Of a stretch of DNA of 64,000 bases, positions 1 through 64,000 are shown in pieces (within the stretch, counting starts at the first letter, position 1; every line of letters starts with the position of its first letter). Under the pieces are notes generated by a model. The model did not search any database, was not told the origin of the DNA, and saw only the letters and a list, made by a program, of their open reading frames with translations. Both the position numbers and the translations under genes were made by a program. The stretch lies in the NCBI GenBank assembly GCA_009773515.1, contig WSXX01000010.1, positions 1 through 64,000 on the forward strand, read 5' to 3'. This DNA is from Bacteroidota bacterium. GTDB lineage: Bacteria > Bacteroidota > Bacteroidia > Bacteroidales > Lentimicrobiaceae.

Positions 1-31
1 GCATCAATGCCGTTCTTTCTGTTCGTGTCAT
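1..31 (-). CDS. start of an unidentified gene running off the left edge
   Basis: An ATG at 31-29 on the minus strand opens a frame that stays open to the window edge (MTRTERTALM). A TAnnTTTG box lies 13 bases upstream, which is the only support for a real start. Ten codons are too few to name a product. Confidence 0.3.
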   Translation of the reverse strand, partial: MTRTERTALM

Positions 32-43
32 CTTTTTTTGACG

Positions 44-51
44 CAAAGTTA
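44..51 (-). promoter_or_regulatory. putative -7 box (TAACTTTG)
   Basis: Exact match to the Bacteroidota -7 consensus TAnnTTTG on the minus strand, 13 bases before the ATG at 31. No clear -33 element. The remainder of 52-251 has no gene; it holds an 8-bp inverted repeat (189-196 with 208-215) without a T-tract. Confidence 0.35.
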
Positions 52-251
52 GGCTGCGAAAATCGGGTAGAAAAGATGCTCATGCCCGGAGGGTTACAAT
101 TCAATTGCACTTTACAAAACTTTAGGAAAGAATTTCAAAATTCACAGGTTAATTTTTTGGGATTGGCTGGGTAGGGGTGTGCTTTAATATCAGTTTGTGG
201 TTGGGATAAACTGATTTCTGAAACAAACTTGACTTTAGACCTGTGCGTATC

Positions 252-325
252 CCGAAACTTTGGGATTGTGAGACCTGTCAGCCTGATGGCATTCAGGTTG
301 TGGCGCACTCCGTCAGCTAATTACT
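252..325. repeat. intergenic repeat family 1, copy A
   Basis: This stretch follows the 3' end of the minus-strand gene at 360-1109. It aligns by eye with 1903-1975: a GAAA..TTT..GGGA.TGT..A..GACC block, then TGGCG, then a CAGCTAA.TA block, with gaps between. Both copies sit just downstream of a hypothetical gene. The match is diverged, so homology is probable rather than certain. Confidence 0.45.
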
Positions 326-359
326 GGCGAAGCTGGATACCCGATTATGTGGCTGGCAT

Positions 360-1109
360 TCAGTTGATAATCCGTTCGAATTTATCTGGATATTTTCTCC
401 ATAATACAAATACAGTACTACTAAGTCCGAGAATTAGTAAAAAAATAAAAATCCCATTACGTTCAGTTTTCACCTCATTAAATGTCAGAATTGTCGTGTT
501 GTCGATGTCAATCTGAAATACTTTTGGTTTGCCAGATTTCTTTTCTTTTTTCTTTATCCATACAGTTATTTGCTTTGAGCTTCTCAGTCTATTTTTTATA
601 CTTGAAAATTTCTCATGCCGATAATCCTTTCCGATATTTTCCATCAACTCAAATCTTTTATTAATTCCAGTCAATGAAAAATAAAGTGTCGCTCTTCTAC
701 TTTTAGCTTTATATCCAAATTTATTAAAGCTTGATACCTCTTCAATCAAGATGTCAGCACTTTTTAATCTACCTTCAACTTGTATCAATGATTTTTTAAA
801 AGTAAAGATTGTCGGAGCAATAAAATAGATAGCACATGCAATACAAGTTAAACCAAAAAATAACAAACTATTCTCATGATATTTTCTCCATCCTTTACTT
901 TCAGTAGACCTGAAATCATAATTTTTGAATAAATTGTTACTTATCTGTTTAGGAGGTTGTAGCTTGTAATTATGTCCTATTTTTCGTTCATCCAACTCCC
1001 ATGCCGCTGCTTGCTTTGCTTCCTCTACAAAACTGTCACTTGAAATTATTTCTTTCAGTTTTGAATCAGACTTAGATATCATTTTATTTGAGAAATAGTT
1101 CTTTTTCAT
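360..1109 (-). CDS. hypothetical two-TM membrane protein
   Basis: A 249-residue protein of unknown function. The first ~95 residues are hydrophilic and probably cytoplasmic. A hydrophobic segment follows (LLFFGLTCIACAIYFIAP), then ~110 residues rich in Lys/Arg and beta-type sequence that should lie outside the membrane, then a second hydrophobic segment (GIFIFLLILGLSSTVFVL) and a short basic tail. The layout, a beta-rich domain between two helices, recalls DUF3592-type membrane proteins, but I cannot assign it. It is the last of four unrelated minus-strand genes in the left accessory block. Base composition is clearly more AT-rich than the housekeeping genes further right, in keeping with transfer. 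Confidence 0.7.
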   Translation of the reverse strand: MKKNYFSNKMISKSDSKLKEIISSDSFVEEAKQAAAWELDERKIGHNYKLQPPKQISNNLFKNYDFRSTESKGWRKYHENSLLFFGLTCIACAIYFIAPTIFTFKKSLIQVEGRLKSADILIEEVSSFNKFGYKAKSRRATLYFSLTGINKRFELMENIGKDYRHEKFSSIKNRLRSSKQITVWIKKKEKKSGKPKVFQIDIDNTTILTFNEVKTERNGIFIFLLILGLSSTVFVLWRKYPDKFERIIN

Positions 1110-1171
1110 GTTCTAAAATCTTGTGAAATTGCGTAACAAGCTCGCTGCTATCGTCCGAGGCTCTGATCTGG

Positions 1172-1270
1172 CGGACAGTTTTGAAAATATATCATTCCGG
1201 CCAGCACAATTTTCAATAAATGTACAATCTTTCTCCTTACAACCATGATCCCGAAAACGTTTAGCCTTTA
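1172..1270. repeat. intergenic repeat family 2, copy C
   Basis: Direct repeat of 2752-2849. A 38-bp core (1197-1234) is identical to 2776-2813, and flanks remain alignable to the shared TTTAGCCTTT at the right end. It lies between the 3' end of the chagasin-like gene and the 5' end of the two-TM gene. No reading frame of note; 1110-1171 holds nothing else recognised beyond a GCGTAACAAG junction-like motif near 1130. Confidence 0.85.
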
Positions 1271-1330
1271 TTCTTTGCAAAAAATATTCTGTAATAGTTC
1301 TGGTAGGTTGAAATCACTGTATTATAATTG

Positions 1331-1696
1331 TTAGCAATTTTTTTTTTGAATTATTCTGCCAAATCTCTTGTAGTAGAATAACAATTTATACTCGCCATTC
1401 TTAATTCCTGTAAAAGTCCATATTTCGAAGACACTTCCTCCAGCTCTTGGATTACCTGTAAATAATGGATTAGTTTTGTTTATTGTATTAATTAGTTTTA
1501 TTCCTGTTGTGTCAATGGATTCAAGAAACCATCTGGCACCGCAATCATGACATGCACCGAATGATAATTCAAATGGCTCATTCTTATTTATTTTAATCAC
1601 GCTGTCATTATCACATTTTGTTTCTATAGCTTGTCCGAACGAAATGCAAGAAAAAAAAACCAATACGAAAAATATTATTAATCTGATTAATTTCAT
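1331..1696 (-). CDS. chagasin-like (I42) protease inhibitor, 3' end frameshifted
   Basis: Secreted protein of 121 residues with an N-terminal signal peptide (MKLIRLIIFFVLVFFSCISF); I chose this ATG over one five codons upstream for that reason. The body follows the chagasin/I42 cysteine-protease inhibitor plan: a GARWFLE block where the family has its G-[FY]-x-W loop, an RAGGSVFEIWTF block matching the GxGG loop and following strand, then GEYKLLFYYKR where the family continues with RPW. Here the frame runs into FGRIIQKKNC and stops. Adding one base after the Arg codon (near 1366-1368) restores K-R-x-W and a last strand KKKLLTIIIQ with a stop at 1314-1316. So the gene seems to have lost one base, or the assembly has. 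Family assignment is by motif only. Confidence 0.65.
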   Translation of the reverse strand: MKLIRLIIFFVLVFFSCISFGQAIETKCDNDSVIKINKNEPFELSFGACHDCGARWFLESIDTTGIKLINTINKTNPLFTGNPRAGGSVFEIWTFTGIKNGEYKLLFYYKRFGRIIQKKNC

Positions 1697-1902
1697 AATA
1701 CTGGCTTGCATTTGGTTTGTGAGTAAATCTTGGTGATGGGTATTTACATTGATTAAAGGTTAATTTCCTTTTTTGTACATAACGAGTGTAGTGAGCAATA
1801 TTGCATATATCTCCTCCATTCCCTCTCCCTCTTTTAAAGGAAAGTGCAAATCAATTTTTTTGCATCAAATATAGTAAATCTCTTTGCCCTGTATCTTAAT
1901 TC

Positions 1903-1975
1903 AGAAATTTCGGGACTGTAAACTAGACCCACACATATATTGGCGTGAGAAGCGCGCACCGACAGCTAACTAAAG
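1903..1975. repeat. intergenic repeat family 1, copy B
   Basis: Counterpart of copy A (252-325), placed just downstream of the minus-strand gene at 1986-2690. The rest of the gap 1697-1985 has no gene; it contains an ACATAACGAGTG motif at 1777-1788 that recurs with one change at 3441-3452. Confidence 0.45.
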
Positions 1976-1985
1976 ATGGGGTCGG

Positions 1986-2690
1986 CTACTTGATTAGGCG
2001 TTTCGGTTTTCTTTTTTTCGTATTCACAATTACTAATCCATATTTTGAAGGTTCTCCATGAAATCCAGTTTCAAGTAGTTTTTCTCCAGTCACAGTCGAA
2101 ATTAAATCTATGTTGTCTAAGGTAAAATAATTTAGCAAAAAATCATATTTCACAGGTATTCCATCAAGAACAACCATAGGTTCTTTTGGAGCGAATGGTT
2201 CGCGAATAATCAATTTTAATTCAGAGTCATAGTTTATAGTGTCTTTAATCCATGATAACTCAATTACTTTTATACTGTCAACTTTCAAAGCAAAGTTACT
2301 ACGTTGTTTAGGAACTGAATCAAATTTTTTATCCCTTTCCAAAATCGACCAGTTCTCTTTTCTTTCGTTAAGATTGCAACTTGTAAGAATCTTTTTTCGA
2401 GAAAGTATAATCCATTTTTTGTAATAAAAATCAAAATCAGAGTCTTTTGTGAATGAATCTAAAGTAATTGTGTCTCCATTGATACTGTATTTCCCTGAAG
2501 TTTGTCTATGAGCACGTTCTGACATTATATGGTAGTCAAAAGTCATATCGTTTTTAAATTCAACAATTGTAAAACGGTAAAATATCTTCTGAGAAAAAAT
2601 TCCAATCACTCTTTTATCAATCCTTTCTTGTGCATTTGAATCAAGGATTATTGTTAGAACTGCTAGGATGAATATTGTTTTTAATTTCAT
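1986..2690 (-). CDS. secreted hypothetical protein with TonB-plug-like C-terminus
   Basis: Exported protein of 234 residues; the signal peptide starts at the ATG used here (MKLKTIFILAVLTIILDSNA). The middle holds a lipocalin-like stretch (FKNDMTFDYHIMSE...GKYSINGDTITL) of the kind seen in small exported Bacteroidota proteins that test a threshold or fold as a beta-barrel. The last ~60 residues resemble the conserved end of a TonB-receptor plug: PMVVLDGIPV, a spacing of ~15 residues, then IDLISTVTGEKL and GLVIVNTKKR. Such isolated plug-like segments occur in Bacteroidota signal proteins, but a function is not known. Neighbours are unrelated hypothetical genes in the repeat-bounded block. Confidence 0.7.
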   Translation of the reverse strand: MKLKTIFILAVLTIILDSNAQERIDKRVIGIFSQKIFYRFTIVEFKNDMTFDYHIMSERAHRQTSGKYSINGDTITLDSFTKDSDFDFYYKKWIILSRKKILTSCNLNERKENWSILERDKKFDSVPKQRSNFALKVDSIKVIELSWIKDTINYDSELKLIIREPFAPKEPMVVLDGIPVKYDFLLNYFTLDNIDLISTVTGEKLLETGFHGEPSKYGLVIVNTKKRKPKRLIK

Positions 2691-2751
2691 GTTTGTCAAT
2701 GTTGTACGATTTTCTTAAACTGAACGCTAACGGTTGATGCTAAACACTGGA

Positions 2752-2849
2752 GGGCAGTTCTGGAAATATATCTTACCGGCCAGCACAATTTTCAATAAAT
2801 GTACAATCTTTCTTGTTACAATCATGAACACTTTAGCTTTTAGCCTTTG
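2752..2849. repeat. intergenic repeat family 2, copy D
   Basis: Direct repeat of 1172-1270 (38 bp identical core at 2776-2813). It lies between the 3' end of the lipoprotein gene at 2867 and the 5' end of the plug-like gene at 2690. A CGCTAACGG junction-like motif sits at about 2725-2733. Confidence 0.85.
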
Positions 2850-2866
2850 ATCTGTGGCGTAATTTA

Positions 2867-3415
2867 TTACTCTTCGTCTCCATTGTAGGATTCATCTTCA
2901 ACTTTTAGAATTTTAAACTCTCCATTGTCTGAGATTGAATAAAGCACAGACATTTGATAATCAGTGTCTGGTTTTGCAAGAGTTGCTCGAAATACTAACT
3001 GTCCATTGTCGAAATGTGAATACTTGTTTTTCCACATATGACAAATCTTGTAAAAATCAGTCGGTAAGCTGTTTTTAAAATTCTCTTTGAGAATGGAGAG
3101 ATTTACTGTCTTAGAATTTTCTGTCTTGATGACGAAATCTGTCTTGTAATTATGTGCAATGTTATATTCAACTTTACCTGCTGAAATTGTCTCGATGTGC
3201 ACAGCACTGTCATTCAGGCAAAATGTTTTCATGTGATACGCTGTCTTGTTAATGACTGTATCAAAAGAGTCTGAAGTAAAAACAGGATCCCAATAATATT
3301 TGATCGTATCTGTCTTAACATGATTGTCATGAGAACCTTTCAAGTTTGTCGAATTTCCATGATCAAGGCAGGAATACAGAATCAAAGTTGTCGAAAATAC
3401 GATTAAAAGTTTCAA
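2867..3415 (-). CDS. hypothetical lipoprotein
   Basis: A 182-residue protein with a lipoprotein signal (MKLLIVFSTTLILYSC, lipobox LYSC). The mature part is hydrophilic, predicted as beta-rich, and ends acidic (DESYNGDEE). I see no family signature. It is the first gene of the four-gene minus-strand block and is followed by repeat copy D. The gap 3416-3593 has no gene; it contains ACATAACGAATG (3441-3452), near-identical to a site upstream of the chagasin-like gene. Confidence 0.7.
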   Translation of the reverse strand: MKLLIVFSTTLILYSCLDHGNSTNLKGSHDNHVKTDTIKYYWDPVFTSDSFDTVINKTAYHMKTFCLNDSAVHIETISAGKVEYNIAHNYKTDFVIKTENSKTVNLSILKENFKNSLPTDFYKICHMWKNKYSHFDNGQLVFRATLAKPDTDYQMSVLYSISDNGEFKILKVEDESYNGDEE

Positions 3416-3593
3416 GGTTGTTGCGTTTTTATATTATGCCACATAACGAATGAATCTACCCACTATTACGTATCTCTGACTTGTTTACAAGCCATCTCTC
3501 AGATTAAAAGGCATTTTACAGCTAAAATACCTGCCTGAGATTTCCGAGCCATAAATTGTTTATGGCAGCAAGGAAAATGGACAGTACGACTAT

Positions 3594-3914
3594 CTACAAC
3601 TCTCCGTCAACCACCTTATAACCCAGTTCATTGATGGTTTCGCTGATTTTTTCAACACTTACAAGCGTAGTATCAAAGCTTACAGAAGTCAGTTCATCGA
3701 TGTGAGATGCTTTACTGGCGGTTACACCTTCTATGCCGTTTACAGCTTCCATAACAGTATTTTCGCAACCTTCGCAGGTCATGCCTGTTACATGCAGTTC
3801 AATGGTTTTTACAGCGGCTACATTGATTTCTTGTGTGGATTCCGCTTTTTGGCCCGATTGATTGCAGGATGCAAACAAAGCAATGGCCACCATAAGACTC
3901 AGGATTTTTTTCAT
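3594..3914 (-). CDS. HMA-domain lipoprotein (heavy-metal-binding)
   Basis: Small exported protein of 106 residues. The start used here begins the lipoprotein signal MKKILSLMVAIALFASC; a GTG at 3953 and ATG at 3944 lie upstream in frame but would add a hydrophilic leader. After a ~20-residue linker comes one heavy-metal-associated domain with the metal-binding loop GMTCEGCENTV, so two cysteines in CxxC to bind Cu(I) or a similar soft metal. HMA domains with this loop act as metallochaperones or as mercury/copper scavengers; being lipid-anchored it should work in the periplasm. No efflux ATPase is adjacent. A TATCTTTG box lies 47 bases upstream. Confidence 0.85.
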   Translation of the reverse strand: MKKILSLMVAIALFASCNQSGQKAESTQEINVAAVKTIELHVTGMTCEGCENTVMEAVNGIEGVTASKASHIDELTSVSFDTTLVSVEKISETINELGYKVVDGEL

Positions 3915-3960
3915 AAAATTGGTTTTTAGTAATTTGGTTTTCATTTGATTCACTACACCA

Positions 3961-3968
3961 CAAAGATA
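3961..3968 (-). promoter_or_regulatory. putative -7 box (TATCTTTG)
   Basis: Exact TAnnTTTG on the minus strand upstream of the HMA lipoprotein. It would place the transcript start near 3955 and a leader of about 40 nt before the ATG at 3914. Confidence 0.45.
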
Positions 3969-4061
3969 AAGGATTCCTTATTGAAAAGAAGAATGAAGGA
4001 CTGATTTCAGTGATTTGCATGAATAATTTTTCATACGCTGCACTTTAATGCGCATTGTGAT

Positions 4062-4069
4062 TAAATTTG
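4062..4069 (+). promoter_or_regulatory. putative -7 box (TAAATTTG)
   Basis: Exact TAnnTTTG 28 bases before the ddl ATG; expected leader ~22 nt. No strong -33 TTTG at the usual distance. Confidence 0.45.
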
Positions 4070-4097
4070 CCAACGTTATACCCCGCAAACTGAACAA

Positions 4098-5093
4098 ATG
4101 AAGAAAAACATAGCCCTGCTTACCGGTGGATACTCCGGCGAATATGAAGTTTCGGTTGAAAGTGGAAAAGTTATCTACAAAAACCTGGACAAGGAATTGT
4201 TTAATGTTTATGCCATAAATATAGGGCTTGAAACGTGGGTCTATACTTCTGACGAAGGTGAATCCATTGAAGTTAACCTGAATGATTTTTCATTGACGCT
4301 GCCTTCCGGAAAAGTAAGTTTTGATGCGGCATTTATCGGCATTCACGGCACACCTGGCGAAGATGGCAAACTCCAGGGTTATCTTGATATGATGGGAATT
4401 CCCTACAACACATGCGGCAGAGCGACTTCAGCCGTTACCTTCAATAAGTTTTTCAGCAATGAACTGGCAGGCAGCGAGGTCCGCACGGCTTCCACTTTTT
4501 ATCTGCACAAGCGAGAAACACCTGATTTGGATGCAATTCTGAACATTACTGCTTTACCCTGTTTTGTGAAGCCAAACAGCAATGGATCAAGTGTTGGTAT
4601 CACAAAAGTGAAAACAAAGGAAGATTTGTTGCCGGCAATTTTGTTTGCCTTTGAGTCTGACGATGAAGTTTTGATTCAGGAATTCATTCCGGGTGTGGAA
4701 ATTACCTGCGGCATTTATGAAAAAAATCAAAAGCTGATTGCATTGCCATTAACCGAGATCATTCCCCGAAACGAATTTTTCGATTATGAAGCTAAGTATA
4801 AAGGTAAATCTGAAGAAATTACGCCGGCGCGGATAAGTCCTGAACTTGCTGAGCAGTGCACCGCTATTTCGCTGAATCTTTACCGCCGCTTTAACTGCAG
4901 TGGAATTGTAAGGTTTGATTATATTCTGACTCCTGCTGATTTCCGCGAAGGTCGGCAGTTTTATTTTCTGGAAGTAAATACCATTCCAGGTCTTTCAGAA
5001 GCCAGTATTGTTCCTCAGCAGGCTGCATCCATGGGCATTTCGCTGAAGCAGCTGTTTACAGATGTGCTGATGGAAACGATTTCAAAGAAGTAA
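4098..5093 (+). CDS. ddl: D-alanine--D-alanine ligase
   Basis: Cytosolic ATP-grasp ligase of 331 residues that joins two D-alanines for the peptidoglycan stem peptide. The N-terminal motif GGYSGEYEVSVESG is the family's substrate-binding loop, HGTPGEDGKLQG is the conserved first-domain signature, KPNSNGSSVGITKV is the ATP-grasp loop, and FLEVNTIPGLSEASIVPQQA is the C-terminal Mg/D-Ala binding signature. Length is normal. In many Bacteroidota ddl neighbours an rluD/PASTA pair; here it stands alone between a minus-strand HMA gene and a small secreted protein, with its own putative promoter. Confidence 0.97.
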   Translation: MKKNIALLTGGYSGEYEVSVESGKVIYKNLDKELFNVYAINIGLETWVYTSDEGESIEVNLNDFSLTLPSGKVSFDAAFIGIHGTPGEDGKLQGYLDMMGIPYNTCGRATSAVTFNKFFSNELAGSEVRTASTFYLHKRETPDLDAILNITALPCFVKPNSNGSSVGITKVKTKEDLLPAILFAFESDDEVLIQEFIPGVEITCGIYEKNQKLIALPLTEIIPRNEFFDYEAKYKGKSEEITPARISPELAEQCTAISLNLYRRFNCSGIVRFDYILTPADFREGRQFYFLEVNTIPGLSEASIVPQQAASMGISLKQLFTDVLMETISKK

Positions 5094-5331
5094 GGTCCAT
5101 TCTGATAACCTGATCAACTGGAGTCGGAAGCCTGACTGTAAGTTTAGGTGGGTTTAGAATTTCTCCACATTTTCGCTGTTTTCTGTCAAATTAATATGCA
5201 TTCCGCTGCGTTGGACGTCATTGTACGATTCAACGACTTCCCCGGAATTACACTTCACATTCCCCACAATCCACTTCGCCTTCCTTATCCTACACTTCAC
5301 ACGAATTGCATTTCGCACCTCATGGTGGCGC

Positions 5332-5339
5332 TTTATCTT
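5332..5339 (+). promoter_or_regulatory. putative -7 box (TATCTTTG)
   Basis: Exact TAnnTTTG, with a TTTC 19 bases upstream (5309-5312) that approximates the -33 TTTG. It predicts a leader of ~50 nt for the small secreted protein at 5396. The rest of 5094-5331 shows no gene or structure I can support. Confidence 0.5.
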
Positions 5340-5395
5340 TGCCTTATCAATTGAAAACAAACCTTTTACAACAAAACTTTTAAAACCCCAAAGCC

Positions 5396-5728
5396 ATGAA
5401 AACTCTGATCGTAGCCACTGCAATTGCAATGATGTTCTCACTCAATCTGAACGCAGCACCTGATGGAAAAAACACTAAATCAGCTGCCAAAGTTCACATC
5501 TTTCAAACCAATACTGAAAGTGTTGATGTTTATGTAGCCAAAACTCCCGGCGAACTTGTAAAAATCAGCGTACTCAGCGAATCAGGAACTCCGCTGATTA
5601 AAGCCAGAGTTAAAAAACAGAGTTCGCGTTACCTGCGTTTCCATATGAATGAACTTCCTGAAGGAACTTATATTGTGAAGGTTGAGCAAAACGGCGAGAT
5701 AATCTCCGAATTGAAAGTCAGCAAGTAA
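5396..5728 (+). CDS. small secreted beta-sandwich protein, function unknown
   Basis: Exported protein of 110 residues with a clean signal peptide (MKTLIVATAIAMMFSLNLNA). The remaining ~85 residues read as alternating beta strands (VDVYVAKTPGELVKISVLSE, GTYIVKVEQNGEIISELKV), a pattern resembling the type-A C-terminal sorting domain or DUF3244-like small beta-sandwich proteins of Bacteroidota. It lacks a large N-terminal domain that a sorting signal would normally serve, so it may be a free-standing relative. A single-gene unit with its own putative promoter. Confidence 0.75.
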   Translation: MKTLIVATAIAMMFSLNLNAAPDGKNTKSAAKVHIFQTNTESVDVYVAKTPGELVKISVLSESGTPLIKARVKKQSSRYLRFHMNELPEGTYIVKVEQNGEIISELKVSK

Positions 5729-5783
5729 GAAAATGAAATTCACAGACGAAATTTCGTTGAGAATAGCTTGCGAAATAAATGTC

Positions 5784-5885
5784 CTTCGACTCCGCTCAGG
5801 AGGACATTGTATAGGATTGAATGTGAGTGCTTTAAAAAGAATCAATGCTGACCTAACCCGAATGTCACACTGAGCGGAGTCGAAG
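5784..5885. repeat. inverted repeat element, 15-bp arms
   Basis: CTTCGACTCCGCTCA (5784-5798) is repeated in perfect inverse at 5871-5885, enclosing 72 bp. Similar arms beginning CTTCGACTCCGCTCA are, to my knowledge, scattered in many Bacteroidota genomes as small intergenic elements. No reading frame inside. Confidence 0.8.
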
Positions 5886-5970
5886 TGCCCTAAACGTTTT
5901 TCAAACATACTTCATCATTTCCAACCCTGAAAATGTTCGCCATGAATAATTCAAACTTCCAGAATTTCTT

Positions 5971-6000
5971 TAACGCCGGGTCATTATCCGGCGTTATTTT
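5971..6000 (+). terminator. terminator-like hairpin upstream of the sensor kinase
   Basis: Perfect 9-bp stem TAACGCCGG / CCGGCGTTA (5971-5979, 5988-5996) with an 8-base loop and a following TTTTA. It could end transcription entering from the small secreted protein or from the repeat. Its position argues against the longest possible start of the next gene. Confidence 0.55.
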
Positions 6001-6074
6001 AATGGCTGAACACAATTCAGATAATTTTAACAACCTGCTTAGCAAAGGTAAATCCAGATTATCTCTCAAATTAT

Positions 6075-6082
6075 TACCTTTG
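6075..6082 (+). promoter_or_regulatory. putative -7 box (TACCTTTG)
   Basis: Exact TAnnTTTG located after the terminator-like hairpin and 21 bases before the ATG at 6104. It supports 6104 as the start of the sensor kinase. Confidence 0.4.
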
Positions 6083-6103
6083 AGGCTTTATAAGCTTTAC
6101 CGG

Positions 6104-7141
6104 ATGCAGTTTCCCAGACTTTTCAGCCCATTGATCAGAATACCGGCCATGACATTGATCGGGTTGATTCTCAAGTTTATACTTGACCTTGGGTTTGGAA
6201 TGGTTTACCGGTATTATGAGCTGATCAGACCTGTAAATGAATATATAGGCGCGATTATTCTAACTGTGCTTGTTTTCGAAGGAGTTCTGCAATTAAAAAA
6301 ACTGCTGAACCGGCGTTTCCCCTGGGAGAAAAGTCCCACCCGCAGACTTGGCATTGAAATCATGATCAGCACACTGATTATGCTGCCGGTTTTGATCGGT
6401 ATCCGGATTTTGATCAGTATTTTTCTGCTGGACGTTCAGTTTATCCAGTTTTCAGACGAAGTAATTACAGCCATTTATTATCTCATTCTTTTGATTGCGG
6501 TTCCTGCATTTACTGAATTTGCAATTTTTCTGGTGAACCGCTACAGAACCGGACTAGCCGAAGTAGAGAAATTCAGGAAGGAAAATGCTGAGTTTCAGTT
6601 CGAAACTTTGCGCACACAAGTAAATCCACATTTCCTGTTCAACAGCCTGAATACGCTTTCGTCGCTGGTTTATGAGGATCGTGAAAAAGCAGTCTTATTT
6701 ATACGTCACATGTCGGATGTTTATCGCTATGTGCTTGAAAACCGAAGCCGCGAAACCATCTCACTCAGAGAAGAAATCGTTTTCATCAGGGCTTTTGTTT
6801 ATCTGTATGAATTGCGTTTTGATAAAAAGCTGACAGTTGAAATCAACATCAACGAAAAGTCGCTCGATATGCGTATTGCACCCATGACGCTTCAATTGCT
6901 GATTGAAAACGCCGTGAAACACAATATTGTTTCATCACGCAAGCCTTTGCAAATAAGTGTTTTTGATGTTGACGGGCGCACTTTGACTGTCAGCAATAAC
7001 CTTCAGCGCAAGCCCGTAGGGTTGCCGTCAACTTCGGTTGGCCTGAAAAATATTATCAGCCGCTATGGTTTTCTGAGCAATCAGGCCATTGAAATTGTTG
7101 AAACTGAAACGGAATACAAGGTAAGTCTGCCTCTAATCTGA
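6104..7141 (+). CDS. LytS-family sensor histidine kinase
   Basis: Membrane sensor kinase of 345 residues from the chosen start. About four hydrophobic helices span the first ~150 residues. A short coiled linker (GLAEVEKFRKENAEFQFETL) leads into the His_kinase signature NPHFLFNSLNTLSS, whose His is the phosphorylation site, and then an atypical ATPase domain with an N-box (LLIENAVKHNI) and VGLKNIISRYGFL. This is the HPK7/8 type that pairs with LytTR regulators. The response regulator begins 5 bases after its stop, so the two are co-transcribed. In-frame ATGs at 5933, 5942 and 6002 exist; I preferred 6104 because a terminator-like hairpin (5971-6000) and a TACCTTTG box (6075-6082) lie in the upstream stretch. 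The start is not settled. Confidence 0.88.
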   Translation: MQFPRLFSPLIRIPAMTLIGLILKFILDLGFGMVYRYYELIRPVNEYIGAIILTVLVFEGVLQLKKLLNRRFPWEKSPTRRLGIEIMISTLIMLPVLIGIRILISIFLLDVQFIQFSDEVITAIYYLILLIAVPAFTEFAIFLVNRYRTGLAEVEKFRKENAEFQFETLRTQVNPHFLFNSLNTLSSLVYEDREKAVLFIRHMSDVYRYVLENRSRETISLREEIVFIRAFVYLYELRFDKKLTVEININEKSLDMRIAPMTLQLLIENAVKHNIVSSRKPLQISVFDVDGRTLTVSNNLQRKPVGLPSTSVGLKNIISRYGFLSNQAIEIVETETEYKVSLPLI

Positions 7142-7146
7142 ACGCT

Positions 7147-7917
7147 ATGAAAGTACTGATCGTTGAAGATGAACCATTTGCCCAGCAGGAGCTTATTCGC
7201 CTGCTTCAGGAAGTTGCACCCGGAACAGAGGTGATTGACTGCCTCGATTCGGTTGAAGATACGGTTGAATGGCTGAGAGAAAATCCAGCTCCCGATCTCA
7301 TGTTCCTCGATATACAGCTTTCGGATGGCTTGAGTTTTGAGATATTTACACACGAAAAAGTAATGTGTCCTGTAATTTTTACCACAGCTTTTGATGAGTA
7401 TTCAATTCAGGCATTCAAAGTAAACAGCATTGATTACTTGCTTAAACCGATTAAAACTGGCGATCTGAAAGCTGCGCTGAAAAAATTCGAAGATGTCAGA
7501 AAATCCTACCAGTCAGGATTGCAGATGCCTTTTGATATTTCAAAGCTTGAACAGTTGTTGAAACCCGTTTCCAAGGAATATAAATCAAGATTTATCGCAA
7601 GGGTAGGGGATCAGATCCGGCATTTGGGCATTGATGAAATTTCATGGTTTTATGCCGAGGACAATGTGGTGTTTCTGATCACCCGAACCAACCACCGGTA
7701 TATCATTGAATATACGCTTGATCAGATTATGGAACTGCTTGATCCGGCTGTATTTACGCGCCTCAACCGAAGTGTGATTGCTCATATTTCCGGCATTGGC
7801 AAGGTGAGCCGCTATTTTAACGGCCGCCTTTTGGTTGAACTGATTCCGGCTTCGCCCGAACCAACTTATGTGAGCAGGGCCAAAGCCCAGTCATTTATTG
7901 AATGGCTTGATAAATAA
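7147..7917 (+). CDS. LytTR-type response regulator
   Basis: Cytosolic DNA-binding regulator of 256 residues. Residues 1-120 form a receiver domain (KVLIVEDEPFAQQE, phospho-acceptor Asp in DLMFLDIQLSDG, FTTAFDEYSIQAF, and the conserved Lys in YLLKPIK). Residues ~150-256 form a LytTR domain (FIARVGDQIRHLGIDEI, then TLDQIMELLDPAVFTRLNRS). The kinase upstream is its clear partner. The lipoprotein that follows after 8 bases is the only other gene in the unit, so it is the first candidate target or accessory part. Confidence 0.95.
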   Translation: MKVLIVEDEPFAQQELIRLLQEVAPGTEVIDCLDSVEDTVEWLRENPAPDLMFLDIQLSDGLSFEIFTHEKVMCPVIFTTAFDEYSIQAFKVNSIDYLLKPIKTGDLKAALKKFEDVRKSYQSGLQMPFDISKLEQLLKPVSKEYKSRFIARVGDQIRHLGIDEISWFYAEDNVVFLITRTNHRYIIEYTLDQIMELLDPAVFTRLNRSVIAHISGIGKVSRYFNGRLLVELIPASPEPTYVSRAKAQSFIEWLDK

Positions 7918-7925
7918 AAACTCAA

Positions 7926-8945
7926 ATGAAAACTTCAAAGAAATATAAACCTGTTTTGCTTATTGGCTTTATGCTTGTGATGATGTTTACGGCAACATCG
8001 TGCTACAGGCAGCAGGTTATCATTGAGCAGATACCGTTGAACACTCCTCCCGGTTCATCCATTTTTATTACCGGAAACTTTAACAACTGGGACCCGGGCG
8101 ATGACCGTTTCCGGATGCAACTGGATTCTGCAGGCAGATATGTGATTACACTTCCACGTGGTGTAGGCCGCTTAGAGTACAAATTTACCAGAGGCGACTG
8201 GACAACCGTTGAGAAAAACGGTTGCGGATATGATATTGAAAACCGCAGTCTGCAATACGGCGAAAGCGAAATAACAACCGACCGCATTGAAGGATGGGGC
8301 GATACCGAGCCTATGAATTGTGCTCAAAAGACAATCGTTTTAAGAAATTTGCCAGAAAATACGCCTGAGAATCAGGTTTTTTACTTTGCCTCCAACATAA
8401 ATAACTGGAATCCTGGAGATGTTAATTTTATTTTTCAGATGGATTCACACGGAACTCATTTTCTTACACTTGATAAAATCAGCAATTGTCTGAATTACAA
8501 AATAACCATGGGCAGCTGGGAAACTGTTGAAACCTCAGCCGGAAATTACGACATTGATAACCGTGAAATCTGTTTCGACAATTCCGATACCGTTTATCTT
8601 AATATTGCATCCTGGAAAAGTTTGAATGTAAAGAAAATAAGAAGTCAGGTAATTGTGCTTGAAAAACTTCCTGATGCGACCTTCGACACTGATCAGATTT
8701 TTATTGCCGGCAATTTTAATAACTGGGACCCCGGTCATAAAAGTTACAAGTTTAAAAAAGACACTTCCGGCAGGCAGTTTTTTAAGCTTACCGCTGAAGA
8801 TGAAAAAGTAAACTTCAAAATTACCCGTGGAAACTGGAGGAGTGTGGAAACAACCATCTCTGGCAGCGATATTGATGACAGAAGCCTGATCTTTGGTCAG
8901 ACGGATACGCTGTTTCTGGAGGTTGAAAGGTGGAAAGATCGATGA
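7926..8945 (+). CDS. lipoprotein of three tandem glycogen/starch-binding-like domains
   Basis: Exported lipoprotein of 339 residues (signal ends in TATSC). The mature chain is three tandem copies of a ~100-residue unit, each with a strand-turn GNFNNWDPG or NINNWNPGD, a central YKFTRGDW / YKITMGSW / FKITRGNW block, and a closing block such as YDIENRSL, YDIDNREI or SDIDDRSL. The NFNNWDPG turn and the K-x-T-x-G-x-W block are those of AMPK-type glycogen-binding and CBM48/CBM20 modules. No catalytic domain is attached. It probably displays weak glycan-binding sites at a membrane face. It is co-directional with and 8 bases from the LytTR regulator, suggesting a sensory or effector role in the same unit. 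Confidence 0.85.
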   Translation: MKTSKKYKPVLLIGFMLVMMFTATSCYRQQVIIEQIPLNTPPGSSIFITGNFNNWDPGDDRFRMQLDSAGRYVITLPRGVGRLEYKFTRGDWTTVEKNGCGYDIENRSLQYGESEITTDRIEGWGDTEPMNCAQKTIVLRNLPENTPENQVFYFASNINNWNPGDVNFIFQMDSHGTHFLTLDKISNCLNYKITMGSWETVETSAGNYDIDNREICFDNSDTVYLNIASWKSLNVKKIRSQVIVLEKLPDATFDTDQIFIAGNFNNWDPGHKSYKFKKDTSGRQFFKLTAEDEKVNFKITRGNWRSVETTISGSDIDDRSLIFGQTDTLFLEVERWKDR

Positions 8946-8951
8946 GGTTAA

Positions 8952-8986
8952 TTTTCAATTTCTAATTTCTAATTTCTAATTTCTAA
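8952..8986. repeat. heptamer tandem repeat (TTTCTAA)x5
   Basis: One degenerate (TTTTCAA) and four perfect copies of TTTCTAA run head to tail directly after the triple-domain lipoprotein gene. Confidence 0.9.
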
Positions 8987-8988
8987 TT

Positions 8989-9076
8989 TTTGAATCTTTG
9001 AATCTTTGAATCTTTGAATCTTTGAATTGTTGAATTGTTGAATCTTTGAATCCTTGAATCTTTAAATTCTTAAAAT
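8989..9076. repeat. octamer tandem repeat (TTTGAATC)x11 ending at the rsmE start
   Basis: Eleven 8-bp units, five of them perfect TTTGAATC and the rest with one to four changes, run without a gap from 8989 to 9076; the rsmE ATG is at 9077. The whole leader and promoter region of rsmE is therefore simple repeat. Slippage would change promoter and leader spacing in 8-bp steps. Confidence 0.92.
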
Positions 9077-9799
9077 ATGCATCTCTTCTACCATCCGGGC
9101 ATCAACCTGTTGAAAAGTTTCAATGCCGGAGATATCCATCATCAGTTGGCTGATGTTGAATCTGCACATATTAAGGTAATGCGTTTAAAACCTGGCGATA
9201 AGGTTAAGATTACCGATGGAATCGGAAATTTTGCCGATGCAGTGATCGAAGATGCAAATCCCAAAAAGAGTACCGTCATGCTGACCGCTGTTACGGCTGA
9301 ACCCGTCAAACCATTCAGGCTTACGATAGCGGTTGCACCTACCAAAAATATTGCCCGCTACGAATGGTTTATCGAAAAGGCGACCGAAATTGGAATTGAT
9401 GAAATTATTCCACTATACTGCGATCATTCTGAGCGCGAAAGGTTACGCGTTGACCGGCTTGAGAAAGTTGCCGTTTCTGCCATGAAGCAATCACTCAAAG
9501 CGTGGATTCCCATAATTCACGAACCTGTTTCTTTCAGCGACCTTATGTTGAGTAAGAATCTGCCTGATGCTTTGTTTATGGCCTGGATAGATGACAATGT
9601 GACACTTCATCTGAAAGATGCTTATTCAGCCGGTCAGGATGCGATGGTGCTTATTGGACCTGAAGGCGATTTCAGCAAAAGCGAAGTTGCAAGTGCAAAA
9701 GACCGGGGATTTGTACCTGTTTCGCTTGGAAAATCACGGCTGAGAACTGAAACTGCTGCACTTTCTGCCTGTATGATTGTTAATCTGCTGAACGAATAA
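9077..9799 (+). CDS. rsmE: 16S rRNA m3U1498 methyltransferase
   Basis: Cytosolic SPOUT-class methyltransferase of 240 residues that methylates U1498 of 16S rRNA. An N-terminal PUA-like part (residues 1-70, HIKVMRLKPGDKVKITDG) precedes the SPOUT domain with VAPTKNIARYEWFIEKATEIG, the AdoMet-binding LIGPEGDFS and the knot loop SLGKSRLRTETAALSA. Length is typical. It starts at the end of an octamer repeat tract and is followed after 15 bases by a DUF4159 gene. Confidence 0.95.
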   Translation: MHLFYHPGINLLKSFNAGDIHHQLADVESAHIKVMRLKPGDKVKITDGIGNFADAVIEDANPKKSTVMLTAVTAEPVKPFRLTIAVAPTKNIARYEWFIEKATEIGIDEIIPLYCDHSERERLRVDRLEKVAVSAMKQSLKAWIPIIHEPVSFSDLMLSKNLPDALFMAWIDDNVTLHLKDAYSAGQDAMVLIGPEGDFSKSEVASAKDRGFVPVSLGKSRLRTETAALSACMIVNLLNE

Positions 9800-9802
9800 G
9801 CT

Positions 9803-9810
9803 TATCTTTG
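9803..9810 (+). promoter_or_regulatory. TATCTTTG box just before an ATG
   Basis: Exact TAnnTTTG but only 4 bases before the DUF4159 ATG, so a transcript from it would be leaderless or nearly so. It may be fortuitous, since the gene can also be read from rsmE. Confidence 0.25.
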
Positions 9811-9814
9811 GCCT

Positions 9815-10474
9815 ATGAAAAAATATCTGGCTGTTTTGCTCTTTTTTATTGTGCTGATCGGTATTTCCTGGTCACCAGCGGCGCCACTTCAGGTTGCTTT
9901 GCTTAAATATAAAGGCGGTGGAGATTGGTATGCCAATCCTACAGCACTTCCGAATCTGATAAAATTCTGCAACACACATCTGCGCACTAATATTGATCCG
10001 GATTTTGCAACCGTTGAAGCCGGAAGCAAGGATATTTTCAACTACCCGTTTGTGCATATGACAGGGCATGGCAATGTTGTATTTGATGATCAGGAAGCTG
10101 CAAACCTGCGCAACTATATGCTGGCCGGAGGATTTCTTCACATCGACGATAATTATGGAATGGACCCTTATATTCGTCCGCAGATGAAAAAAGTATTTCC
10201 CGAGCTTGAGTTTGTGGAGTTGCCGTTTTCACATCCTGTGTTTAACCAGAAATTCCCATTTCCGGGTGGGCTTCCAAAAGTTCACGAGCATGATGGTAAA
10301 CCGCCGCAAGGCTTTGGATTGATGTGGGAAGGCCGCCTGGTTTGCCTCTATACTTTCGAAACTGACCTTGGCGATGGATGGGAAGATGCTGCAGTACACA
10401 ACGATTCAGAGGAAAACCGATTAAAAGCATTAAGGATGGGAGCGAATATTATTCAATTCGTTTTTTCGAAATAG
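9815..10474 (+). CDS. DUF4159 domain protein
   Basis: Exported protein of 219 residues with an N-terminal signal or anchor (MKKYLAVLLFFIVLIGISWS). The rest is one DUF4159 domain: a VALLKYKGGGDWYANPTALP opening, then YPFVHMTGHGNV, a GGFLHIDDNYG block and the closing NDSEENRLKALRMGANIIQF. DUF4159 resembles the glutamine-amidotransferase-like fold of gas-vesicle and VWA-cluster proteins, without a known reaction. In many Bacteroidota it follows rsmE, as here with 15 bases between them, so conserved linkage is the main clue. Confidence 0.9.
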   Translation: MKKYLAVLLFFIVLIGISWSPAAPLQVALLKYKGGGDWYANPTALPNLIKFCNTHLRTNIDPDFATVEAGSKDIFNYPFVHMTGHGNVVFDDQEAANLRNYMLAGGFLHIDDNYGMDPYIRPQMKKVFPELEFVELPFSHPVFNQKFPFPGGLPKVHEHDGKPPQGFGLMWEGRLVCLYTFETDLGDGWEDAAVHNDSEENRLKALRMGANIIQFVFSK

Positions 10475-10481
10475 AGTCTTC

Positions 10482-12488
10482 TTACTCCACAATAAAATAC
10501 CTGTTAACTTCAGCAATTTTCTGCGGACTTCCGAAAAGGTAAAGCATATCATCGGTCTCAATTTTCATTTGAGGCGTGATTTCTGTGATATAGCGGTTTC
10601 CGCGACGGACCGCCAGAACTGTGACGTTAAATTTGCTTTTGAGTCCGCTGTCGATGATTGTTTTTCCTACCATTTTGCTTGAAGCCCGATGCACAGGGAG
10701 GGTTACAAAAACCATATCGGGAACCTGAGGTTGCAGATGTGTCGGGAAATCATTGTCATTATTGTTTTTTGAAAGCAGTTCATAATTTCGGGCTCTGATA
10801 TGGCTTGCCAGTGATTGAATTTTATCGAAAGGCACCAGATACCGGCTTAACACTCGGGTAAAAATCTGAATTGATGTTTCAAACTCCTCAGGAATTACTT
10901 CATCGGCTCCTAGTTTCAACGTGCTCTCAATTTCATCTACATATCGTGTGCGAACAATTACATGTGCCGTTTCGCTAATTTGCCGGAGGTTAGAAATAAT
11001 CATTTTTGTGGCATTTGCATCTGAAATGGCAATCACAACTACCCGGGCTTCAGCTGCATGAACAAACTGAAGGATCAGTTCGTCAGTAGCATCTCCAAAA
11101 ATTATAGGATAATCATCGGCTTTGGCTTGTTTAAAAACGTCGGGATCAAGCTCAATTACAACATATGGTATTCCTGCTTGTTTGGTCGTGCGGGCAACAT
11201 TGCGGCCATTTATTCCGAATCCTATCACAATCAGATGATCGCGAAGATTTGAGATCATGGATTCCTCAGGTTTTTTCTTCTTGTTCTGAAAATTTATTAA
11301 ACGGGACCTGATTCTGGAAGGAAGCAATGCCCTTATCATCCAGTCGGCCATTGTGGTTGCGTATCCGGCTATAAATGGTGTCAGACCCATAGTAAGCACT
11401 GATATTGCCAGAAAGTTCTGATAAACTTCCTCTGTAAGCAGGCTGTTTCGCATTCCAATGGTTGATAGCAAAAAAGCAAATTCACCAACCTGAAATAAGG
11501 TAAAAGCTGAAATCAATGCGGTGCGTAAGGGATAACGCATGACCAGCACAGAGATTAGAACCACAAAAGCTTTAAGCAATATTACGCCAAGTGTAAAGGC
11601 AATTAGTAATACAAAGTGATCAAAGAAGTACCTGAGGTCGATCAACATCCCCACAGAAACAAAGAAAAAGCTTATAAAAATTTCGCGAAACGGAAGTATA
11701 TTGGCTGTTGCCTGATGACTGTAGTCTGATTCAGATATAATTAATCCGGCAAAAAATGCGCCCAGCGCCAGCGATAGTCCCACCGAGGAGGTGAGCCAGG
11801 CGGTAGCAAAACACAATACAACAATGGTTAGTATAAACAATTCCCGGCTGCGGGTTTTTACAACAAGTTGAAGCAGCAGCGGAACAACATATCTGGCCAG
11901 AAGAATTAATAATCCGATAATCAAAGCAAACTTACCCAGCAGTATCAGCAGCGAGAGCCATAAATCACCTCCATTACCTGTAAGCATCGGAGTTATCAGA
12001 ATCATCGGCACTACAATAATGTCCTGGAAAATCAAAATCGCCAGCGCAATCCTTCCGTGTGGAGTTGTCATCTGCCCGCGTTCATGCAGCAGTTTCAATA
12101 CAATGGCAGTACTGCTGAGTGAGATCAGGAATCCCATAAATATAGCCTGAGGAACTGTAAGGCCCAGCATCCAGGCAATCAGAAAAGTCAAGCCAATGGT
12201 ACCACCAACCTGCATCATACCACCCAGCAAAACGGTTTGCTTTACTTTTACCAGACCTTTGATAGAAAATTCAATCCCGATAATAAACAAAAGGAAAATT
12301 ACGCCCATCTCTGAAAGAACTTCAACTTCATGCGAAGCACTGATCAGTTTCAAACCATTGGGGCCCGCAACCATGCCGGTAATAAGGAAACCGAGTATCG
12401 AAGGCATTTTTATCCGCTGAAAAGCAAGAATAATCAATACCGATAATCCAAGAATGATAACAACTTCTTTAAGCAGGGGTAGTTCCAT
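10482..12488 (-). CDS. KefB-type monovalent cation:proton antiporter (CPA2) with RCK domain
   Basis: Inner-membrane antiporter of 668 residues. The first ~390 residues hold about 12 hydrophobic helices of the Na+/H+ exchanger fold (GFLITGMVAGPNGL, SLSSTAIVLKLL, ALGAFFAGLIISES). A Rossmann RCK/TrkA-N domain follows from ~residue 415 with the nucleotide-binding loop IGFGINGRNVA, then a TrkA-C domain at the end (FNVTVLAVRRGNRYITEITP). This is the layout of glutathione- or nucleotide-gated K+ efflux systems such as KefB/KefC. The start used is the ATG of MELPLLKEVV; ten further codons are open upstream. Single gene, convergent with DUF4159 (8 bases between stops). Confidence 0.93.
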   Translation of the reverse strand: MELPLLKEVVIILGLSVLIILAFQRIKMPSILGFLITGMVAGPNGLKLISASHEVEVLSEMGVIFLLFIIGIEFSIKGLVKVKQTVLLGGMMQVGGTIGLTFLIAWMLGLTVPQAIFMGFLISLSSTAIVLKLLHERGQMTTPHGRIALAILIFQDIIVVPMILITPMLTGNGGDLWLSLLILLGKFALIIGLLILLARYVVPLLLQLVVKTRSRELFILTIVVLCFATAWLTSSVGLSLALGAFFAGLIISESDYSHQATANILPFREIFISFFFVSVGMLIDLRYFFDHFVLLIAFTLGVILLKAFVVLISVLVMRYPLRTALISAFTLFQVGEFAFLLSTIGMRNSLLTEEVYQNFLAISVLTMGLTPFIAGYATTMADWMIRALLPSRIRSRLINFQNKKKKPEESMISNLRDHLIVIGFGINGRNVARTTKQAGIPYVVIELDPDVFKQAKADDYPIIFGDATDELILQFVHAAEARVVVIAISDANATKMIISNLRQISETAHVIVRTRYVDEIESTLKLGADEVIPEEFETSIQIFTRVLSRYLVPFDKIQSLASHIRARNYELLSKNNNDNDFPTHLQPQVPDMVFVTLPVHRASSKMVGKTIIDSGLKSKFNVTVLAVRRGNRYITEITPQMKIETDDMLYLFGSPQKIAEVNRYFIVE

Positions 12489-12618
12489 AAATTCACATGA
12501 GCGAAAAGTATTATGCAAGCCGGCTTAGCTTTGGAGTGCATAACTATTGTCCAAATGTAAGGAAAATAAGCGTGACTTGCCTGATTTAATTTAAAATGGC
12601 GACTTGAAACTCATCCGT

Positions 12619-12687
12619 AAGCCAGGGTTTGACTAATTGAAAGCAAACGTTTTGCAAGGTAAAATCAAGTCAAGCCGTGACTTTTAA
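12619..12687. repeat. MITE-like intergenic repeat, copy 1
   Basis: Near-copy of 20211-20286. Both begin AAG[CT]CAGGGTTTGACTAATT, contain a TTTTGCAA block, and end in CAAGCC.TGACTTTTAA, so the ends are inverted with respect to each other. It lies in the 424-bp gap between the kefB-type and hydroxylase genes, which otherwise holds only the element at 12713-12823. Confidence 0.88.
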
Positions 12688-12712
12688 CGAAACTCATCAA
12701 AAACCTCATGGC

Positions 12713-12823
12713 TGAACAGGTCACCCCTGACAGGGTTACGAGCCCATTCAAAATGGCCAGCCCGGCAGATGCACGCTAACCTCTTCATTGGCAGCAAAAC
12801 CCTGTCAGGGGTTAGCGGGTTCA
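12713..12823. repeat. inverted repeat element with perfect 15-bp arms
   Basis: ACCCCTGACAGGGTT (12723-12737) recurs in perfect inverse at 12798-12812, with a further TGAAC / GTTCA pair outside. The ~110-bp element has no reading frame and looks like a small non-autonomous insertion. Confidence 0.8.
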
Positions 12824-12912
12824 ACAGAAAACATTTTTTTTACCTTTTATAACCTGCCTGGTTCTGGTTTGTCCTGTTTACAGTAATCAAAGCCAGTTAA
12901 AATGGGCTGTTT

Positions 12913-14649
12913 TCAATGATAATCGACCAATAATGCCATCGCATCAACTATCAACCTCTCAAGATCAGGATCTTTCTTTTTTAATTCTTCCAGATGATTT
13001 GAAATCTTCATCTGCAATTCATCATCACTTGCCTTATCCGAAAGATATTCAGCCAGTTCGGTGAGCAGAAGCCACTCATCCTCAAAGTCTGTCAATATTT
13101 CATTCGCAAAAGCTTCGACATCAATTTTAACATTGACATCTTCTCTGGCTTCACGAAGTTTGCGATATAAAGCCTGAAGGTATTGCGCTTTTGGACTGTG
13201 CTCAATTTTATGCGTAAATTCCTTTGGAGCTTCAAAGTGATAATCAAAAGCTTCAGGGTCAGCAGGTCCCGGATAAGCCGATGTGATTTCTTCGCCCACA
13301 GCCATATCATACATGCCCCACTCCGGTTTGAAAAGAACTTCTTCGCCAAGAGTTACAATACAATCAGAAAACCCCAACAAAAGCGTGTTGCCATTCCGGT
13401 TGATGGAATATTCAAAAATCCCGCTTACTTTAATCCCGCTCTCAAAATAAAGATTCACACGAGAACCTGTTGTAAATCCATGGGTTTCGAGTTCGCCGGT
13501 GCTTAAATTCTGCAATTTCAATCCGTTTTGAAGTGTTCCCACCGGACTGCCAAATCCGTGACTGTGATATGATTTGCCATGTCCGCTGATTTCTTTATTT
13601 TCAAAACATAAACTTGTTGGGCCGTCAGTTTTCAGGTAAATAACTTTACCGTCTCTGAAAATGGAACTTTTAAAAGTACCTGAAATCTGAAGTCCGGAAG
13701 ATAATTCTGCAGTGGCTGTGTTTTCTGATTCTTCTGCTTTTCGGATGGCGTTTACACCTCCGGTGCGAAGTGCCATATTGTCGGCAAACTGGTTGAGTAC
13801 TGTGTTCAGATATTCAAAATCAGGAGTTACAAACAGTTGAGGTTGCTGGGTAGTTATATCAAAACTAAAGTCGGCAGAATCAATTGAATATGGTAATTTT
13901 TTGACTTTGGGCTTAATACAGTTCATGCTTTCGCCGATCGAAGAGAGCAATCCGGCGCCATAAATCTTAAAATTGTCAACATCGCCGATCAGTCCGTATT
14001 CAACCGTCCACCAATGCAGATTCCGGATGCGCGCCATTTCACTGGGTTCGCCCATGTTTTGTTCAAGGTAGGAAAGATATTCTTCTGCCGAACAAATGTC
14101 AGTGCTGATGGTGTAAGGATCTGCTTTAAGAATGGACAGATGTCGGATTGCTTCGTACAACTCATAATCGCGTGCAGATGAAAATGCTTTTGAACCGATT
14201 TCACCAAAGAATTTAAGGTATCCGGCATATTCAGGGTCGGCAATAATTGGAGCATGGCCTGCAGCTTCATGAATAATATCAGGTGCCGGAGTGTAGGCAA
14301 TCTGATTGATTGGTCGGATATCAGCAGCAATAACCAGCACATTGTATGCCTGAAACTCCATAAATGCTGATGGTGGAATAAATCCATCCACCGCCACTGC
14401 AGCCCAACCAATCTCTTTCAAAATCCGGTTCATTCCATACATATGGGGAATAGTGTCGATGCTTATCCCCGTTTTCCGAAGCCCTTCAGTGTATGAGCCA
14501 TGCGCATATTTACTAAGAAATCTGATGTTCTGGCGCATCACATAACGCCAGACTGCATGATCCTGAGCAGTGTAAGAATTATAAGGCTGTTCAATAATAA
14601 GTCCCATCAAATGGCGCGGGAGTTTATTTGTTACTTCATTCGGTTGCAT
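12913..14649 (-). CDS. aromatic amino acid hydroxylase (phenylalanine 4-monooxygenase type) with long C-terminal extension
   Basis: Iron- and pterin-dependent monooxygenase of 578 residues. The catalytic domain fills roughly residues 1-260: the iron ligands lie in HEAAGHAPIIADPEYAGYL (two His) and in WWTVEYGLIGDV (Glu), followed by the signature IYGAGLLSSIGES. This matches animal and bacterial phenylalanine hydroxylase. It should convert L-Phe to L-Tyr, although substrate choice cannot be read from sequence alone. Bacterial enzymes are often ~270-300 residues; here ~310 further residues follow, with beta-rich repeats (GLQISGTFKSSIFRDGKVIY, IKVSGIFEYSINRNGNTLLL) and a helical end. The extension has no family I know. 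Divergent from the glycosyltransferase at 14707. Confidence 0.93.
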   Translation of the reverse strand: MQPNEVTNKLPRHLMGLIIEQPYNSYTAQDHAVWRYVMRQNIRFLSKYAHGSYTEGLRKTGISIDTIPHMYGMNRILKEIGWAAVAVDGFIPPSAFMEFQAYNVLVIAADIRPINQIAYTPAPDIIHEAAGHAPIIADPEYAGYLKFFGEIGSKAFSSARDYELYEAIRHLSILKADPYTISTDICSAEEYLSYLEQNMGEPSEMARIRNLHWWTVEYGLIGDVDNFKIYGAGLLSSIGESMNCIKPKVKKLPYSIDSADFSFDITTQQPQLFVTPDFEYLNTVLNQFADNMALRTGGVNAIRKAEESENTATAELSSGLQISGTFKSSIFRDGKVIYLKTDGPTSLCFENKEISGHGKSYHSHGFGSPVGTLQNGLKLQNLSTGELETHGFTTGSRVNLYFESGIKVSGIFEYSINRNGNTLLLGFSDCIVTLGEEVLFKPEWGMYDMAVGEEITSAYPGPADPEAFDYHFEAPKEFTHKIEHSPKAQYLQALYRKLREAREDVNVKIDVEAFANEILTDFEDEWLLLTELAEYLSDKASDDELQMKISNHLEELKKKDPDLERLIVDAMALLVDYH

Positions 14650-14661
14650 ACGCAGGTTGAT

Positions 14662-14669
14662 TACATTTG
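14662..14669 (+). promoter_or_regulatory. putative -7 box (TACATTTG)
   Basis: Exact TAnnTTTG, 37 bases before the glycosyltransferase ATG, in the 57-bp divergent gap with the hydroxylase. Confidence 0.4.
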
Positions 14670-14706
14670 CATTTCGTTAAAACTGGCGTAAAGTCAGGCA
14701 ATAAAT

Positions 14707-15954
14707 ATGCAAACTTATACATACAAAGGAATTAACAAAAGTAAGCCTGTTAAAGTTTACGCAACCTTGCCGGTTTTAAATGAATCGGAGAATATCGCTG
14801 CTTTGCTTCTTGATCTGGAAGCACAGGATTTTGCTGACTGGATGCTTGTGGTTTGTGTGAATCAACCCGATGAATGGTGGCATATGCCTGATAAAGAGCA
14901 TATCTGCGAAGACAATGCCCGTACAATTTCTTTTCTCAATAACAAAAACGACAGTCGAATAAAGGTAATCGACTGCAGCAGCATTGGGCTTGGGTGGAAA
15001 GGAAAACATCACGGCGTGGGCTGGGCCAGAAAAACCGCTATGGATTTTGCTGCCGGTCTTGCTGATGCTGATGATATTATTCTGAGTATGGATGCCGATA
15101 CACGATATCCTGCAAATTATTTTTCTGCGGTGTCGGATCAGATCTACAGTTTCCCCGATGCCATGGGTTTGTCGGTGCCTTATTACCACAAACTTACGGG
15201 CGATGAAACAGCCGACAGGTGCATACTCCGTTATGAAATTTACATGAGGAATTACGCATTGCATATGCTTCAACTCCGGAATCCGTATTGTTTTTCTGCC
15301 ATTGGCTCAGGAATGGCATGTAAATCCGGTGTTTACAAAAGGGTAGGAGGGCTCACTCCAAAACTGAGCGGAGAGGATTTTTATTTCATGCAGAAATTAC
15401 GAAAAGCTGGAAATTTAATTATCCATTCCGATGCAGTCATTCACCCGGAAGCACGTTTTTCTGATCGTGTTTATTTTGGAACCGGTCCGGCCATGATCCG
15501 CGGCAGAGACGGCAAATGGGACAGTTACCCCATTTACAGCAGCGAAAGCTTTTTGAAAGTTGCAGATACTTTTAAGGTTTTTACCGATCTTTATACCTCA
15601 GATTTTGAAGTGCCTATGCAGCATTTCTTAGATCAAATGACCGATGGCAACTCATTTTGGGGTACCTTGCGCAACAATGCAGCGTCGGCTGAGGCATTTG
15701 TAAAAGCCTGTACCCAAAGGCTTGACGGTTTGAGAATACTTCAGTTTCTTAAATCCGACAACGAAAACTATCCGCAGAGCGATGAAGAAAAGCTGTGGCA
15801 GTTTTTAAACTCAGCGTTATTCTCTTCTGAAGATATTAGCGGTTTGCCTGATGTTAAAGACTTTTCGGAATGTACAGTTGATGAATTGAACGACATCCGG
15901 AATGTAATGTTTCAAAAAGAACGTAGTTTACAAAAAGAAATACAACTTGCATGA
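14707..15954 (+). CDS. family 2 glycosyltransferase
   Basis: Soluble GT-A glycosyltransferase of 415 residues. The N-terminal domain starts with VYATLPVLNESENI, the nucleotide-sugar site is the DAD in ILSMDADTRYP, and the acceptor/catalytic block is LSGEDFYFMQKLRKAG (the ED of the ED[FY] motif). No transmembrane segment or signal is present. The last ~110 residues are helical without a known domain. The gene overlaps miaA by 4 bases (ATGA), so the two are translationally coupled despite unrelated roles. The sugar donor and product are unknown. Confidence 0.88.
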   Translation: MQTYTYKGINKSKPVKVYATLPVLNESENIAALLLDLEAQDFADWMLVVCVNQPDEWWHMPDKEHICEDNARTISFLNNKNDSRIKVIDCSSIGLGWKGKHHGVGWARKTAMDFAAGLADADDIILSMDADTRYPANYFSAVSDQIYSFPDAMGLSVPYYHKLTGDETADRCILRYEIYMRNYALHMLQLRNPYCFSAIGSGMACKSGVYKRVGGLTPKLSGEDFYFMQKLRKAGNLIIHSDAVIHPEARFSDRVYFGTGPAMIRGRDGKWDSYPIYSSESFLKVADTFKVFTDLYTSDFEVPMQHFLDQMTDGNSFWGTLRNNAASAEAFVKACTQRLDGLRILQFLKSDNENYPQSDEEKLWQFLNSALFSSEDISGLPDVKDFSECTVDELNDIRNVMFQKERSLQKEIQLA

Positions 15955-16889
15955 AAAAGAAACCCATGATCATCATACTCGGCCCTACAGCTTCCGGGAA
16001 AACAAGAATTGCTGCTTTGACAGCTCAGATAACCGGAGGCGAAATCATTTCGGCTGACTCGCGGCAGGTTTATCGCGGAATGAATCTTGGCACAGGAAAA
16101 GATATTGATGATTATACTGTTGACGGCATTCAGATTCCTTTTCATCTGATCGACATTGCCGATGCCGGAAGCCGTTATAACATTTTCGACTATCATCGCG
16201 ATTTTGAAAAAGCCCGTTCACTGATTGTCAGGAAAAAGAAGCCTGTCATTGTTTGCGGTGGCAGTGGTATGTATCTCGAAACTGCTTTGGGATTATATTC
16301 GCTTCTTGAAAGCCCGGTTGATGAAGCCTTCCGCAAAGAAGCCGCAGAAATGAGCGATGCAGATCTGACTGCATTACTGAACTCGATTTCCAAACTTCAC
16401 AATACCACCGACACCACCGATCGCGAAAGAACGATCAGGGCAATTGAAATTTCACGTGCCCAAAAAGGTTCTGATGATGAAGCTGCATTTCGTAAAAAGC
16501 TTGCCAATGCAAACAATAACCTGATTTTCGGAATTGAATTTCCCCGCGAAGAAACCCGCAGAAGAATTACCCTGAGACTAAGAGACAGAATTGAGAACGG
16601 TATGTTGAATGAAGTGGAAGAACTGTTAAACAATGGCATTGCTGCCGATGATCTTATTTATTACGGATTGGAATACAGGTACATTACACTGTTCATCACC
16701 GGAAAAATCACTCAGGATGAAATGTTCAGACAACTTGAAACCGCCATTCATCAGTTTGCCAAGCGGCAGATGACCTGGTTCAGAAGGATGGAAAAGAGAG
16801 GTCTGGAAATTAAATGGCTCAATGGTTTGAATGCCCCGGAAATGAATGCAGCATTAATTGTTAAGATGTTGAATTTGCTTGAAAAATAG
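15951..16889 (+). CDS. miaA: tRNA dimethylallyltransferase
   Basis: Cytosolic enzyme of 312 residues that adds a dimethylallyl group to A37 of tRNAs reading UNN codons. The P-loop is LGPTASGKTRIA, followed by the conserved SADSRQVYRGMNLGTGKD and the substrate block GGSGMYLETAL. The C-terminal part has the usual RQ(M)TWFRR motif. Length is normal. Start overlaps the upstream glycosyltransferase stop by 4 bases. Confidence 0.96.
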   Translation: MKKKPMIIILGPTASGKTRIAALTAQITGGEIISADSRQVYRGMNLGTGKDIDDYTVDGIQIPFHLIDIADAGSRYNIFDYHRDFEKARSLIVRKKKPVIVCGGSGMYLETALGLYSLLESPVDEAFRKEAAEMSDADLTALLNSISKLHNTTDTTDRERTIRAIEISRAQKGSDDEAAFRKKLANANNNLIFGIEFPREETRRRITLRLRDRIENGMLNEVEELLNNGIAADDLIYYGLEYRYITLFITGKITQDEMFRQLETAIHQFAKRQMTWFRRMEKRGLEIKWLNGLNAPEMNAALIVKMLNLLEK

Positions 16890-16898
16890 ATTGTTTGA

Positions 16899-16935
16899 TG
16901 ACAGGATAATTTTATTGCGAAATAATTATCCGTCA
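16899..16935 (+). terminator. hairpin after miaA
   Basis: TGAC-A-GGATAATT pairs with AATTATCC-G-TCA across a 12-base loop. The T-rich stretch after it is loose, so termination is likely but not certain. It separates miaA from the TonB receptor. Confidence 0.5.
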
Positions 16936-17011
16936 TTGAACCATTGCTGTTTTATATTGTTTATGATTATTGTTTGAAAAGTTAAACAAAAATGATTAAT
17001 AATCTATTAAA

Positions 17012-19405
17012 ATGAAGAAGTACCTATTTTTACTTTTACTGCTTTTATTGGTTGCTCATATTACTGAAGCCCAGAATGGTACAATAAAAGGCAGGGTGTT
17101 TAATGAAAAAAATAATGAACCCCTTCCATTTACAAATATTGTAATCTTTGGAACCAATATCGGATCAACCTCTGATCTTGACGGTAATTTTATCTTCACA
17201 GGCATTACCCCTGGCTTTGTAAAGCTCGCAGCAAGTTCTGTTGGTTTTGAAACTGTCGTCAGTGCAGAAGTTCAGGTGACCAACGCCAAAACAGTTTTTA
17301 TCGACATTCCGATGCGCGAAACCACCATTCAGCTTGAGCAGGTTGTGGTTAAAGCTTCTCCTTTTCGTAAAACGGAGGAAAGTCCGGTTTCCATGCGGAC
17401 ACTTGGCATTGGCGATATAGAAAGGAATCCAGGGGGCAACCGCGACATCAGTAAGGTAATTCAGGCATTGCCCGGTGTTGCTTCCACCGTTTCATTCCGT
17501 AATGATATTATTGTTCGTGGAGGAGGACCCAGCGAAAACAGATTTTATCTCGATGGTATGGAGATCCCAAACCTCAACCATTTTGCTACCCAGGGTTCTT
17601 CAGGTGGGCCTGTCGGAATTATTAACGTGGATTTTATCAGGGAAGTTGATTTTTACTCCGGCGCATTCCCGGCCAACCGCGGTAATGCTATGAGCTCAAT
17701 TCTTGAGATGAAACAGATTGATGGCAACAAAGAACGTCTTGTCATCAAAGGTTCGGTGGGCGCTTCTGATCTTTCGCTGGCTTTGAACGGCCCTTTGAGT
17801 GAGCGTACCACTTTTCTGTTTTCAGCACGAAGATCTTACCTGCAGTTTCTTTTCGGGGTAATCGGCCTTCCTTTTCTTCCGACATACAACGATTTTCAGT
17901 TTAAAGTGAAAACACGATTTGACCAGAAAAACGAACTTACCGTTCTCGGAATCGGCGCCATAGACCAGTTCAGCCTGAATACCGGAATTAAAGACCCGAC
18001 AGAAGATCAGCGCTACATCCTCAATTACCTTCCGGTGAACAACCAGTGGAATTATGCGATAGGCGCGGTTTATAAGCACTTCAGAACCAATTCATTCGAC
18101 ACATGGGTTTTCAGCAGGAATATGCTTAACAATGAAGCTTTCAAACATGAAAACAACGATGAGAACCTGCCAAAAACCCTCGATTATGTTTCTCAGGAGA
18201 TCGAAAATAAATTCAGATACGAAAACTCTTCAAGAATAAACGGATACAAACTTATTGCCGGCGCCGGTGGAGAATATGCGAAGTTCAATACAAATACATT
18301 TCAGCAGGTTTTTATTCCTTTAGCTGAAGATACGCTGAGATCAATAGATTACGGATCGGAGATCGATATGTTCAAGTATCATCTTTTTGCGCAGGTAAGC
18401 CGTAATTTCAGCAACGATCGGCTTATTTTAAGCATGGGTCTTCGCACTGATGGAAATAACTATTCATCAAACATGTCGAATCCCTTGAATCAGCTTTCGC
18501 CAAGGTTTTCGGCAGCATGGGCAATTACCGATAAGTTCTTCTTTAACTTCAACACCGGAAGGTATTTTCAGCAGCCAGCATACACTACCCTTGGCTATCG
18601 CAACAATGCAGGTGAACTGGTAAATAAAAACAACAATCTCAAGTATATCGCATCCAATCATCTGGTTGCAGGTTTTGAGTATCGCCGCCGCGATGCCTCA
18701 AAAATGACCATTGAAGGTTTTTACAAACATTACAACAATTATCCGGTTTCGGTAAATGATTCAATTTCTCTGGCCAACAAAGGCGGCGATTTCGGGGTTT
18801 TCGGAAACGAAGAAGTTACTTCAACCGGAACCGGAAGGGCTTATGGTTTTGAAGTGTACATGCGTGATAAAATCATGGATCAGATTGATGTAATCCTCTC
18901 TTATACCTTCGTCAGAAGTGAATTTAAGGATTTTAAAGATGAATTTATTCCTTCATCATGGGATAACCGCCACCTCTTGAACCTTACCATGAGCAAAGAG
19001 TTTAAACGCAACTGGAACCTTGGTGCCAAGTGGAGGTTTGTCGGTGGAAATCCATACACACCATGGGATTTGAACAGATCTTCACTGCGCGATGCATGGG
19101 ATGCCCGCCGTCAGGGTTACCTCGATTACAATCAGTTCAATACACTCCGTACAGGTAGTTTTCATCAGTTGGACATGAGGATTGACAAACAATACTTCTT
19201 TGATAAATGGTCGTTGAATCTTTATGTTGATGTTCAGAACCTTTACAACTTCAAGCAAGCCGGAGCCCCAAATCTTACCACGGTTACTGATGAGTTTGGC
19301 AACGACCTGATCGATCCTGTATTTCCAGACCGCTATCAGATTAAAGAGGTTGTAAATGAGGCAGGTACAGTACTGCCAACCATCGGAATAATTGTAGAAT
19401 TTTAA
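17012..19405 (+). CDS. TonB-dependent outer-membrane receptor
   Basis: Outer-membrane receptor of 797 residues. A signal peptide (MKKYLFLLLLLLLVAHITEA) is followed by a carboxypeptidase-regulatory-like domain (residues ~22-110, GTIKGRVFNEKNNEPLPFTN), a plug (DISKVIQALPGVASTVSF, IIVRGGGPSENRFYLDGMEI), and a beta-barrel ending in GIIVEF with terminal aromatic. No SusD partner follows, so this is not a polysaccharide-utilisation pair; a small ligand such as a siderophore or metal complex is more likely. The DUF2271 gene starts 21 bases after its stop and should be co-transcribed. Confidence 0.94.
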   Translation: MKKYLFLLLLLLLVAHITEAQNGTIKGRVFNEKNNEPLPFTNIVIFGTNIGSTSDLDGNFIFTGITPGFVKLAASSVGFETVVSAEVQVTNAKTVFIDIPMRETTIQLEQVVVKASPFRKTEESPVSMRTLGIGDIERNPGGNRDISKVIQALPGVASTVSFRNDIIVRGGGPSENRFYLDGMEIPNLNHFATQGSSGGPVGIINVDFIREVDFYSGAFPANRGNAMSSILEMKQIDGNKERLVIKGSVGASDLSLALNGPLSERTTFLFSARRSYLQFLFGVIGLPFLPTYNDFQFKVKTRFDQKNELTVLGIGAIDQFSLNTGIKDPTEDQRYILNYLPVNNQWNYAIGAVYKHFRTNSFDTWVFSRNMLNNEAFKHENNDENLPKTLDYVSQEIENKFRYENSSRINGYKLIAGAGGEYAKFNTNTFQQVFIPLAEDTLRSIDYGSEIDMFKYHLFAQVSRNFSNDRLILSMGLRTDGNNYSSNMSNPLNQLSPRFSAAWAITDKFFFNFNTGRYFQQPAYTTLGYRNNAGELVNKNNNLKYIASNHLVAGFEYRRRDASKMTIEGFYKHYNNYPVSVNDSISLANKGGDFGVFGNEEVTSTGTGRAYGFEVYMRDKIMDQIDVILSYTFVRSEFKDFKDEFIPSSWDNRHLLNLTMSKEFKRNWNLGAKWRFVGGNPYTPWDLNRSSLRDAWDARRQGYLDYNQFNTLRTGSFHQLDMRIDKQYFFDKWSLNLYVDVQNLYNFKQAGAPNLTTVTDEFGNDLIDPVFPDRYQIKEVVNEAGTVLPTIGIIVEF

Positions 19406-19426
19406 TCACCAAAGAGATTCGCTGAC

Positions 19427-20200
19427 ATGAAAAAACATCAGAACACCTCAAAAACGCTGTTTCTTTTTTTTACTGCATTGCTGGTTTTTGTTTTCACCTC
19501 TAATGATCTTTCTGCACAGAAACGGAAGAAAGAAAAACAGATAGAACATCTTGTATTTCAGACCAATCCTAATGGAGAGGGAATTGAAATGAATATTGAG
19601 TTTTTCAAAGGACCGGGTCACAACCATCCATTAATGGCAATATGGGTTGAAGACATGGACGGAAATTACGTTCAAACGCTCTATGTGGCTCAATCCATTG
19701 CAAAAGGGTATTTTTCTTATGGCGACAAATCAACCGGCCGTTGGAAAGCAGGTGAAATCTCACGCCCTGCAGCTCTGCCTTACTGGGCGCACAAACGAAA
19801 CGTAAAAAACGACATCGGCAACTATATGCCAAAGCCCGGTTTTGAAGTTGCTGATGCCTATACAGGAGCTACGCCTAAAGGTAATTTTAACCTGGAGACC
19901 AAAACCGACAAGATGATTTCGGGCAAATTCAGGGTGCTGATGGAAATCAATCAAACCTGGGATTGGAACAGCCACTGGACCAACAGCAAATTTCCTGATG
20001 ACCCTGAGTACAGAACATCATCGCAGCCTGCATTGGTTTATGCAGCTGATGTTGACACAGATTCATCTCAAAAGGAATTTCTTATGAAAGTTATTGGTCG
20101 TAGTCATCATTCAGGTGCTGATGGTAATCTATACAGCGATCTTAATACAATCACTACAGCCCTTGAAATTGTATCTGAAATAAAGGTTGTTCTTAAATAA
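19427..20200 (+). CDS. DUF2271 protein with DxxTGAT flavinylation-like motif
   Basis: Exported protein of 257 residues (signal ends near FTSNDLSAQ). The body matches DUF2271: HPLMAIWVEDMDGNYVQTLY near the front, RPAALPYWAHKR in the middle, and PALVYAADVDT near the end. Residues 143-149 read DAYTGAT, which fits the D-x-x-[ST]-G-A-T motif on which ApbE attaches FMN through a phosphoester to the last Thr (as in NqrC and RnfG). DUF2271 genes are known to sit near ApbE and PepSY genes in some bacteria. Here the only ApbE is at 46369, 27 kb away. That this Thr149 carries FMN is an inference. Co-directional with the TonB receptor. Confidence 0.85.
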   Translation: MKKHQNTSKTLFLFFTALLVFVFTSNDLSAQKRKKEKQIEHLVFQTNPNGEGIEMNIEFFKGPGHNHPLMAIWVEDMDGNYVQTLYVAQSIAKGYFSYGDKSTGRWKAGEISRPAALPYWAHKRNVKNDIGNYMPKPGFEVADAYTGATPKGNFNLETKTDKMISGKFRVLMEINQTWDWNSHWTNSKFPDDPEYRTSSQPALVYAADVDTDSSQKEFLMKVIGRSHHSGADGNLYSDLNTITTALEIVSEIKVVLK

Positions 20201-20210
20201 ATTTTTTTGC

Positions 20211-20286
20211 AAGTCAGGGTTTGACTAATTGGAAGCACTCCTTTTGCAAAAACAAGGCAAAATCCAGTCCAAGCCCTGACTTTTAA
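20211..20286. repeat. MITE-like intergenic repeat, copy 2
   Basis: Second copy of the element at 12619-12687. Here the ends are nearly perfect inverse arms (AAGTCAGGG...CCCTGACTT). It occupies almost the whole gap between two converging genes (DUF2271 and pcm), so it may also serve as a two-way terminator. Confidence 0.88.
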
Positions 20287-20294
20287 TTAATTAT

Positions 20295-20957
20295 TTATTC
20301 ATGCGCTTTATCGCCCAGCAGAGGCACAAACCTGAATCGGCCATGCTGCATGGTTTCAAGTGTGCCATCAGCAAGTTTTGTAACAGTGGTCATGGTCTGG
20401 GCATCCGATTCATTCACCGGAATCACCAGAATACCGCCTGGTTTTAGCTGAGCCGTTAGTTGTTCCGGTATAAACGGTGCGCCGGCAGTAACTATTATTT
20501 TATCGAAAGGGGCAAAGCTTGGCAAGCCTTTGTACCCATCCCCGAAAAAAACTTTTATCATAAAACCGGCTTCAGGAAGCATGATTTTCGATTTGGAATA
20601 AAGTGCTTTTTGGCGTTCAATTGAGAATACTTTAGCGCCCATCTGGTAAAGAATACTTGCCTGATATCCTGATCCGGTGCCGACTTCAAGTATTTTGTCG
20701 CCCCGCTTCACCTGCAAAAGCTGGGTTTGGAATGCAACGGTGTATGGTTGCGAAATGGTTTGTCCGGCTCCGATAGGAAAAGCCTTGTCTTCGTATGCAA
20801 ATTCCAGAAAACCGGAGTCAAAGAACCAATGCCTTGGAACAATCTCCATGGCATTCAGCACATTTTCGTCAGTAATACCTTTTTGCCTCACAACTTCTAC
20901 CAACTTCTTTCTTAAGCCTTTGTGACGAAATGTATCGGTATATATTTTTCCGGTCAT
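20295..20957 (-). CDS. pcm: protein-L-isoaspartate O-methyltransferase
   Basis: Cytosolic repair enzyme of 220 residues that methylates L-isoaspartyl groups in aged proteins. The start at MTGKIYTDTFRHKGLRKKL fits the family better than 11 codons upstream. Motifs: VPRHWFF, the substrate-loop block GAGQTISQPYTVA, AdoMet motif I ILEVGTGSGYQASIL, and KIIVTAGAPFIPEQL. Divergent from the oxidoreductase at 21044. Confidence 0.95.
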   Translation of the reverse strand: MTGKIYTDTFRHKGLRKKLVEVVRQKGITDENVLNAMEIVPRHWFFDSGFLEFAYEDKAFPIGAGQTISQPYTVAFQTQLLQVKRGDKILEVGTGSGYQASILYQMGAKVFSIERQKALYSKSKIMLPEAGFMIKVFFGDGYKGLPSFAPFDKIIVTAGAPFIPEQLTAQLKPGGILVIPVNESDAQTMTTVTKLADGTLETMQHGRFRFVPLLGDKAHE

Positions 20958-21043
20958 GTAATTGAATCTGTTTTTATGAATTGTGGTCAAAATTAGTAAT
21001 TTCGCAGTGTTTTACTAACCAACCATCAATTCAAATTTGCAAT

Positions 21044-22030
21044 ATGCTTAAAATCGGAGTACTCGGAGCAGGCCATTTAGGAAAAATACACCTGAAGTGT
21101 ATCAAGCAAACAGCTAAATACCAGCTTGTTGGTTTTTATGATGCAGATGAAGAAAATGCTAAAAAAGTATCAGCAGATTTCGGAATACCTGCTTTTTCAG
21201 GAATAGATGAACTGATAGATGCAGTGGATGTGGTTGATATAGTAACACCAACGCTGTCGCATTTTGATTGTGCATCGCGGTCGATGAAGAAATTCAGGCA
21301 TGTTTTTATTGAAAAACCAATAGTTACCACTCCGGCAGAAGCCCGTGAACTGATTGAACTTGCCGGTGAAGCTGGCGTTAAAGTTCAGGTGGGACACGTT
21401 GAGCGTTTTAATCCCGCTTTTATCGCTGCAGCGCCGTTTATCGACAACCCCATGTTTATCGAAACACACCGTTTGGCGCAGTTTAATCCGCGTGGTACCG
21501 ATGTTCCGGTAATTCTCGATCTGATGATTCATGACCTTGACATCGTGCTGAGCATTGTAAAGTCAGGTATTCATAAAGTCAGTGCCAGTGGTGTTGCAGT
21601 GGTGAGCGATACCCCGGATATAGCAAATGCAAGAATAGAATTTGATAACGGCTGTGTTGCCAATTTAACAGCTAGTCGTATTTCAATGAAGAATATGCGT
21701 AAAAGCAGATTCTTTCAGCGCGATGCTTACATTGCTGTTGATTTTCTCGAAAAGACAGCTGAAATTATCAGAATGAAGGGCGTTGACCCCACAACAGCCG
21801 ATCCAATGGCTATGATACTCGATCTCGGTCCGGGGAAACAGCCCAAACAAATCCTTTTCGACAAACCCGAAATAACAAATATCAATGCCATTCAAACCGA
21901 ACTTGAAAGTTTTGCTGATGCAATCATAAATAATACCCCGCCTCCTGTTACCATCAATGATGGTTACGCTGCCCTCGACCTTGCTTACCGCATTATTGAG
22001 AAGATGAAAAATGCTTCAAATATTTTGTAA
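21044..22030 (+). CDS. Gfo/Idh/MocA family oxidoreductase
   Basis: Cytosolic NAD(P)-dependent oxidoreductase of 328 residues. The start begins the Rossmann motif directly (MLKIGVLGAGHLGKIHLKCI, G-x-G-x-x-G). The family signature EKPIVTTPAEARELIELA follows at ~residue 90, with the conserved catalytic Lys of EKP, then GHVERFNPAF and the DLMIHDLDIVLSI block carrying the active-site His. Substrates in the family are sugars or related polyols. It lies upstream of an exopolysaccharide lipoprotein and sugar transferase, which would fit a role in making a polymer sugar, but a separate 116-bp gap leaves this open. Confidence 0.92.
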   Translation: MLKIGVLGAGHLGKIHLKCIKQTAKYQLVGFYDADEENAKKVSADFGIPAFSGIDELIDAVDVVDIVTPTLSHFDCASRSMKKFRHVFIEKPIVTTPAEARELIELAGEAGVKVQVGHVERFNPAFIAAAPFIDNPMFIETHRLAQFNPRGTDVPVILDLMIHDLDIVLSIVKSGIHKVSASGVAVVSDTPDIANARIEFDNGCVANLTASRISMKNMRKSRFFQRDAYIAVDFLEKTAEIIRMKGVDPTTADPMAMILDLGPGKQPKQILFDKPEITNINAIQTELESFADAIINNTPPPVTINDGYAALDLAYRIIEKMKNASNIL

Positions 22031-22146
22031 GAAGCTCAGGGTCAATAATTAAGTTTTTTTCAAAAAATCTTACATTTTCAGGCAATAATCGCGGGCTTTC
22101 TGCGTTCAATTCATATGTTAAGGTAATTTCGGATTAATCGGGTTTT

Positions 22147-23049
22147 ATGAGAGGTTTTTTACGTTCGGCATTTCTGTTATTAAAGGTATTTTTAATCGTG
22201 GTATTATTATCTGGTTGTGATAATAATGACGATTCGATTCTGGTGCCATCCTATGTCACCATTGATCAGTTCAGCCTCACCACCGACTATGGGCAAGGAA
22301 CAGCCTCACATAAAATTACCGATGCCTGGGTTTATCTGGATGAAACACTTATTGGTGCTTTCGAACTTCCGGCAAGGGTTCCGATTCTTTCTGAGGGTAA
22401 CCAGAATATAACCATACGCCCGGGTATAAAAATCAATGGTATTTCAAACACGCGTGCAATTTACCCATATCTTCTTCCGGTTACCCGCGAAGTGCGACTA
22501 GTAAAAGACAGTGCCATTTCTCTGTCTCCGGTTAGTACCCGCTACAGAACAAATGTTACATTCCCATGGTTGGAAGGCTTTGAACTAACAGGCCTGACAA
22601 TGGATACGACATCCAAAAGCACAGTACCATTGCAGCGCACCAGCGATCCATCCCTTATTTTCTCAATCCCCGGCGAATCAAATTCTTTTTCAGGTTTGAT
22701 TCAACTGCCTTCTGATACTTCCATATTTGAAGTTGTAACCCGCGAAACTTATGATTTTCCGGCTCCCGGCTCTGAAGTTTTTCTAGAGATGAATTTCAAA
22801 ACCGATAACTCAATTGTGGTCGGGGTTTTTTATAAAACAAATGGCATTCAGGTTCAACGACCTTTGCTGGTGCTAAACGAAAGTGCTGAATGGAATAAAA
22901 TTTACGTAAACCTTACAGTTCCCAAATATGACACCCCCGGAGCAACCGATTTCAGAATATTTATCGGGGCTCAGACCGATGAGGGAAAAGATCAGGCCAC
23001 CATATTGATTGATAACTTGAAACTGGTTCATTTTAATACGGCAAGATGA
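22147..23049 (+). CDS. lipoprotein coupled to a sugar transferase
   Basis: Lipoprotein of 300 residues (lipobox LLSGC; mature start CDNNDDS). The mature chain starts with a PEGA-like strand pattern (DAWVYLDETLIGAFELPARV) and continues as a beta-sandwich that looks like a carbohydrate-binding jelly roll (EVFLEMNFKTDNSIVVGVFY ... ATILIDNLKLVHF). I do not know a named family for it. Its stop overlaps the start of the next gene by 4 bases (ATGA), so it is translationally coupled to the polyprenyl-phosphate sugar transferase and probably serves the same surface glycan. Confidence 0.8.
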   Translation: MRGFLRSAFLLLKVFLIVVLLSGCDNNDDSILVPSYVTIDQFSLTTDYGQGTASHKITDAWVYLDETLIGAFELPARVPILSEGNQNITIRPGIKINGISNTRAIYPYLLPVTREVRLVKDSAISLSPVSTRYRTNVTFPWLEGFELTGLTMDTTSKSTVPLQRTSDPSLIFSIPGESNSFSGLIQLPSDTSIFEVVTRETYDFPAPGSEVFLEMNFKTDNSIVVGVFYKTNGIQVQRPLLVLNESAEWNKIYVNLTVPKYDTPGATDFRIFIGAQTDEGKDQATILIDNLKLVHFNTAR

Positions 23050-24464
23050 ATAGAAAATTACAGGTAGCTCGTTACGTAATTGCCGACTTATTTTCAGCCA
23101 TTCTGGCATGGGGCGTTTTTTTTATTTATCGGAAATACGCCGTAGATCCAAATGTATTTGAGTATCCCGATGTAATTTATAAAGATCCGAATCTTATTTA
23201 CGGATTAATATTTATTCCAATATTCTGGCTATGCCTTTATATTATGATCGGGACCTACCGACGTATCTACCGTAAAGCCCGTCTTAAAGAACTTGGACAA
23301 ACTCTTCAGATCACCATTTTAGGCGTCATTATACTTTTTTTCGCTCTTATTCTTGATGATACCATTGTATCATACCGGAATTATTACGAATCCGTTCTGG
23401 TTTTATTCGGACTTCACTTTATCCCTACTTACCTGCTGCGGCTGATACTCACATCAATAACAGCCTATAAAATTCATCACAAAACCATAGGTTTCAACAC
23501 CATCATAGTTGGTAGCAATGGCAATGCCATTTCAATATATAATGAAATTGAAAATCAGGAAAAATCAAGTGGAAATAAGTTTGTAGGGTTCGTTAATGCT
23601 GCTCCTTATAAAGACTATAAGCTTGAGATGTTTCTGAAGCACCTGGGGCAGATAAATGATTTAAAACAGATAATAAAGGAGAACAAGGTGGAAGAGGTAA
23701 TCATAGCAATAGAGCGTTCAGAGGTAAAGACCATTGAACAGATCATTACTGAGGTTGAAGACACCAATGTTGTGATAAAGGTAATTCCGGATATGCAGGA
23801 TTATCTGTTGGGCACAATCAGGTCCACATCTATTTTTCATGCACCACTGCTTCAGATTTCACCCGATCTGATGCCGGCATGGCAGCAATCGTTGAAACGG
23901 ATTATTGATGTGTTTGCATCTATCATTGCCATGATTATTCTTATACCAGCTTACATAGGGGTAGCTATTGGAATTAAAGCAACTTCGAAAGGTCCGGTTT
24001 TTTACAGGCAGCCACGCGTTGGAAAGCACGGAAAACCATTCAGTATGATTAAATTCCGCAGCATGTATATTGATGCTGAGCAGAATGGAGTGCCACAGTT
24101 GTCATCAAAAGAAGATCCCCGTATTACTCCGTTTGGCCGGTTTTTACGCAAAGTAAGGCTTGATGAAATTCCTCAGTTCTGGTCGGTGCTTTTGGGTGAT
24201 ATGTCGCTGGTAGGACCCAGACCCGAACGTCAGTATTTTATTGAACAGATTATTCAGCGTGCACCTCATTACAGACTTTTACAAAAGGTAAAACCCGGAA
24301 TTACTTCCTGGGGACAGGTTAAGTACGGCTATGCTGAGAATGTTGATGAAATGGTTGAAAGACTGAAGTTTGATATACTTTATATCGAAAATATGTCGCT
24401 TGCCATGGATTTTAAGATACTTATCTACACTGTATTGATTGTGCTTCAGGGCAGAGGAAAGTAA
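23046..24464 (+). CDS. polyprenyl glycosylphosphotransferase (WcaJ/WbaP-type sugar transferase)
   Basis: Inner-membrane enzyme of 472 residues that starts a surface polysaccharide by transferring a sugar phosphate to undecaprenyl phosphate. Four N-terminal hydrophobic helices (residues ~10-130), a CoA-binding-like Rossmann part (~140-250, FNTIIVGSNGNA), then a fifth hydrophobic segment and the catalytic domain: KRIIDVFASIIAM, VFYRQPRVGKHGKPFSMIKF, RSMYIDAE, DEIPQFWSVLLGDMSLVGPR and PGITSWGQVKYGYA. All core motifs are present. No further polysaccharide genes follow, so the rest of the pathway is elsewhere. Confidence 0.94.
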   Translation: MNRKLQVARYVIADLFSAILAWGVFFIYRKYAVDPNVFEYPDVIYKDPNLIYGLIFIPIFWLCLYIMIGTYRRIYRKARLKELGQTLQITILGVIILFFALILDDTIVSYRNYYESVLVLFGLHFIPTYLLRLILTSITAYKIHHKTIGFNTIIVGSNGNAISIYNEIENQEKSSGNKFVGFVNAAPYKDYKLEMFLKHLGQINDLKQIIKENKVEEVIIAIERSEVKTIEQIITEVEDTNVVIKVIPDMQDYLLGTIRSTSIFHAPLLQISPDLMPAWQQSLKRIIDVFASIIAMIILIPAYIGVAIGIKATSKGPVFYRQPRVGKHGKPFSMIKFRSMYIDAEQNGVPQLSSKEDPRITPFGRFLRKVRLDEIPQFWSVLLGDMSLVGPRPERQYFIEQIIQRAPHYRLLQKVKPGITSWGQVKYGYAENVDEMVERLKFDILYIENMSLAMDFKILIYTVLIVLQGRGK

Positions 24465-24566
24465 GGAAGAGTTTATATTTTGCCTTGATGATCCGGATGA
24501 TTTAATTCCCGCCACAATTTCAGGTGCAGCCCCGATATTAAGAACCGGGCACTAAAACTGCAAATC

Positions 24567-25148
24567 TCAGATCATTCCGTTTTCTATCATCTTCACAATG
24601 GCTTCAATATCCCGGTCTTTGCCTTCGGGATCATATTTTTCCTTGAGGTTATAGCCAAAAAGCCGGCTTAGATTTTGCCAGAAGAAAGCTGTGATACTTC
24701 CTCTCAACTCTTTAACTATGTGGTAGGTGGGTGTGCCGGTTTCGCGGTCAACAAGCTTAAGCAGGATTTTTCCCTGGGTAAAGTTCAATGCTTTCAGTTC
24801 GTCGCCAAATTCAGCTTTGAGTTCATCTTCTGCCCTTTTAAAAAGTTTTCGCTGCTCTTTCTCAGTAAGGCCTGCCATCAAAGCATCGTATTCATTCAGT
24901 TTAATCCCGGCCAAACGGGCATAAGGATAGACTTTCTTTACATTCCTCACCAGCTTTTCGAATCGTCGCTGATCAGCAGGACTTTTAAAAATAATATATC
25001 CCAGAATATTAACTTCGGGCAGGTACATCTGAGGAACAGTGTCACCATCAATAATTCTTGCTCTGACAACAATCAGATCAATGTTTTGAGTTCTGGCCTG
25101 AAAAAAGAAGCCAAACATTATGGAGGTTAGTATGATAAGGCGTTTCAT
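24567..25148 (-). CDS. DUF4294 protein
   Basis: Exported or membrane-anchored protein of 193 residues, starting at MKRLIILTSIMFGFFFQA (14 codons inside the longest frame). The body matches DUF4294: YLPEVNILGYIIFKSPADQR, KKVYPYARLAGIKLNEYD, and the helical EKEQRKLFKRAEDELKAEFG. The family is confined to Bacteroidota and has no known role. It lies downstream of clpX on the same strand with a ~130-bp gap. Confidence 0.88.
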   Translation of the reverse strand: MKRLIILTSIMFGFFFQARTQNIDLIVVRARIIDGDTVPQMYLPEVNILGYIIFKSPADQRRFEKLVRNVKKVYPYARLAGIKLNEYDALMAGLTEKEQRKLFKRAEDELKAEFGDELKALNFTQGKILLKLVDRETGTPTYHIVKELRGSITAFFWQNLSRLFGYNLKEKYDPEGKDRDIEAIVKMIENGMI

Positions 25149-25281
25149 GCCCTGCTGAAATTTTGATTTAAAGTATGCAAGCAAATTCAATGCCGAAATT
25201 CATAAACGAAAAACAGACAGAAATGTTGCAACAGGTCTTTAACACACATCAGATTAACCTTGTGTGAATCTGAACCTTACT

Positions 25282-26511
25282 TTACGCAACCCTGAGCCTT
25301 GAAATGTTTGCCCTGCTTAGTTTTTCTTCGGCATACTGTCGGGTAACTGTAAGGGTTTTGGTTGAATCGTTGCTTGGCATTTCAAACATGGCATCCATCA
25401 GAATGGCTTCCATCATTGAGCGTAATCCACGCGCGCCCAACTTAAATTCAATGGCTTTGTCAACAATGTATTCGAAGGTATCGGGCTGAAAGCTGAGGTT
25501 AATTCCATCCATTTCAAACAGCTTGACAAATTGCTTAACCAGAGAGTTTTTGGGTTCGGTAAGGATTTTGATAAGCACCTCGCGACTCAGCGGACTCAGG
25601 TAAGTAACTACAGGCAAACGGCCAACCAGCTCCGGAATAAGTCCAAAACTCTTCAAATCCTGAGGAGCTATATACTGAAGCAGATTACTTCTGTCAATTT
25701 CCTCCTGCTCTTTTCCGGCTGAATAACCGATTGCATTGGTTTGCATGCGTGATGCAATTTTTTTGTCAATGCCATCAAAAGCCCCGCCGGCAACAAACAA
25801 CACATTCTGGGTGTTAATCTGTATCATCCTTTGTTCAGGATGTTTGCGGCCGCCTTGTGGCGGAACATTCACAATGGTACCTTCAAGCAATTTCAGCATT
25901 GCCTGTTGCACTCCTTCGCCTGAAACGTCGCGGGTTATGCTTGGGTTGTCGCTTTTACGGGCAATTTTGTCAATTTCATCGATAAAAACAATCCCTCTTT
26001 CAGCGGCAGCAACATCATAATCAGCAGACTGAAGCAAGCGGGTAAGAATGCTTTCAACATCTTCACCTACGTAACCGGCTTCGGTAAGCACAGTTGCATC
26101 GGCAATACAAAATGGGACGTGCAGCAGTTTGGCGATGGTCCGTGCAAGTAATGTTTTGCCGGTCCCGGTTTCTCCAATCAGAATTATATTCGATTTTTCT
26201 ATCTCCACATCATCACGTGTGGCAGGCTGGTCGATTCTTTTGTAATGGTTGTAAACTGCTACAGAAAGTACTCTTTTGGCATCATCCTGACCAATTACAT
26301 ACTGATCGAGATATTGTTTAATTTCTGAGGGTTTATGTAATTTGACTTTTGAAAAGTCTTTCTTCTTCCCGGTTTTTGCCTCTTCGACCAGAATTTCCTG
26401 TGCCTGATCAACACAATAATCACAAATATGCGCATCTATGCCCGAAATGAGCATATTGGTTTCACTTCGCGCTCTTCCACAGAACGAACATCTTTCTTCC
26501 TTTTTGGGCAT
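25282..26511 (-). CDS. clpX: ATP-dependent Clp protease ATP-binding subunit ClpX
   Basis: AAA+ unfoldase of 409 residues. The N-terminal zinc domain has CSFCGRA and CDYC (four Cys). The AAA core has Walker [12 protein letters not shown], Walker [12 protein letters not shown], the substrate pore loop GYVGEDVES, and the RKHPEQ sensor region. ClpX feeds substrates into ClpP, whose gene is 230 bp upstream on the same strand. Confidence 0.98.
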
Positions 26512-26741
26512 AATATTTACGATACTTAAATGTTAATCAATATAATAGCAAACTCAATACCTGCCTGCCTTATTTTTTGCAAAGTTAACTAAAACTAAGT
26601 CAGTTTGATTCAATTCTTCAACCTAATGCGCATAAAACAGAAAAATTCAGAGCCATTGATGTGTTAAATGGCTCTGAATATCAGTTAATGGCGAAAATGA
26701 TTTCCGAAAGGCAAAATAAGAGAACAGCAGATGAGAAACTT

Positions 26742-27413
26742 TTACTTTTTGTTCCTTACAAGCACTTCGTCAATCATTCCGTATTCTTTGGCCTCGGTTG
26801 CTGTCATCCAGTAATCGCGGTCAGAATCTTTTTCGATCTTTTTGTAGGTTTGACCTGAATGCTCTGAAATAATATCGTAGAGTTCTTTTTTAAGCTTTAC
26901 GATTTCGCGGGTTGTAATTTCGATGTCAGAAGCCTGACCCTGCGCACCACCCATAGGCTGATGAATAAGAATACGTGAATGTTTAAGTGCGGTGCGTTTA
27001 CCGGGAGCACCGGCACATAACAGTACAGCACCCATCGAAGCAGCCATTCCTGTGCAGATGGTTGCCACATCGGGAGCAATATATTGCATGGTGTCGTAGA
27101 TGCCTAGTCCGGCATACACTGAACCACCGGGTGTATTCAGGTATATCTGTATATCCTTTTTCGGATCAACCGACTCAAGGAAAAGAAGCTGAGCCTGAAT
27201 GATGTTGGCAACATAATCGTCAACCGGAACGCCCAAAAATATAATACGATCCATCATAAGGCGCGAAAACACATCCATTGTGGCTATGTTTAGCTGGCGC
27301 TCTTCAATAATGGTTGGCGAAATGTATCCGGATACCTGTGAAGTGAATCGGTCGAGTGATAAACTGCTGATGCCATGATGACGTGTGGCATACTTTCTGA
27401 ATTCGTTTTGCAT
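26742..27413 (-). CDS. clpP: ATP-dependent Clp protease proteolytic subunit
   Basis: Serine protease subunit of 223 residues from the ATG used here (MQNEFRKYATRHHG). A TTG further upstream would put the start inside a promoter box and is rejected. Catalytic Ser lies in CTGMAASMGAVLLCAG, His in HSRILIHQPMGGAQGQA, and Asp in DRDYWMTATEAKEYG. In many Bacteroidota tig precedes clpP; here the upstream gene is the GH3/beta-lactamase fusion and no trigger factor is seen. Confidence 0.97.
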   Translation of the reverse strand: MQNEFRKYATRHHGISSLSLDRFTSQVSGYISPTIIEERQLNIATMDVFSRLMMDRIIFLGVPVDDYVANIIQAQLLFLESVDPKKDIQIYLNTPGGSVYAGLGIYDTMQYIAPDVATICTGMAASMGAVLLCAGAPGKRTALKHSRILIHQPMGGAQGQASDIEITTREIVKLKKELYDIISEHSGQTYKKIEKDSDRDYWMTATEAKEYGMIDEVLVRNKK

Positions 27414-27434
27414 AGTTGAGAAGTTTGATACTGT

Positions 27435-27442
27435 CAAATTTA
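27435..27442 (-). promoter_or_regulatory. putative -7 box (TAAATTTG)
   Basis: Exact TAnnTTTG on the minus strand, 21 bases upstream of the clpP ATG at 27413. It fixes the clpP start choice. Confidence 0.5.
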
Positions 27443-27567
27443 CAGGTTTATTTTTGTTTACCGCAGAATTTACGGAAATGTTTATTTATTATTCGTTGGT
27501 CTAAAATCGTGCCGTTTGGTAAAAACTCCATTCTGACGTTTATTTTTAATGGTTTTTACAACCTGTT

Positions 27568-30495
27568 TTACTTTTCGATGGCCTGGTAGATTGCTTCATG
27601 AATCCGGGTCCGGATATTCAGTTTTGTAATTTTATTATTTCCGGCATCGGGATAAATCCGGTTACTCAGAAATACAAAAATCAACCCGTTTTCAGGATCG
27701 GCCCAGGTGTATGTTCCTGTGAATCCGCTGTGTCCGAAACTTTTTGCAGAAGCCGATTCACAAGAGGGAGAAGCTTGCCCCTTAATCAGCGCTGGTTTGT
27801 CAAAACCTGCACCCCTGCGATTTTTCTCAATTACATATTGCACGCCGGTAAAGTCGCGAATCACGTCTGCATCTATCAAGGTGTCGCCACCATATACCCC
27901 TTCGTTCAGCAGCATCTGCATGATAATTGCTACGTCAAGGGCATCCGAAAATAACCCTGCATGACCTGCCACACCTCCAAGCAGGGCGGCTGTCTGGTCA
28001 TGTACATCTCCGTGCACCAGTTGTTTCCGGAATATGGTATCGTTTTCGGTTGGTACAATACGGGTGATGCTGAATCGTTCGCGCGGGTGAAAACCCATTG
28101 TGCCTAGACCCAGTTTATTGTAGAAATTTCGTTGTACATAACTACTGAAAGGCTGTTGGGCAATTCCTTCAAAAGCTTGTGCAAGTAAGATAAACCCAAG
28201 ATCGCTGTATTTGTACTCCGTTTTTGAAAGTAAAGGTGATTGAATGATCGAATCTATAATTACTTCCGGATATTCATCTTTCAAATAGATGCCATCAGCC
28301 ACACGATGAGTATAATTGATGCTGTAGTGCTTGCCGAATAGTTTTGGATTGAGTTCCTTGTTTGTCATTGTAGCTTTCCAAAACGGGATATAAGGCTGAA
28401 ATTTTGCCTGATGTGCAAGAATGTCTCTTATAATTACATGGTTTTTATTGGTGCGATGCAACGGCTCGTAATATTGGCTTAACCTGCGATCGGGATCCAG
28501 CATCTTATCGCCGGTCAGTTTCATTGCCGAAAGCGTTGTTGCCAGTATTTTTGTAAGTGATGCAAGGTCAAATAAATCATCATTGAGTAAAGCAGTTTGT
28601 GATTCATAGGTTTGACTGCCGAAAGCTTTCCGGTAAACAACCTTATTGTCTTTGATTACTACTACCTGAGCTCCGGGGTAAACCTTCTCACGGATTCCTT
28701 CAAGTACAATTTTATCTACTTCCTTGAGCTTTTCTGCAGATAAGCCAGCCATTTCGGGAGAGGTGAATGAAATTCGTGTACTTTTTTCTGTGGTAATCCC
28801 GGTTCCCGCAAGCCATGAAGGTCCGGCTGATACAGGTAGTCTTCCTGATACGGGAATGCCTCCGAAAATAGCCTGTGCAGTAAGTTCCTGCATGGTTTTA
28901 TTGTCCTGATAGGAGACAAGAACCGAGGCCATTTGGTTGATTTGTGTGAACAAACTACTGCTGTACGGGCTAGTAAACAGGCAAAGTATAGTTTTTTTAG
29001 TTATTGAAATTGAATCTGCCACCCATGTACCCAGCCGGCTCATGCCAAAGTTTCGCTGAGGCAGGTCGCTGGTCTCTACAAACCCGGCAATTACAATGTT
29101 AAATGGTTCCAGCAATCGGATTACTGAATCCCGTTCTGCTTTCCCGGGTTCTTTGCTCAGGTTGAAATGTGTAATGGGTGCATAATCGTCAAGCCTTTGC
29201 TGAAAGGGCGTGATTTTAAGGTCGCCGATTATCAGGCTGGCTATTCGCAGCGTATCTAACGCCTCCAGCGGAATCAACCCTGAACGGTTATCAACAAGAG
29301 TTATGGCTGCTGCATTTGCTTTAAAAGTGGTCTCTTCCCCAAACTGTGAGTTGATATCCCGGTTCAGATTCTTAATTTGTACAGGCTTGTATTCCGATAG
29401 CCCGCTTTCATATTTCCATCTTAGAACCCTGCGGCATTTTGCATCTATTAACTCCTGGCTGATCAGGCCGCTGTCAATTGCTTTTCTGATGTTTGCCAAA
29501 GCCTTTCGCGGATCAACCGGAAGCAGCAGAATGTCATTTCCGGCTTCAAGCGCCATCACTTCAACCAGCACCGGATCAGCAAAGTCTTTTAATCCTTTCA
29601 TCTCCATTCCGTCAGTAATCACCATTCCATCAAATCCAAGCTTTTCGCGGAGTAATCCTGTAATTATTGGTTTCGACAGCGATGATATGGATTTTGCTGC
29701 AGTGTCCATTACAGGAATCTTCAGGTGGGCAATCATCATTCCTTTAAGCCCCCTTTGAATCAGGTAATCAAACGGATACAATTCAGTTGAATCGATGTCT
29801 GCAATTGATTTATCAATGACCGGCAGGGTGTAATGCGAATCATTGCCTGTGTCACCATGCCCGGGAAAATGTTTGGCAACTGCAATTATTCCCTGATCCT
29901 GCATTCCTTTCATATACCAGAATGATTTTTCAGCTACCAGTTGCCTGTTTTCTCCAAACGAGCGTGCATTTATAACCGGATTCAAAGGATTGTTGTTGAT
30001 GTCGGCAACCGGTGCAAAGTTTATGTGTACACCAATTCTTTTCATCTGACGCCCTACCTCGGTTCCCATATTGTAGATCAGGCTGTTATCGCTGATTGCA
30101 CCCAGTGTCATTTGCTTGGGGAAACTAGCCATACTGTCAAGTCTCATTCCCAATCCCCATTCCCCGTCAATTGATACAAGCATTGGCGTGCGAACTGCTT
30201 TTTGAAGTCGGTTGGTCAGATTTGCCTGTCTTTCGGGGCCACCCTGAAAAAAGCATAATCCGCCTACGTTTAGTTCGCTGGCAAGAAGGATAAGCTCCTG
30301 ATTGTATTTTTCATCTTTGTTTGAATGTGCTCTGATCATCAGTAACTGCGAAATTCTTTCGTCAGGTGTGAGACTGTAAAAAACAGAATCGACCCATGCT
30401 GTTGAAGAATCAACTATAATTGATTGTGAATGTAAAAATGGTGAAATGCAGAATAGACCTGCAAGGAGCAATATATAAAAACCTGATTTCTTCAT
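27568..30495 (-). CDS. GH3 beta-N-acetylglucosaminidase fused to class C beta-lactamase-like serine hydrolase
   Basis: Exported protein of 975 residues; signal peptide MKKSGFYILLLAGLFCISPF. The first half is a glycoside hydrolase family 3 domain with the NagZ-type dyad motif KHFPGHGDTGNDSH and the nucleophile Asp in MVITDGMEMKGL, followed by a GH3 C-domain-like part. The last ~380 residues are a penicillin-binding/beta-lactamase-like domain: S-x-x-K in ASLTKILATT, the YSD in YKYSDLGFILLAQ, and HAG in GVAGHAGLFSD. Such fusions are common in Bacteroidota and are thought to act on peptidoglycan fragments, removing GlcNAc and trimming peptide. Probable site is the periplasm. Upstream of clpP on the same strand, gap 154 bp. 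Confidence 0.93.
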   Translation of the reverse strand: MKKSGFYILLLAGLFCISPFLHSQSIIVDSSTAWVDSVFYSLTPDERISQLLMIRAHSNKDEKYNQELILLASELNVGGLCFFQGGPERQANLTNRLQKAVRTPMLVSIDGEWGLGMRLDSMASFPKQMTLGAISDNSLIYNMGTEVGRQMKRIGVHINFAPVADINNNPLNPVINARSFGENRQLVAEKSFWYMKGMQDQGIIAVAKHFPGHGDTGNDSHYTLPVIDKSIADIDSTELYPFDYLIQRGLKGMMIAHLKIPVMDTAAKSISSLSKPIITGLLREKLGFDGMVITDGMEMKGLKDFADPVLVEVMALEAGNDILLLPVDPRKALANIRKAIDSGLISQELIDAKCRRVLRWKYESGLSEYKPVQIKNLNRDINSQFGEETTFKANAAAITLVDNRSGLIPLEALDTLRIASLIIGDLKITPFQQRLDDYAPITHFNLSKEPGKAERDSVIRLLEPFNIVIAGFVETSDLPQRNFGMSRLGTWVADSISITKKTILCLFTSPYSSSLFTQINQMASVLVSYQDNKTMQELTAQAIFGGIPVSGRLPVSAGPSWLAGTGITTEKSTRISFTSPEMAGLSAEKLKEVDKIVLEGIREKVYPGAQVVVIKDNKVVYRKAFGSQTYESQTALLNDDLFDLASLTKILATTLSAMKLTGDKMLDPDRRLSQYYEPLHRTNKNHVIIRDILAHQAKFQPYIPFWKATMTNKELNPKLFGKHYSINYTHRVADGIYLKDEYPEVIIDSIIQSPLLSKTEYKYSDLGFILLAQAFEGIAQQPFSSYVQRNFYNKLGLGTMGFHPRERFSITRIVPTENDTIFRKQLVHGDVHDQTAALLGGVAGHAGLFSDALDVAIIMQMLLNEGVYGGDTLIDADVIRDFTGVQYVIEKNRRGAGFDKPALIKGQASPSCESASAKSFGHSGFTGTYTWADPENGLIFVFLSNRIYPDAGNNKITKLNIRTRIHEAIYQAIEK

Positions 30496-30726
30496 TCTGT
30501 TATTTCTGATTTTGGCAAATTGATGCAACTGATATAAAGCAGTTCAAAGGCTTATAACGGCAAAAGTACACCTAATCGGTATAAGTGTTTTTCATTTTTT
30601 TTCAATTTATGGCTGAGCAATGATTAAAATGGGCTATTTTAGCGCCATTCTTTAAATTAATTTCAGAGCAGACAATAAACAGGAATGCTGAAACGCTTTA
30701 AAGAAACTACAAACCTGAAAGCATCA

Positions 30727-32106
30727 ATGGTAAGAAAATTATTGTTACTGTTATTCTTGCTGCCGATGATTTTGCTGGCACAACAGCCATCAAAGCCTGG
30801 TACCAAAGAGCCATTGAGCCGTATTCTTTTTGTTTTTGATGCATCACAGAGCATGTATGCCCGCTGGCAAAGCGATATGCGCATTACCATTGCCAAAAAG
30901 CTGATGGTCAATTTACTCGACAGTTTATCGGGTTACAAGAATCTTGAAATTGCATTGAGGGTATATGGTCATCAAAAAAATTATCCACCTCCCGATTGTT
31001 ATGATACCCGGCTTGAAGTGCCATTTGCTCCGGGAAATATCCCACTTATTAAAAACAAAATTCTGGACCTGACTCCCAGAGGTACCACACCAATTGCATA
31101 TTCATTGCAGCAGGTAGTTCATGATTTTCCTCCCTGCGAGAATTGCAGAAATATAATTATTCTGATTACTGATGGTATTGAAGAGTGTGGCGGAGATCCT
31201 TGTGCTGCTTCCATTGAGTTACAAAAACATGGCATTGCAATGAAGCCATTTATTATAGGTATAGGAAGGGATTTTCAGGATGCATTCAAGTGTGTGGGAA
31301 CTTTTTTTGATGCATCAAGTGAACTTGCTTTTCAGAAAGCCTTGAATACTGTAATACTGCAGGCGCTGAATTCAACCACCATGCAGATTAATCTGCTCGA
31401 CATCAACAACAAACCAACCGAGACCAATGTAAACATGACGTTTTACGATCATGCTTCAGGCAAAATAAAGTACAACTTCATCCATACAATGAACAATAAA
31501 GGTGTGCCTGATACACTGGTGATTGACCCAATGATAACTTATGATCTGGTGGTGCATACCCTGCCTCCGGTTTATCTTGACAGCATTACCCTTATGCCAG
31601 GCAGTCATATGACAGCAACCCTGAGCGCTCCGCAGGGCTATCTTGATTTAAGGGTTGGATCAAATGACAGAATTGTAAAGAATCTCTTTGCTGTTGTTCG
31701 AAGGCATGGGAACAATAAAACGCTTAATGTTCAGAATTTTGGTGACAACAAAAAATATCTTTGCGGAAGTTATGATCTCGAGATTCTGACACTTCCAAGA
31801 ATATATATGAGTGATGTAAAAATCAGTCAGGGAAAAACCACAACCATTGACATACCGCTGCCTGGCATAGTTGTAATCCGTAAAAGCGTCAACGGGTTCG
31901 GTAGTTTATATGTAGAGCGCGGAAAAACGCTTGAGTGGATTTATGATCTCAGGGAAAATATATTACAGGAAACTCTGGTTTTGCAACCAGGCAATTACCG
32001 TGTTATTTACCGCTCAAAAAATGCAGAGAGAGCCATGTACACCATCGAAAATACTTTTACAGTGCTACCCGGGGGAACAAGTAATGTGAATCTTTTTTCC
32101 TATTGA
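30727..32106 (+). CDS. secreted von Willebrand factor A domain protein
   Basis: Exported protein of 459 residues; the signal peptide begins at MVRKLLLLLFLLPMILLA (an ATG 14 codons upstream is also open). Residues ~35-220 form a VWA domain with the MIDAS motif DASQSMYA, the Thr of TPIAYSLQQ and Asp in LITDGIEECGG. Four Cys in PCENC..EECGGDPC could form disulfides or a metal site. The remaining ~240 residues are beta-rich repeats. VWA proteins of this layout (TPIAYSL, DGIEECGGDPC) are widespread and tied to surface assembly or adhesion; the role here is unknown. Convergent with the Crp/Fnr gene. Confidence 0.88.
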   Translation: MVRKLLLLLFLLPMILLAQQPSKPGTKEPLSRILFVFDASQSMYARWQSDMRITIAKKLMVNLLDSLSGYKNLEIALRVYGHQKNYPPPDCYDTRLEVPFAPGNIPLIKNKILDLTPRGTTPIAYSLQQVVHDFPPCENCRNIIILITDGIEECGGDPCAASIELQKHGIAMKPFIIGIGRDFQDAFKCVGTFFDASSELAFQKALNTVILQALNSTTMQINLLDINNKPTETNVNMTFYDHASGKIKYNFIHTMNNKGVPDTLVIDPMITYDLVVHTLPPVYLDSITLMPGSHMTATLSAPQGYLDLRVGSNDRIVKNLFAVVRRHGNNKTLNVQNFGDNKKYLCGSYDLEILTLPRIYMSDVKISQGKTTTIDIPLPGIVVIRKSVNGFGSLYVERGKTLEWIYDLRENILQETLVLQPGNYRVIYRSKNAERAMYTIENTFTVLPGGTSNVNLFSY

Positions 32107-32139
32107 CAGTCAATAGAATACCTGCTAAATCATAATTTT

Positions 32140-32832
32140 TTATCCATTGCGGCTTATGGTTTCAAGCCTGGAAAAATCAAGAATTTCTATTGAATTGCCT
32201 TCTGTAAGAATCAGTCCTTCATCTTTAAACGTTTTCATAATTCTGATGGCACTTTCTTTGGTCATCCCTGACATATCAGCAATATCCTGCCTTGTAAGTG
32301 AAGTAATAAACGGATTAGACTGATAAATTTTTTGCGAAAGGCAAATCAAAACTTCAGCCATACGGCCGGGCATATGTTTTTGAGTAAAGCTGGTAAGTTG
32401 TTCAAACAATCCTATAGCCTGCTCACTGACTTTTGTCATAAAACTTGAAGCAAATTCCTGATTGGTTTTAAGCAGATCCTGAATAATATCAACCTCTACC
32501 AGACAGGCAGTGCTTTCTTCACAGGCAACTGCGGTAAAATGATGGCGCTTGTCGCTGAAAGCTCCGGGCACAAAAATATAATCAACCGGACGAGCAAATC
32601 CAATTATAATTCTGCGGTCTCCTTCACCTTCCAGGTATAATTTTACCAGACCGGAAGTAACACATACAAAGTCATGGCAGGGTGAACCTTGTTTAAATAT
32701 GATTTCGCCCTGATGATATTTTATACTAACCCTGCAGTCATTCACACGATTCAGTTCTGAATCGTTAAGCGTAGTAAATATATCGGATTTCATCCGGCAC
32801 ATCAGGCAGTTGGCATGAAGCAGATTCGCCAT
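32140..32832 (-). CDS. Crp/Fnr-family regulator with N-terminal CxxC
   Basis: DNA-binding regulator of 230 residues. A cyclic-nucleotide-binding-type fold occupies residues ~25-145 (YHQGEIIFKQGSP, VTSGLVKLYLEG) and a Crp helix-turn-helix the end (LTRQDIADMSGMTKESAIRI). The N-terminus has C9 and C12, placed as the first two cluster Cys of FNR, and a Cys in ESTACLVEV aligns with FNR Cys122; the FNR Cys29 position is not a Cys. A labile Fe-S or redox switch is therefore possible but incomplete by the FNR model. It is divergent from the cytochrome cluster starting at 33048, with a 215-bp shared control region, so it is the likely regulator of that cluster. Confidence 0.9.
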   Translation of the reverse strand: MANLLHANCLMCRMKSDIFTTLNDSELNRVNDCRVSIKYHQGEIIFKQGSPCHDFVCVTSGLVKLYLEGEGDRRIIIGFARPVDYIFVPGAFSDKRHHFTAVACEESTACLVEVDIIQDLLKTNQEFASSFMTKVSEQAIGLFEQLTSFTQKHMPGRMAEVLICLSQKIYQSNPFITSLTRQDIADMSGMTKESAIRIMKTFKDEGLILTEGNSIEILDFSRLETISRNG

Positions 32833-32947
32833 GTTTTCTATTTAGAGTAAGTAATCGGGTTGAAATGCAGGCTTTGAAAATCGCCTTCAAAACAATCAAA
32901 ATTGAATGTAAGTCATTATTCGGGGTGATCTATGTCATTCAAAAACA

Positions 32948-33032
32948 GACTTAAGTCACTTTTGATGACGCAAATATATCACTAATCTTTTAGAAATACA
33001 TAGACATATAAATAGTTTCTTTGATATGTCAA
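32948..33032. promoter_or_regulatory. palindromes between the Crp/Fnr gene and the cytochrome cluster
   Basis: GACTTAAGTC at 32948-32957 is a perfect 10-bp palindrome, with further AAGTCA copies on either side. TTGATATGTCAA at 33021-33032 has TTGA/TCAA arms like a Crp/Fnr site but with a spacer of 4 rather than 6. The latter lies 15 bases before the first cytochrome ATG. A TTTCTTTG (one base from TAnnTTTG) overlaps it. Confidence 0.4.
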
Positions 33033-33047
33033 ACTGAATATAAAATT

Positions 33048-33434
33048 ATGAAAACAAACCACGTTAAAAAAGTACGCTTTATAATGGTACTATCTGCTTT
33101 ATTTCTGCTGGTTTTAGCGGGCTGTGAATATGAAGTTGTAGAGCCGGACAGAGCCCCTGTAACAGAAGAAGTATTGTTTTCGGAAAAGATTATTCCGATT
33201 TTTAATACGAGCTGTAATTTCTCTGGTTGTCATTCAGCCGGGGCAGTACCTCCGGATCTGACACCTGGTGGGGCATATGCAAGTCTGATGGACTTGAATC
33301 AGATTGACACAGTTAATCCGGCCAACAGCATTTTGTATAAGAGCATGACAACCGGAAGTATGAAAAATTACTCAAATGCTGCTCAGGCAAAACTCATTCT
33401 TGCCTGGATTACACAGGGTGCAAAGAACAATTAA
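33048..33434 (+). CDS. lipoprotein with a single CX4CH heme motif
   Basis: Lipoprotein of 128 residues (lipobox VLAGC). The mature part contains TSCNFSGCHSAG, a CX4CH variant of the c-type heme motif with the flanking layout of Bacteroidota 'cytochrome c domain' lipoproteins (IIPIFNTSC ... CHSAGAVPPDL ... AWITQGAKNN). If heme is attached, a His axial ligand is provided by the motif; the distal ligand is not clear. First gene of the cytochrome cluster, 28 bases before the DUF5777 barrel gene, so the two are likely partners at the outer membrane. Confidence 0.82.
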   Translation: MKTNHVKKVRFIMVLSALFLLVLAGCEYEVVEPDRAPVTEEVLFSEKIIPIFNTSCNFSGCHSAGAVPPDLTPGGAYASLMDLNQIDTVNPANSILYKSMTTGSMKNYSNAAQAKLILAWITQGAKNN

Positions 33435-33462
33435 ACAATCAATTACTGACAAGGGAAAATTT

Positions 33463-34374
33463 ATGAAACCCATGAAAAATATACTCAGAATTTTTGCAAC
33501 GGTCGTTATTGGTTTGTTGCTGGCTCAGAATGTAGCATTTGCACAGGAAGAAGAGGTAACTGAAAAACCTAAAGAACGCCCCGCACGTGCCGCTTTTGAA
33601 AGTGGTTTGCTGTTTGATGGCGCCACCACAACCCTGCAGCCTTCAAAAACGCTGGAGATGGTTATTCAGCATCGATTCGGATCTATTGAAAACGGGATCA
33701 CCGATTTATATGGTATCTGGGCTCCGTCAAATATTCGTATGGGTTTAAATTACAGCATTCTGGATAACCTGATGGTGGGTATTGGTGCAACAAAATTTAA
33801 CAAAATGCAGGATATTCAGCTGAAGTATAATGTACTTCAACAAACCAGATCAAACAAAATTCCTGTAACAATTTCTGTTTACGAAGTAATAGGTATTGAT
33901 GGCAGTGCAGATTCAAAATTTGGGAAAAACTACAAATTTACCAACAGGTTGTCGTATTTTACCCAGATATTGATCTCCAGACGATTTAATGATAAGATAT
34001 CATTACAGGTTGCGCCATCTTTTACACATTATAATTCAACCGATTCATTGGTTGATCATGACAGGTTCGCAATTTCTGTTGCTGGCCGGTTTAAATTCTC
34101 ACCACAGAGTTCGTTGATAATCTCGGGAGATTTTCCATTGCAGATTCAGGGAATTTCAGAGTATCGCAAAGATGTGAATGATACACAGGATTTGCCTCCG
34201 GTTGCCAATATATGCGTAGGACTCGAAGTTGCCACCAGCACCCATGCATTTCACGTTTACCTTGGTTCATCGCAGGGAATTATCCCTCAGGAAAATATTC
34301 TGTACAATAAAAATGATTTTTTCAAAGGCAACATCATTCTCGGGTTAAACATAACCCGTTTGTGGAATTTTTAA
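33463..34374 (+). CDS. DUF5777 outer-membrane beta-barrel protein
   Basis: Exported protein of 303 residues with signal peptide (MKPMKNILRIFATVVIGLLL ... FAQ). After an acidic linker the chain alternates strands with aromatic girdles (MVIQHRFGSIENGITDLYGI, SNIRMGLNYSILDNLMVGIG) and ends NLNITRLWNF-like with a terminal Phe, as barrels recognised by BamA. This is the DUF5777 family. It lies between a CX4CH lipoprotein and a monoheme cytochrome; in this setting a role as a porin sheath for electron transfer, or a channel for its substrate, is plausible but not shown. Confidence 0.87.
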   Translation: MKPMKNILRIFATVVIGLLLAQNVAFAQEEEVTEKPKERPARAAFESGLLFDGATTTLQPSKTLEMVIQHRFGSIENGITDLYGIWAPSNIRMGLNYSILDNLMVGIGATKFNKMQDIQLKYNVLQQTRSNKIPVTISVYEVIGIDGSADSKFGKNYKFTNRLSYFTQILISRRFNDKISLQVAPSFTHYNSTDSLVDHDRFAISVAGRFKFSPQSSLIISGDFPLQIQGISEYRKDVNDTQDLPPVANICVGLEVATSTHAFHVYLGSSQGIIPQENILYNKNDFFKGNIILGLNITRLWNF

Positions 34375-34404
34375 TCTATTTTTTAACCTAAAACATCAAC
34401 AAAG

Positions 34405-34821
34405 ATGAAAAACTCACTTAAACTCCTTTCAATTGCTTTTGCCACACTGGCATTTATTACCCTCAATCTTGCCATGACGCAGAAAGCCGCAGAACCATGG
34501 GTTATTCCTGCAAAATATAAAGCCATGAAAAGCACCATTAAAGCAGGTGATCCAACAATAAATACAATTGGAAAAGAATTGTATAACCAACATTGCAAAT
34601 CATGCCATGGCACTAAAGGCCTTGGTGACGGACCAAAAGCAAAGAACCTGAAGACAAGTACCGGAGATTTCTCCTCAAAAGCATTCCAGGATCAGGCTGA
34701 TGGCGAAATTTATTATCAGTCATTTGTCGGTCGTGATGAAATGCCCAATTTTGAGAAGAAAATTGCAGATGAAGGCGACCGATGGGCTGTAGTTTACTAT
34801 ATGCGCGCAATGAAGAAATAA
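34405..34821 (+). CDS. monoheme c-type cytochrome (copy 1)
   Basis: Periplasmic cytochrome of 138 residues with signal peptide (MKNSLKLLSIAFATLAFITL). One heme motif CKSCH in HCKSCHGTKGLGDGP and a distal Met probably from GRDEMPNFEKK, the class I pattern. It is a close paralogue of the gene at 38167 (mature parts share EPWVIPAKYKAMKSTIKA and most of the C-terminus). Likely a soluble shuttle between the membrane cytochromes and the outer-membrane parts of the cluster. Confidence 0.93.
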   Translation: MKNSLKLLSIAFATLAFITLNLAMTQKAAEPWVIPAKYKAMKSTIKAGDPTINTIGKELYNQHCKSCHGTKGLGDGPKAKNLKTSTGDFSSKAFQDQADGEIYYQSFVGRDEMPNFEKKIADEGDRWAVVYYMRAMKK

Positions 34822-34830
34822 GAGTCATAG

Positions 34831-34870
34831 CCAGAGCTGAAACCTGAAATTATTTTCAGCTTTGGTTTTT
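34831..34870 (+). terminator. rho-independent terminator after monoheme cytochrome
   Basis: CCAGAGCTGAAA (34831-34842) pairs with TTTCAGCTTTGG (34854-34865), one mismatch, followed by TTTTT. It may make the first three genes of the cluster a separate or attenuated unit. Confidence 0.7.
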
Positions 34871-34942
34871 CTTATTATTAAGAAACAGCATATACTTAAA
34901 GTACTGTTTTGTTCTGCTCAAATTACTAAAGTTTGAAATACG

Positions 34943-35941
34943 ATGAAAGATTGGTTCAGAAAAGGTGCAGCTAAAATATCCCTGTTATCGGGTATGCTAT
35001 TGTTGCCGGTACTTTTTGCTGTTTTCTTTTCAAGTGTAGCAGCTGATAAGCCTCAAACTGCTATTGATGAAGAAAGTCAGCAATGTCTTGTCTGTCATAG
35101 CTCACATAGATATGAAATAACTGATACACTTACAGGTGAAACAGTTACAATGAAAATGCATAGTGAGTTGCAGATCGACCCGGTTGAATACAGGAGTGCC
35201 ACCCACGGTGAATTTAAATGTACCGATTGTCATTCAGCCGATTACAATATTCACCCACATCCGGTAAGTACAAAATTTGAAGCCAATTACACCTGTATGG
35301 ATTGTCATGGCGGAGATGAAACATATGCTTCTTTTCATTTTGAAACCATCGAAGAGGAGTATCTGAAAAGCATTCATGCAACCGAACTGGGCGAAGAATT
35401 CACTTGCTGGAGTTGCCACAATCCGCATACCTACAAGCTTTCTGATAAACTGCCCGGACAACTGGTAAACAGGGTAGCACGTAACAACGCAGCCTGCCTT
35501 ACCTGTCATGGCGATATTAATAATTATGCTGTACTTATCGAAAAGGAATTGCCCGATCTGATTAAGAGTCACGATTGGTTACCCAATCAGAGTCTGCATT
35601 TCAGAAAAGTAAGATGCATTGATTGTCATAGCGCTAACAACGACAGCATAATGGTGGCCCATCTGGTGCTTCCTGCAGATCAGTCGGTACGTAATTGTGT
35701 GGAATGCCACTCAACCAATTCCATTCTGATGGCATCTCTTTATAAACATCAGGCAGTTGAAAAGCGAAGCAAACTTGGCTTTTATAATGGGGTAATTATG
35801 AACGAAGCCTATCTGATAGGGGCAAACCGCAATTATTACCTGAATGTGGCCAGCATTGTGATTTTTATAATGGTACTGATCGGGATTGCAATACACGCAA
35901 CTTTAAGGTACATAAACAGGCACAGAAAACATGGCAACTAA
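34943..35941 (+). CDS. seven-heme c-type cytochrome with C-terminal membrane anchor
   Basis: Multiheme cytochrome of 332 residues. An N-terminal hydrophobic signal/anchor (LLSGMLLLPVLFAVFFSSVA) is followed by seven CxxCH motifs (CLVCH, CTDCH, CMDCH, CWSCH, CLTCH, CIDCH, CVECH) between residues ~48 and ~260, and a C-terminal helix (VASIVIFIMVLIGIAIHATL) with a basic cytoplasmic tail. It overlaps the cytochrome b gene by 11 bases. A periplasmic multiheme head held next to a cytochrome b is the layout of quinol-oxidising CbcL-like and Hdr/Nar-type modules, here as two polypeptides. Partner assignment is inferred from overlap. Confidence 0.93.
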   Translation: MKDWFRKGAAKISLLSGMLLLPVLFAVFFSSVAADKPQTAIDEESQQCLVCHSSHRYEITDTLTGETVTMKMHSELQIDPVEYRSATHGEFKCTDCHSADYNIHPHPVSTKFEANYTCMDCHGGDETYASFHFETIEEEYLKSIHATELGEEFTCWSCHNPHTYKLSDKLPGQLVNRVARNNAACLTCHGDINNYAVLIEKELPDLIKSHDWLPNQSLHFRKVRCIDCHSANNDSIMVAHLVLPADQSVRNCVECHSTNSILMASLYKHQAVEKRSKLGFYNGVIMNEAYLIGANRNYYLNVASIVIFIMVLIGIAIHATLRYINRHRKHGN

Positions 35942-36617
35942 AAAGATATATCTCTACCCGCTCTGGTTAAGAATATGGCATCATGTGAATGCAGTTCTGA
36001 TGCTTGCACTGATACTTACTGGCGTCAGTATGCAATATTCCAATCCTGATTATCCCTTGATAAGGTTTGATATTGCAGTAAGTGTGCACAACATTTCAGG
36101 AATTCTTCTGACCCTTTCCTATTTTTACTTTTTCCTTGGAATTCTTTTCACTTCGATTGGCAGGCATTATGTAATGAAACAGGGCTTTATTAAAGCTTTC
36201 TATCAGCAAGCCAGGTATTATATGTTTGGAATTTTCAGAGGAGAGCCAAGTCCTTTTCCTGTAAATGCCGATCGAAAGTTTAATCCTATTCAGCAGATTA
36301 CCTACAATGTAATACAGCACGCAATTACACCGGTAACCTTCATCACAGGATGGGCGCTTCTCTACCCTGAAACAATCATTTTAAACGTGTTCGGGTACAG
36401 CGGAATTCTTCTTACCAGCCTTTTACATGTTGCCGCAGGTTTTCTGATCTCAATTTTCCTTGTCATCCATTTATATTTCATTACTGTTGGTCATTCAGTA
36501 TCCAGCAATATGAAAAGCATGATAACGGGTTATCATGAAATACATGATGATGTTAAAAATAACTCTGCTGATTCCGAAGGTGAGCAATCATCTGAAGACT
36601 CAGGTAAAACTAAATGA
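35931..36617 (+). CDS. membrane cytochrome b (HydC/FdnI-like quinone-reactive subunit)
   Basis: Integral membrane protein of 228 residues with four or five hydrophobic helices. It opens with LWLRIWHHVNAVLMLALILT and contains further helix His residues in SVHNISGILL, QHAITPVTFITGW, LLHVAAGFLI and VIHLYFIT, as needed for two b hemes. This matches the diheme cytochrome b of NiFe-hydrogenase, formate dehydrogenase and thiosulfate reductase. It overlaps the seven-heme cytochrome by 11 bases, so it should pass electrons between menaquinone and that protein. The C-terminal tail is hydrophilic (KNNSADSEGEQSSEDSGKTK). Confidence 0.93.
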   Translation: MATKKIYLYPLWLRIWHHVNAVLMLALILTGVSMQYSNPDYPLIRFDIAVSVHNISGILLTLSYFYFFLGILFTSIGRHYVMKQGFIKAFYQQARYYMFGIFRGEPSPFPVNADRKFNPIQQITYNVIQHAITPVTFITGWALLYPETIILNVFGYSGILLTSLLHVAAGFLISIFLVIHLYFITVGHSVSSNMKSMITGYHEIHDDVKNNSADSEGEQSSEDSGKTK

Positions 36618-36657
36618 ACCACACACACAATCACAAACAATCACAAAAATTAAAAAA

Positions 36658-37707
36658 ATGAAACGACAAATTTCCTTACTTACTTTAGCGACAACTGCAC
36701 TTTTTGTGCTGAGTTTTGTCATGATAAGCAGCTGTACGAAAACAGGACCTGAAGGACCTTCCGGAAAGGATGGAGAAGACGGACTTAACGCTGATGCGAC
36801 CTGTGTTAAATGCCACGACTTTTCTGATGATCTTTTGACAAAGGTACATCAGTTTGCAAATTCAGCCCACGGAAGTGGTGCCAACGTTGACCGTAGTGGA
36901 GAAGGTTGTGCACAATGCCATACCAGTCAGGGTTTCAGGCTTATGGTTGACAGCGGTCAGATTGCTGCTGTTACTTCACCTGCAATTATCAATTGCCGTA
37001 CCTGCCACAAAATTCATGAAACCTATTCACCTGCTGATTATGCATTGAGAGGCAGTGGAGCAGTGGCGATGGTAATGGGCGGCCCAGCCGCTGAATACAA
37101 TTATGGCACTTCAAATACTTGTGCCAACTGTCATCAGGGACGTGCAGTTACCCCTTATCCTGTTGCCGGAGGTGACCCTGTTCAAGTAACAAATAAAAGG
37201 TATGGCCCGCATTATGGTCCTCAGGCTAATATGTTCATTGGAAAAGGTGCTTATGAAATTGCTGGCCCGATGCCTTATTCAAATTCGCCACATACCCAAG
37301 CAGTTACCAATGGTTGTGTAACCTGCCATATGGATGGAGCCCCGGTTGGTTTAAAAGCCGGTGGTCATCAGATGAGTATTACCTATAACGAGACATCAAA
37401 ACTGCTTACCGGTTGCACCGTTTCCGGGTGTCATACAGATGCGGCTGTTGTTAAATCAATGTTTGATGCCAACAGGGCAGAAATTGCTGCACTTGAATTG
37501 GAGCTAGAGACTGAACTTAAAGCACGAGGCCTTTTGGCAGCTGATGGTTATGTTACTGTTCCAGCTACTCTTACTCAGGATCAATTGGGAATTATCCTGA
37601 ATCTGAAACTGGTTCATTACGATCACAGTTATGGTGCACATAATTATCGCTATACCAAAGCTTTACTTGTAAATTCTTTGGATGCTTTAGCTAAAATGGG
37701 CGTTTAA
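36658..37707 (+). CDS. six-heme cytochrome lipoprotein with collagen-like stalk
   Basis: Lipoprotein of 349 residues (lipobox ISSC). Directly after the acylated Cys is a short Gly-X-Y stretch (GPEGPSGKDGEDGLNA). Heme motifs are CVKCH, CAQCH, CRTCH, CANCH, CVTCH and a CX4CH (CTVSGCH). The end, HYDHSYGAHNYRYTKALL, resembles the distal-His region of NrfA-like and other multiheme reductase folds, but the NrfA catalytic CxxCK is absent. I infer a surface or periplasmic electron carrier, or a reductase of unknown acceptor. It follows the cytochrome b by 40 bases and ends in a strong terminator. Confidence 0.9.
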   Translation: MKRQISLLTLATTALFVLSFVMISSCTKTGPEGPSGKDGEDGLNADATCVKCHDFSDDLLTKVHQFANSAHGSGANVDRSGEGCAQCHTSQGFRLMVDSGQIAAVTSPAIINCRTCHKIHETYSPADYALRGSGAVAMVMGGPAAEYNYGTSNTCANCHQGRAVTPYPVAGGDPVQVTNKRYGPHYGPQANMFIGKGAYEIAGPMPYSNSPHTQAVTNGCVTCHMDGAPVGLKAGGHQMSITYNETSKLLTGCTVSGCHTDAAVVKSMFDANRAEIAALELELETELKARGLLAADGYVTVPATLTQDQLGIILNLKLVHYDHSYGAHNYRYTKALLVNSLDALAKMGV

Positions 37708-37728
37708 CCTAAAGCCAGATTTTCCTTT

Positions 37729-37766
37729 GAAGCCTGTCGTGCATGTGCATGACAGGCTTCACTATT
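37729..37766 (+). terminator. rho-independent terminator after six-heme lipoprotein
   Basis: GAAGCCTGTC (37729-37738) pairs perfectly with GACAGGCTTC (37751-37760); the inner TGCA..TGCA extends the stem. A T-rich tail follows. Confidence 0.75.
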
Positions 37767-37849
37767 TTATGCGCCAAATATTCAATAACATTTAATTCCA
37801 ACTCAGGACTTCTGACAGCAATCTGCCAGCAAAAATATCATGACATAAA

Positions 37850-37881
37850 CAAAAAAAAGTCCCTACAACCGGGGCTTTTTT
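37850..37881. terminator. decayed copy of the rho terminator
   Basis: A run of A, then GTCCC, a short loop, GGGGC and T6: the same layout as the intact terminator at 38642-38675, with two stem mismatches. It is part of the duplicated rho 3' end. Confidence 0.6.
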
Positions 37882-37899
37882 AAGAATATGAAATTGGTT

Positions 37900-38020
37900 T
37901 TATCCGTTCATTGATACCAGAAACTCTTTTTATTCGGGTTAGGATTGGAATTTCAAATTTAATTCTACATTAAATAGCGGACTTTGATTTAGTTCCGAAG
38001 CAAGGCCATCTGGTTAAAAT
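37900..38020 (-). pseudogene. fragment of the 3' end of rho
   Basis: On the minus strand this stretch ends KEFLVSMNG-stop, identical in sense to the intact rho end EEFLVSMNG, and further upstream keeps alignable pieces (TTGAAATTCCAA for ATGAAATACACA; AACCAGATGGCC for AACCATCTGGCC) with stops and an insertion between. Together with the terminator copy at 37850-37881 it is a decayed duplicate of about 40 codons of rho plus its terminator. It lies upstream of the second monoheme cytochrome gene, so cytochrome copy 2 sits between a rho remnant and rho. Confidence 0.75.
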
Positions 38021-38166
38021 AAATATCACTTTCAGGAATGTCATTTATCAATTTTGCAAAGTATATGGAAAAAGATTTTTTTTGGCATGGTATTGGCCTT
38101 AAAGTAAACCAAACGGGTAATATTTCCCAAAGTGACATTTTTATTCAATCATCAAAAAATAAAAAA

Positions 38167-38574
38167 ATGAAAAATTCAATGAAATTAATCCTGATGCTGG
38201 TTGCTGTTTTGACTTTCTCAACCACGATAATGGCCCAAAACAAAAGTGAGCCCTGGGTGATTCCTGCAAAATACAAAGCCATGAAAAGTACCATCAAAGC
38301 GAACGATCCTTCAGTAATGACCGTAGGTAAGGAACTCTACAACAAACATTGTAAATCCTGTCATGGAACAAAAGGTTATGGTGATGGGCCAAAATCTGCG
38401 AGTATGAAAACAGAAATTCGTCCATTAAATGATAAGGCCTTTCTTGCACAGACTGATGGAGAAATTTACTACCAATCTTTTGTAGGACGTGATGAAATGC
38501 CGAATTTTGAGAAGAAAATTCTGGATGAAGAAGACAGATGGGCTGTTGTGCAATTCATGCGTACTTTAAAGTAA
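38167..38574 (+). CDS. monoheme c-type cytochrome (copy 2)
   Basis: Periplasmic cytochrome of 135 residues; the signal peptide starts at MKNSMKLILMLVAVLTFSTT (43 upstream codons are open but unlike a signal). One heme motif in HCKSCHGTKGYGDGP, distal Met probably in GRDEMPNFEKK. About three quarters of the mature residues match copy 1 at 34405. Between rho remnant and rho, with no clear promoter box; an AT-rich leader precedes it. The two paralogues may serve different partners or growth states. Confidence 0.92.
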   Translation: MKNSMKLILMLVAVLTFSTTIMAQNKSEPWVIPAKYKAMKSTIKANDPSVMTVGKELYNKHCKSCHGTKGYGDGPKSASMKTEIRPLNDKAFLAQTDGEIYYQSFVGRDEMPNFEKKILDEEDRWAVVQFMRTLK

Positions 38575-38641
38575 AACTGTCCCAAAAATTCACTATCAGT
38601 TTTTTTTTAGAATGAAATCGAGAATCAGACATGCACCTGAT

Positions 38642-38675
38642 AAAAAAAAGCCCCGGACAACCGGGGCTTTTTTTT
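38642..38675. terminator. bidirectional terminator between cytochrome copy 2 and rho
   Basis: AAAAAAAAGCCCCGG and CCGGGGCTTTTTTTT form a perfect stem with a 4-base loop; poly-A and poly-T on both sides make it work in both directions. Confidence 0.92.
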
Positions 38676-38691
38676 GAATAAGAATACTATT

Positions 38692-40668
38692 TTATCCGTT
38701 CATCGAAACCAGAAACTCTTCGTTAGAGTTTGTGTATTTCATTCTGTCCTTCAGGAATTCCATTGATTCCAATGGATTCATATCGGCCAGATGGTTTCTT
38801 AGAACCCAAATGCGTTGAAGTGTTTCTTTGTCAAGAAGCAGGTCTTCGCGTCGGGTACTTGAGGCTACAATATCAATGGCAGGATAAATCCTTTTGTTTG
38901 AAAGTTTGCGGTCAAGCTGCAATTCCATGTTACCTGTTCCTTTGAACTCTTCAAAGATAACTTCATCCATTTTAGAACCGGTTTCAGTAAGTGCGGTTGC
39001 GATAATGGTTAAAGAACCTCCGTTTTCGATCTGCCTAGCTGCTCCAAAGAAACGTTTGGGCTTCTGTAACGCGTTGGCTTCCACACCACCTGATAGAACT
39101 TTTCCGGAAGCAGGAGAAACAGTGTTGTATGCTCTTGCCAGACGGGTGATAGAGTCGAGAAGAATTACAACATCGTGGCCACACTCAGTAAGGCGTTTGG
39201 CTTTTTCAAGTACGATATTGGCAATTTTTACATGCCTGTCAGCAGGTTCGTCAAAAGTTGAAGCAATTACTTCAGCTCTTACACTGCGTGCCATATCTGT
39301 AACTTCCTCAGGTCTTTCATCAATCAGAAGTACAATAAGGTAAGCTTCAGGATGATTGGCTGCGATGGCATTTGCGATTTCTTTCAGCAAAACTGTTTTA
39401 CCGGTTTTTGGCTGAGCAACAATCAATCCACGCTGACCTTTACCAATAGGGGCAAAGAGATCAATAATCCTGGTTGACATACTTGCTCCCGGATGACCGG
39501 TGAGTTTAAATTTCTTTTCAGGAAATAATGGAGTAAGATAGTCGAAAGGAATGCGATCGCGCACCTCATCAGGGGTACGGCCATTGATCAGCTCTACTTT
39601 AATAAGCGGGAAATATTTTTCACCTTCTTTCGGAGGTCTGATGGTTCCTTTTACAGTATCGCCTGTTTTCAGCCCAAAAAGTTTGATCTGAGATTGTGAT
39701 ACATATACATCATCAGGAGAATTCAGATAATTGTAATCGGATGACCTCAGAAAACCATAACCATCGGCCATAATTTCAAGTACACCATCGGTTGAAATAA
39801 AACCATCGAATTCCCAGGAGTATTCTTCTCTCTTGCGCTCAGGATATCTTTGCTGTTGTCTGGGATTGTATTCACGACCGTATCTATCCAGGACAGGACG
39901 ACTTGTCTGACCTGGTTCCACTTCAGTAATTCGTTCAACAGGTGGGGGAGGCGGAGGCAATACCGAAGGCATTACAGGTTTTTCGCGCAGTGGAATCTCA
40001 GGGTTTTCAACCGGAGCTTCAACTTGTGAAATTTCATTTTCAACTTCAGGCACTACTTCCCTGATAACTTCCCGTTCTTCAATAACGTCCTCAATTATTG
40101 GTTCATTGCTGAATCTGAGGGCCTCTTCGTCTATGTGATCAGATTTTGATTCTGACACAGGTACCGGTTTATTTTCAAACAGTTCACGTTTAGGTCTGCC
40201 GCGTTTCTTTTTTGAAGCGAGGTCTGACTTACCGGGTACTGGTGTTGGAATAGCTCTGCTTTCTCCCGGCTTGTTTTCAGCAGGTCTGTTGCCTGCCGGT
40301 TTGTCGGTTGCCTGCACTGGAGCCACAGGTTTGTTTTCAACCGGAGTTTTGGGTGTAACCTGCTCTTTGGGTTTGTCTTTGTTTGAAGATGCTACCGGAC
40401 TGCCTTGAGCTGGTTTGCGGTCTCTGGGATTGTTAGGTCCCGGATTTTCACTTGGGATTCTCTGCCTTTTATGCTTGTTATCCCTGTTGTCTCTGGCTGC
40501 TTTCTCTTTGTCAAGCATTTCTTTGGTTGGGTTTAATGCTTGATAATCAAGAATCTGGTAGATAAGTTCCTGCTTGCCCAATGAGTCAAATTTAGGAACA
40601 TTTAATTTTTTTGCTATCTCTTTTAGGTCTTCGAGAAGCTTGCTGTTAAGCTCAATAATATCGTACAT
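38692..40668 (-). CDS. rho: transcription termination factor Rho with long disordered insert
   Basis: Hexameric RNA helicase of 658 residues, against ~420 in E. coli. Residues 1-50 are the Rho N-terminal helix bundle ([20 protein letters not shown]). Residues ~60-265 are low-complexity and rich in Pro, Lys, Glu and Asn ([18 protein letters not shown]). The RNA-binding cold-shock domain ([20 protein letters not shown]) and ATPase core follow, with Walker [26 protein letters not shown]-loop and R-loop regions. Long inserts are usual in Bacteroidota Rho; in Bacteroides thetaiotaomicron the insert drives phase separation. A fragment of this gene's 3' end lies at 37900-38020. Confidence 0.97.
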
Positions 40669-40823
40669 AAAAAAATGATAAATTTTTAATGCTGCAATCC
40701 TGAAAGAAAGTGAGATTAAAAATGTGATGAATTGAAGGGCACTCCGGAACGATCCGAATTATCTGTCAAACCTGATAAGAAGTGAAAGAGAAGTGAGTGC
40801 TGGTTGAATTGTTTTTGAAGTTG

Positions 40824-40831
40824 CAAATATA
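40824..40831 (-). promoter_or_regulatory. putative -7 box for rho (TATATTTG)
   Basis: Exact TAnnTTTG on the minus strand ~155 bases upstream of the rho ATG, giving a long leader. A TTTG lies 12 bases further upstream, closer than the usual -33 spacing. Nothing else is recognised in 40669-40823. Confidence 0.35.
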
Positions 40832-40921
40832 ACTCTATTTTTTCAAATACTGACATTTTTAAAATAATTCTTTTATGCTTAATTTCTGATGTTTATGATC
40901 GGATAATTCCAAAATAACCTG

Positions 40922-40929
40922 TAGGTTTG
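40922..40929 (+). promoter_or_regulatory. putative -7 box for gcvT (TAGGTTTG)
   Basis: Exact TAnnTTTG, 26 bases before the gcvT ATG. Confidence 0.45.
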
Positions 40930-40955
40930 CATAAAATTCTTTAAATCCTCTTATT

Positions 40956-42044
40956 ATGAAATATACTGCATTTACTGCAATGCATGAAGCTGCAGGCGCA
41001 AAAATGGTTGAATTTGCCGGATTTTTTATGCCGGTTCAATATGAAGGACTTAACGCTGAGCACGAAACAGTGCGCAAAGCTTTGGGTGTTTTCGATGTGT
41101 CACACATGGGCGAATTTTGGGTTAAAGGCCCCAAAGCACTTGAGTTTGTTCAATGGGTGACTTCGAATGATGCATCAAAACTCACCGATGGCAAGGTACA
41201 GTATAGCTGCTTCCCAAATGATAAGGGAGGTATTGTGGATGATCTTCTGGTTTACCGCATCAATGAAGAGACCTACCTTTTGGTTGTAAATGCTGCAAAC
41301 ATTGATAAAGACTGGGCATGGGTTAGCAGCCAGAATAAAATGGGCGCTACCCTTTACAATGCTTCTGATGAAATTTCGCAACTGGCTATACAAGGCCCGC
41401 TTGCGCTGAAAGCCATGCAGAAACTCACCGATACGCCAATTGAAGATATGGAGTATTACACTTTTAAGAAGGTGAATTTTGCAGGAATTAATGATGTTAT
41501 TTTATCAACTACCGGATATACCGGTGCAGGTGGATGTGAGATTTATTTTGCCAATGAAGATGCACCTGTCATCTGGAAAGCAGTATTTGAAGCTGGTGCT
41601 GAATTCGGAATTAAACCCATCGGCCTCGGAGCCCGCGATACCTTAAGACTGGAAATGGGTTTCTGCCTTTACGGAAACGACATCAACGATACAACTTCAC
41701 CCATTGAAGCAGGACTTGGATGGATCACCAAATTTACCGATGAAAAGGAGTTTATCAACAAAGCAGCACTTCTGAAACAGAAAACAGATGGTGTTTCTAA
41801 GAAACTCGTTGGTTTTGAAATGATCGATAAAGGCATTCCCCGTCAGCATTATCCGATTCTGGATGCCGATGGAAATGTTATCGGAGAAGTAACTTCGGGT
41901 ACGCAGTCGCCATCGCTGAAACAGGCAATCGGTATGGGATATGTGCCCACCGCAATGGCAAAAGCCGATACTGAAATCTTTATCAGCATCCGCGATAAAG
42001 CAATCAAAGCTAAAATTGTGAAATTGCCTTTCTATAAAGGATAG
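40956..42044 (+). CDS. gcvT: glycine cleavage system aminomethyltransferase (T protein)
   Basis: Cytosolic enzyme of 362 residues that moves the methylene group of aminomethylated H protein to tetrahydrofolate and frees ammonia. Motifs: [14 protein letters not shown] and [14 protein letters not shown] at the front, [42 protein letters not shown] (folate-binding Asp/Arg region) and the C-terminal barrel [20 protein letters not shown]. Length is normal. Other gcv genes are not in the window. A strong terminator follows. Confidence 0.97.
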
Positions 42045-42064
42045 AATCCCCGATATTTCAGGAT

Positions 42065-42106
42065 AAATCGCAGATACGCAATGAACTGCGTATCTGCGAT
42101 TTCTGT
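42065..42106 (+). terminator. rho-independent terminator after gcvT
   Basis: AAATCGCAGATACGCA (42065-42080) pairs perfectly with TGCGTATCTGCGATTT (42087-42102) over a 6-base loop. The T-tract is short, so it may partly read through into comB 20 bases on. Confidence 0.75.
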
Positions 42107-42126
42107 TTAATTAATCTGCAAACCCA

Positions 42127-42846
42127 ATGGCTCAATCCCTCGAAGTTATTTTAAGTCCGGCTCTGTATCCTTACCGCTCAACAGGTGGAAAGCATATTTC
42201 TGTGGTGATTGATATCCTTCGCTTCACAACTTCGCTGGTGTCGGCATTTGAAAATGGGGTGGATGCAGTAATTCCTGTTTCCTCACTAAACGAAGCGGAG
42301 AACCTGAAAAAGCAGGGATACCCGGTTGCCGCTGAGCGTGAGGGTTTGCGACTGCCTTTTGCCGATTACGGTAATTCTGCAGCTGACTTCAGAACTCCTG
42401 TCATTAAAGGAAAAACGCTGGCTTATTCCACCACCAACGGAACAGTAGCTATGAATATGGCATCAGAAAATGGTCCGGTAGTTGCCGCAGCTTTCGCCAA
42501 TCTTACTGTAGTGGCTGAATGGCTTAATATTCAGAATGAAAATGTGGTAATCTTATGCTCTGGCTGGAAGAACCTGTTCAGCTTTGAAGATACATTGTGT
42601 GCCGGAGCATTGACTTCATTGTTGATGCATTCGGGGAAATATCAGAAAACGGGCGATGAAGCTGACTTGTCCATTTCTATCTGGGAAACCAACAAAGTTA
42701 ATCTGAAAGAATCGCTGATCAATACTTCGCATTACAAACGTTTGATTGGTCTGGGCGTTGATCCATTGCCCGAATACACAGTGCAGATCGGAACTTCCAG
42801 AGTAATTCCGGTTTTTGAAAATGGAGTAATTGAGAATAAGGGATAA
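42127..42846 (+). CDS. comB: 2-phosphosulfolactate phosphatase family protein (ComB)
   Basis: Cytosolic acid phosphatase family protein of 239 residues. The archaeal and some bacterial members remove phosphate from 2-phosphosulfolactate. Signature parts: VVIDILRFTTSLVSAFENG at the front, AEREGLRLPFADYGNS, AYSTTNGTVAMNMA (the family's S/T-N-G-T block), and ILCSGWKNLFSFEDTLCAGA (active-site Cys/Asp region). No comA or comC homologue is nearby, so sulfolactate chemistry here is unproved; the gene is widespread in Bacteroidota and may act on another phospho-acid. Confidence 0.88.
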   Translation: MAQSLEVILSPALYPYRSTGGKHISVVIDILRFTTSLVSAFENGVDAVIPVSSLNEAENLKKQGYPVAAEREGLRLPFADYGNSAADFRTPVIKGKTLAYSTTNGTVAMNMASENGPVVAAAFANLTVVAEWLNIQNENVVILCSGWKNLFSFEDTLCAGALTSLLMHSGKYQKTGDEADLSISIWETNKVNLKESLINTSHYKRLIGLGVDPLPEYTVQIGTSRVIPVFENGVIENKG

Positions 42847-42897
42847 TTCCTGGGTTTTAAATCCGCTGTTTCATTTTTATTGAAGATTCAAATTAGT

Positions 42898-42945
42898 GAC
42901 ATTAAAAAATGACGGTATTTTGTGCCGGCATTTTTTAATGTCAGA
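42898..42945 (+). terminator. hairpin after comB
   Basis: GACATTAAAAAATG (42898-42911) and CATTTTTTAATGTC (42929-42942) are perfect inverse arms around a 17-base loop that itself holds CGG..CCG. It ends the comB unit before the two-component operon. Confidence 0.7.
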
Positions 42946-43025
42946 TTTCTTTTCTGCAAATCCGAAAAATCAAACTACATTTATACTACTCAGCCATATA
43001 GTTTCTAACATTTTATCAATCCGGG

Positions 43026-43047
43026 AATCCTAAGTAAATCTTAAGAT
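43026..43047. promoter_or_regulatory. tandem 11-bp repeat, possible OmpR-type operator
   Basis: AATCCTAAGTA and AATCTTAAGAT are head-to-tail 11-bp half-sites (8 of 11 identical) 43 bases before the response-regulator ATG. OmpR/PhoB-family regulators bind tandem direct repeats of about 11 bp, so autoregulation is plausible. Confidence 0.45.
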
Positions 43048-43077
43048 TCTGAAAAGATAAAATTAAGGTTGTTGACC

Positions 43078-43085
43078 TAATTTTG
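43078..43085 (+). promoter_or_regulatory. TAATTTTG box just before the response-regulator ATG
   Basis: Exact TAnnTTTG only 4 bases before the ATG, positioned ~30 bp after the tandem repeat. If used, the mRNA would be leaderless. Confidence 0.35.
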
Positions 43086-43089
43086 TAAA

Positions 43090-43758
43090 ATGAAAATCCT
43101 GATTGTTGAAGATGAGCCCGGTATAGCCAGTTTCCTAAAGCAAGGTCTGGAAGAAGAATCTTATATCGTACAAGTTGCATTTGATGGGTTTCAAGGGCTT
43201 GAAATGGCTTTAAGCAACAATTATGACCTGATCTTATTGGATTGGATGTTGCCAGGAATGAATGGATTGGAAGTTTGTTCAAGATATCGTGAAATAAACA
43301 AGCAGACTCCGGTTATTTTCCTTACAGCCAAGGATACGGTGAACGATACAATCTCAGGTTTGAAATCAGGAGCCAATGATTACATTAAAAAGCCTTTTCA
43401 TTTCGAAGAACTTCTGGAACGTATAAGGGTTCAGCTGAGGCCGGTTTCAGGAGATCATGAGTTATTTGCACTTGGAGATATAGTATTGAATATATCAACG
43501 CATCAGGTACATCGCGGAAACAGAGAGATTCAGCTTACCCAGAAGGAATTTGCATTGCTCGAATATCTGCTCCGTCATAAAGGTGAAGTTTGTCGCCGTA
43601 GTCGGATTATTGAAAGTGTCTGGGATATTCATTTCGATTACAGTACATCGGTAATCGATGTTTTTATGAATTCCCTTCGAAAGAAGCTGGGGCTTACGAA
43701 AAATGAAGAATACATTCAAACCATCCGTGGGATCGGATATATTGCCAAAGAAATATGA
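43090..43758 (+). CDS. OmpR-family response regulator (CusR-like)
   Basis: Cytosolic regulator of 222 residues. Receiver domain at residues 1-115 (ILIVEDEPGIASFLKQGLEE, phospho-Asp in LILLDWMLPGMNG, VIFLTAKDTVND, Lys in YIKKPFHFEEL). Winged-helix DNA-binding domain at ~130-222 (LTQKEFALLEYLLRHKGEVC, then SVIDVFMNSLRKKLG and IRGIGYIAKE). First gene of a run that ends with CDF and RND metal exporters, so a metal- or redox-responsive role is likely. It overlaps the kinase by 4 bases. Confidence 0.95.
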   Translation: MKILIVEDEPGIASFLKQGLEEESYIVQVAFDGFQGLEMALSNNYDLILLDWMLPGMNGLEVCSRYREINKQTPVIFLTAKDTVNDTISGLKSGANDYIKKPFHFEELLERIRVQLRPVSGDHELFALGDIVLNISTHQVHRGNREIQLTQKEFALLEYLLRHKGEVCRRSRIIESVWDIHFDYSTSVIDVFMNSLRKKLGLTKNEEYIQTIRGIGYIAKEI

Positions 43759-45137
43759 AGCCATTTTCCTATCGCAACAGGATTGCATTTAATTATATAG
43801 TTGCTACAGCAACGTTGCTTGCACTGGTTTTCTTTTTGGTTTTTTTTGTTGTCAGGGTGGCTGTTTATTCTCATCTCGATAACCTGCTCGACAAAGTAGC
43901 AGAAAAACATGCAAAAGAAGTGCTGGTTCAGGATGGAAAGATCAAATTTATAAATAAAGATGAGTGGGAAGAACGGGAACACCGCGAAGTTGAAGTTAAT
44001 CCGGTATTTATTGAGGTTCACGGAATTGATGGAAAACTGATGGACCGGTCTCCGAATCTGAAAGCTGACGAACTAGGCTTTGATGTTAATTCACCTGAAA
44101 ATAAGCAATTTAATTCCCGACTGCATGAAAAGCACATCCGGCAGATAAAAGTTGCGGTTGTCAGAGATGGAGAAAAGGCTGGCTACATTTCAGCAGCGGT
44201 TCCTATTGAAGGTTATTTGCTGGTATTAAATACATTACGCAATATTTTGCTTATCAGTTTTCCATTCTCATTGCTACTGCTTTTTTTGGTTGCACGCTAT
44301 CTGGCGGGTAAAAGTATACGACCAGTGCGTGTAATTATAGAAGCAACTCAAAAAATTCAGCAGGATAGTCTGAACGATCGCATTCCTGTATTCGGGAAAA
44401 AAGATGAATTGCATCAGCTTGCAAGTGCAATAAATGAATTGCTTGAAAGGATAGAAGGCAGTATGATTCGTGAGAAACAATTTACTTCAGATGCCGCACA
44501 TCAGCTTAAAACACCCCTGGCTGCATTGAAAGGTACGTTTGAGGTATTGGTTCGGAAACCCCGTGACAACCATGAATATGTTGCCAGAATAAATGCTGGA
44601 ATTGATGAGATTAACCGAATGTCTGAGATGGTTGACCAATTACTTTTGCTTGCTCGTGTTGACGGTAAACAATACTTGCCACAGCTTGCCGACACCTCGC
44701 TGGTGGAAATGATTGATTCGATAATTCAACGGTTTTCCCGAAAAATATCTGAACAAAATCTCTCTATAGTATTCAATCCCGAAAGTAATCTAAGCGCGGT
44801 TTCAGATCCATTTCTACTTGAACTCATTTTAGAAAACCTGATCTCAAATGCACTAAAATACTCGAATCCGGGAGATAAGGTTGAAATCAGGCTTACTCAA
44901 ACCAATGGCAATACTTTAGTTGAGATATCAGACAATGGAAAGGGCATACGGAACGAAGATATGGAGCATATTTTTAGCCCTTTTTATCGCGCCGGAGCGA
45001 TGGAACATACAAATGTAAAGGGTTATGGACTTGGACTTTCGATTGTAAAACGGGCATGTTCTCTTGCCGGCATTCAACTGGAATTGAAAAGTATTTATGG
45101 AAAAGGAACCCATGCAGTTGTCAGGATACCCAATTAA
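43755..45137 (+). CDS. HisKA sensor histidine kinase (CusS-like)
   Basis: Membrane sensor kinase of 460 residues. Helix 1 (VATATLLALVFFLVFFVVRV), a periplasmic sensor of ~130 residues with Glu/His-rich stretches (KDEWEEREHREVEVNP) that could bind metal, helix 2 (ILLISFPFSLLLLFLVARYL), HAMP (RPVRVIIEATQKIQQDSLND), HisKA with the phospho-His in SDAAHQLKTPLAALKG, and HATPase with LENLISNALKYSNPG and DNGKGI, GYGLGLSIVKR. The partner regulator overlaps its start. The acidic/His-rich sensor and the downstream exporters suggest a metal input, not proved. Confidence 0.94.
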   Translation: MKPFSYRNRIAFNYIVATATLLALVFFLVFFVVRVAVYSHLDNLLDKVAEKHAKEVLVQDGKIKFINKDEWEEREHREVEVNPVFIEVHGIDGKLMDRSPNLKADELGFDVNSPENKQFNSRLHEKHIRQIKVAVVRDGEKAGYISAAVPIEGYLLVLNTLRNILLISFPFSLLLLFLVARYLAGKSIRPVRVIIEATQKIQQDSLNDRIPVFGKKDELHQLASAINELLERIEGSMIREKQFTSDAAHQLKTPLAALKGTFEVLVRKPRDNHEYVARINAGIDEINRMSEMVDQLLLLARVDGKQYLPQLADTSLVEMIDSIIQRFSRKISEQNLSIVFNPESNLSAVSDPFLLELILENLISNALKYSNPGDKVEIRLTQTNGNTLVEISDNGKGIRNEDMEHIFSPFYRAGAMEHTNVKGYGLGLSIVKRACSLAGIQLELKSIYGKGTHAVVRIPN

Positions 45138-45159
45138 ATTTAAAGTAAATCTAAAAAGC

Positions 45160-45870
45160 ATGAAAACAAGAACGCTAATCTGGGCATGGCCCACAAGAGT
45201 ATTTCACTGGATGTTGGCAATTGGTTTTGCATTTGCATATATACTGGGTGACTTTGATGATTACAGGCAATTCCACTTTGCCTTTGGTGCTATGGTTGGG
45301 GTATTGGCGTTAATGAGAATTATTTATGGTTTCATTGGCCCAGGTTATTCTCGTTTCAGTAATTTTCCAGTCGGGCTGAAAAACCAGATAGCATTTGCTA
45401 AATCAGTTTTTTCAAAACAGACGGATTACATCGGGCATAATCCAGTTGCTTCGCTGGTTTTGCTTGGAATTATGATTACAGGCGTTTTTACAGCCATATC
45501 AGGATATCTGCAATACCTGAATGAATCACAGGGTGAAATACTTTTCGTGGGAGGATATTTTGTTAAAGAAGCCCACGAAATTTTTGCAAATGTGTTTTTG
45601 GGACTTGTTATTTTTCATCTTGCAGGTGTGTTGGTCGATTTGTTCTTTCACGGGAAAGCCGGTGCTTTTTTCTCGATTTTTAACGGATTTAAAAGTGTTG
45701 AGGCTAAACCTGCATCAATTGGCACTTTTCTGCAATTCTTTGGTGTGATATGGATTTTTGCAGCAATATTTATTTTTTACCTTGCTTTCAATTTATCACC
45801 ACTTGAAAAAAATGATCAAAACAGAGATGATGAGGTAAAAAGCGAACAAAATGATGATCATGATGATTGA
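45160..45870 (+). CDS. cytochrome b561-type membrane protein
   Basis: Membrane protein of 236 residues with about five hydrophobic helices. The start is at MKTRTLIWAWPTRVFHWMLA; the longer frame overlaps the kinase. Helix His residues are in TRVFHWMLAIG, YRQFHFAFGAM, KEAHEIFANVFLG and VIFHLAGVLVD, the pattern of diheme cytochrome b561/HydC proteins. An acidic, His-ended tail (KSEQNDDHDD) closes the chain. It can take electrons from quinol. With the thioredoxin-like and ApbE genes after it, it may feed a periplasmic redox chain. Confidence 0.92.
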   Translation: MKTRTLIWAWPTRVFHWMLAIGFAFAYILGDFDDYRQFHFAFGAMVGVLALMRIIYGFIGPGYSRFSNFPVGLKNQIAFAKSVFSKQTDYIGHNPVASLVLLGIMITGVFTAISGYLQYLNESQGEILFVGGYFVKEAHEIFANVFLGLVIFHLAGVLVDLFFHGKAGAFFSIFNGFKSVEAKPASIGTFLQFFGVIWIFAAIFIFYLAFNLSPLEKNDQNRDDEVKSEQNDDHDD

Positions 45871-45929
45871 AAAAATTGAAGATTTTACGATTATAAATTC
45901 TTTTCTCACCAAATCTAGTGACAAATAAA

Positions 45930-46367
45930 ATGAAGAAGAATCTGATATTGACCATTCTCGTGCTGGTTTTGGTATCTGCGCAAGCACAAAACTGGCAAAA
46001 TGATTTTCAGACTGCCAAGGATATTTCTGCAAGTGAAAACAAACCCATTATTTTGGTCTTTAGCGGATCAGACTGGTGCGCACCATGTATGAAACTGGAA
46101 AAGGAGATTTGGAGTACAGAAGAATTTATTTCCTATTCAGATGAGCATTATGTTATGCTGAAGGCCGATTTCCCTAAAAAAAGTAAAAACACGCTGAAAG
46201 CTGAGAAAGAGGAAGAAAATAAGCAGCTGGCAGCGGTTTATAATACAAGTGGATTTTTCCCATTGGTAGTAATTTTAGATAAAAACGGTAAGGTGTTGGG
46301 GTCTCTTGGTTATCAAAAAGTGAGTCCGAAGGAGTACATAGGTTTAATAAATACAAAGCTTAAATGA
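45930..46367 (+). CDS. periplasmic thioredoxin-like protein
   Basis: Exported protein of 145 residues (signal MKKNLILTILVLVLVSAQAQ; a GTG four codons upstream is possible). Thioredoxin fold with the redox pair in SGSDWCAPCMKLEKE (WCAPC), cis-Pro region in GFFPLVVILDKNGKV. The WC-x-x-C and the SGSDWC form resemble the DsbD-gamma/thioredoxin_7 group. It lies 1 base before apbE, so it is likely to keep a redox partner in the same chain reduced or to act on the ApbE product. Confidence 0.9.
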   Translation: MKKNLILTILVLVLVSAQAQNWQNDFQTAKDISASENKPIILVFSGSDWCAPCMKLEKEIWSTEEFISYSDEHYVMLKADFPKKSKNTLKAEKEEENKQLAAVYNTSGFFPLVVILDKNGKVLGSLGYQKVSPKEYIGLINTKLK

Positions 46368-46368
46368 C

Positions 46369-47352
46369 ATGAAACGCATTGTTTTTCTTGTTTTTATTTC
46401 TGTATTCACTATTCCCTGTTTTGCGCAGATTCCCTTCAAGCGGGTTCAGAAATTAATGGGAAGCCGTTTTGAAGTAACTGTTGTGGCAACAGACTCCTTG
46501 CAGGCCAATTATTATATTGATCTGGCAATCAATGAAATTGTGAGGATTGAGCGACTTATTTCATCATGGGATGAGTTCTCACAAACCTCTGAAATAAATA
46601 GTAACGCAGGCATTAAGCCCATTAAGGTTGATAAAGAATTGTTTGAGTTAATTGAACGTTCAATTGGTATCTCAAAATTGACAGATGGTGCATTTGACAT
46701 CAGCTACGCTTCAATGGACAAAATCTGGAAATTTGACGGCAGTATGACTGAAATGCCAGCACCTATGCAGGTAAGTGAAGCCAGATCAAAGATTGGATAT
46801 CAAAACATTGAATTGGATAAAGATAGTTCGACCGTTTTTCTGAAACTCAAAGGTATGAAAATCGGGTTTGGAGCCATTGGTAAAGGTTATGCTGCAGATA
46901 AAGCAAAATTAATGCTTGTTGAAAAGGGTGCTGGAGCTGGCATTATTAATGCTTCGGGCGATATGAACACATGGGGAAAGCAGCCGGATGGCCAGAATTG
47001 GAAAGTCGCAATTACCAACCCATTGGACAAGAATAAGGCATTTGCCATACTACCAATAACAGATGGAGCCGTAGTTACTTCAGGTGATTATGAGAAGCTG
47101 GTGGTTTTTGATGGAATAAAATACAGTCACATAATTGACCCCAGGACAGGCTATCCTTCTAAAGGTTTAATCAGCGTTACAGTTTTCGCTCCTAAGGCTG
47201 AACTGGCTGATGCTTTAGCTACCGCAGTTTTTGTAATGGGCATTGAAGCCGGGCTAGGCTTAATCAACCAAATACCGCATGTTGAGTGCGTAATTGTGGA
47301 TAGTAAGGGCAATTTGTTCCATTCAGATAACATTAAAATAGACCGGCAATGA
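46369..47352 (+). CDS. apbE: FAD:protein FMN transferase
   Basis: Periplasmic enzyme of 327 residues (signal MKRIVFLVFISVFTIPCFAQ) that moves FMN from FAD onto a Thr of a target protein. Motifs: MGSRFEVTVVATDS, the FAD-binding GFGAIGKGYAADKAKL, INASGDMNTWG, and the metal/active-site block AVVTSGDYEKLV plus SHIIDPRTGYPSKG. All usual motifs are intact. No FMN-binding domain target lies in the operon. The DUF2271 protein at 19427 has a DAYTGAT site and is a candidate substrate in trans. Confidence 0.96.
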   Translation: MKRIVFLVFISVFTIPCFAQIPFKRVQKLMGSRFEVTVVATDSLQANYYIDLAINEIVRIERLISSWDEFSQTSEINSNAGIKPIKVDKELFELIERSIGISKLTDGAFDISYASMDKIWKFDGSMTEMPAPMQVSEARSKIGYQNIELDKDSSTVFLKLKGMKIGFGAIGKGYAADKAKLMLVEKGAGAGIINASGDMNTWGKQPDGQNWKVAITNPLDKNKAFAILPITDGAVVTSGDYEKLVVFDGIKYSHIIDPRTGYPSKGLISVTVFAPKAELADALATAVFVMGIEAGLGLINQIPHVECVIVDSKGNLFHSDNIKIDRQ

Positions 47353-47570
47353 GAATCATGTTCAAGGTATTAACACTTGCAATAATAATTGGTCTCGGAT
47401 TTACTTCCTGCACTGTTGTGAAGGAGTATGAGAAAGTAAACCTCAATGATCCTGATATGGTGCTGTCTGACAGGAAATCAGATCGTTATACAACAACTTT
47501 TCAGGCATATCGGGAAGCTGCTTCAGGAGCCAATGGAGGTAAAACCGGTGGAGGTTGTGGTTGTAACTAA
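47349..47570 (+). CDS. DUF4266 lipoprotein
   Basis: Very small lipoprotein of 73 residues (lipobox FTSC) overlapping apbE by 4 bases. It matches DUF4266: VKEYEKVNLNDPDMVLSD and a Gly-rich end with KTGGGCGCN. The two C-terminal cysteines in GCGC could bind metal or be a thioredoxin target. DUF4266 is repeatedly found next to ApbE and DUF3570, function unknown. Confidence 0.9.
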   Translation: MRIMFKVLTLAIIIGLGFTSCTVVKEYEKVNLNDPDMVLSDRKSDRYTTTFQAYREAASGANGGKTGGGCGCN

Positions 47571-47595
47571 TTGTTAAACAGGCTTAAAAGACGAT

Positions 47596-48927
47596 ATGAT
47601 TGATTCGGGTAAATTACTTATATTGATGTGTTTGATGGCATTTTCTGCTGCAACAACACATGCACAGGATACAATACAAAAGTATAAGAAACGTGTGTTG
47701 GACTCTGTTGAAATTGATATTCTGTCAAGTCTTTACTTGCAGGATGGCAAAAATGCTGCAGTAACTGGAGGTAAAGGATCGGAACAGTTAATTGACGGAG
47801 CCGGGGCTATCACAATTTCAATACCCCTGAACGAAGATGATATTTTGACTATTGATGCATCGGTTTCGGCCTATACTTCCGCTTCATCCAGCAATATCAA
47901 TCCCTTTGACGGTAAAAAACCGGCCGATCCATTCGTTGCCAGTTCAGGAGCATCAAGGCAGGATGTGTGGTCAGCTTACAGTGTTGCATACGCTCACAGC
48001 TCAGATGACAGAAATACAATATGGTCAGCAAAGGCTTCTTATGCAATGGAATATGATTATATCTCATTTGGATTAGGGGGAAGTTTTACGAAATTATTCA
48101 ACGAAAAAAATACTGAATTAGGCATTAATGCCAATTTATATATAGATGCATGGGAATTGATATACCCTGTTGAACTCAGGAGCCTGAATTCGCAAAATCA
48201 AAAAGACGATGATGATGAAAAATTTGACATCAACAACTATACAATAACCGGGAATGCCAATTACAAGCCTTCTTTTGCTCCCATCTCTGGCAGAGGGCGC
48301 AACTCTTATTCCGCAGGTTTAACTTTATCTCAGATATTCTCGAAGAAACTTCACGGATTGCTGGCGATTGATGTGGTAAATCAACAGGGCTTACTTTCAA
48401 CTCCTTTTCAAAGGGTCTATTTTGCCGATGTTGAAGATTCATTTATTGAGAACTTTCATCTTGCCGATGATATTGAAAGACTTCCTTCGTCAAGAGTGAA
48501 GCTTGCCAGTGGAGCAAGATTAAATTATTACATCAATGAATTTTTGGTAGTGAGAACTTTTTACAGATATTATTCTGATGATTGGGGAATAAAATCGCAT
48601 ACTGCATATATTGAACTTCCTGTTAAAATAAGTGACAAGTTTACGATAAACCCCTCTTACCGTTTTTATAACCAAAAAGCATCTGATTACTTTGCTCCGT
48701 ATAATCAGCATCTATCTGCAGAAAAATATTACACTTCTGATTATGATTTATCATCATACAATGCTAACCTATTTAGTGTGGGAATCACTTACACAGATAT
48801 TTTTCTGGAAAAGAAGATCTGGCGTTTTGGGCTGAAAAGCTTCGATGTGAAATATACATATTATGCAAGAGACAAAGGATTAATTGCAAATTTGTTGTCT
48901 GCTGGTGTTAATTTTGTGTTTGAATAG
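47596..48927 (+). CDS. DUF3570 outer-membrane protein
   Basis: Exported protein of 443 residues (signal at MIDSGKLLILMCLMAFSAAT). DUF3570: VEIDILSSLYLQDGKNAAVT at the front, Tyr/Asp-rich strands through the middle, and a C-terminal strand GVNFVFE ending the barrel. It reads as a beta-barrel with aromatic girdles. Together with DUF4266 and ApbE this is a recurrent cluster. It might be the outer-membrane end of a flavin- or thiol-based redox path. 25 bases after DUF4266. Confidence 0.9.
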   Translation: MIDSGKLLILMCLMAFSAATTHAQDTIQKYKKRVLDSVEIDILSSLYLQDGKNAAVTGGKGSEQLIDGAGAITISIPLNEDDILTIDASVSAYTSASSSNINPFDGKKPADPFVASSGASRQDVWSAYSVAYAHSSDDRNTIWSAKASYAMEYDYISFGLGGSFTKLFNEKNTELGINANLYIDAWELIYPVELRSLNSQNQKDDDDEKFDINNYTITGNANYKPSFAPISGRGRNSYSAGLTLSQIFSKKLHGLLAIDVVNQQGLLSTPFQRVYFADVEDSFIENFHLADDIERLPSSRVKLASGARLNYYINEFLVVRTFYRYYSDDWGIKSHTAYIELPVKISDKFTINPSYRFYNQKASDYFAPYNQHLSAEKYYTSDYDLSSYNANLFSVGITYTDIFLEKKIWRFGLKSFDVKYTYYARDKGLIANLLSAGVNFVFE

Positions 48928-48955
48928 GTTTTTAACAAAGTTGAAAACTATTTTT

Positions 48956-49882
48956 ATGGAAGAAAGTAAAAACAGGATCAGAGAAATAAAAAAGGTGACC
49001 TGGGTCGGCTTTTTCGTGAATCTGCTTCTTACCATCGGGAAAATTATAGCCGGTTGGCAAGGTAAAAGCGGAGCAATGCTGGCCGATGGAGTTCACTCTC
49101 TGTCTGATTTTGCTACCGACATTATCGTATTGGTTTTTATCAAAATTTCCGGCAAGGAAAAAGATTCTGATCACCAATACGGGCATGGCAAATACGAAAC
49201 TTTTGCAACCATGCTCATCAGCTTTGCATTGATGATAGTTGGAGCAGGAATTTTCTGGTCAGGTTTCCAGAAAGTAATGAGCGCTATAAAGGGAGAAATT
49301 CTGGAACAACCAGGAACCATTGCTTTGTATGCGGCAATCATTTCAATCCTTACAAAAGAGATATTGTATTGGTACACTCTAAAAACCGGTAAAAGAATAG
49401 ATAGTCAGGCTGTTGTTGCAAATGCCTGGCACCATCGTTCTGACGCTTTTTCGTCCATTGGGACAGCACTTGGAATTTCAGGGGCAATTTTTTTGGGCGA
49501 ACAATGGCGAATTCTGGATCCGATTGCAGGAATTGTTGTTAGTCTTTTTATTGCCAAAGTTGCCTGGGATATCGCAAAACCCAGTATTAATGAACTGGTT
49601 GAAAGTTCGCTACCGGAAGAAACGGAAAATGAAATATCATTACTAATTAAAAATACCAGAGGAGTCAAAGATTTTCACAATCTGAAGACCAGAAAAATCG
49701 GCAATACATTTGCAATTGAAGTTCATATTAAAGTTGACAGGCATTTGAGTGTTGAGAGTTCGCATCATATTGCAACCAGAATTGAAGAGGAATTAAGGGC
49801 AACTTATGGGGCACAAACTCATACCGGAATTCATATTGAACCATATAATGACTTGCCAAAACCGAATGAACTAAAAGAATAA
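48956..49882 (+). CDS. cation diffusion facilitator (CDF) metal transporter
   Basis: Inner-membrane metal/proton antiporter of 308 residues, start at MEESKNRIREIKKV. Six hydrophobic helices. Metal-site residues in ADGVHSLSDFATD (helix 2, H-x-x-x-D) and HHRSDAFSSIGTA (helix 5, H-x-x-x-D) match Zn/Fe/Cd exporters such as FieF. The C-terminal dimer domain is present (IEVHIKVDRHLSVESSHHIA). 28 bases after DUF3570 and 90 before the RND pump, so it joins the same unit. Confidence 0.94.
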   Translation: MEESKNRIREIKKVTWVGFFVNLLLTIGKIIAGWQGKSGAMLADGVHSLSDFATDIIVLVFIKISGKEKDSDHQYGHGKYETFATMLISFALMIVGAGIFWSGFQKVMSAIKGEILEQPGTIALYAAIISILTKEILYWYTLKTGKRIDSQAVVANAWHHRSDAFSSIGTALGISGAIFLGEQWRILDPIAGIVVSLFIAKVAWDIAKPSINELVESSLPEETENEISLLIKNTRGVKDFHNLKTRKIGNTFAIEVHIKVDRHLSVESSHHIATRIEEELRATYGAQTHTGIHIEPYNDLPKPNELKE

Positions 49883-49972
49883 ATGCTGACATTTAAATAC
49901 CAAACCGGACTTCTGGATAGTAGTTAAGTTCAAAGTAAGAAAAAAATGTTGAACAGGAAAAACAGTTAAAAT

Positions 49973-52900
49973 ATGATTCACAAAATAATTGAATCCAGCC
50001 TTCAAAACAAGCTGATTGTGTTATTGGCAACAGCCACCATGGCTGGATTCGGGCTTTTTGCCTTGCTGAACATCCCAATAGGGGCGGTGCCCGATGTAAC
50101 CAACAATCAGGTGCAGGTAATTACCACTTCACGAAACCTTTCTACGCTGGATGTTGAGCGTTTTATCACTTATCCGGTGGAGCTTGAAATGGCAAATTTG
50201 CCGGGCTTAGTCGAAATCAGATCTATTTCAAAGTTCGGACTTTCGGTAGTTACCATTGTTTTCGAAGACAACATCGGGACATATCTGCCCCGGCAATTGA
50301 TTGCAGAGCGCATTCAATCGGCCACTGAAAGCATACCACAAGGCTTCGGAACACCTTTTATGGGGCCGATTTCAACTGGTTTGGGAGAGATTTATCAATA
50401 CATTTTAGAAGTTGATCCAGCATATAAAGATCAATATTCAACAACTGACTTACGGACAATTCAGGACTGGCAGGTTAGAAGACAACTTTCGGGCATTCCC
50501 GGAGTGGTGGAAGTCAATACCTGGGGCGGTTACCTCAAACAATATGAGGTGGCATTGGATCCCAATCAACTTAAAGCGATGAACATCTCTATTGAGGAGA
50601 TCTATTCGGCACTTGAGAAAAACAATAGTATTGTTGGCGGAGGTTATATTGAAAAAACCAACCAGAGTTATTTTATCCGCAGCGAAGGTCTGGTAGGTTC
50701 GGTTGAAGAATTAAGAAGCATTGTTGTTGCCAACCGATCGGGTTCAATTGTAAGGGTTGGAGATATAGCAACCGTGCAGATTGGAAGCGCTACGCGGTTT
50801 GGGGCCATTACAGCCAACGGAGAAGGCGAAAAAGTGCTTGGTCAGGTAATGATGCTTAAAGATGCCAACTCAAATCAGGTAATCAACGATGTAAAAAAGA
50901 GGGTTGAGGAAATTTCGGGAAGTCTGCCGGAAGGAGTTAGCATCAACGGATTTCTTGAGCGTAGTGCGCTGATTAAAAAAACCACCATGACCATTGCTGA
51001 GAACCTTATTCTGGGTTGTTTGATTGTGATTTTTGTGGTGGTATTGCTCCTTGGAAATTTACGTTCAGGGTTGGTTATTGCATCGGTTATTCCGCTGAGT
51101 CTTCTTTTTGCACTTTCGCTAATGTATGTTTTTGGTGTAGATGCCAATCTGATGAGTCTTGGTGCCATCGACTTTGGTATTATAATAGATGGTGCTGTAA
51201 TTATTGTTGAGTTCATCGCATTTCAGATTACCAGAAACAGTTCAGAAATTATGAAACTGCATGGCGTAGAACGTCAGTCGATGATCGATAAAATTACCCT
51301 GAAAGGAACAAAAAAACTTACCCGTTCTGCAGTTTTCGGGCAGCTGATTATTATTATTGTATTTATTCCTATTCTGTCTTTGTCTGGAATTGAAGGGAAA
51401 ATGTTCCGGCCGATGGCTCAGGTTTTTACTTTTGCATTGTTGGGTACAATGATTCTGGGATTTACATATGTACCGGTAGTTTCGTCAATGTTTCTCAGAC
51501 CTGCTAAGTACAAAAATAATATATCCACCAGATTTCTTGCTTTGCTGAATAGAGCTTATGAGCCTTCAATAACCTGGGCACTAAGCCACAAGAAATTTGT
51601 GATTATCTCTGCAGTTTTATTGCTTGGTTACAGTGGATTTATTTTTTCACGCATGGGTGGTGAGTTTGTTCCAACACTTGATGAAGGTGATTTTGTAATT
51701 CAGCCGGTATTTAAAACCGGGACATCGCTGAGCAAAACCATTGAATTGACCACCCGAATTGAAAAGATTCTGAAAGAATTTCCTGAAGTTGATCAGATCG
51801 TCAGCCGCATCGGAGCAGCCGAAGTGCCGACAGATCCCATGTCAATGGAAGAAAGTGACATCATCATTACACTTAAGCCTCGAAAAGAATGGGTTACTGC
51901 TAAAAGCAAAGATGAGCTGGCTGATAAATTCAAAGAGGCATTGCTTGTGATACCGGGAATAGATTATGAGTTTACACAGCCCATAGAAATGAGGTTTAAC
52001 GAATTGATTACCGGAACCAGAGCAGATGTGGCCATAAAGGTTTTTGGCGAAGACCTCGATTATCTGAACAAAACCGCGCTCCGTATCAAATCGCTGATTG
52101 AGCCGGTGGATGGGGCGTCGGATGTAATTGTTGAAAAAACTGCCGGTTTGCCCGAAATGAATATAAGCTACAACCGAACGAAACTGGCTATGTACGGGCT
52201 TAACATTGATGATGTAAATAAGGTGGTATCCATGGCTTTCGCCGGATTAAAAGCCGGAGAAATCTTTGAAGGAGAGAAGCGCTTTGATCTGGTTATCAGG
52301 TATGAAAAAGCTTTCCGGGATGACATTGAGCACCTGCGCAACACTTTTGTTCCATTGCCTGCTGGTGGTCAGGTGCCATTGAGTGAATTGGCTGATGTGA
52401 CATTTTCAAGTGGACCGGCTAAAATTTCGCGCGATGATACCCGTCGCCGTGTTGTGGTTGGTGTAAATGTCCGGGGACGCGACCTCGAATCTGTTGTGAA
52501 GGATATTCAAAAACTGATCGATGTTAATATTGATCTTCCGGCAGGCTATTCGGTTGAGTATGGCGGACAGTTCGAAAATCTGCGCAGTGCACGCACCCGA
52601 TTAATGATTGCCGTTCCCATTGCTTTATTGCTGATCTTTACTTTGTTGCATTTGGCTTTTGGCTCGTTGCGTGAGGCATTTATGGTTTACACAGCAATTC
52701 CTTTGTCGGCTGTGGGTGGAATCTGGTTGCTCTGGTTGCGCGATCTTCCATTCAGCATTTCGGCGGGTGTTGGTTTTATAGCCTTATTTGGAATTGCTGT
52801 TCTTAATGGAATTGTACTAATCGAACACTTTAAAGAATTGCGAAAGCAGGGCGTGGAAGATATTCGCGAACTGATTATCAGAGGCACCAGTGAAAGGCTT

Positions 52901-54301
52901 CGACCAGTGCTGCTGACTGCTGCAGCCGCAGCAATGGGTTTTCTGCCAATGGCTGTTTCAACTTCTGCAGGCGCCGAAGTGCAGCGTCCGCTTGCAACTG
53001 TGGTTGTTGGGGGATTGATTACTGCAACATTGTTAACCATGATTGTGCTCCCTGTTTTGTTTTGTTTGTTTGAAACACCCAGACGTCGCCGAAAAAATAT
53101 CAGTCTGCCAAAGCCGGGTGTAATGTTGCTCATACTTCTATTTTTGATTCCTGCTCTATCGGCACATTCTCAGCAACTTACTCTTGATAATGCCATTGAA
53201 ATTGCCGTTAAAAATAATGCTGGTGTGAAAGCCGCTTCTTTTGAACTTGAGAGTTCCCAATGGATGAAAAAAGCTGCGTTTAATCCTGAAAAGACTATGG
53301 TTTACTACAATGTTGACCAGAATAACATTGCTGAAAGCAACATGCCGCTGAAAGTTTGGGGATTGCAGCAATCTATTGAATTTCCGGGTGTTTACACTGC
53401 TCAGAGGAAGGAGGCCGGGTTTAATTCTGAAATCAGCGGGTATCTTCTGAGCAGAGAAATTAATTCAATAGTTAAAGAGGTTAAAAAAGCCTATTTTGAA
53501 ATAGTCTATCTGAACCTTGTAAAGCAGGAGTATCAGATGCTTGACAGCAATTACACTGCAATAGCCGAAGCTGCACGCAGAAATTTTGAACTTGGAGGTA
53601 CCGGTAAACTTGATTACTTGTCAGCAACTGCTAAGCAACAGGAAACTTCATTACAGCTTAATCAGACAGAAAATGAGATTTCAGCCACCAAAAGCAGGTT
53701 ACAGGCTCTTTTACAAACAGATTCGGCTTATTTAATTGAGAGTGTTCAATATGAGCCCGTTGAGCTGTTATTGAATAATCAGTTGGTTTCAGATGTCAAA
53801 CAGTTTTACGAATTTACAGCAAAAGCAGCCGAATCACGGGCGAAAATTGAACGTTATAAAGGTTATCCTGATCTGCATCTGGAGTATTTTTTAGGGTCGG
53901 ATCAAGGTCCTGAACATAAATTGTACAATGGTTTTCAAATCGGACTTGGAGTCCCGCTCTGGTTTCCTGAAAAACGGGCGGCTGCGAAATCAATGTTTCT
54001 GCAATCAGAATCAATTCAACAACAGGGAATTAACCAGATGGTGCTGATAGAAAGTAAACGGGAGCAATTAATGCAGGAACTGGCAGGTAAGAAAATGCAG
54101 CTGGATTATTATACTGGCCAGGGTTTGGCATTAGCCGATGAAATCAGAAATGCTGCAAACTTATCCTTCGAATCGGGTGCTATAAATTCATTTCAATACC
54201 TGCAGGCAATTGAAAATGCCATCAGAATGAAGATGGATTATCTCCATTCTCTGCATGCACACAATCTTACTGTAATCGAAATTAATCACCTGGCATTTTA
54301 A
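49973..54301 (+). CDS. CusA/CzcA heavy-metal RND pump fused to a TolC-like domain
   Basis: Fusion of 1442 residues. Residues ~1-1040 are a full RND pump with 12 helices: LNIPIGAVPDVTNNQV, the helix-4 proton relay LGAIDFGIIIDGAVIIVEF as in metal-exporting members, KMFRPMAQVFTFALLG, and the second half FGIAVLNGIVLIEHFKELR. A hydrophobic segment (VMLLILLFLIPALSAHSQ), reading like an internal signal peptide, leads into ~380 residues of TolC/OEP type (TLDNAIEIAVKNNAGVKAAS, long coiled coils). So one chain has inner-membrane pump and outer-membrane channel. Such fusions occur in Bacteroidota. Whether the chain is cleaved at the internal signal is unknown. The adaptor overlaps its stop by one base. 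Confidence 0.94.
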   Translation: MIHKIIESSLQNKLIVLLATATMAGFGLFALLNIPIGAVPDVTNNQVQVITTSRNLSTLDVERFITYPVELEMANLPGLVEIRSISKFGLSVVTIVFEDNIGTYLPRQLIAERIQSATESIPQGFGTPFMGPISTGLGEIYQYILEVDPAYKDQYSTTDLRTIQDWQVRRQLSGIPGVVEVNTWGGYLKQYEVALDPNQLKAMNISIEEIYSALEKNNSIVGGGYIEKTNQSYFIRSEGLVGSVEELRSIVVANRSGSIVRVGDIATVQIGSATRFGAITANGEGEKVLGQVMMLKDANSNQVINDVKKRVEEISGSLPEGVSINGFLERSALIKKTTMTIAENLILGCLIVIFVVVLLLGNLRSGLVIASVIPLSLLFALSLMYVFGVDANLMSLGAIDFGIIIDGAVIIVEFIAFQITRNSSEIMKLHGVERQSMIDKITLKGTKKLTRSAVFGQLIIIIVFIPILSLSGIEGKMFRPMAQVFTFALLGTMILGFTYVPVVSSMFLRPAKYKNNISTRFLALLNRAYEPSITWALSHKKFVIISAVLLLGYSGFIFSRMGGEFVPTLDEGDFVIQPVFKTGTSLSKTIELTTRIEKILKEFPEVDQIVSRIGAAEVPTDPMSMEESDIIITLKPRKEWVTAKSKDELADKFKEALLVIPGIDYEFTQPIEMRFNELITGTRADVAIKVFGEDLDYLNKTALRIKSLIEPVDGASDVIVEKTAGLPEMNISYNRTKLAMYGLNIDDVNKVVSMAFAGLKAGEIFEGEKRFDLVIRYEKAFRDDIEHLRNTFVPLPAGGQVPLSELADVTFSSGPAKISRDDTRRRVVVGVNVRGRDLESVVKDIQKLIDVNIDLPAGYSVEYGGQFENLRSARTRLMIAVPIALLLIFTLLHLAFGSLREAFMVYTAIPLSAVGGIWLLWLRDLPFSISAGVGFIALFGIAVLNGIVLIEHFKELRKQGVEDIRELIIRGTSERLRPVLLTAAAAAMGFLPMAVSTSAGAEVQRPLATVVVGGLITATLLTMIVLPVLFCLFETPRRRRKNISLPKPGVMLLILLFLIPALSAHSQQLTLDNAIEIAVKNNAGVKAASFELESSQWMKKAAFNPEKTMVYYNVDQNNIAESNMPLKVWGLQQSIEFPGVYTAQRKEAGFNSEISGYLLSREINSIVKEVKKAYFEIVYLNLVKQEYQMLDSNYTAIAEAARRNFELGGTGKLDYLSATAKQQETSLQLNQTENEISATKSRLQALLQTDSAYLIESVQYEPVELLLNNQLVSDVKQFYEFTAKAAESRAKIERYKGYPDLHLEYFLGSDQGPEHKLYNGFQIGLGVPLWFPEKRAAAKSMFLQSESIQQQGINQMVLIESKREQLMQELAGKKMQLDYYTGQGLALADEIRNAANLSFESGAINSFQYLQAIENAIRMKMDYLHSLHAHNLTVIEINHLAF

Positions 54302-55518
54302 TGACTTTTAAAAATCAGATCATGAAAACATTGATAAAATCAATCGTACAAACCACGAACAATTTTACTGAATTGGCTGGTATCGGCTTTTTTGTTTCAT
54401 TGGTAATTATAATCCTTGCTGCATCTTCCTGCAAATCGCCTGAAAAGGATACTGGAGAAGCCATTGACATAACTGCAGAGACTTCCCTGGTTCTGACTAC
54501 CGATCAGTTTGAAGGCGCAGATATGCAGCTCGGTTCAATTACCGATACTGTTTTTCACCATTTTGTGACCGGTACTGGTTATGTGGATGTCCCTGAGCAG
54601 AATAAAATGGTAATCGGCAGCTATTATGGTGGAAAGGTTTCAGAGATATTTGTAGTTGCCGGGCAATCGGTGAGTAAAGGGGATCGGCTATTCAGTATTG
54701 ACAATCCTGATTTCCTTGATATGCAGCAGGATTATCTGGAAACACTGAGTCAGGCCAAAAATCTTCAGTCGGTTTATGAACGACTGAAAAAACTGGCAGA
54801 AGGGAATGTCTCTTCACAAAAAGATTTCCTGCAGGCCGAAACAGAATATATGATGGTTTCTGCCAAATTGAAATCCTCAGAAGAAAAACTTAAGCTCATG
54901 CAGATTGATCCTGCAAAGCTTAATTCAGGTAACATAAGTTCAGGAATAATTGTAAGAGCACCTTTTGCATCTTCTGTTTCGGCTATTCTTGTCACTAAAG
55001 GACAATGGATGAATAATGATGCACAGGCTGTTGAATTGGTAAACGCCAGTGTGTTGCTCGCCAGGATAGAAGTTTTTGAAAAGGATATCTCCTATCTGAA
55101 AAAAGGGCAGGCCGTTCATATGCAGCTTCCTGACAGACCTGACCTCACGTTTGAAGGTGTTGTTGGCAATATCGCAAAACAGGTTGATAAGCAAAAACGT
55201 TTGGCTGGTGTAATTGTCAATATTACCGGTGGATATAAAGAAGTGCTCTTGCCCGGTATGTTTCTGTCGGCAAATGTTGCAGTTGAAGATTACAAGGTGC
55301 GCTGTTTGCCCGAAAACGCAATTATTGATGTTGATGGAAGGTTTTTTAGTCTGGTGCTTGATAAGGTGGCAGAGGATGGGTATCATTTCAGGAAAGCAGA
55401 GATTTTCCCGGGACGCACAATGCACGGATATACCGAATTAAAAAATACGGATGCTTTTGGTGCAGGAACAAAATTTCTTATCAAAGGCGCTTTCCAGTTG
55501 ATTCAGGCTGAGGAATAG
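54301..55518 (+). CDS. RND efflux periplasmic adaptor (CusB-like)
   Basis: Membrane-fusion protein of 405 residues. A hydrophobic stretch and lipobox (LAASSC) near residue 40 anchor it. Barrel-sandwich/lipoyl halves (MVIGSYYGGKVSEIFVVAGQ and GIIVRAPFASSVSAILVTKG) flank a helical hairpin (YLETLSQAKNLQSVYERLKK), followed by beta-barrel and membrane-proximal parts. It bridges pump and channel and would pass metal to them. Start is the ATG of the TAATG overlap; an ATG at 54322 is also possible. Last gene of the operon. Confidence 0.93.
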   Translation: MTFKNQIMKTLIKSIVQTTNNFTELAGIGFFVSLVIIILAASSCKSPEKDTGEAIDITAETSLVLTTDQFEGADMQLGSITDTVFHHFVTGTGYVDVPEQNKMVIGSYYGGKVSEIFVVAGQSVSKGDRLFSIDNPDFLDMQQDYLETLSQAKNLQSVYERLKKLAEGNVSSQKDFLQAETEYMMVSAKLKSSEEKLKLMQIDPAKLNSGNISSGIIVRAPFASSVSAILVTKGQWMNNDAQAVELVNASVLLARIEVFEKDISYLKKGQAVHMQLPDRPDLTFEGVVGNIAKQVDKQKRLAGVIVNITGGYKEVLLPGMFLSANVAVEDYKVRCLPENAIIDVDGRFFSLVLDKVAEDGYHFRKAEIFPGRTMHGYTELKNTDAFGAGTKFLIKGAFQLIQAEE

Positions 55519-55551
55519 TAATTTAAAATCAGCATGAATCTGGATTTTAAC

Positions 55552-55580
55552 CAGAGTTAATCTAAGGTCTGGGTTTTTTT
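55552..55580 (+). terminator. terminator-like hairpin after the adaptor
   Basis: CCAGA and TCTGG form a short stem around 55551-55572, followed by eight T. Weak stem but a strong T-tract. Confidence 0.45.
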
Positions 55581-55707
55581 TCTTAATTCTCAGGGATTTA
55601 TTTTTCATTTTTCTCATGAAGAAAATACTCCTTAATATTGCGCCGGATTTGATCCATGGACTGGAAAATAACCGTTTATCCAACCAAACATTCAATTTTC
55701 TGTTGTT

Positions 55708-57765
55708 ATGAAAAAACTAACTTTCCTTACACTTACCATGATGACTTTAAGTATAGCTTCCTGTAATCAGGAACCCTCGAAAACACCGCAACCGGAAGAA
55801 TTCAAATTCCTGCTCGAACAATTTGCCGACCTGAAAATTATGCGTTATCAGGTGCCGGGGTTTGATTCATTGACGATTCAACAGAAAGAGCTGGTGTATT
55901 ACCTGAGTCAGGCAGCCATTGCCGGACGTGATATTCTGTTCGATCAGAACTACAAATACAATCTGGCCATTCGCCGCACCCTCGAAAACATTGCAGAAAA
56001 TTACCAGGGTGACCGTAATTCAGATGATTTCCTGAAGTTTATGGTTTACACCAAACGTGTTTGGTTCAGCAATGGCATTCATCATCACTATTCAAAAGAC
56101 AAATTTTATCCGGAGGTTAGCCAGGCTTACTTTGAGTCGTTAATCAGGGAAACTACCGGAGGCAAATTCCCTTTGCGTGAAAACCAGGAAACAGACGCAT
56201 TTATAGCAGAGATTATCCCGGTGATTTTTGATGAAAATATTGCGCCAAAGGCTGTAAGTCAGGAGGCCGGTAAAGACCTTTTGCTTAATTCTGCATGCAA
56301 TTTTTATGATGGCGTTACCGAAAAAGAAGCTGAGGAATTTTACAAAACGCTTAAGAACAATGCGGTTAAAAACGGATCAGACACATTGGTCTCCTTCGGA
56401 CTGAATAGCAAACTGGTAAAACGCGATGGCATTATCCGTGAAGAAGTTTATAAACTTGGCGGATTGTATTCTCAAGCCATTGAGCAAATAGTTTATTGGC
56501 TGAAAAAGGCTGCAACTGTTGCTGAAAATCCACATCAGCAAAAAGTAATTGAATCATTGGTGAAGTATTACGAAACCGGCGACCTTACCATCTGGGATGA
56601 ATACAATGTGCTTTGGGTGAAAGATATGGATTCTCATATCGATTTTGTAAACGGATTTATTGAAATTTATGGCGACCCAATGGGGTTAAAAGCTACCTGG
56701 GAAAGTCTGGTGAATTTTAAAGATGTGGAGGCTACCAAACGTGCCGAAACCATCAGCCGGAATGCACAGTGGTTTGAGGACAATTCTCCGGTTGAATCAC
56801 GATTTAAAAAATCAGAAGTGAAGGGTGTTTCTGCAAAAGTTATTACCGCAGCTCAGCTGGGAGGAGATTGTTATCCATCCACACCCATTGGTATCAATCT
56901 GCCAAATGCCGACTGGATCCGCAAAGAACATGGTTCAAAATCGGTTACCATTGAAAACATTACTTATGCTTACGATCAGGCTGCGTTGGGCAATGGCATG
57001 ATTGAAGAGTTTGCCGGCTCAACTGAAGAGATTGATCTGGCCAAAAAATACGGAAGTCTGGCCAGTAACCTGCATACTGATCTGCATGAGTGTCTGGGTC
57101 ATGGATCGGGACAACTTCTGCCCGGTACCCGTGGCGATGAACTGAAAAATTATGGTTCGCCGCTTGAAGAAGTCCGTGCCGATCTGTTTGCACTTTATTA
57201 CATGGCGGATCCTAAAATGATAGAACTTGGTTTGTTCGACAATGAAGGTGTGTTTAAAGCGGAATACAACAGTTACATCCGCAACGGCCTCATTACCCAG
57301 CTTACCCGAATTGAGCCGGGCAAAACCATAGAGCAGGCACACATGCGCTGCCGTCAGTTGATTGCTGCATGGAGTTACGAATTGGGTAAAGATGGCAATG
57401 TAATAGAGAAAATAGTCAAGGATGGCAAAACCTATGTTAAGGTAAACGATCATAAAGCTTTGCAGCAGATATTCGGGCAAATGCTGGCAGAAGTGCAGCG
57501 CATCAAATCGGAAGGTGATTATGCCGCTGGTCGCGATCTGGTTGAAAAATATGCGGTTCAGGTTGATCAGGCTTTACATACTGAGGTTCTGGAACGTTTT
57601 AAAAAGCTGAATCTTGCACCTTATGGCGGTTTTATTAACCCGGTGTTTGTTCCTGTAATGGAAAACGGAAAGATTGTGGATGTGAAGCTTGAATATCCTG
57701 ATGATTATTCGGCGCAAATGATGGGATATTCGAAGAATCATTCGTTTTTGCCCACTTTTAATTAA
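55708..57765 (+). CDS. dipeptidyl-peptidase 3 family metallopeptidase (M49)
   Basis: Zinc peptidase of 685 residues with a lipoprotein-type signal (MKKLTFLTLTMMTLSIASC), so probably periplasmic and lipid-anchored. The family's HExxxGH zinc motif is present as HECLGHGSGQ, with the downstream EEVRADLFALYYM supplying the third ligand (EExRAD). Members remove N-terminal dipeptides. Bacteroidota enzymes of this size and form are known, and a Cys at the second motif position occurs in some. Monocistronic. 57782-57981 holds the repeat at 57811-57881. Confidence 0.95.
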   Translation: MKKLTFLTLTMMTLSIASCNQEPSKTPQPEEFKFLLEQFADLKIMRYQVPGFDSLTIQQKELVYYLSQAAIAGRDILFDQNYKYNLAIRRTLENIAENYQGDRNSDDFLKFMVYTKRVWFSNGIHHHYSKDKFYPEVSQAYFESLIRETTGGKFPLRENQETDAFIAEIIPVIFDENIAPKAVSQEAGKDLLLNSACNFYDGVTEKEAEEFYKTLKNNAVKNGSDTLVSFGLNSKLVKRDGIIREEVYKLGGLYSQAIEQIVYWLKKAATVAENPHQQKVIESLVKYYETGDLTIWDEYNVLWVKDMDSHIDFVNGFIEIYGDPMGLKATWESLVNFKDVEATKRAETISRNAQWFEDNSPVESRFKKSEVKGVSAKVITAAQLGGDCYPSTPIGINLPNADWIRKEHGSKSVTIENITYAYDQAALGNGMIEEFAGSTEEIDLAKKYGSLASNLHTDLHECLGHGSGQLLPGTRGDELKNYGSPLEEVRADLFALYYMADPKMIELGLFDNEGVFKAEYNSYIRNGLITQLTRIEPGKTIEQAHMRCRQLIAAWSYELGKDGNVIEKIVKDGKTYVKVNDHKALQQIFGQMLAEVQRIKSEGDYAAGRDLVEKYAVQVDQALHTEVLERFKKLNLAPYGGFINPVFVPVMENGKIVDVKLEYPDDYSAQMMGYSKNHSFLPTFN

Positions 57766-57810
57766 TTCTTTTAAGGGTTTTCTTTGTCTTTTTTGATTTT
57801 TATCTAATCT

Positions 57811-57881
57811 GACCTGACAAGTCTTCTTCCGACTTGTGAGGTCTTCTTGTTCTATTCAAAATGCTTCCGACTTGTCAGGTC
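57811..57881. repeat. threefold inverted/direct repeat of a 13-mer
   Basis: GACCTGACAAGTC (57811-57823) is followed by GACTTGTGAGGTC (57831-57843, one mismatch to its inverse) and GACTTGTCAGGTC (57869-57881, perfect inverse). Either of the latter can pair with the first. The two downstream copies also share a CTTCCGACTTGT.AGGTCTTC direct repeat. Confidence 0.82.
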
Positions 57882-57948
57882 TTCCTGCTTGAAAATTATC
57901 ACAAACCAAATCATTAAATACAATTGTGGTATATTAACCTGCAATGTT

Positions 57949-57956
57949 TATTTTTG
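57949..57956 (+). promoter_or_regulatory. putative -7 box (TATTTTTG)
   Basis: Exact TAnnTTTG, 26 bases before the porin ATG, with TTGTGG 22 bases upstream (57924) near -33 spacing. Confidence 0.45.
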
Positions 57957-57981
57957 CCTGATTTTTTTCAATACCTTTTCC

Positions 57982-59178
57982 ATGATAAAGCAACTTATAC
58001 TCCTTTTTGCATTCTTGTTTTTGAGTTTTGCAAGCCTTATTGCTCAGACCGAAGTTGATGAACGGGCCATGATTTCATTCCGCAAAGGTTTGGGATTCAA
58101 CGCACCTGACAGTACATTCGGTGTTAATCTCAGGCTGCGGATGCAAAATAGGGTGGCTTTTAATTTTAACGAAGAGTTAAGTATAGAAGATATTGAAGCG
58201 CGTGTGAGTCGCCTACGCCTCAGATTTGATGGATATATTCTAGGAGATAAACTAACTTATTACCTCCAATTGTCGTTTTCGCGGGGCGATCAGGACTGGG
58301 ACAATACCCATATTCCGAATGTGGTGCGCGATGCAATGGTTTATTATCATTTCAATCCGAAGTTTTATCTTGGATTTGGTCAGGGTAAACTTCCGGGAAA
58401 CCGCCAACGTATCATAAGCAGTGGACAACAGCAATTTTATGATCGTTCAAATGTAAATGCACAGTTTACCCTCGACCGCGATTTTGGTTTGTTTGCTTAT
58501 TACAGCAACAAGCTTGCTGGTATTGACTACAATCTTAAAGGAGCCATTTCATCGGGAGATGGCCGCAATCAGTTGAAAACCGACCCCGGACTCATGTACA
58601 CTGCCAGGCTGGAAGTACTTCCGTTGGGAAGGTTTAAAAAAGACGGCGATTTCTCAGAAGGTGATCTTGAGTTTGAGCCATCGCCAAAAGTTGCGCTCTC
58701 TGCCGGTTATTCTTACGATGAAAATGCCTGGCGTACCCGCGGAACCATAGGTACAACTTTGTACGAAGGCCGCGATTTTACCTCTTTCTTTGCAGATGCC
58801 GTGGTCAAATATAATGGATGGGCTCTGTATTCAGAATACATCAGCCGCGCATCTCAACAGTCGGCTTTCACCTATTCTTCTGATTCAACTCTCAAATCAT
58901 ATGCAGTTACCGGTTTTGGAGTGAACACTCAACTGAGTTATACCTTCAGAAATTACTGGGAAATTGCAGCCCGCTATTCAGTGGTAAATCCCGATAAGGA
59001 GATACAAAACGTAGCCATGCGAGACAGCTATTACCTTTTGGGGGTAAATAAATATGTACGAAAACACCTTACCAAGTTTCAGGGATTTGTGGGCTATCGT
59101 ACTCAGGAATCCTATAATTCTGCCGTTTTCGGAAAGAATAACCTGTTGCTTGTATTTCAGGTTGAACTGGGGATTTAG
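57982..59178 (+). CDS. OprP/OprO-like phosphate-selective porin
   Basis: Outer-membrane barrel of 398 residues with signal MIKQLILLFAFLFLSFASLI. The start excludes 45 upstream codons. The pattern DERAMISFRKGLGFNA, RLRMQNRVAFNF, EARVSRLRLRFDGYILGDKL and the late GYRTQESYNSAVFGKNN match OprP/OprO-type porins (Pfam Porin_O_P) of Bacteroidota. These are often found with phosphate or respiratory genes. Here it stands alone. Phosphate specificity is assumed from the family only. Confidence 0.88.
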   Translation: MIKQLILLFAFLFLSFASLIAQTEVDERAMISFRKGLGFNAPDSTFGVNLRLRMQNRVAFNFNEELSIEDIEARVSRLRLRFDGYILGDKLTYYLQLSFSRGDQDWDNTHIPNVVRDAMVYYHFNPKFYLGFGQGKLPGNRQRIISSGQQQFYDRSNVNAQFTLDRDFGLFAYYSNKLAGIDYNLKGAISSGDGRNQLKTDPGLMYTARLEVLPLGRFKKDGDFSEGDLEFEPSPKVALSAGYSYDENAWRTRGTIGTTLYEGRDFTSFFADAVVKYNGWALYSEYISRASQQSAFTYSSDSTLKSYAVTGFGVNTQLSYTFRNYWEIAARYSVVNPDKEIQNVAMRDSYYLLGVNKYVRKHLTKFQGFVGYRTQESYNSAVFGKNNLLLVFQVELGI

Positions 59179-59182
59179 GTTT

Positions 59183-59207
59183 GTGACTTTAATTTGTCAC
59201 TTTTTTT
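59183..59207 (+). terminator. terminator after the porin
   Basis: GTGAC (59183-59187) and GTCAC (59196-59200) close over an 8-base loop and are followed by seven T. It overlaps the last codons of the converging mobA-mobB gene. Confidence 0.65.
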
Positions 59208-60301
59208 ATGCTGAAAACCCCGTTGCTAAAATCTATTTCTCCGGATAGTAGTTGTGTTGGATTCTTTAATGGATTTATAAGCAAAGGATTATATTTCAGG
59301 TGTTTCATTTTGTTTTCGGGAATTACATCGCCGGCAGCAAAAACAAATATGCCGGGTCTGACAATTTCATGAACTCCGCCTGCTTCACACACCACAGGTC
59401 CGGCAGGTAAAATTTTTTTCAGGTTATCGAAAGCTTTATAAATTGATTCACGCGTTGATTCAACAAAATAAACGGTTTCAGCCCCGGCCTGCTTCATTCT
59501 TGAACTATCTTTATTGTTAATGAGCGTTTCTTCAGTGATTCTGAATCCTTCGCCCTCACTGATAATTTTTTGTTCCTGGGTAGATTCATGAAAATGCGGA
59601 GATATTTTTACCGCTGTAACTCTCATTTTTTCAGATAGTTGCTTGATGATCCGGCAAGCAAATAAAGTTTTGCCAACATTTCGTCCGGCGCCCGCAATGA
59701 GCAGCAGATTGGGCATTTCTGAAATTAAAGGACTGATTTCAGAAAGTATATTAAGGTCTTCAGGTGTATTTATGTTTCTGAAATATCCGGAATCTGCAAT
59801 CGCTAAATATTTTGTGTTTATTTTCTTTAGTAAAGAAAGAATCTGATAATCCCCTGCTGAAATCTGTTGATGAATGAAGGGTAAGATACTTCTTGAATAA
59901 AGCGCAACAAGAGGCTCCACTTTTCCATCAGGCAAGATGGGAACAACCGCATCAAAATTGCCGGAGTGTTCAAGTATTGAATTTAAAAGCTCAATGGAAA
60001 GGAGAGGAGTATCGCAGGGTACAAACAGATTGTTATTGGTTTCTGACATACTCAGACATGCTTCAATACCGGCTATCGGACCAATATCAAAATAATTGTC
60101 AGGAACCTTTAGTGCATCGAACCTGTTATATTCATCGTATTGTCCGCTGATGAAGATACGGTCAGTTAACTGATTGATTATGTTCATGCTGTGCTCAATC
60201 AGCAATAAACCGTTATATTCATGCAACGCTTTATTACTTCCCATGCGGCGGCTTTTGCCTCCTGCCAGAATTATTCCAGTCAGATCAGACGATTTTCTCA
60301 T
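59189..60301 (-). CDS. MobA-MobB fusion (molybdenum cofactor guanylylation)
   Basis: Cytosolic fusion of 370 residues. Residues 1-195 are MobA-like, with the nucleotide-binding GIILAGGKSRRMGSNKAL and the DTPLLS acceptor region; MobA joins GMP to molybdopterin. Residues ~198-370 are MobB-like with a P-loop LIAGAGRNVGKTLFA, binding GTP. Fusions of this kind save a partner-finding step. The molybdopterin synthesis genes are not in the window. A molybdoenzyme partner is also not seen. The gene downstream, if any, is the porin terminator. Confidence 0.92.
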   Translation of the reverse strand: MRKSSDLTGIILAGGKSRRMGSNKALHEYNGLLLIEHSMNIINQLTDRIFISGQYDEYNRFDALKVPDNYFDIGPIAGIEACLSMSETNNNLFVPCDTPLLSIELLNSILEHSGNFDAVVPILPDGKVEPLVALYSRSILPFIHQQISAGDYQILSLLKKINTKYLAIADSGYFRNINTPEDLNILSEISPLISEMPNLLLIAGAGRNVGKTLFACRIIKQLSEKMRVTAVKISPHFHESTQEQKIISEGEGFRITEETLINNKDSSRMKQAGAETVYFVESTRESIYKAFDNLKKILPAGPVVCEAGGVHEIVRPGIFVFAAGDVIPENKMKHLKYNPLLINPLKNPTQLLSGEIDFSNGVFSIKKVTN

Positions 60302-60385
60302 TTGCCCGCTGTTTAATTCATCTGGAAGACAGGAATATCTTTGAAAGAGGCCTTGTTGATGAATGCCAGGTTTTTCGGGTAAAAA

Positions 60386-60817
60386 TTAATGACCGCAGGA
60401 ACATCCACTGCAACCACCCATTGATTCTTCATCCTCAAATCCGGTGTCGCAGGACGATGATGTGCTGCAACTTCCGGTGCTGCAACCGCCGCTGACATTA
60501 TACTTTACCTGGAATCCATCCTGGAACCATGCCTGCACACCGCCGGCGACATAACCAACATTCTCAAATCCCTGGTGGAACAACAGATTTGCAGCTTTAA
60601 ACCCGCTGGCTTCATCATAACCACCTGTGATATAGGTGGGTGATTTGTCGAGCCACTGTATTTTTTCGAGCAACTGAAGCAAGGTAACCTGGGTGGTCTC
60701 AACTCCATCGTACGCGACAACGCTGAAACCCTCTTCATCAATGATGTCGATGAATATGGCACCATCCTGTATTTTCTGAAAAGCCTCTGAAGGCTGAAGT
60801 TTTAAAATTTCTGACAT
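60386..60817 (-). CDS. rhodanese-like protein lacking the catalytic Cys, with Cys-rich tail
   Basis: Cytosolic protein of 143 residues. The first ~105 residues follow the rhodanese fold (FQKIQDGAIFIDIIDEEGFS ... GFENVGYVAGGVQAWFQDG). The usual active-site loop CRxGxR is replaced by ITGGYDEASG, so it has no persulfide Cys and cannot be a sulfurtransferase in the standard way. The last ~35 residues are rich in Cys, Ser and Gly (CSTGSCSTSSSC, then CSGCSCGH), eight Cys in all, suitable for metal or Fe-S binding. It lies 85 bases upstream of mobA-mobB on the same strand. A TAATTTTG box precedes it. Confidence 0.85.
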   Translation of the reverse strand: MSEILKLQPSEAFQKIQDGAIFIDIIDEEGFSVVAYDGVETTQVTLLQLLEKIQWLDKSPTYITGGYDEASGFKAANLLFHQGFENVGYVAGGVQAWFQDGFQVKYNVSGGCSTGSCSTSSSCDTGFEDEESMGGCSGCSCGH

Positions 60818-60838
60818 GTTAAATTATTGTTTGGGCTG

Positions 60839-60846
60839 CAAAATTA
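60839..60846 (-). promoter_or_regulatory. putative -7 box (TAATTTTG)
   Basis: Exact TAnnTTTG on the minus strand, 21 bases upstream of the rhodanese-like ATG at 60817. Confidence 0.45.
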
Positions 60847-60911
60847 CCTTTTTGTTTGCTTCAACCGACAATGATGAACGGATAGTTAAATGATAATAAT
60901 CGTTGTTTTTA

Positions 60912-61115
60912 GCCACCAAAACTCCAAAACACCAAATAGCACTAAATATTTTTTTCTTTTGCCACCAAAACTCTAAAACACCAAATAGCACTAAATAATT
61001 TTGATTTTTTCTTTTGCCAACAAAACTCCAAAGCACCAAATAGCACTAAATATTTTTGATTTTTTCTTTAGCCACCAAAACTCCAAAGCACCAAATAGCA
61101 CTAAATATTTTTGAT
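60912..61115. repeat. four-copy tandem repeat of 49-55 bp
   Basis: Units start at 60912, 60961, 61016 and 61071. Each begins GCCACCAAAACTC (one GCCAACAAAACTC), continues with AAA.CACCAAATAGCACTAAAT and ends in a T-rich spacer. A partial copy in reverse orientation lies at 61681-61721, beyond the GxxExxY gene, so the repeats bracket that gene. Confidence 0.93.
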
Positions 61116-61133
61116 AAATATTAAATGATCGAT

Positions 61134-61562
61134 CTAATGGACAATCCTTTTTATTCCCAACCCAATATTCTCAACATTAAAATTTATCAAATAGCCAAGA
61201 CGTTTATTGGTAAGTTTCAGATGACTGATTAGTTGTGAAGTCCATAAAGGATTCACTGTCTCAACTGCTTTAATTTCACAGATAACTTCACTTTCAACCA
61301 GAACATCCAATCTCAATCCTTCTTCAAAGACAAGATTATCATAGACAATCGGTATTTCAACCTGCCGTTGTGATTTCAAACCTCTTTTTGTCAATTCATG
61401 ACAAAAGCATACTTCATAAACTTTCTCAAGTAAGCCTGGTCCTAAATTTTTATGCACAATGTATGCTGCATCCACAATTAATTTCCCTATTTCATCTAAT
61501 TCCTTAGGAATAGGAGTGAAGTTTTTATTGCGGAATTTAGAATGTTGGTAATTAGTTGGCAT
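61134..61562 (-). CDS. GxxExxY protein (PD-(D/E)XK nuclease-like)
   Basis: Cytosolic protein of 142 residues. It has the signature GPGLLEKVYE (G-x-x-E-x-x-Y), followed by the nuclease-like beta core: LRLDVLVESEVICEIKAVE, with D, E-x-K in that order. The family (Pfam PDDEXK_3 group) is common in Bacteroidota, often in several copies per genome between repeats, and its function is not established. It is placed between a four-unit tandem repeat and an inverted partial copy of the same repeat, suggesting a mobile or domesticated cassette. Confidence 0.92.
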   Translation of the reverse strand: MPTNYQHSKFRNKNFTPIPKELDEIGKLIVDAAYIVHKNLGPGLLEKVYEVCFCHELTKRGLKSQRQVEIPIVYDNLVFEEGLRLDVLVESEVICEIKAVETVNPLWTSQLISHLKLTNKRLGYLINFNVENIGLGIKRIVH

Positions 61563-61680
61563 CTTTTCTAGCTTTTAGTATTTCTTAAAAATTGTCTGTA
61601 CCCAAATCTTGTATTCTTTGTTGTTTTTGGAATTTAGTGTTATCATTAACAAAGTTAAATATTCTTTTAAAAATTAATAC

Positions 61681-61721
61681 CTAAATTTTGTGCTTTTTGG
61701 AGCTTTGGAGCTTTGGTGGCC
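61681..61721. repeat. inverted partial copy of the 49-55 bp repeat
   Basis: On the minus strand this reads GCCACCAAAGCTCC, then AAAGC..C AAA..GCAC.AAAT, matching the unit at 60912-61115. A further GATTTGGTGGCG fragment lies at 61745-61756. The gap 61563-61995 otherwise holds only the prfC leader. Confidence 0.82.
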
Positions 61722-61814
61722 TCTTTTAGCAACGTTTATCTGAGATTTGGTGGCGGGAAGATTTTCGGGAATTGCCTCACTTTCATCAATACAAACAGGC
61801 TTCATTTTTTTCTT

Positions 61815-61822
61815 TACCTTTG
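61815..61822 (+). promoter_or_regulatory. putative -7 box for prfC (TACCTTTG)
   Basis: Exact TAnnTTTG, 174 bases before the prfC ATG at 61996, giving a leader of ~167 nt. A 6-bp hairpin AACCGG/CCGGTT (61964-61980) ends 15 bases before that ATG. Confidence 0.4.
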
Positions 61823-61995
61823 CCGCATCATGTGAACAATAGTTTTTACAGAATTGAAGCGGTATCACACCACCATGATTTCCCGTCCGGGTGGCGTTTG
61901 CAGCACGTCGTCAGTCATTTGCTCTGCTGCACTTTCCGTACAAAAAACATGTTTTTTTAAGACAACCGGTACTGCCGGTTTTACCAATGTATTTT

Positions 61996-63609
61996 ATGAG
62001 TCTGCAAAGCGAGATTAACAAACGAAGAACATTTGCCATCATCAGCCACCCTGATGCCGGAAAAACCACACTTACAGAGAAGCTTCTGCTTATGGGCGGA
62101 GCTATTCAAACTGCCGGTGCGGTAAAAAGCAACAAAATCCGCAAAACTACAACCTCCGATTTTATGGAGATTGAGCGGCAAAGGGGAATTTCTGTTTCTA
62201 CTTCAGTGATGGCTTTTGAATACAAAGATATTCGCGTGAATATCCTTGATACTCCCGGCCACAAGGATTTTGCAGAGGATACTTACCGCACACTCACAGC
62301 CGTTGACAGCGTAATTCTGGTTGTGGATTCAGTAAAAGGGGTTGAAGAGCAAACCCGCAAGCTCATGGAAGTTTGCCGTATGCGACATACACCGGTAATG
62401 ATTTTCCTTAATAAAATGGATCGCGAAGGCCGTGATGCTTTCGATCTGATTGATGAGCTGGAGAAAGAACTGAATATTGCCGTAAGTCCTTATACCTGGC
62501 CTATCGGTTCCGGAAGCAAGTTTAAAGGAGTTTACAATATTTACAACAAGAGTGTCAGCCTTTTTCTTCCTGATAAGACCAATATTCCTGAGGATATTAT
62601 TGAAACTGATAATCTTGATTCGCAGTCAATTATCGATTTTGCGGGCGCTGATCTGATTGCCAAAACCAAAGAAGAGGTTGGTTTTGTGGGTGATTTTTTC
62701 GAGAATTTCAATCTTAACCTTTACCGTGAAGGTTATATGGCGCCATTGTTTTTTGGCAGTGCACTGAATAATTTCGGGGTAAAAGAGTTGCTCGACACCT
62801 TTGTTGAAATAGCTCCTCCTCCCGGAAAAGTGGAAGCTTCGGGCAGGGTGGTAGAGCCCAATGAAGAGCAGCTTACCGGATTTATTTTTAAAATACATGC
62901 CAATCTCGATCCCAACCACCGCGATCGTATTGCATTTATGCGGATTTGCTCAGGCAAATTTGAGCGCAATAAATTTTACCACCACAGCCGTTTGGCTAAG
63001 AAAGTGCGTTTTTCATCACCCACCAGCTTTATGGCCAATGCCAAAAGTGTAATTGATGAAGCCTGGCCCGGCGATGTGGTTGGACTTTATGACAACGGAG
63101 ATTTTACCATCGGCGATACCCTTACCGAAGGCGAAAGCCTGATGTTTAAAGGAATTCCGAGTTTTTCTCCTGAAATTCTCCGCGAAGTGATTAACATGGA
63201 CCCTTTTCGCTCCAAACAACTCGATAAAGGAGTTCGTCAGCTTGCCGGGGAAGGTTTGGCACAGCTGTTTATTGTACCGGCAGGCAACAAAAAAATCATC
63301 GGCACTGTGGGTGAACTGCAATATGATGTTATAAAATTCAGGCTGGAACATGAGTATGGCGCCAAATGCAACTTTGCCAGCCTTTCATACACCAAAGCCT
63401 GCTGGGTAACCACAACCGACAAAAAAGAGATGGAGAAATTTATGCTTCGCAAATCGGGCTCTGTGGCATTCGATAAGGATGACAACCCGGTCTTTCTGGC
63501 CGAAGGGGATTGGATCATTAAGGTAATGAAAGACACTTATCCTTCACTCACATTTCACAATACCTCTGATTTTAAGCTGCATCTGAATTCAGGTGTTGAG
63601 AAAAATTAA
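61996..63609 (+). CDS. prfC: peptide chain release factor 3
   Basis: Cytosolic translational GTPase of 537 residues that removes RF1/RF2 from the ribosome after peptide release. Start at [20 protein letters not shown]; an ATG three codons upstream (61987) is equally open. G1 [16 protein letters not shown]2 around [20 protein letters not shown]3 [17 protein letters not shown]4 FLNKMDRE. The RF3-specific C-terminal domains are complete ([19 protein letters not shown]). The long AT-poor leader is discussed separately. Confidence 0.97.
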
Positions 63610-63634
63610 TTGATTCTAACCAGAATCTTATTCA

Positions 63635-64000
63635 ATGGAATACGAATGTCCGTTGTGTCACAATTCAAAAGCTTTGCAGATTTTGGCCGGGCCAGACAGA
63701 CGTGCATATCATCATTGCGGAAACTGTAGTCTGATATTTGCAAATCCTGAACACAGGTTTCCTCCCGAAAAGGAGAAACTCCGATACGAACAGCACGACA
63801 ATGGCATTCATAATCCAGGGTATGTCGATTACCTGAACCAAATCATTGTGCCCGCGCTGGAGTACATTAATTCTGAAATGACAGGACTTGATTTTGGTTG
63901 CGGACCCGCTCCAACTCTACATCTGTTGCTGGCTCAGCAGAGCATTCACTGCGATGTGTATGATCCATATTTCTTTCCTGATCTTCAAATAAAAACATAC
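63635..64000 (+). CDS. class I SAM-dependent methyltransferase with zinc-ribbon N-terminus (3' end outside window)
   Basis: An ATG 25 bases after the prfC stop opens a frame of 122 codons still open at the window edge. It begins MEYECPLCHNSKALQI and continues HHCGNCSLIFAN, two CxxC pairs of a zinc ribbon, then linker HNPGYVDYLNQI, and the start of AdoMet motif I as GLDFGCGPAPTLHLLL (D-x-G-C-G-x-G-like). This is the layout of Methyltransf_11/25-type enzymes with a CxxC-CxxC head. The catalytic end is missing, so the substrate cannot be judged. Confidence 0.85.
   Translation, partial: MEYECPLCHNSKALQILAGPDRRAYHHCGNCSLIFANPEHRFPPEKEKLRYEQHDNGIHNPGYVDYLNQIIVPALEYINSEMTGLDFGCGPAPTLHLLLAQQSIHCDVYDPYFFPDLQIKTY

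Follow-up and report, generated by a model that had tools for sequence, protein, structure and literature searches.

The window, by which we mean the whole 64,000-nucleotide stretch analysed here, carries seven genes on the + strand (33048-38574), divergent from a Crp/Fnr-family regulator gene on the opposite strand (32140-32832). Open reading frames, Pfam searches and motif counts confirmed the gene content, heme motifs, one-strand layout and divergent regulator described in an earlier note on this DNA, and the 11-base overlap that it reported between the seven-heme and cytochrome b genes was also found. The features are as follows:

32140-32832, - strand: Crp/Fnr-family regulator, divergent (Pfam cNMP_binding and HTH_Crp_2)
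33021-33032, no strand: weak, imperfect Fnr-like palindrome, TTGA-N4-TCAA, directly 5' of the first gene
33048-33434, + strand: monoheme (CX4CH) lipoprotein (lipobox Cys26 and heme Cys/Cys/His invariant, 48/48)
33463-34374, + strand: DUF5777 outer-membrane beta-barrel, 12 predicted strands (PF19089, E 4.9e-74)
34405-34821, + strand: monoheme class I cytochrome c with a signal peptide-like N-terminus, paralogue 1 (PF00034, E 3.5e-11; one CXXCH)
34943-35941, + strand: c-type cytochrome with seven hemes (seven CXXCH) and a single hydrophobic helix at the C-terminus
35931-36617, + strand: probable diheme cytochrome b belonging to the HydC/FdnI/PhsC group (PF01292, E 9.2e-21)
36658-37707, + strand: six-heme lipoprotein of the OcwA/NrfA type, candidate terminal reductase (profile and Foldseek matches)
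38167-38574, + strand: monoheme class I cytochrome c, paralogue 2 (PF13442, E 8.8e-12)

The two class I monoheme cytochromes share 68% identity. The small CX4CH lipoprotein matched no Pfam family, and no open frame of at least 60 residues in the 64-kb window, other than the seven-heme and six-heme frames, contains two or more CXXCH motifs.

A search for the same gene set in other Bacteroidota found it syntenic, not scattered. We inspected the neighbourhoods of the seven-heme gene in 80 named loci (80 of the 459 relatives from a scan of genome contigs, all Bacteroidota by title). A cytochrome b was present in 77, the DUF5777 barrel in 75, the monoheme lipoprotein in 71, a Crp/Fnr family member in 62 and the six-heme lipoprotein in 58. 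Synteny was also seen in a second set of 40 loci, which shares at least 13 sequences with the first 80. The six-heme gene fell outside the 14-gene neighbourhood in 22 of the 80 loci, some on contigs that end early; in the type strain of Labilibaculum filiforme, 59.16B (L119), which carries the gene set, it lies about 6.6 kb from the rest. The neighbourhoods of the relatives also contain cytochrome c assembly genes, and add NrfD-type (26/80) and NapC/NirT-like (25/80) proteins, possible alternative quinol oxidisers. In Marinifilum, a 741-residue protein beside the set was considered as the iron(II) transporter FeoB; by eye the sequence looks like that of a TonB-dependent receptor, and we therefore make no claim of iron uptake.

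Within the order, the seven-heme protein was found in 41 of 198 genomes, with 40 strong matches including the window's own genome; the weak match (G171) was dropped from the strong set. At a threshold of E<1e-40, picked post hoc and with G171 removed, 34 of the 198 genomes encoded both the seven-heme and the six-heme protein, six the former alone, 12 the latter alone and 146 neither (Fisher p 5e-22, over genomes that are not independent of each other). The occurrence of the seven-heme protein in 41 genomes, together with its recurring neighbours, indicates that the gene set is more than a chance neighbourhood. Residue conservation was scored in alignments. That of the seven-heme protein (A1) comprises the window sequence and 21 of the 29 other fetched loci, leaving out loci with a stop inside the match and a few more. 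Alignments A2-A5 comprise the window sequence and 53, 49, 47 and 37 rows, redundancy-filtered from 76, 63, 72 and 75 candidate frames; a few filtered rows were left out by hand, as were rows beyond set length limits.

The overlapping pair had been interpreted as a split b/c-type quinol oxidase, and the sequences of both proteins support this view. The cytochrome b has four invariant His residues of the heme-ligand type (H17, H53, H166 and H180; 38/38 aligned), and among NCBIfam models it came closest to PRK15006 (thiosulfate reductase cytochrome b), with 139 bits, below the 204-bit cut-off of that model. In the seven-heme protein, which has a hydrophobic 19-mer at residues 299-317, 15 His residues are invariant in all 22 aligned homologues, among them seven periplasmic ones beyond those of the heme motifs. 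The two genes adjoin in 77 of the 80 loci, and in two of these (L088 and L130) the proteins are naturally fused. We infer that the cytochrome b is joined with the seven-heme cytochrome, itself anchored in the membrane, in one complex that oxidises menaquinol. CbcA carries seven hemes, and CbcBA is probably a better Geobacter counterpart of the gene pair than the fused, nine-heme CbcL. By description, CbcBA and CbcL, quinol oxidases in the inner membrane of Geobacter sulfurreducens, likewise join a cytochrome b to a multiheme c head, adjacent or fused, but CbcL is a single chain, described as a six-helix protein that binds two hemes b as well as nine bis-His hemes c (PMC9129911), whereas two genes and seven hemes are found here. 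A tblastn search of plasmids with the seven-heme protein gave no match.

The earlier note had held that no terminal reductase is encoded. This needs correcting because the six-heme lipoprotein resembles OcwA of Thermincola potens by profile and by predicted fold, and more remotely NrfA; a protein of the reductase type is thus present. Its profile matched OcwA (6i5b) with E 2.9e-17, NrfA (6v0a) with E 1.8e-15 and octaheme nitrite reductase with E 1.8e-12, and more weakly UndA (E 1.2e-5) and MtrF (E 0.017); a Pfam match to domain II/IV of MtrC/MtrF scored 34.2 bits against a cut-off of 30. In a Foldseek search with the predicted fold, OcwA was the best match (E 1.6e-5) and the only PDB entry at E<=0.001, the structural alignment having 19% identity, and there was no MtrC/MtrF entry among the 43 matches. 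A single-sequence search with the six-heme protein of L. filiforme found nothing at E 0.01. On profile and predicted fold, we take the six-heme protein to be a relative of the iron-oxide-reducing OcwA, corresponding to its C-terminal five-heme half and helix bundle. OcwA, however, has nine hemes and a c554-like N-terminal half that is absent here; a high-spin heme with an EPR g value of about 6 is reported for it.

OcwA is described as a surface terminal reductase of iron oxides in which hemes 2 and 5 are open, with a His-His pair above each, and as also reducing hydroxylamine and, slowly, nitrite (PMC6703420). Like OcwA, the six-heme protein has CXXCH rather than the CXXCK of NrfA at the open-site heme, with His88 in 50 of 50 homologues. 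His185 is also found in 50/50; residue 186 is His in 26 and Tyr in 21, including the window protein. By numbering, His185/186 would coincide within one residue with the second His pair of OcwA, although the alignments stop short of that pair; the numbering compares OcwA 281/282 and 380/381 as given in PMC6703420 with chain positions in the profile alignment. With a sub-profile built to span the His-His pair (A6), OcwA fell short of E 0.001. The window protein differs from the Gram-positive OcwA, with its His-His, in being a Gram-negative lipoprotein with His-Tyr. Six conserved candidate distal His residues are available for six hemes, so that every heme may be saturated and the protein may merely relay electrons.

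The six heme motifs are five CXXCH and one CX4CH (CTVSGCH). The position of the latter is CXXCH in 30 of 50 aligned relatives, and that of the CX4CH in the small monoheme lipoprotein is CXXCH in 36 of 48; because relatives have CXXCH there, both are very likely genuine heme sites. The lipobox Cys of the six-heme protein is invariant (50/50 aligned) and precedes a flexible linker rich in Gly, Pro and Asp. The residues after the lipid Cys, C-T-K-T-G in the window and most commonly C-T-K-E-G in the family, partly match the surface lipoprotein export signal described for Capnocytophaga, C-X-K-(D/E)2-X (PMC5080379). The corresponding residues of the monoheme lipoprotein, C-E-Y-E, do not fit this signal.

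The DUF5777 barrel was modelled with AlphaFold2 as a single chain (pLDDT 89.9) and has 12 long strands, which by the standard barrel formula give a backbone radius of about 11-12 A, versus about 24-26 A for 26 strands. Foldseek matched it to porins and transporters of small size, FapF, OmpG and NanC among them. With regard to MtrB/PioB homology, only PF19089 (DUF5777) was above the cut-off, and no PDB sequence matched at E<=10. For the monoheme lipoprotein, the likely distal ligand position is His in 29 and Met in 17 of 48 sequences, and its profile matches hydrazine synthase alpha best (E 1.3e-7) and, weakly, FoxE (E 3e-4). Across the phylum, DUF5777 was found in 98 of 247 genomes; at the 30 DUF5777 loci that scored best, profiles detected the multiheme genes of the set within about 1.5 kb in none and a relative of the monoheme lipoprotein in 23. 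A literature search for DUF5777 found no paper. These observations weaken the earlier proposal that the barrel acts as a conduit: as modelled, the single chain appears largely unable to take up the lipoproteins, because a pore of 12 strands leaves too little room for a folded cytochrome; the pair of DUF5777 and the monoheme lipoprotein also recurs in Bacteroidota loci without multiheme genes nearby. The locus resembles MtrCAB of Shewanella and the Pcc and Ext systems of Geobacter in that a barrel gene adjoins genes for heme lipoproteins. It differs from them in the small 12-strand DUF5777 barrel, with no ten-heme plug in the window, and in a surface-type protein that is nearer another family.

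Fnr has Cys residues as cluster ligands and TTGAT-N4-ATCAA as its target. The window regulator and 51 divergent neighbours of the set have three invariant Cys residues, not four (Cys9, Cys12 and Cys110; 52/52). The full TTGAT-N4-ATCAA box was found in 13 of the 52 intergenic upstream regions, with a maximum of one in shuffled sequences, and is absent from the window. The shorter TTGA-N4-TCAA occurred in four of the 52 (shuffle mean 0.5, maximum 3).

As described, L. filiforme 59.16B is fermentative, reduces Fe(III) and, with glucose present, reduces none of nitrate, nitrite or sulfate; NrfHA and a predicted ferric reductase are further features of this strain (PMC5760507), and its Fe(III) reduction therefore need not involve the gene set. 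The same source describes Labilibaculum isolates as shown to reduce Fe(III) and calls for detailed studies specifying the genes (PMC5760507). The window's genome encodes, elsewhere, an NrfA with CXXCK beside a four-heme gene that is NrfH-like by eye, as well as two heme-copper oxidases. A seven-gene cluster of the anode population Bacteroidetes_1, described as previously uncharacterised and likely to function in extracellular electron transfer (EET) (PMC8258643), is alike by description in combining Bacteroidetes cytochromes with a single beta-barrel, but differs in having six multiheme cytochromes beside the barrel. Among the publications found on multiheme cytochromes or EET in Bacteroidetes, Bacteroidota or Bacteroidales, and on Lentimicrobium, we recognised none by title or abstract opening as describing the cluster.

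We give about an even chance to the reading that the gene set is an anaerobically regulated respiratory chain to extracellular or surface acceptors, in which quinol oxidation feeds an OcwA-like reductase. The cytochrome b and seven-heme complex would take electrons from menaquinol, as CbcBA and CbcL do in Geobacter, and the monohemes would carry them across the periplasm. The six-heme lipoprotein, held by its lipid and linker on the outer membrane and presumably facing outwards, would be the terminal reductase. The barrel and the monoheme lipoprotein, a conserved outer-membrane pair, might assist the outer-membrane step. Fe(III), humics or a soluble electron shuttle would probably serve as acceptor. 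Speaking for this reading are the synteny, the co-occurrence of the two multiheme genes, the natural fusions, the OcwA matches with the conserved His185, the possible quinol oxidisers and cytochrome c assembly genes added in relatives, the Fnr boxes and the presence of the set in L. filiforme. Speaking against it are the incomplete fit of both lipoproteins to the export signal, the narrow barrel, the possible saturation of all six hemes, the NrfHA and predicted ferric reductase of L. filiforme, the 22 loci with no six-heme gene in the neighbourhood, the 12 genomes with the six-heme but not the seven-heme gene, and the absence of a full Fnr box from the window.

Alternatively, the six-heme lipoprotein could face inwards and, like its NrfA, octaheme nitrite reductase (ONR) and HAO relatives, serve to respire or detoxify a small N- or S-oxide in the periplasm, reducing nitrite, hydroxylamine or another small molecule; the b/c oxidase and the monohemes would feed it and the barrel would admit the substrate. 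The NrfA and octaheme nitrite reductase profile matches, the action of OcwA itself on hydroxylamine and slowly on nitrite (PMC6703420), the closeness of the cytochrome b to a PhsC-type thiosulfate reductase model and a small barrel suited to be a solute pore all speak for this. We nevertheless consider it unlikely, if deserving of some weight: His88 replaces the Lys of CXXCK in 50/50 homologues, the best fold match is OcwA and not NrfA, the genome has its CXXCK NrfA elsewhere, beside the NrfH-like gene, and L. filiforme, with the set, is described as reducing no nitrate, nitrite or sulfate when glucose is present (PMC5760507).

The full model of the earlier note, in which the barrel and the lipoproteins form an MtrCAB-like porin-cytochrome conduit across the outer membrane, seems improbable. 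The barrel has 12 strands, a ten-heme partner is absent from the window, DUF5777 is widespread in the phylum and free of multiheme genes within about 1.5 kb at its best 30 loci, and the 43 fold matches lack MtrC/MtrF. In favour of that model are the frequent presence of the barrel (75/80) and the small heme lipoprotein (71/80) in the neighbourhood, the match to the MtrC/MtrF domain and the weaker UndA and MtrF matches. We regard as very improbable a reversed chain in which Fe(II), reduced humics or a partner cell supplies electrons to the quinone pool. Such pathways can be bidirectional (PMC8258643), the monoheme lipoprotein weakly matches the iron oxidase FoxE (hydrazine synthase alpha matching better), and the two heme-copper oxidases could act as a sink, but both Fnr-type control and the presence of the set in a fermentative Fe(III) reducer (PMC5760507) favour electron disposal.

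A respiratory chain to extracellular acceptors would offer a testable gene set for Fe(III) reduction, present in the Fe(III)-reducing L. filiforme type strain and in about one-fifth of the sampled genomes of the order. If this reading is correct, the OcwA type of terminal reductase, known from a Gram-positive organism, is also used by a Gram-negative one that has an outer membrane. Extracellular acceptors would then be reached by a defined electron route in a second phylum. Cyc2 has a fused design. As a conjecture to which we attach a low probability, DUF5777 and the monoheme lipoprotein could be its two-gene counterpart, a minimal outer-membrane electron gate common to Bacteroidota in which a single heme domain is docked on a small barrel; anaerobic Bacteroidales would have coupled this gate on its inner side to a b/c quinol oxidase and on its outer side to an OcwA-type reductase.

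All elements that the earlier note had listed at 33048-38574 (plus strand), together with the 11-base gene overlap and the divergent regulator next to them, are present in the sequence:

32140-32832, divergent from the set: Crp/Fnr regulator, by sequence family
first gene of the 33048-38574 set, +: lipoprotein with a CX4CH heme motif
33463-34374, +: DUF5777 barrel (PF19089, E 4.9e-74)
after the barrel, +: first monoheme cytochrome (heme motif)
34943-35941, +: anchored seven-heme cytochrome (seven CXXCH)
overlapping the seven-heme gene by 11 bases, +: cytochrome b (PF01292)
after cytochrome b, +: six-heme lipoprotein (five CXXCH and one CX4CH)
last gene of the set, +: second monoheme cytochrome (heme motif)

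Both CX4CH motifs are very likely genuine heme sites, because relatives have CXXCH at the aligned positions (36/48 for the small lipoprotein, 30/50 for the six-heme protein). Among frames of at least 60 aa in the whole 64-kb window, none besides the seven-heme and six-heme genes carries two or more CXXCH motifs.

A profile of the six-heme lipoprotein (50 homologues) matched OcwA, the surface terminal reductase of Thermincola potens (PDB 6i5b; E 2.9e-17), Geobacter NrfA (E 1.8e-15), an octaheme nitrite reductase (E 1.8e-12) and, lower, UndA (E 1.2e-5) and MtrF (E 0.017). The AlphaFold model (pLDDT 88.9) has long C-terminal helices, and in Foldseek OcwA was the sole PDB entry at E<=0.001 (E 1.6e-5, TM 0.52 by query length, rmsd 5.5). 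The protein also matched the Pfam MtrC/MtrF domain II/IV above cut-off (34.2 vs 30 bits). As described in excerpts of PMC6703420, OcwA is an NrfA-like terminal reductase that reduces iron oxide and, at a low rate, nitrite, with CXXCH at two open-site hemes and a His-His pair above each. Counting back from the last CXXCH in the alignment, heme 2 of the window protein would correspond to OcwA heme 5, an open-site heme. His185 is found in 50/50 homologues; position 186 is occupied by His in 26 and by Tyr in 21, the window protein among the latter. By the numbering in the same excerpts (PMC6703420), these residues lie within one residue of the second OcwA His pair, which no alignment spans. Full bis-His coordination is possible, since outside the heme motifs six candidate distal His are conserved (71, 120, 185, 212, 237 and 328; each in 49 or 50 of 50).

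In cytochrome b, H17, H53, H166 and H180 are invariant (38 aligned sequences), the pattern expected for two hemes b. The invariant His of the seven-heme protein (22 aligned) comprise the seven of CXXCH, seven further periplasmic residues and one in the C-terminal helix. With the seven extra periplasmic His, bis-His ligation is available to every one of the seven hemes c, and a catalytic role is not required of any. His318, beside the C-terminal hydrophobic helix, is invariant in 22/22; it could belong to a heme b or quinone site shared with cytochrome b. Natural fusions of both domains in one reading frame, at the relatives' loci L088 (549 aa) and L130 (528 aa), argue for a single complex. The pair has the same general architecture as Geobacter CbcL/CbcBA, as far as excerpts describe these (PMC12307469, PMC9129911, PMC6148476), and by this analogy would oxidize quinol.

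The set is syntenic in other Bacteroidota, in both locus collections. Among the best 80 of 459 relatives of the seven-heme protein in named genomes, all Bacteroidota by title, the neighbourhoods (up to 14 frames each) contained cytochrome b in 77, the barrel in 75, the CX4CH-type lipoprotein in 71, a monoheme in 65, the Crp/Fnr-type regulator in 62 and the six-heme protein in 58, counts that are neither unbiased nor complete, as loci were chosen by similarity and some contigs stop inside the cluster. MAGs labelled Lentimicrobium (83% identity) are near relatives of the window. The second collection (40 loci of other genomes and the window, n = 41) had the barrel in 36, the monoheme lipoprotein family in 35, the regulator in 31 and the six-heme protein in 28; the two collections overlap, as 13 or more of the 80 loci from named genomes carry a seven-heme sequence identical to one in the second. 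Within the order, 41/198 genomes matched the seven-heme protein; the window's genome is one of them, and the match in genome G171 is weak. Phylum-wide, its profile matched 45/296 genomes, only 5 of them, own included, at E<1e-40; the other matches, weak and partial, were left out as orthologues.

The six-heme and seven-heme genes tend to occur together: among the 198 genomes, 34 had both, 6 the seven-heme only, 12 the six-heme only and 146 neither (p 5e-22, which overstates independence as the genomes are related). The threshold (E<1e-40) was set afterwards and tables were counted by hand; G171 and weak matches were not counted, many of the latter lying in ~500-aa frames, where the six-heme matches are probably NrfA. 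Frames around the 12 six-heme-only genes included a regulator of the cluster's family (5), the barrel (4), cytochrome c assembly genes (3), NrfD-type genes (2) and a 19-heme protein (1). Other candidate quinol oxidizers occur near the set among the best 80 of 459 relatives: NrfD in 26/80 (with FeS, 29/80) and a 500-aa NapC/NirT-like cytochrome, a possible quinol oxidizer, in 25/80. A 19-heme protein of 931-933 aa, possibly of this type too, follows the set at loci L102, L117, L118 and L135; that of L118 has a cytochrome b-like stretch (PF01292, 24.7 bits, under the 30.1 cut-off). This protein might serve as an alternative electron-transfer unit of larger size.

Most likely, the cluster encodes a CbcBA/CbcL-like quinol oxidase that would feed an OcwA-like candidate lipoprotein reductase, a reading that leaves the outer-membrane step unexplained. 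What the earlier note observed holds, and its interpretation is supported in part: the split b/c quinol oxidase architecture and the synteny stand; the statement that no reductase is encoded has to be changed, because the six-heme lipoprotein resembles OcwA in profile and fold and is the best reductase candidate. The window's genome carries NrfA beside an NrfH-like gene, two heme-copper oxidase matches and two molybdopterin matches, which means that enzymes for other acceptors exist in this genome; all of these genes lie outside the cluster. The Fe(III)-reducing Labilibaculum filiforme 59.16B (L119, NZ_MVDD01000013.1) has the set, although its six-heme gene is on the opposite strand, about 6.6 kb downstream; the link with Fe(III) reduction is a correlation seen in a single species. 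In excerpts of their paper, its authors put forward NrfHA and a ferric reductase as candidate genes, call for more study to specify the genes, and report that 2-3% of electron equivalents passed to Fe(III) oxides (PMC5760507).

The earlier note proposed a barrel/lipoprotein conduit at the surface. The AlphaFold model of the barrel (pLDDT 89.9) has 12 long strands. By the standard barrel formula the backbone radius is 11-12 Å for 12 strands and 24-26 Å for 26; a folded cytochrome should therefore not fit inside this single predicted chain. Foldseek matches were small porins and transporters (FapF, OmpG, NanC) and not specific. His70 and His261, invariant in 54/54 homologues, look outward- or rim-facing (strand alternation, by eye). 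DUF5777 occurs in 98/247 sampled genomes of the phylum. Within about 1.5 kb of the 30 best-scoring DUF5777 loci, 23 had a monoheme lipoprotein profile match and none a multiheme or cytochrome b match, which indicates that barrel and monoheme lipoprotein form a module that is more widespread in Bacteroidota and that the cluster includes. A second DUF5777 gene in the window's genome (G000:C33:38474-39211, locus L183) has similar neighbours and may serve another role. Two genes of the same type, resembling cytochrome lipoproteins, precede it, and one of these carries two heme motifs and has a PSCyt1 match (E 1.1e-13). At L185, L190 and L202, in other Bacteroidota, the barrel adjoins a YceI-like (by eye) or DOMON domain protein (PF03351, E 6e-5, under its cut-off).

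A full Fnr box, TTGAT-N4-ATCAA, was found in 13 of 52 intergenic regions between divergent genes (51 from other loci plus that of the window), whereas 200 single-base shuffles gave a maximum of 1. Of eleven patterns tried, most were without result, and the loci compared are related to one another. In the window the full box is absent, and there is just TTGA-N4-TCAA at 33021-33032. Although classical Fnr uses four Cys, the three that are invariant in the regulator (52/52) are consistent with an Fe-S sensor.
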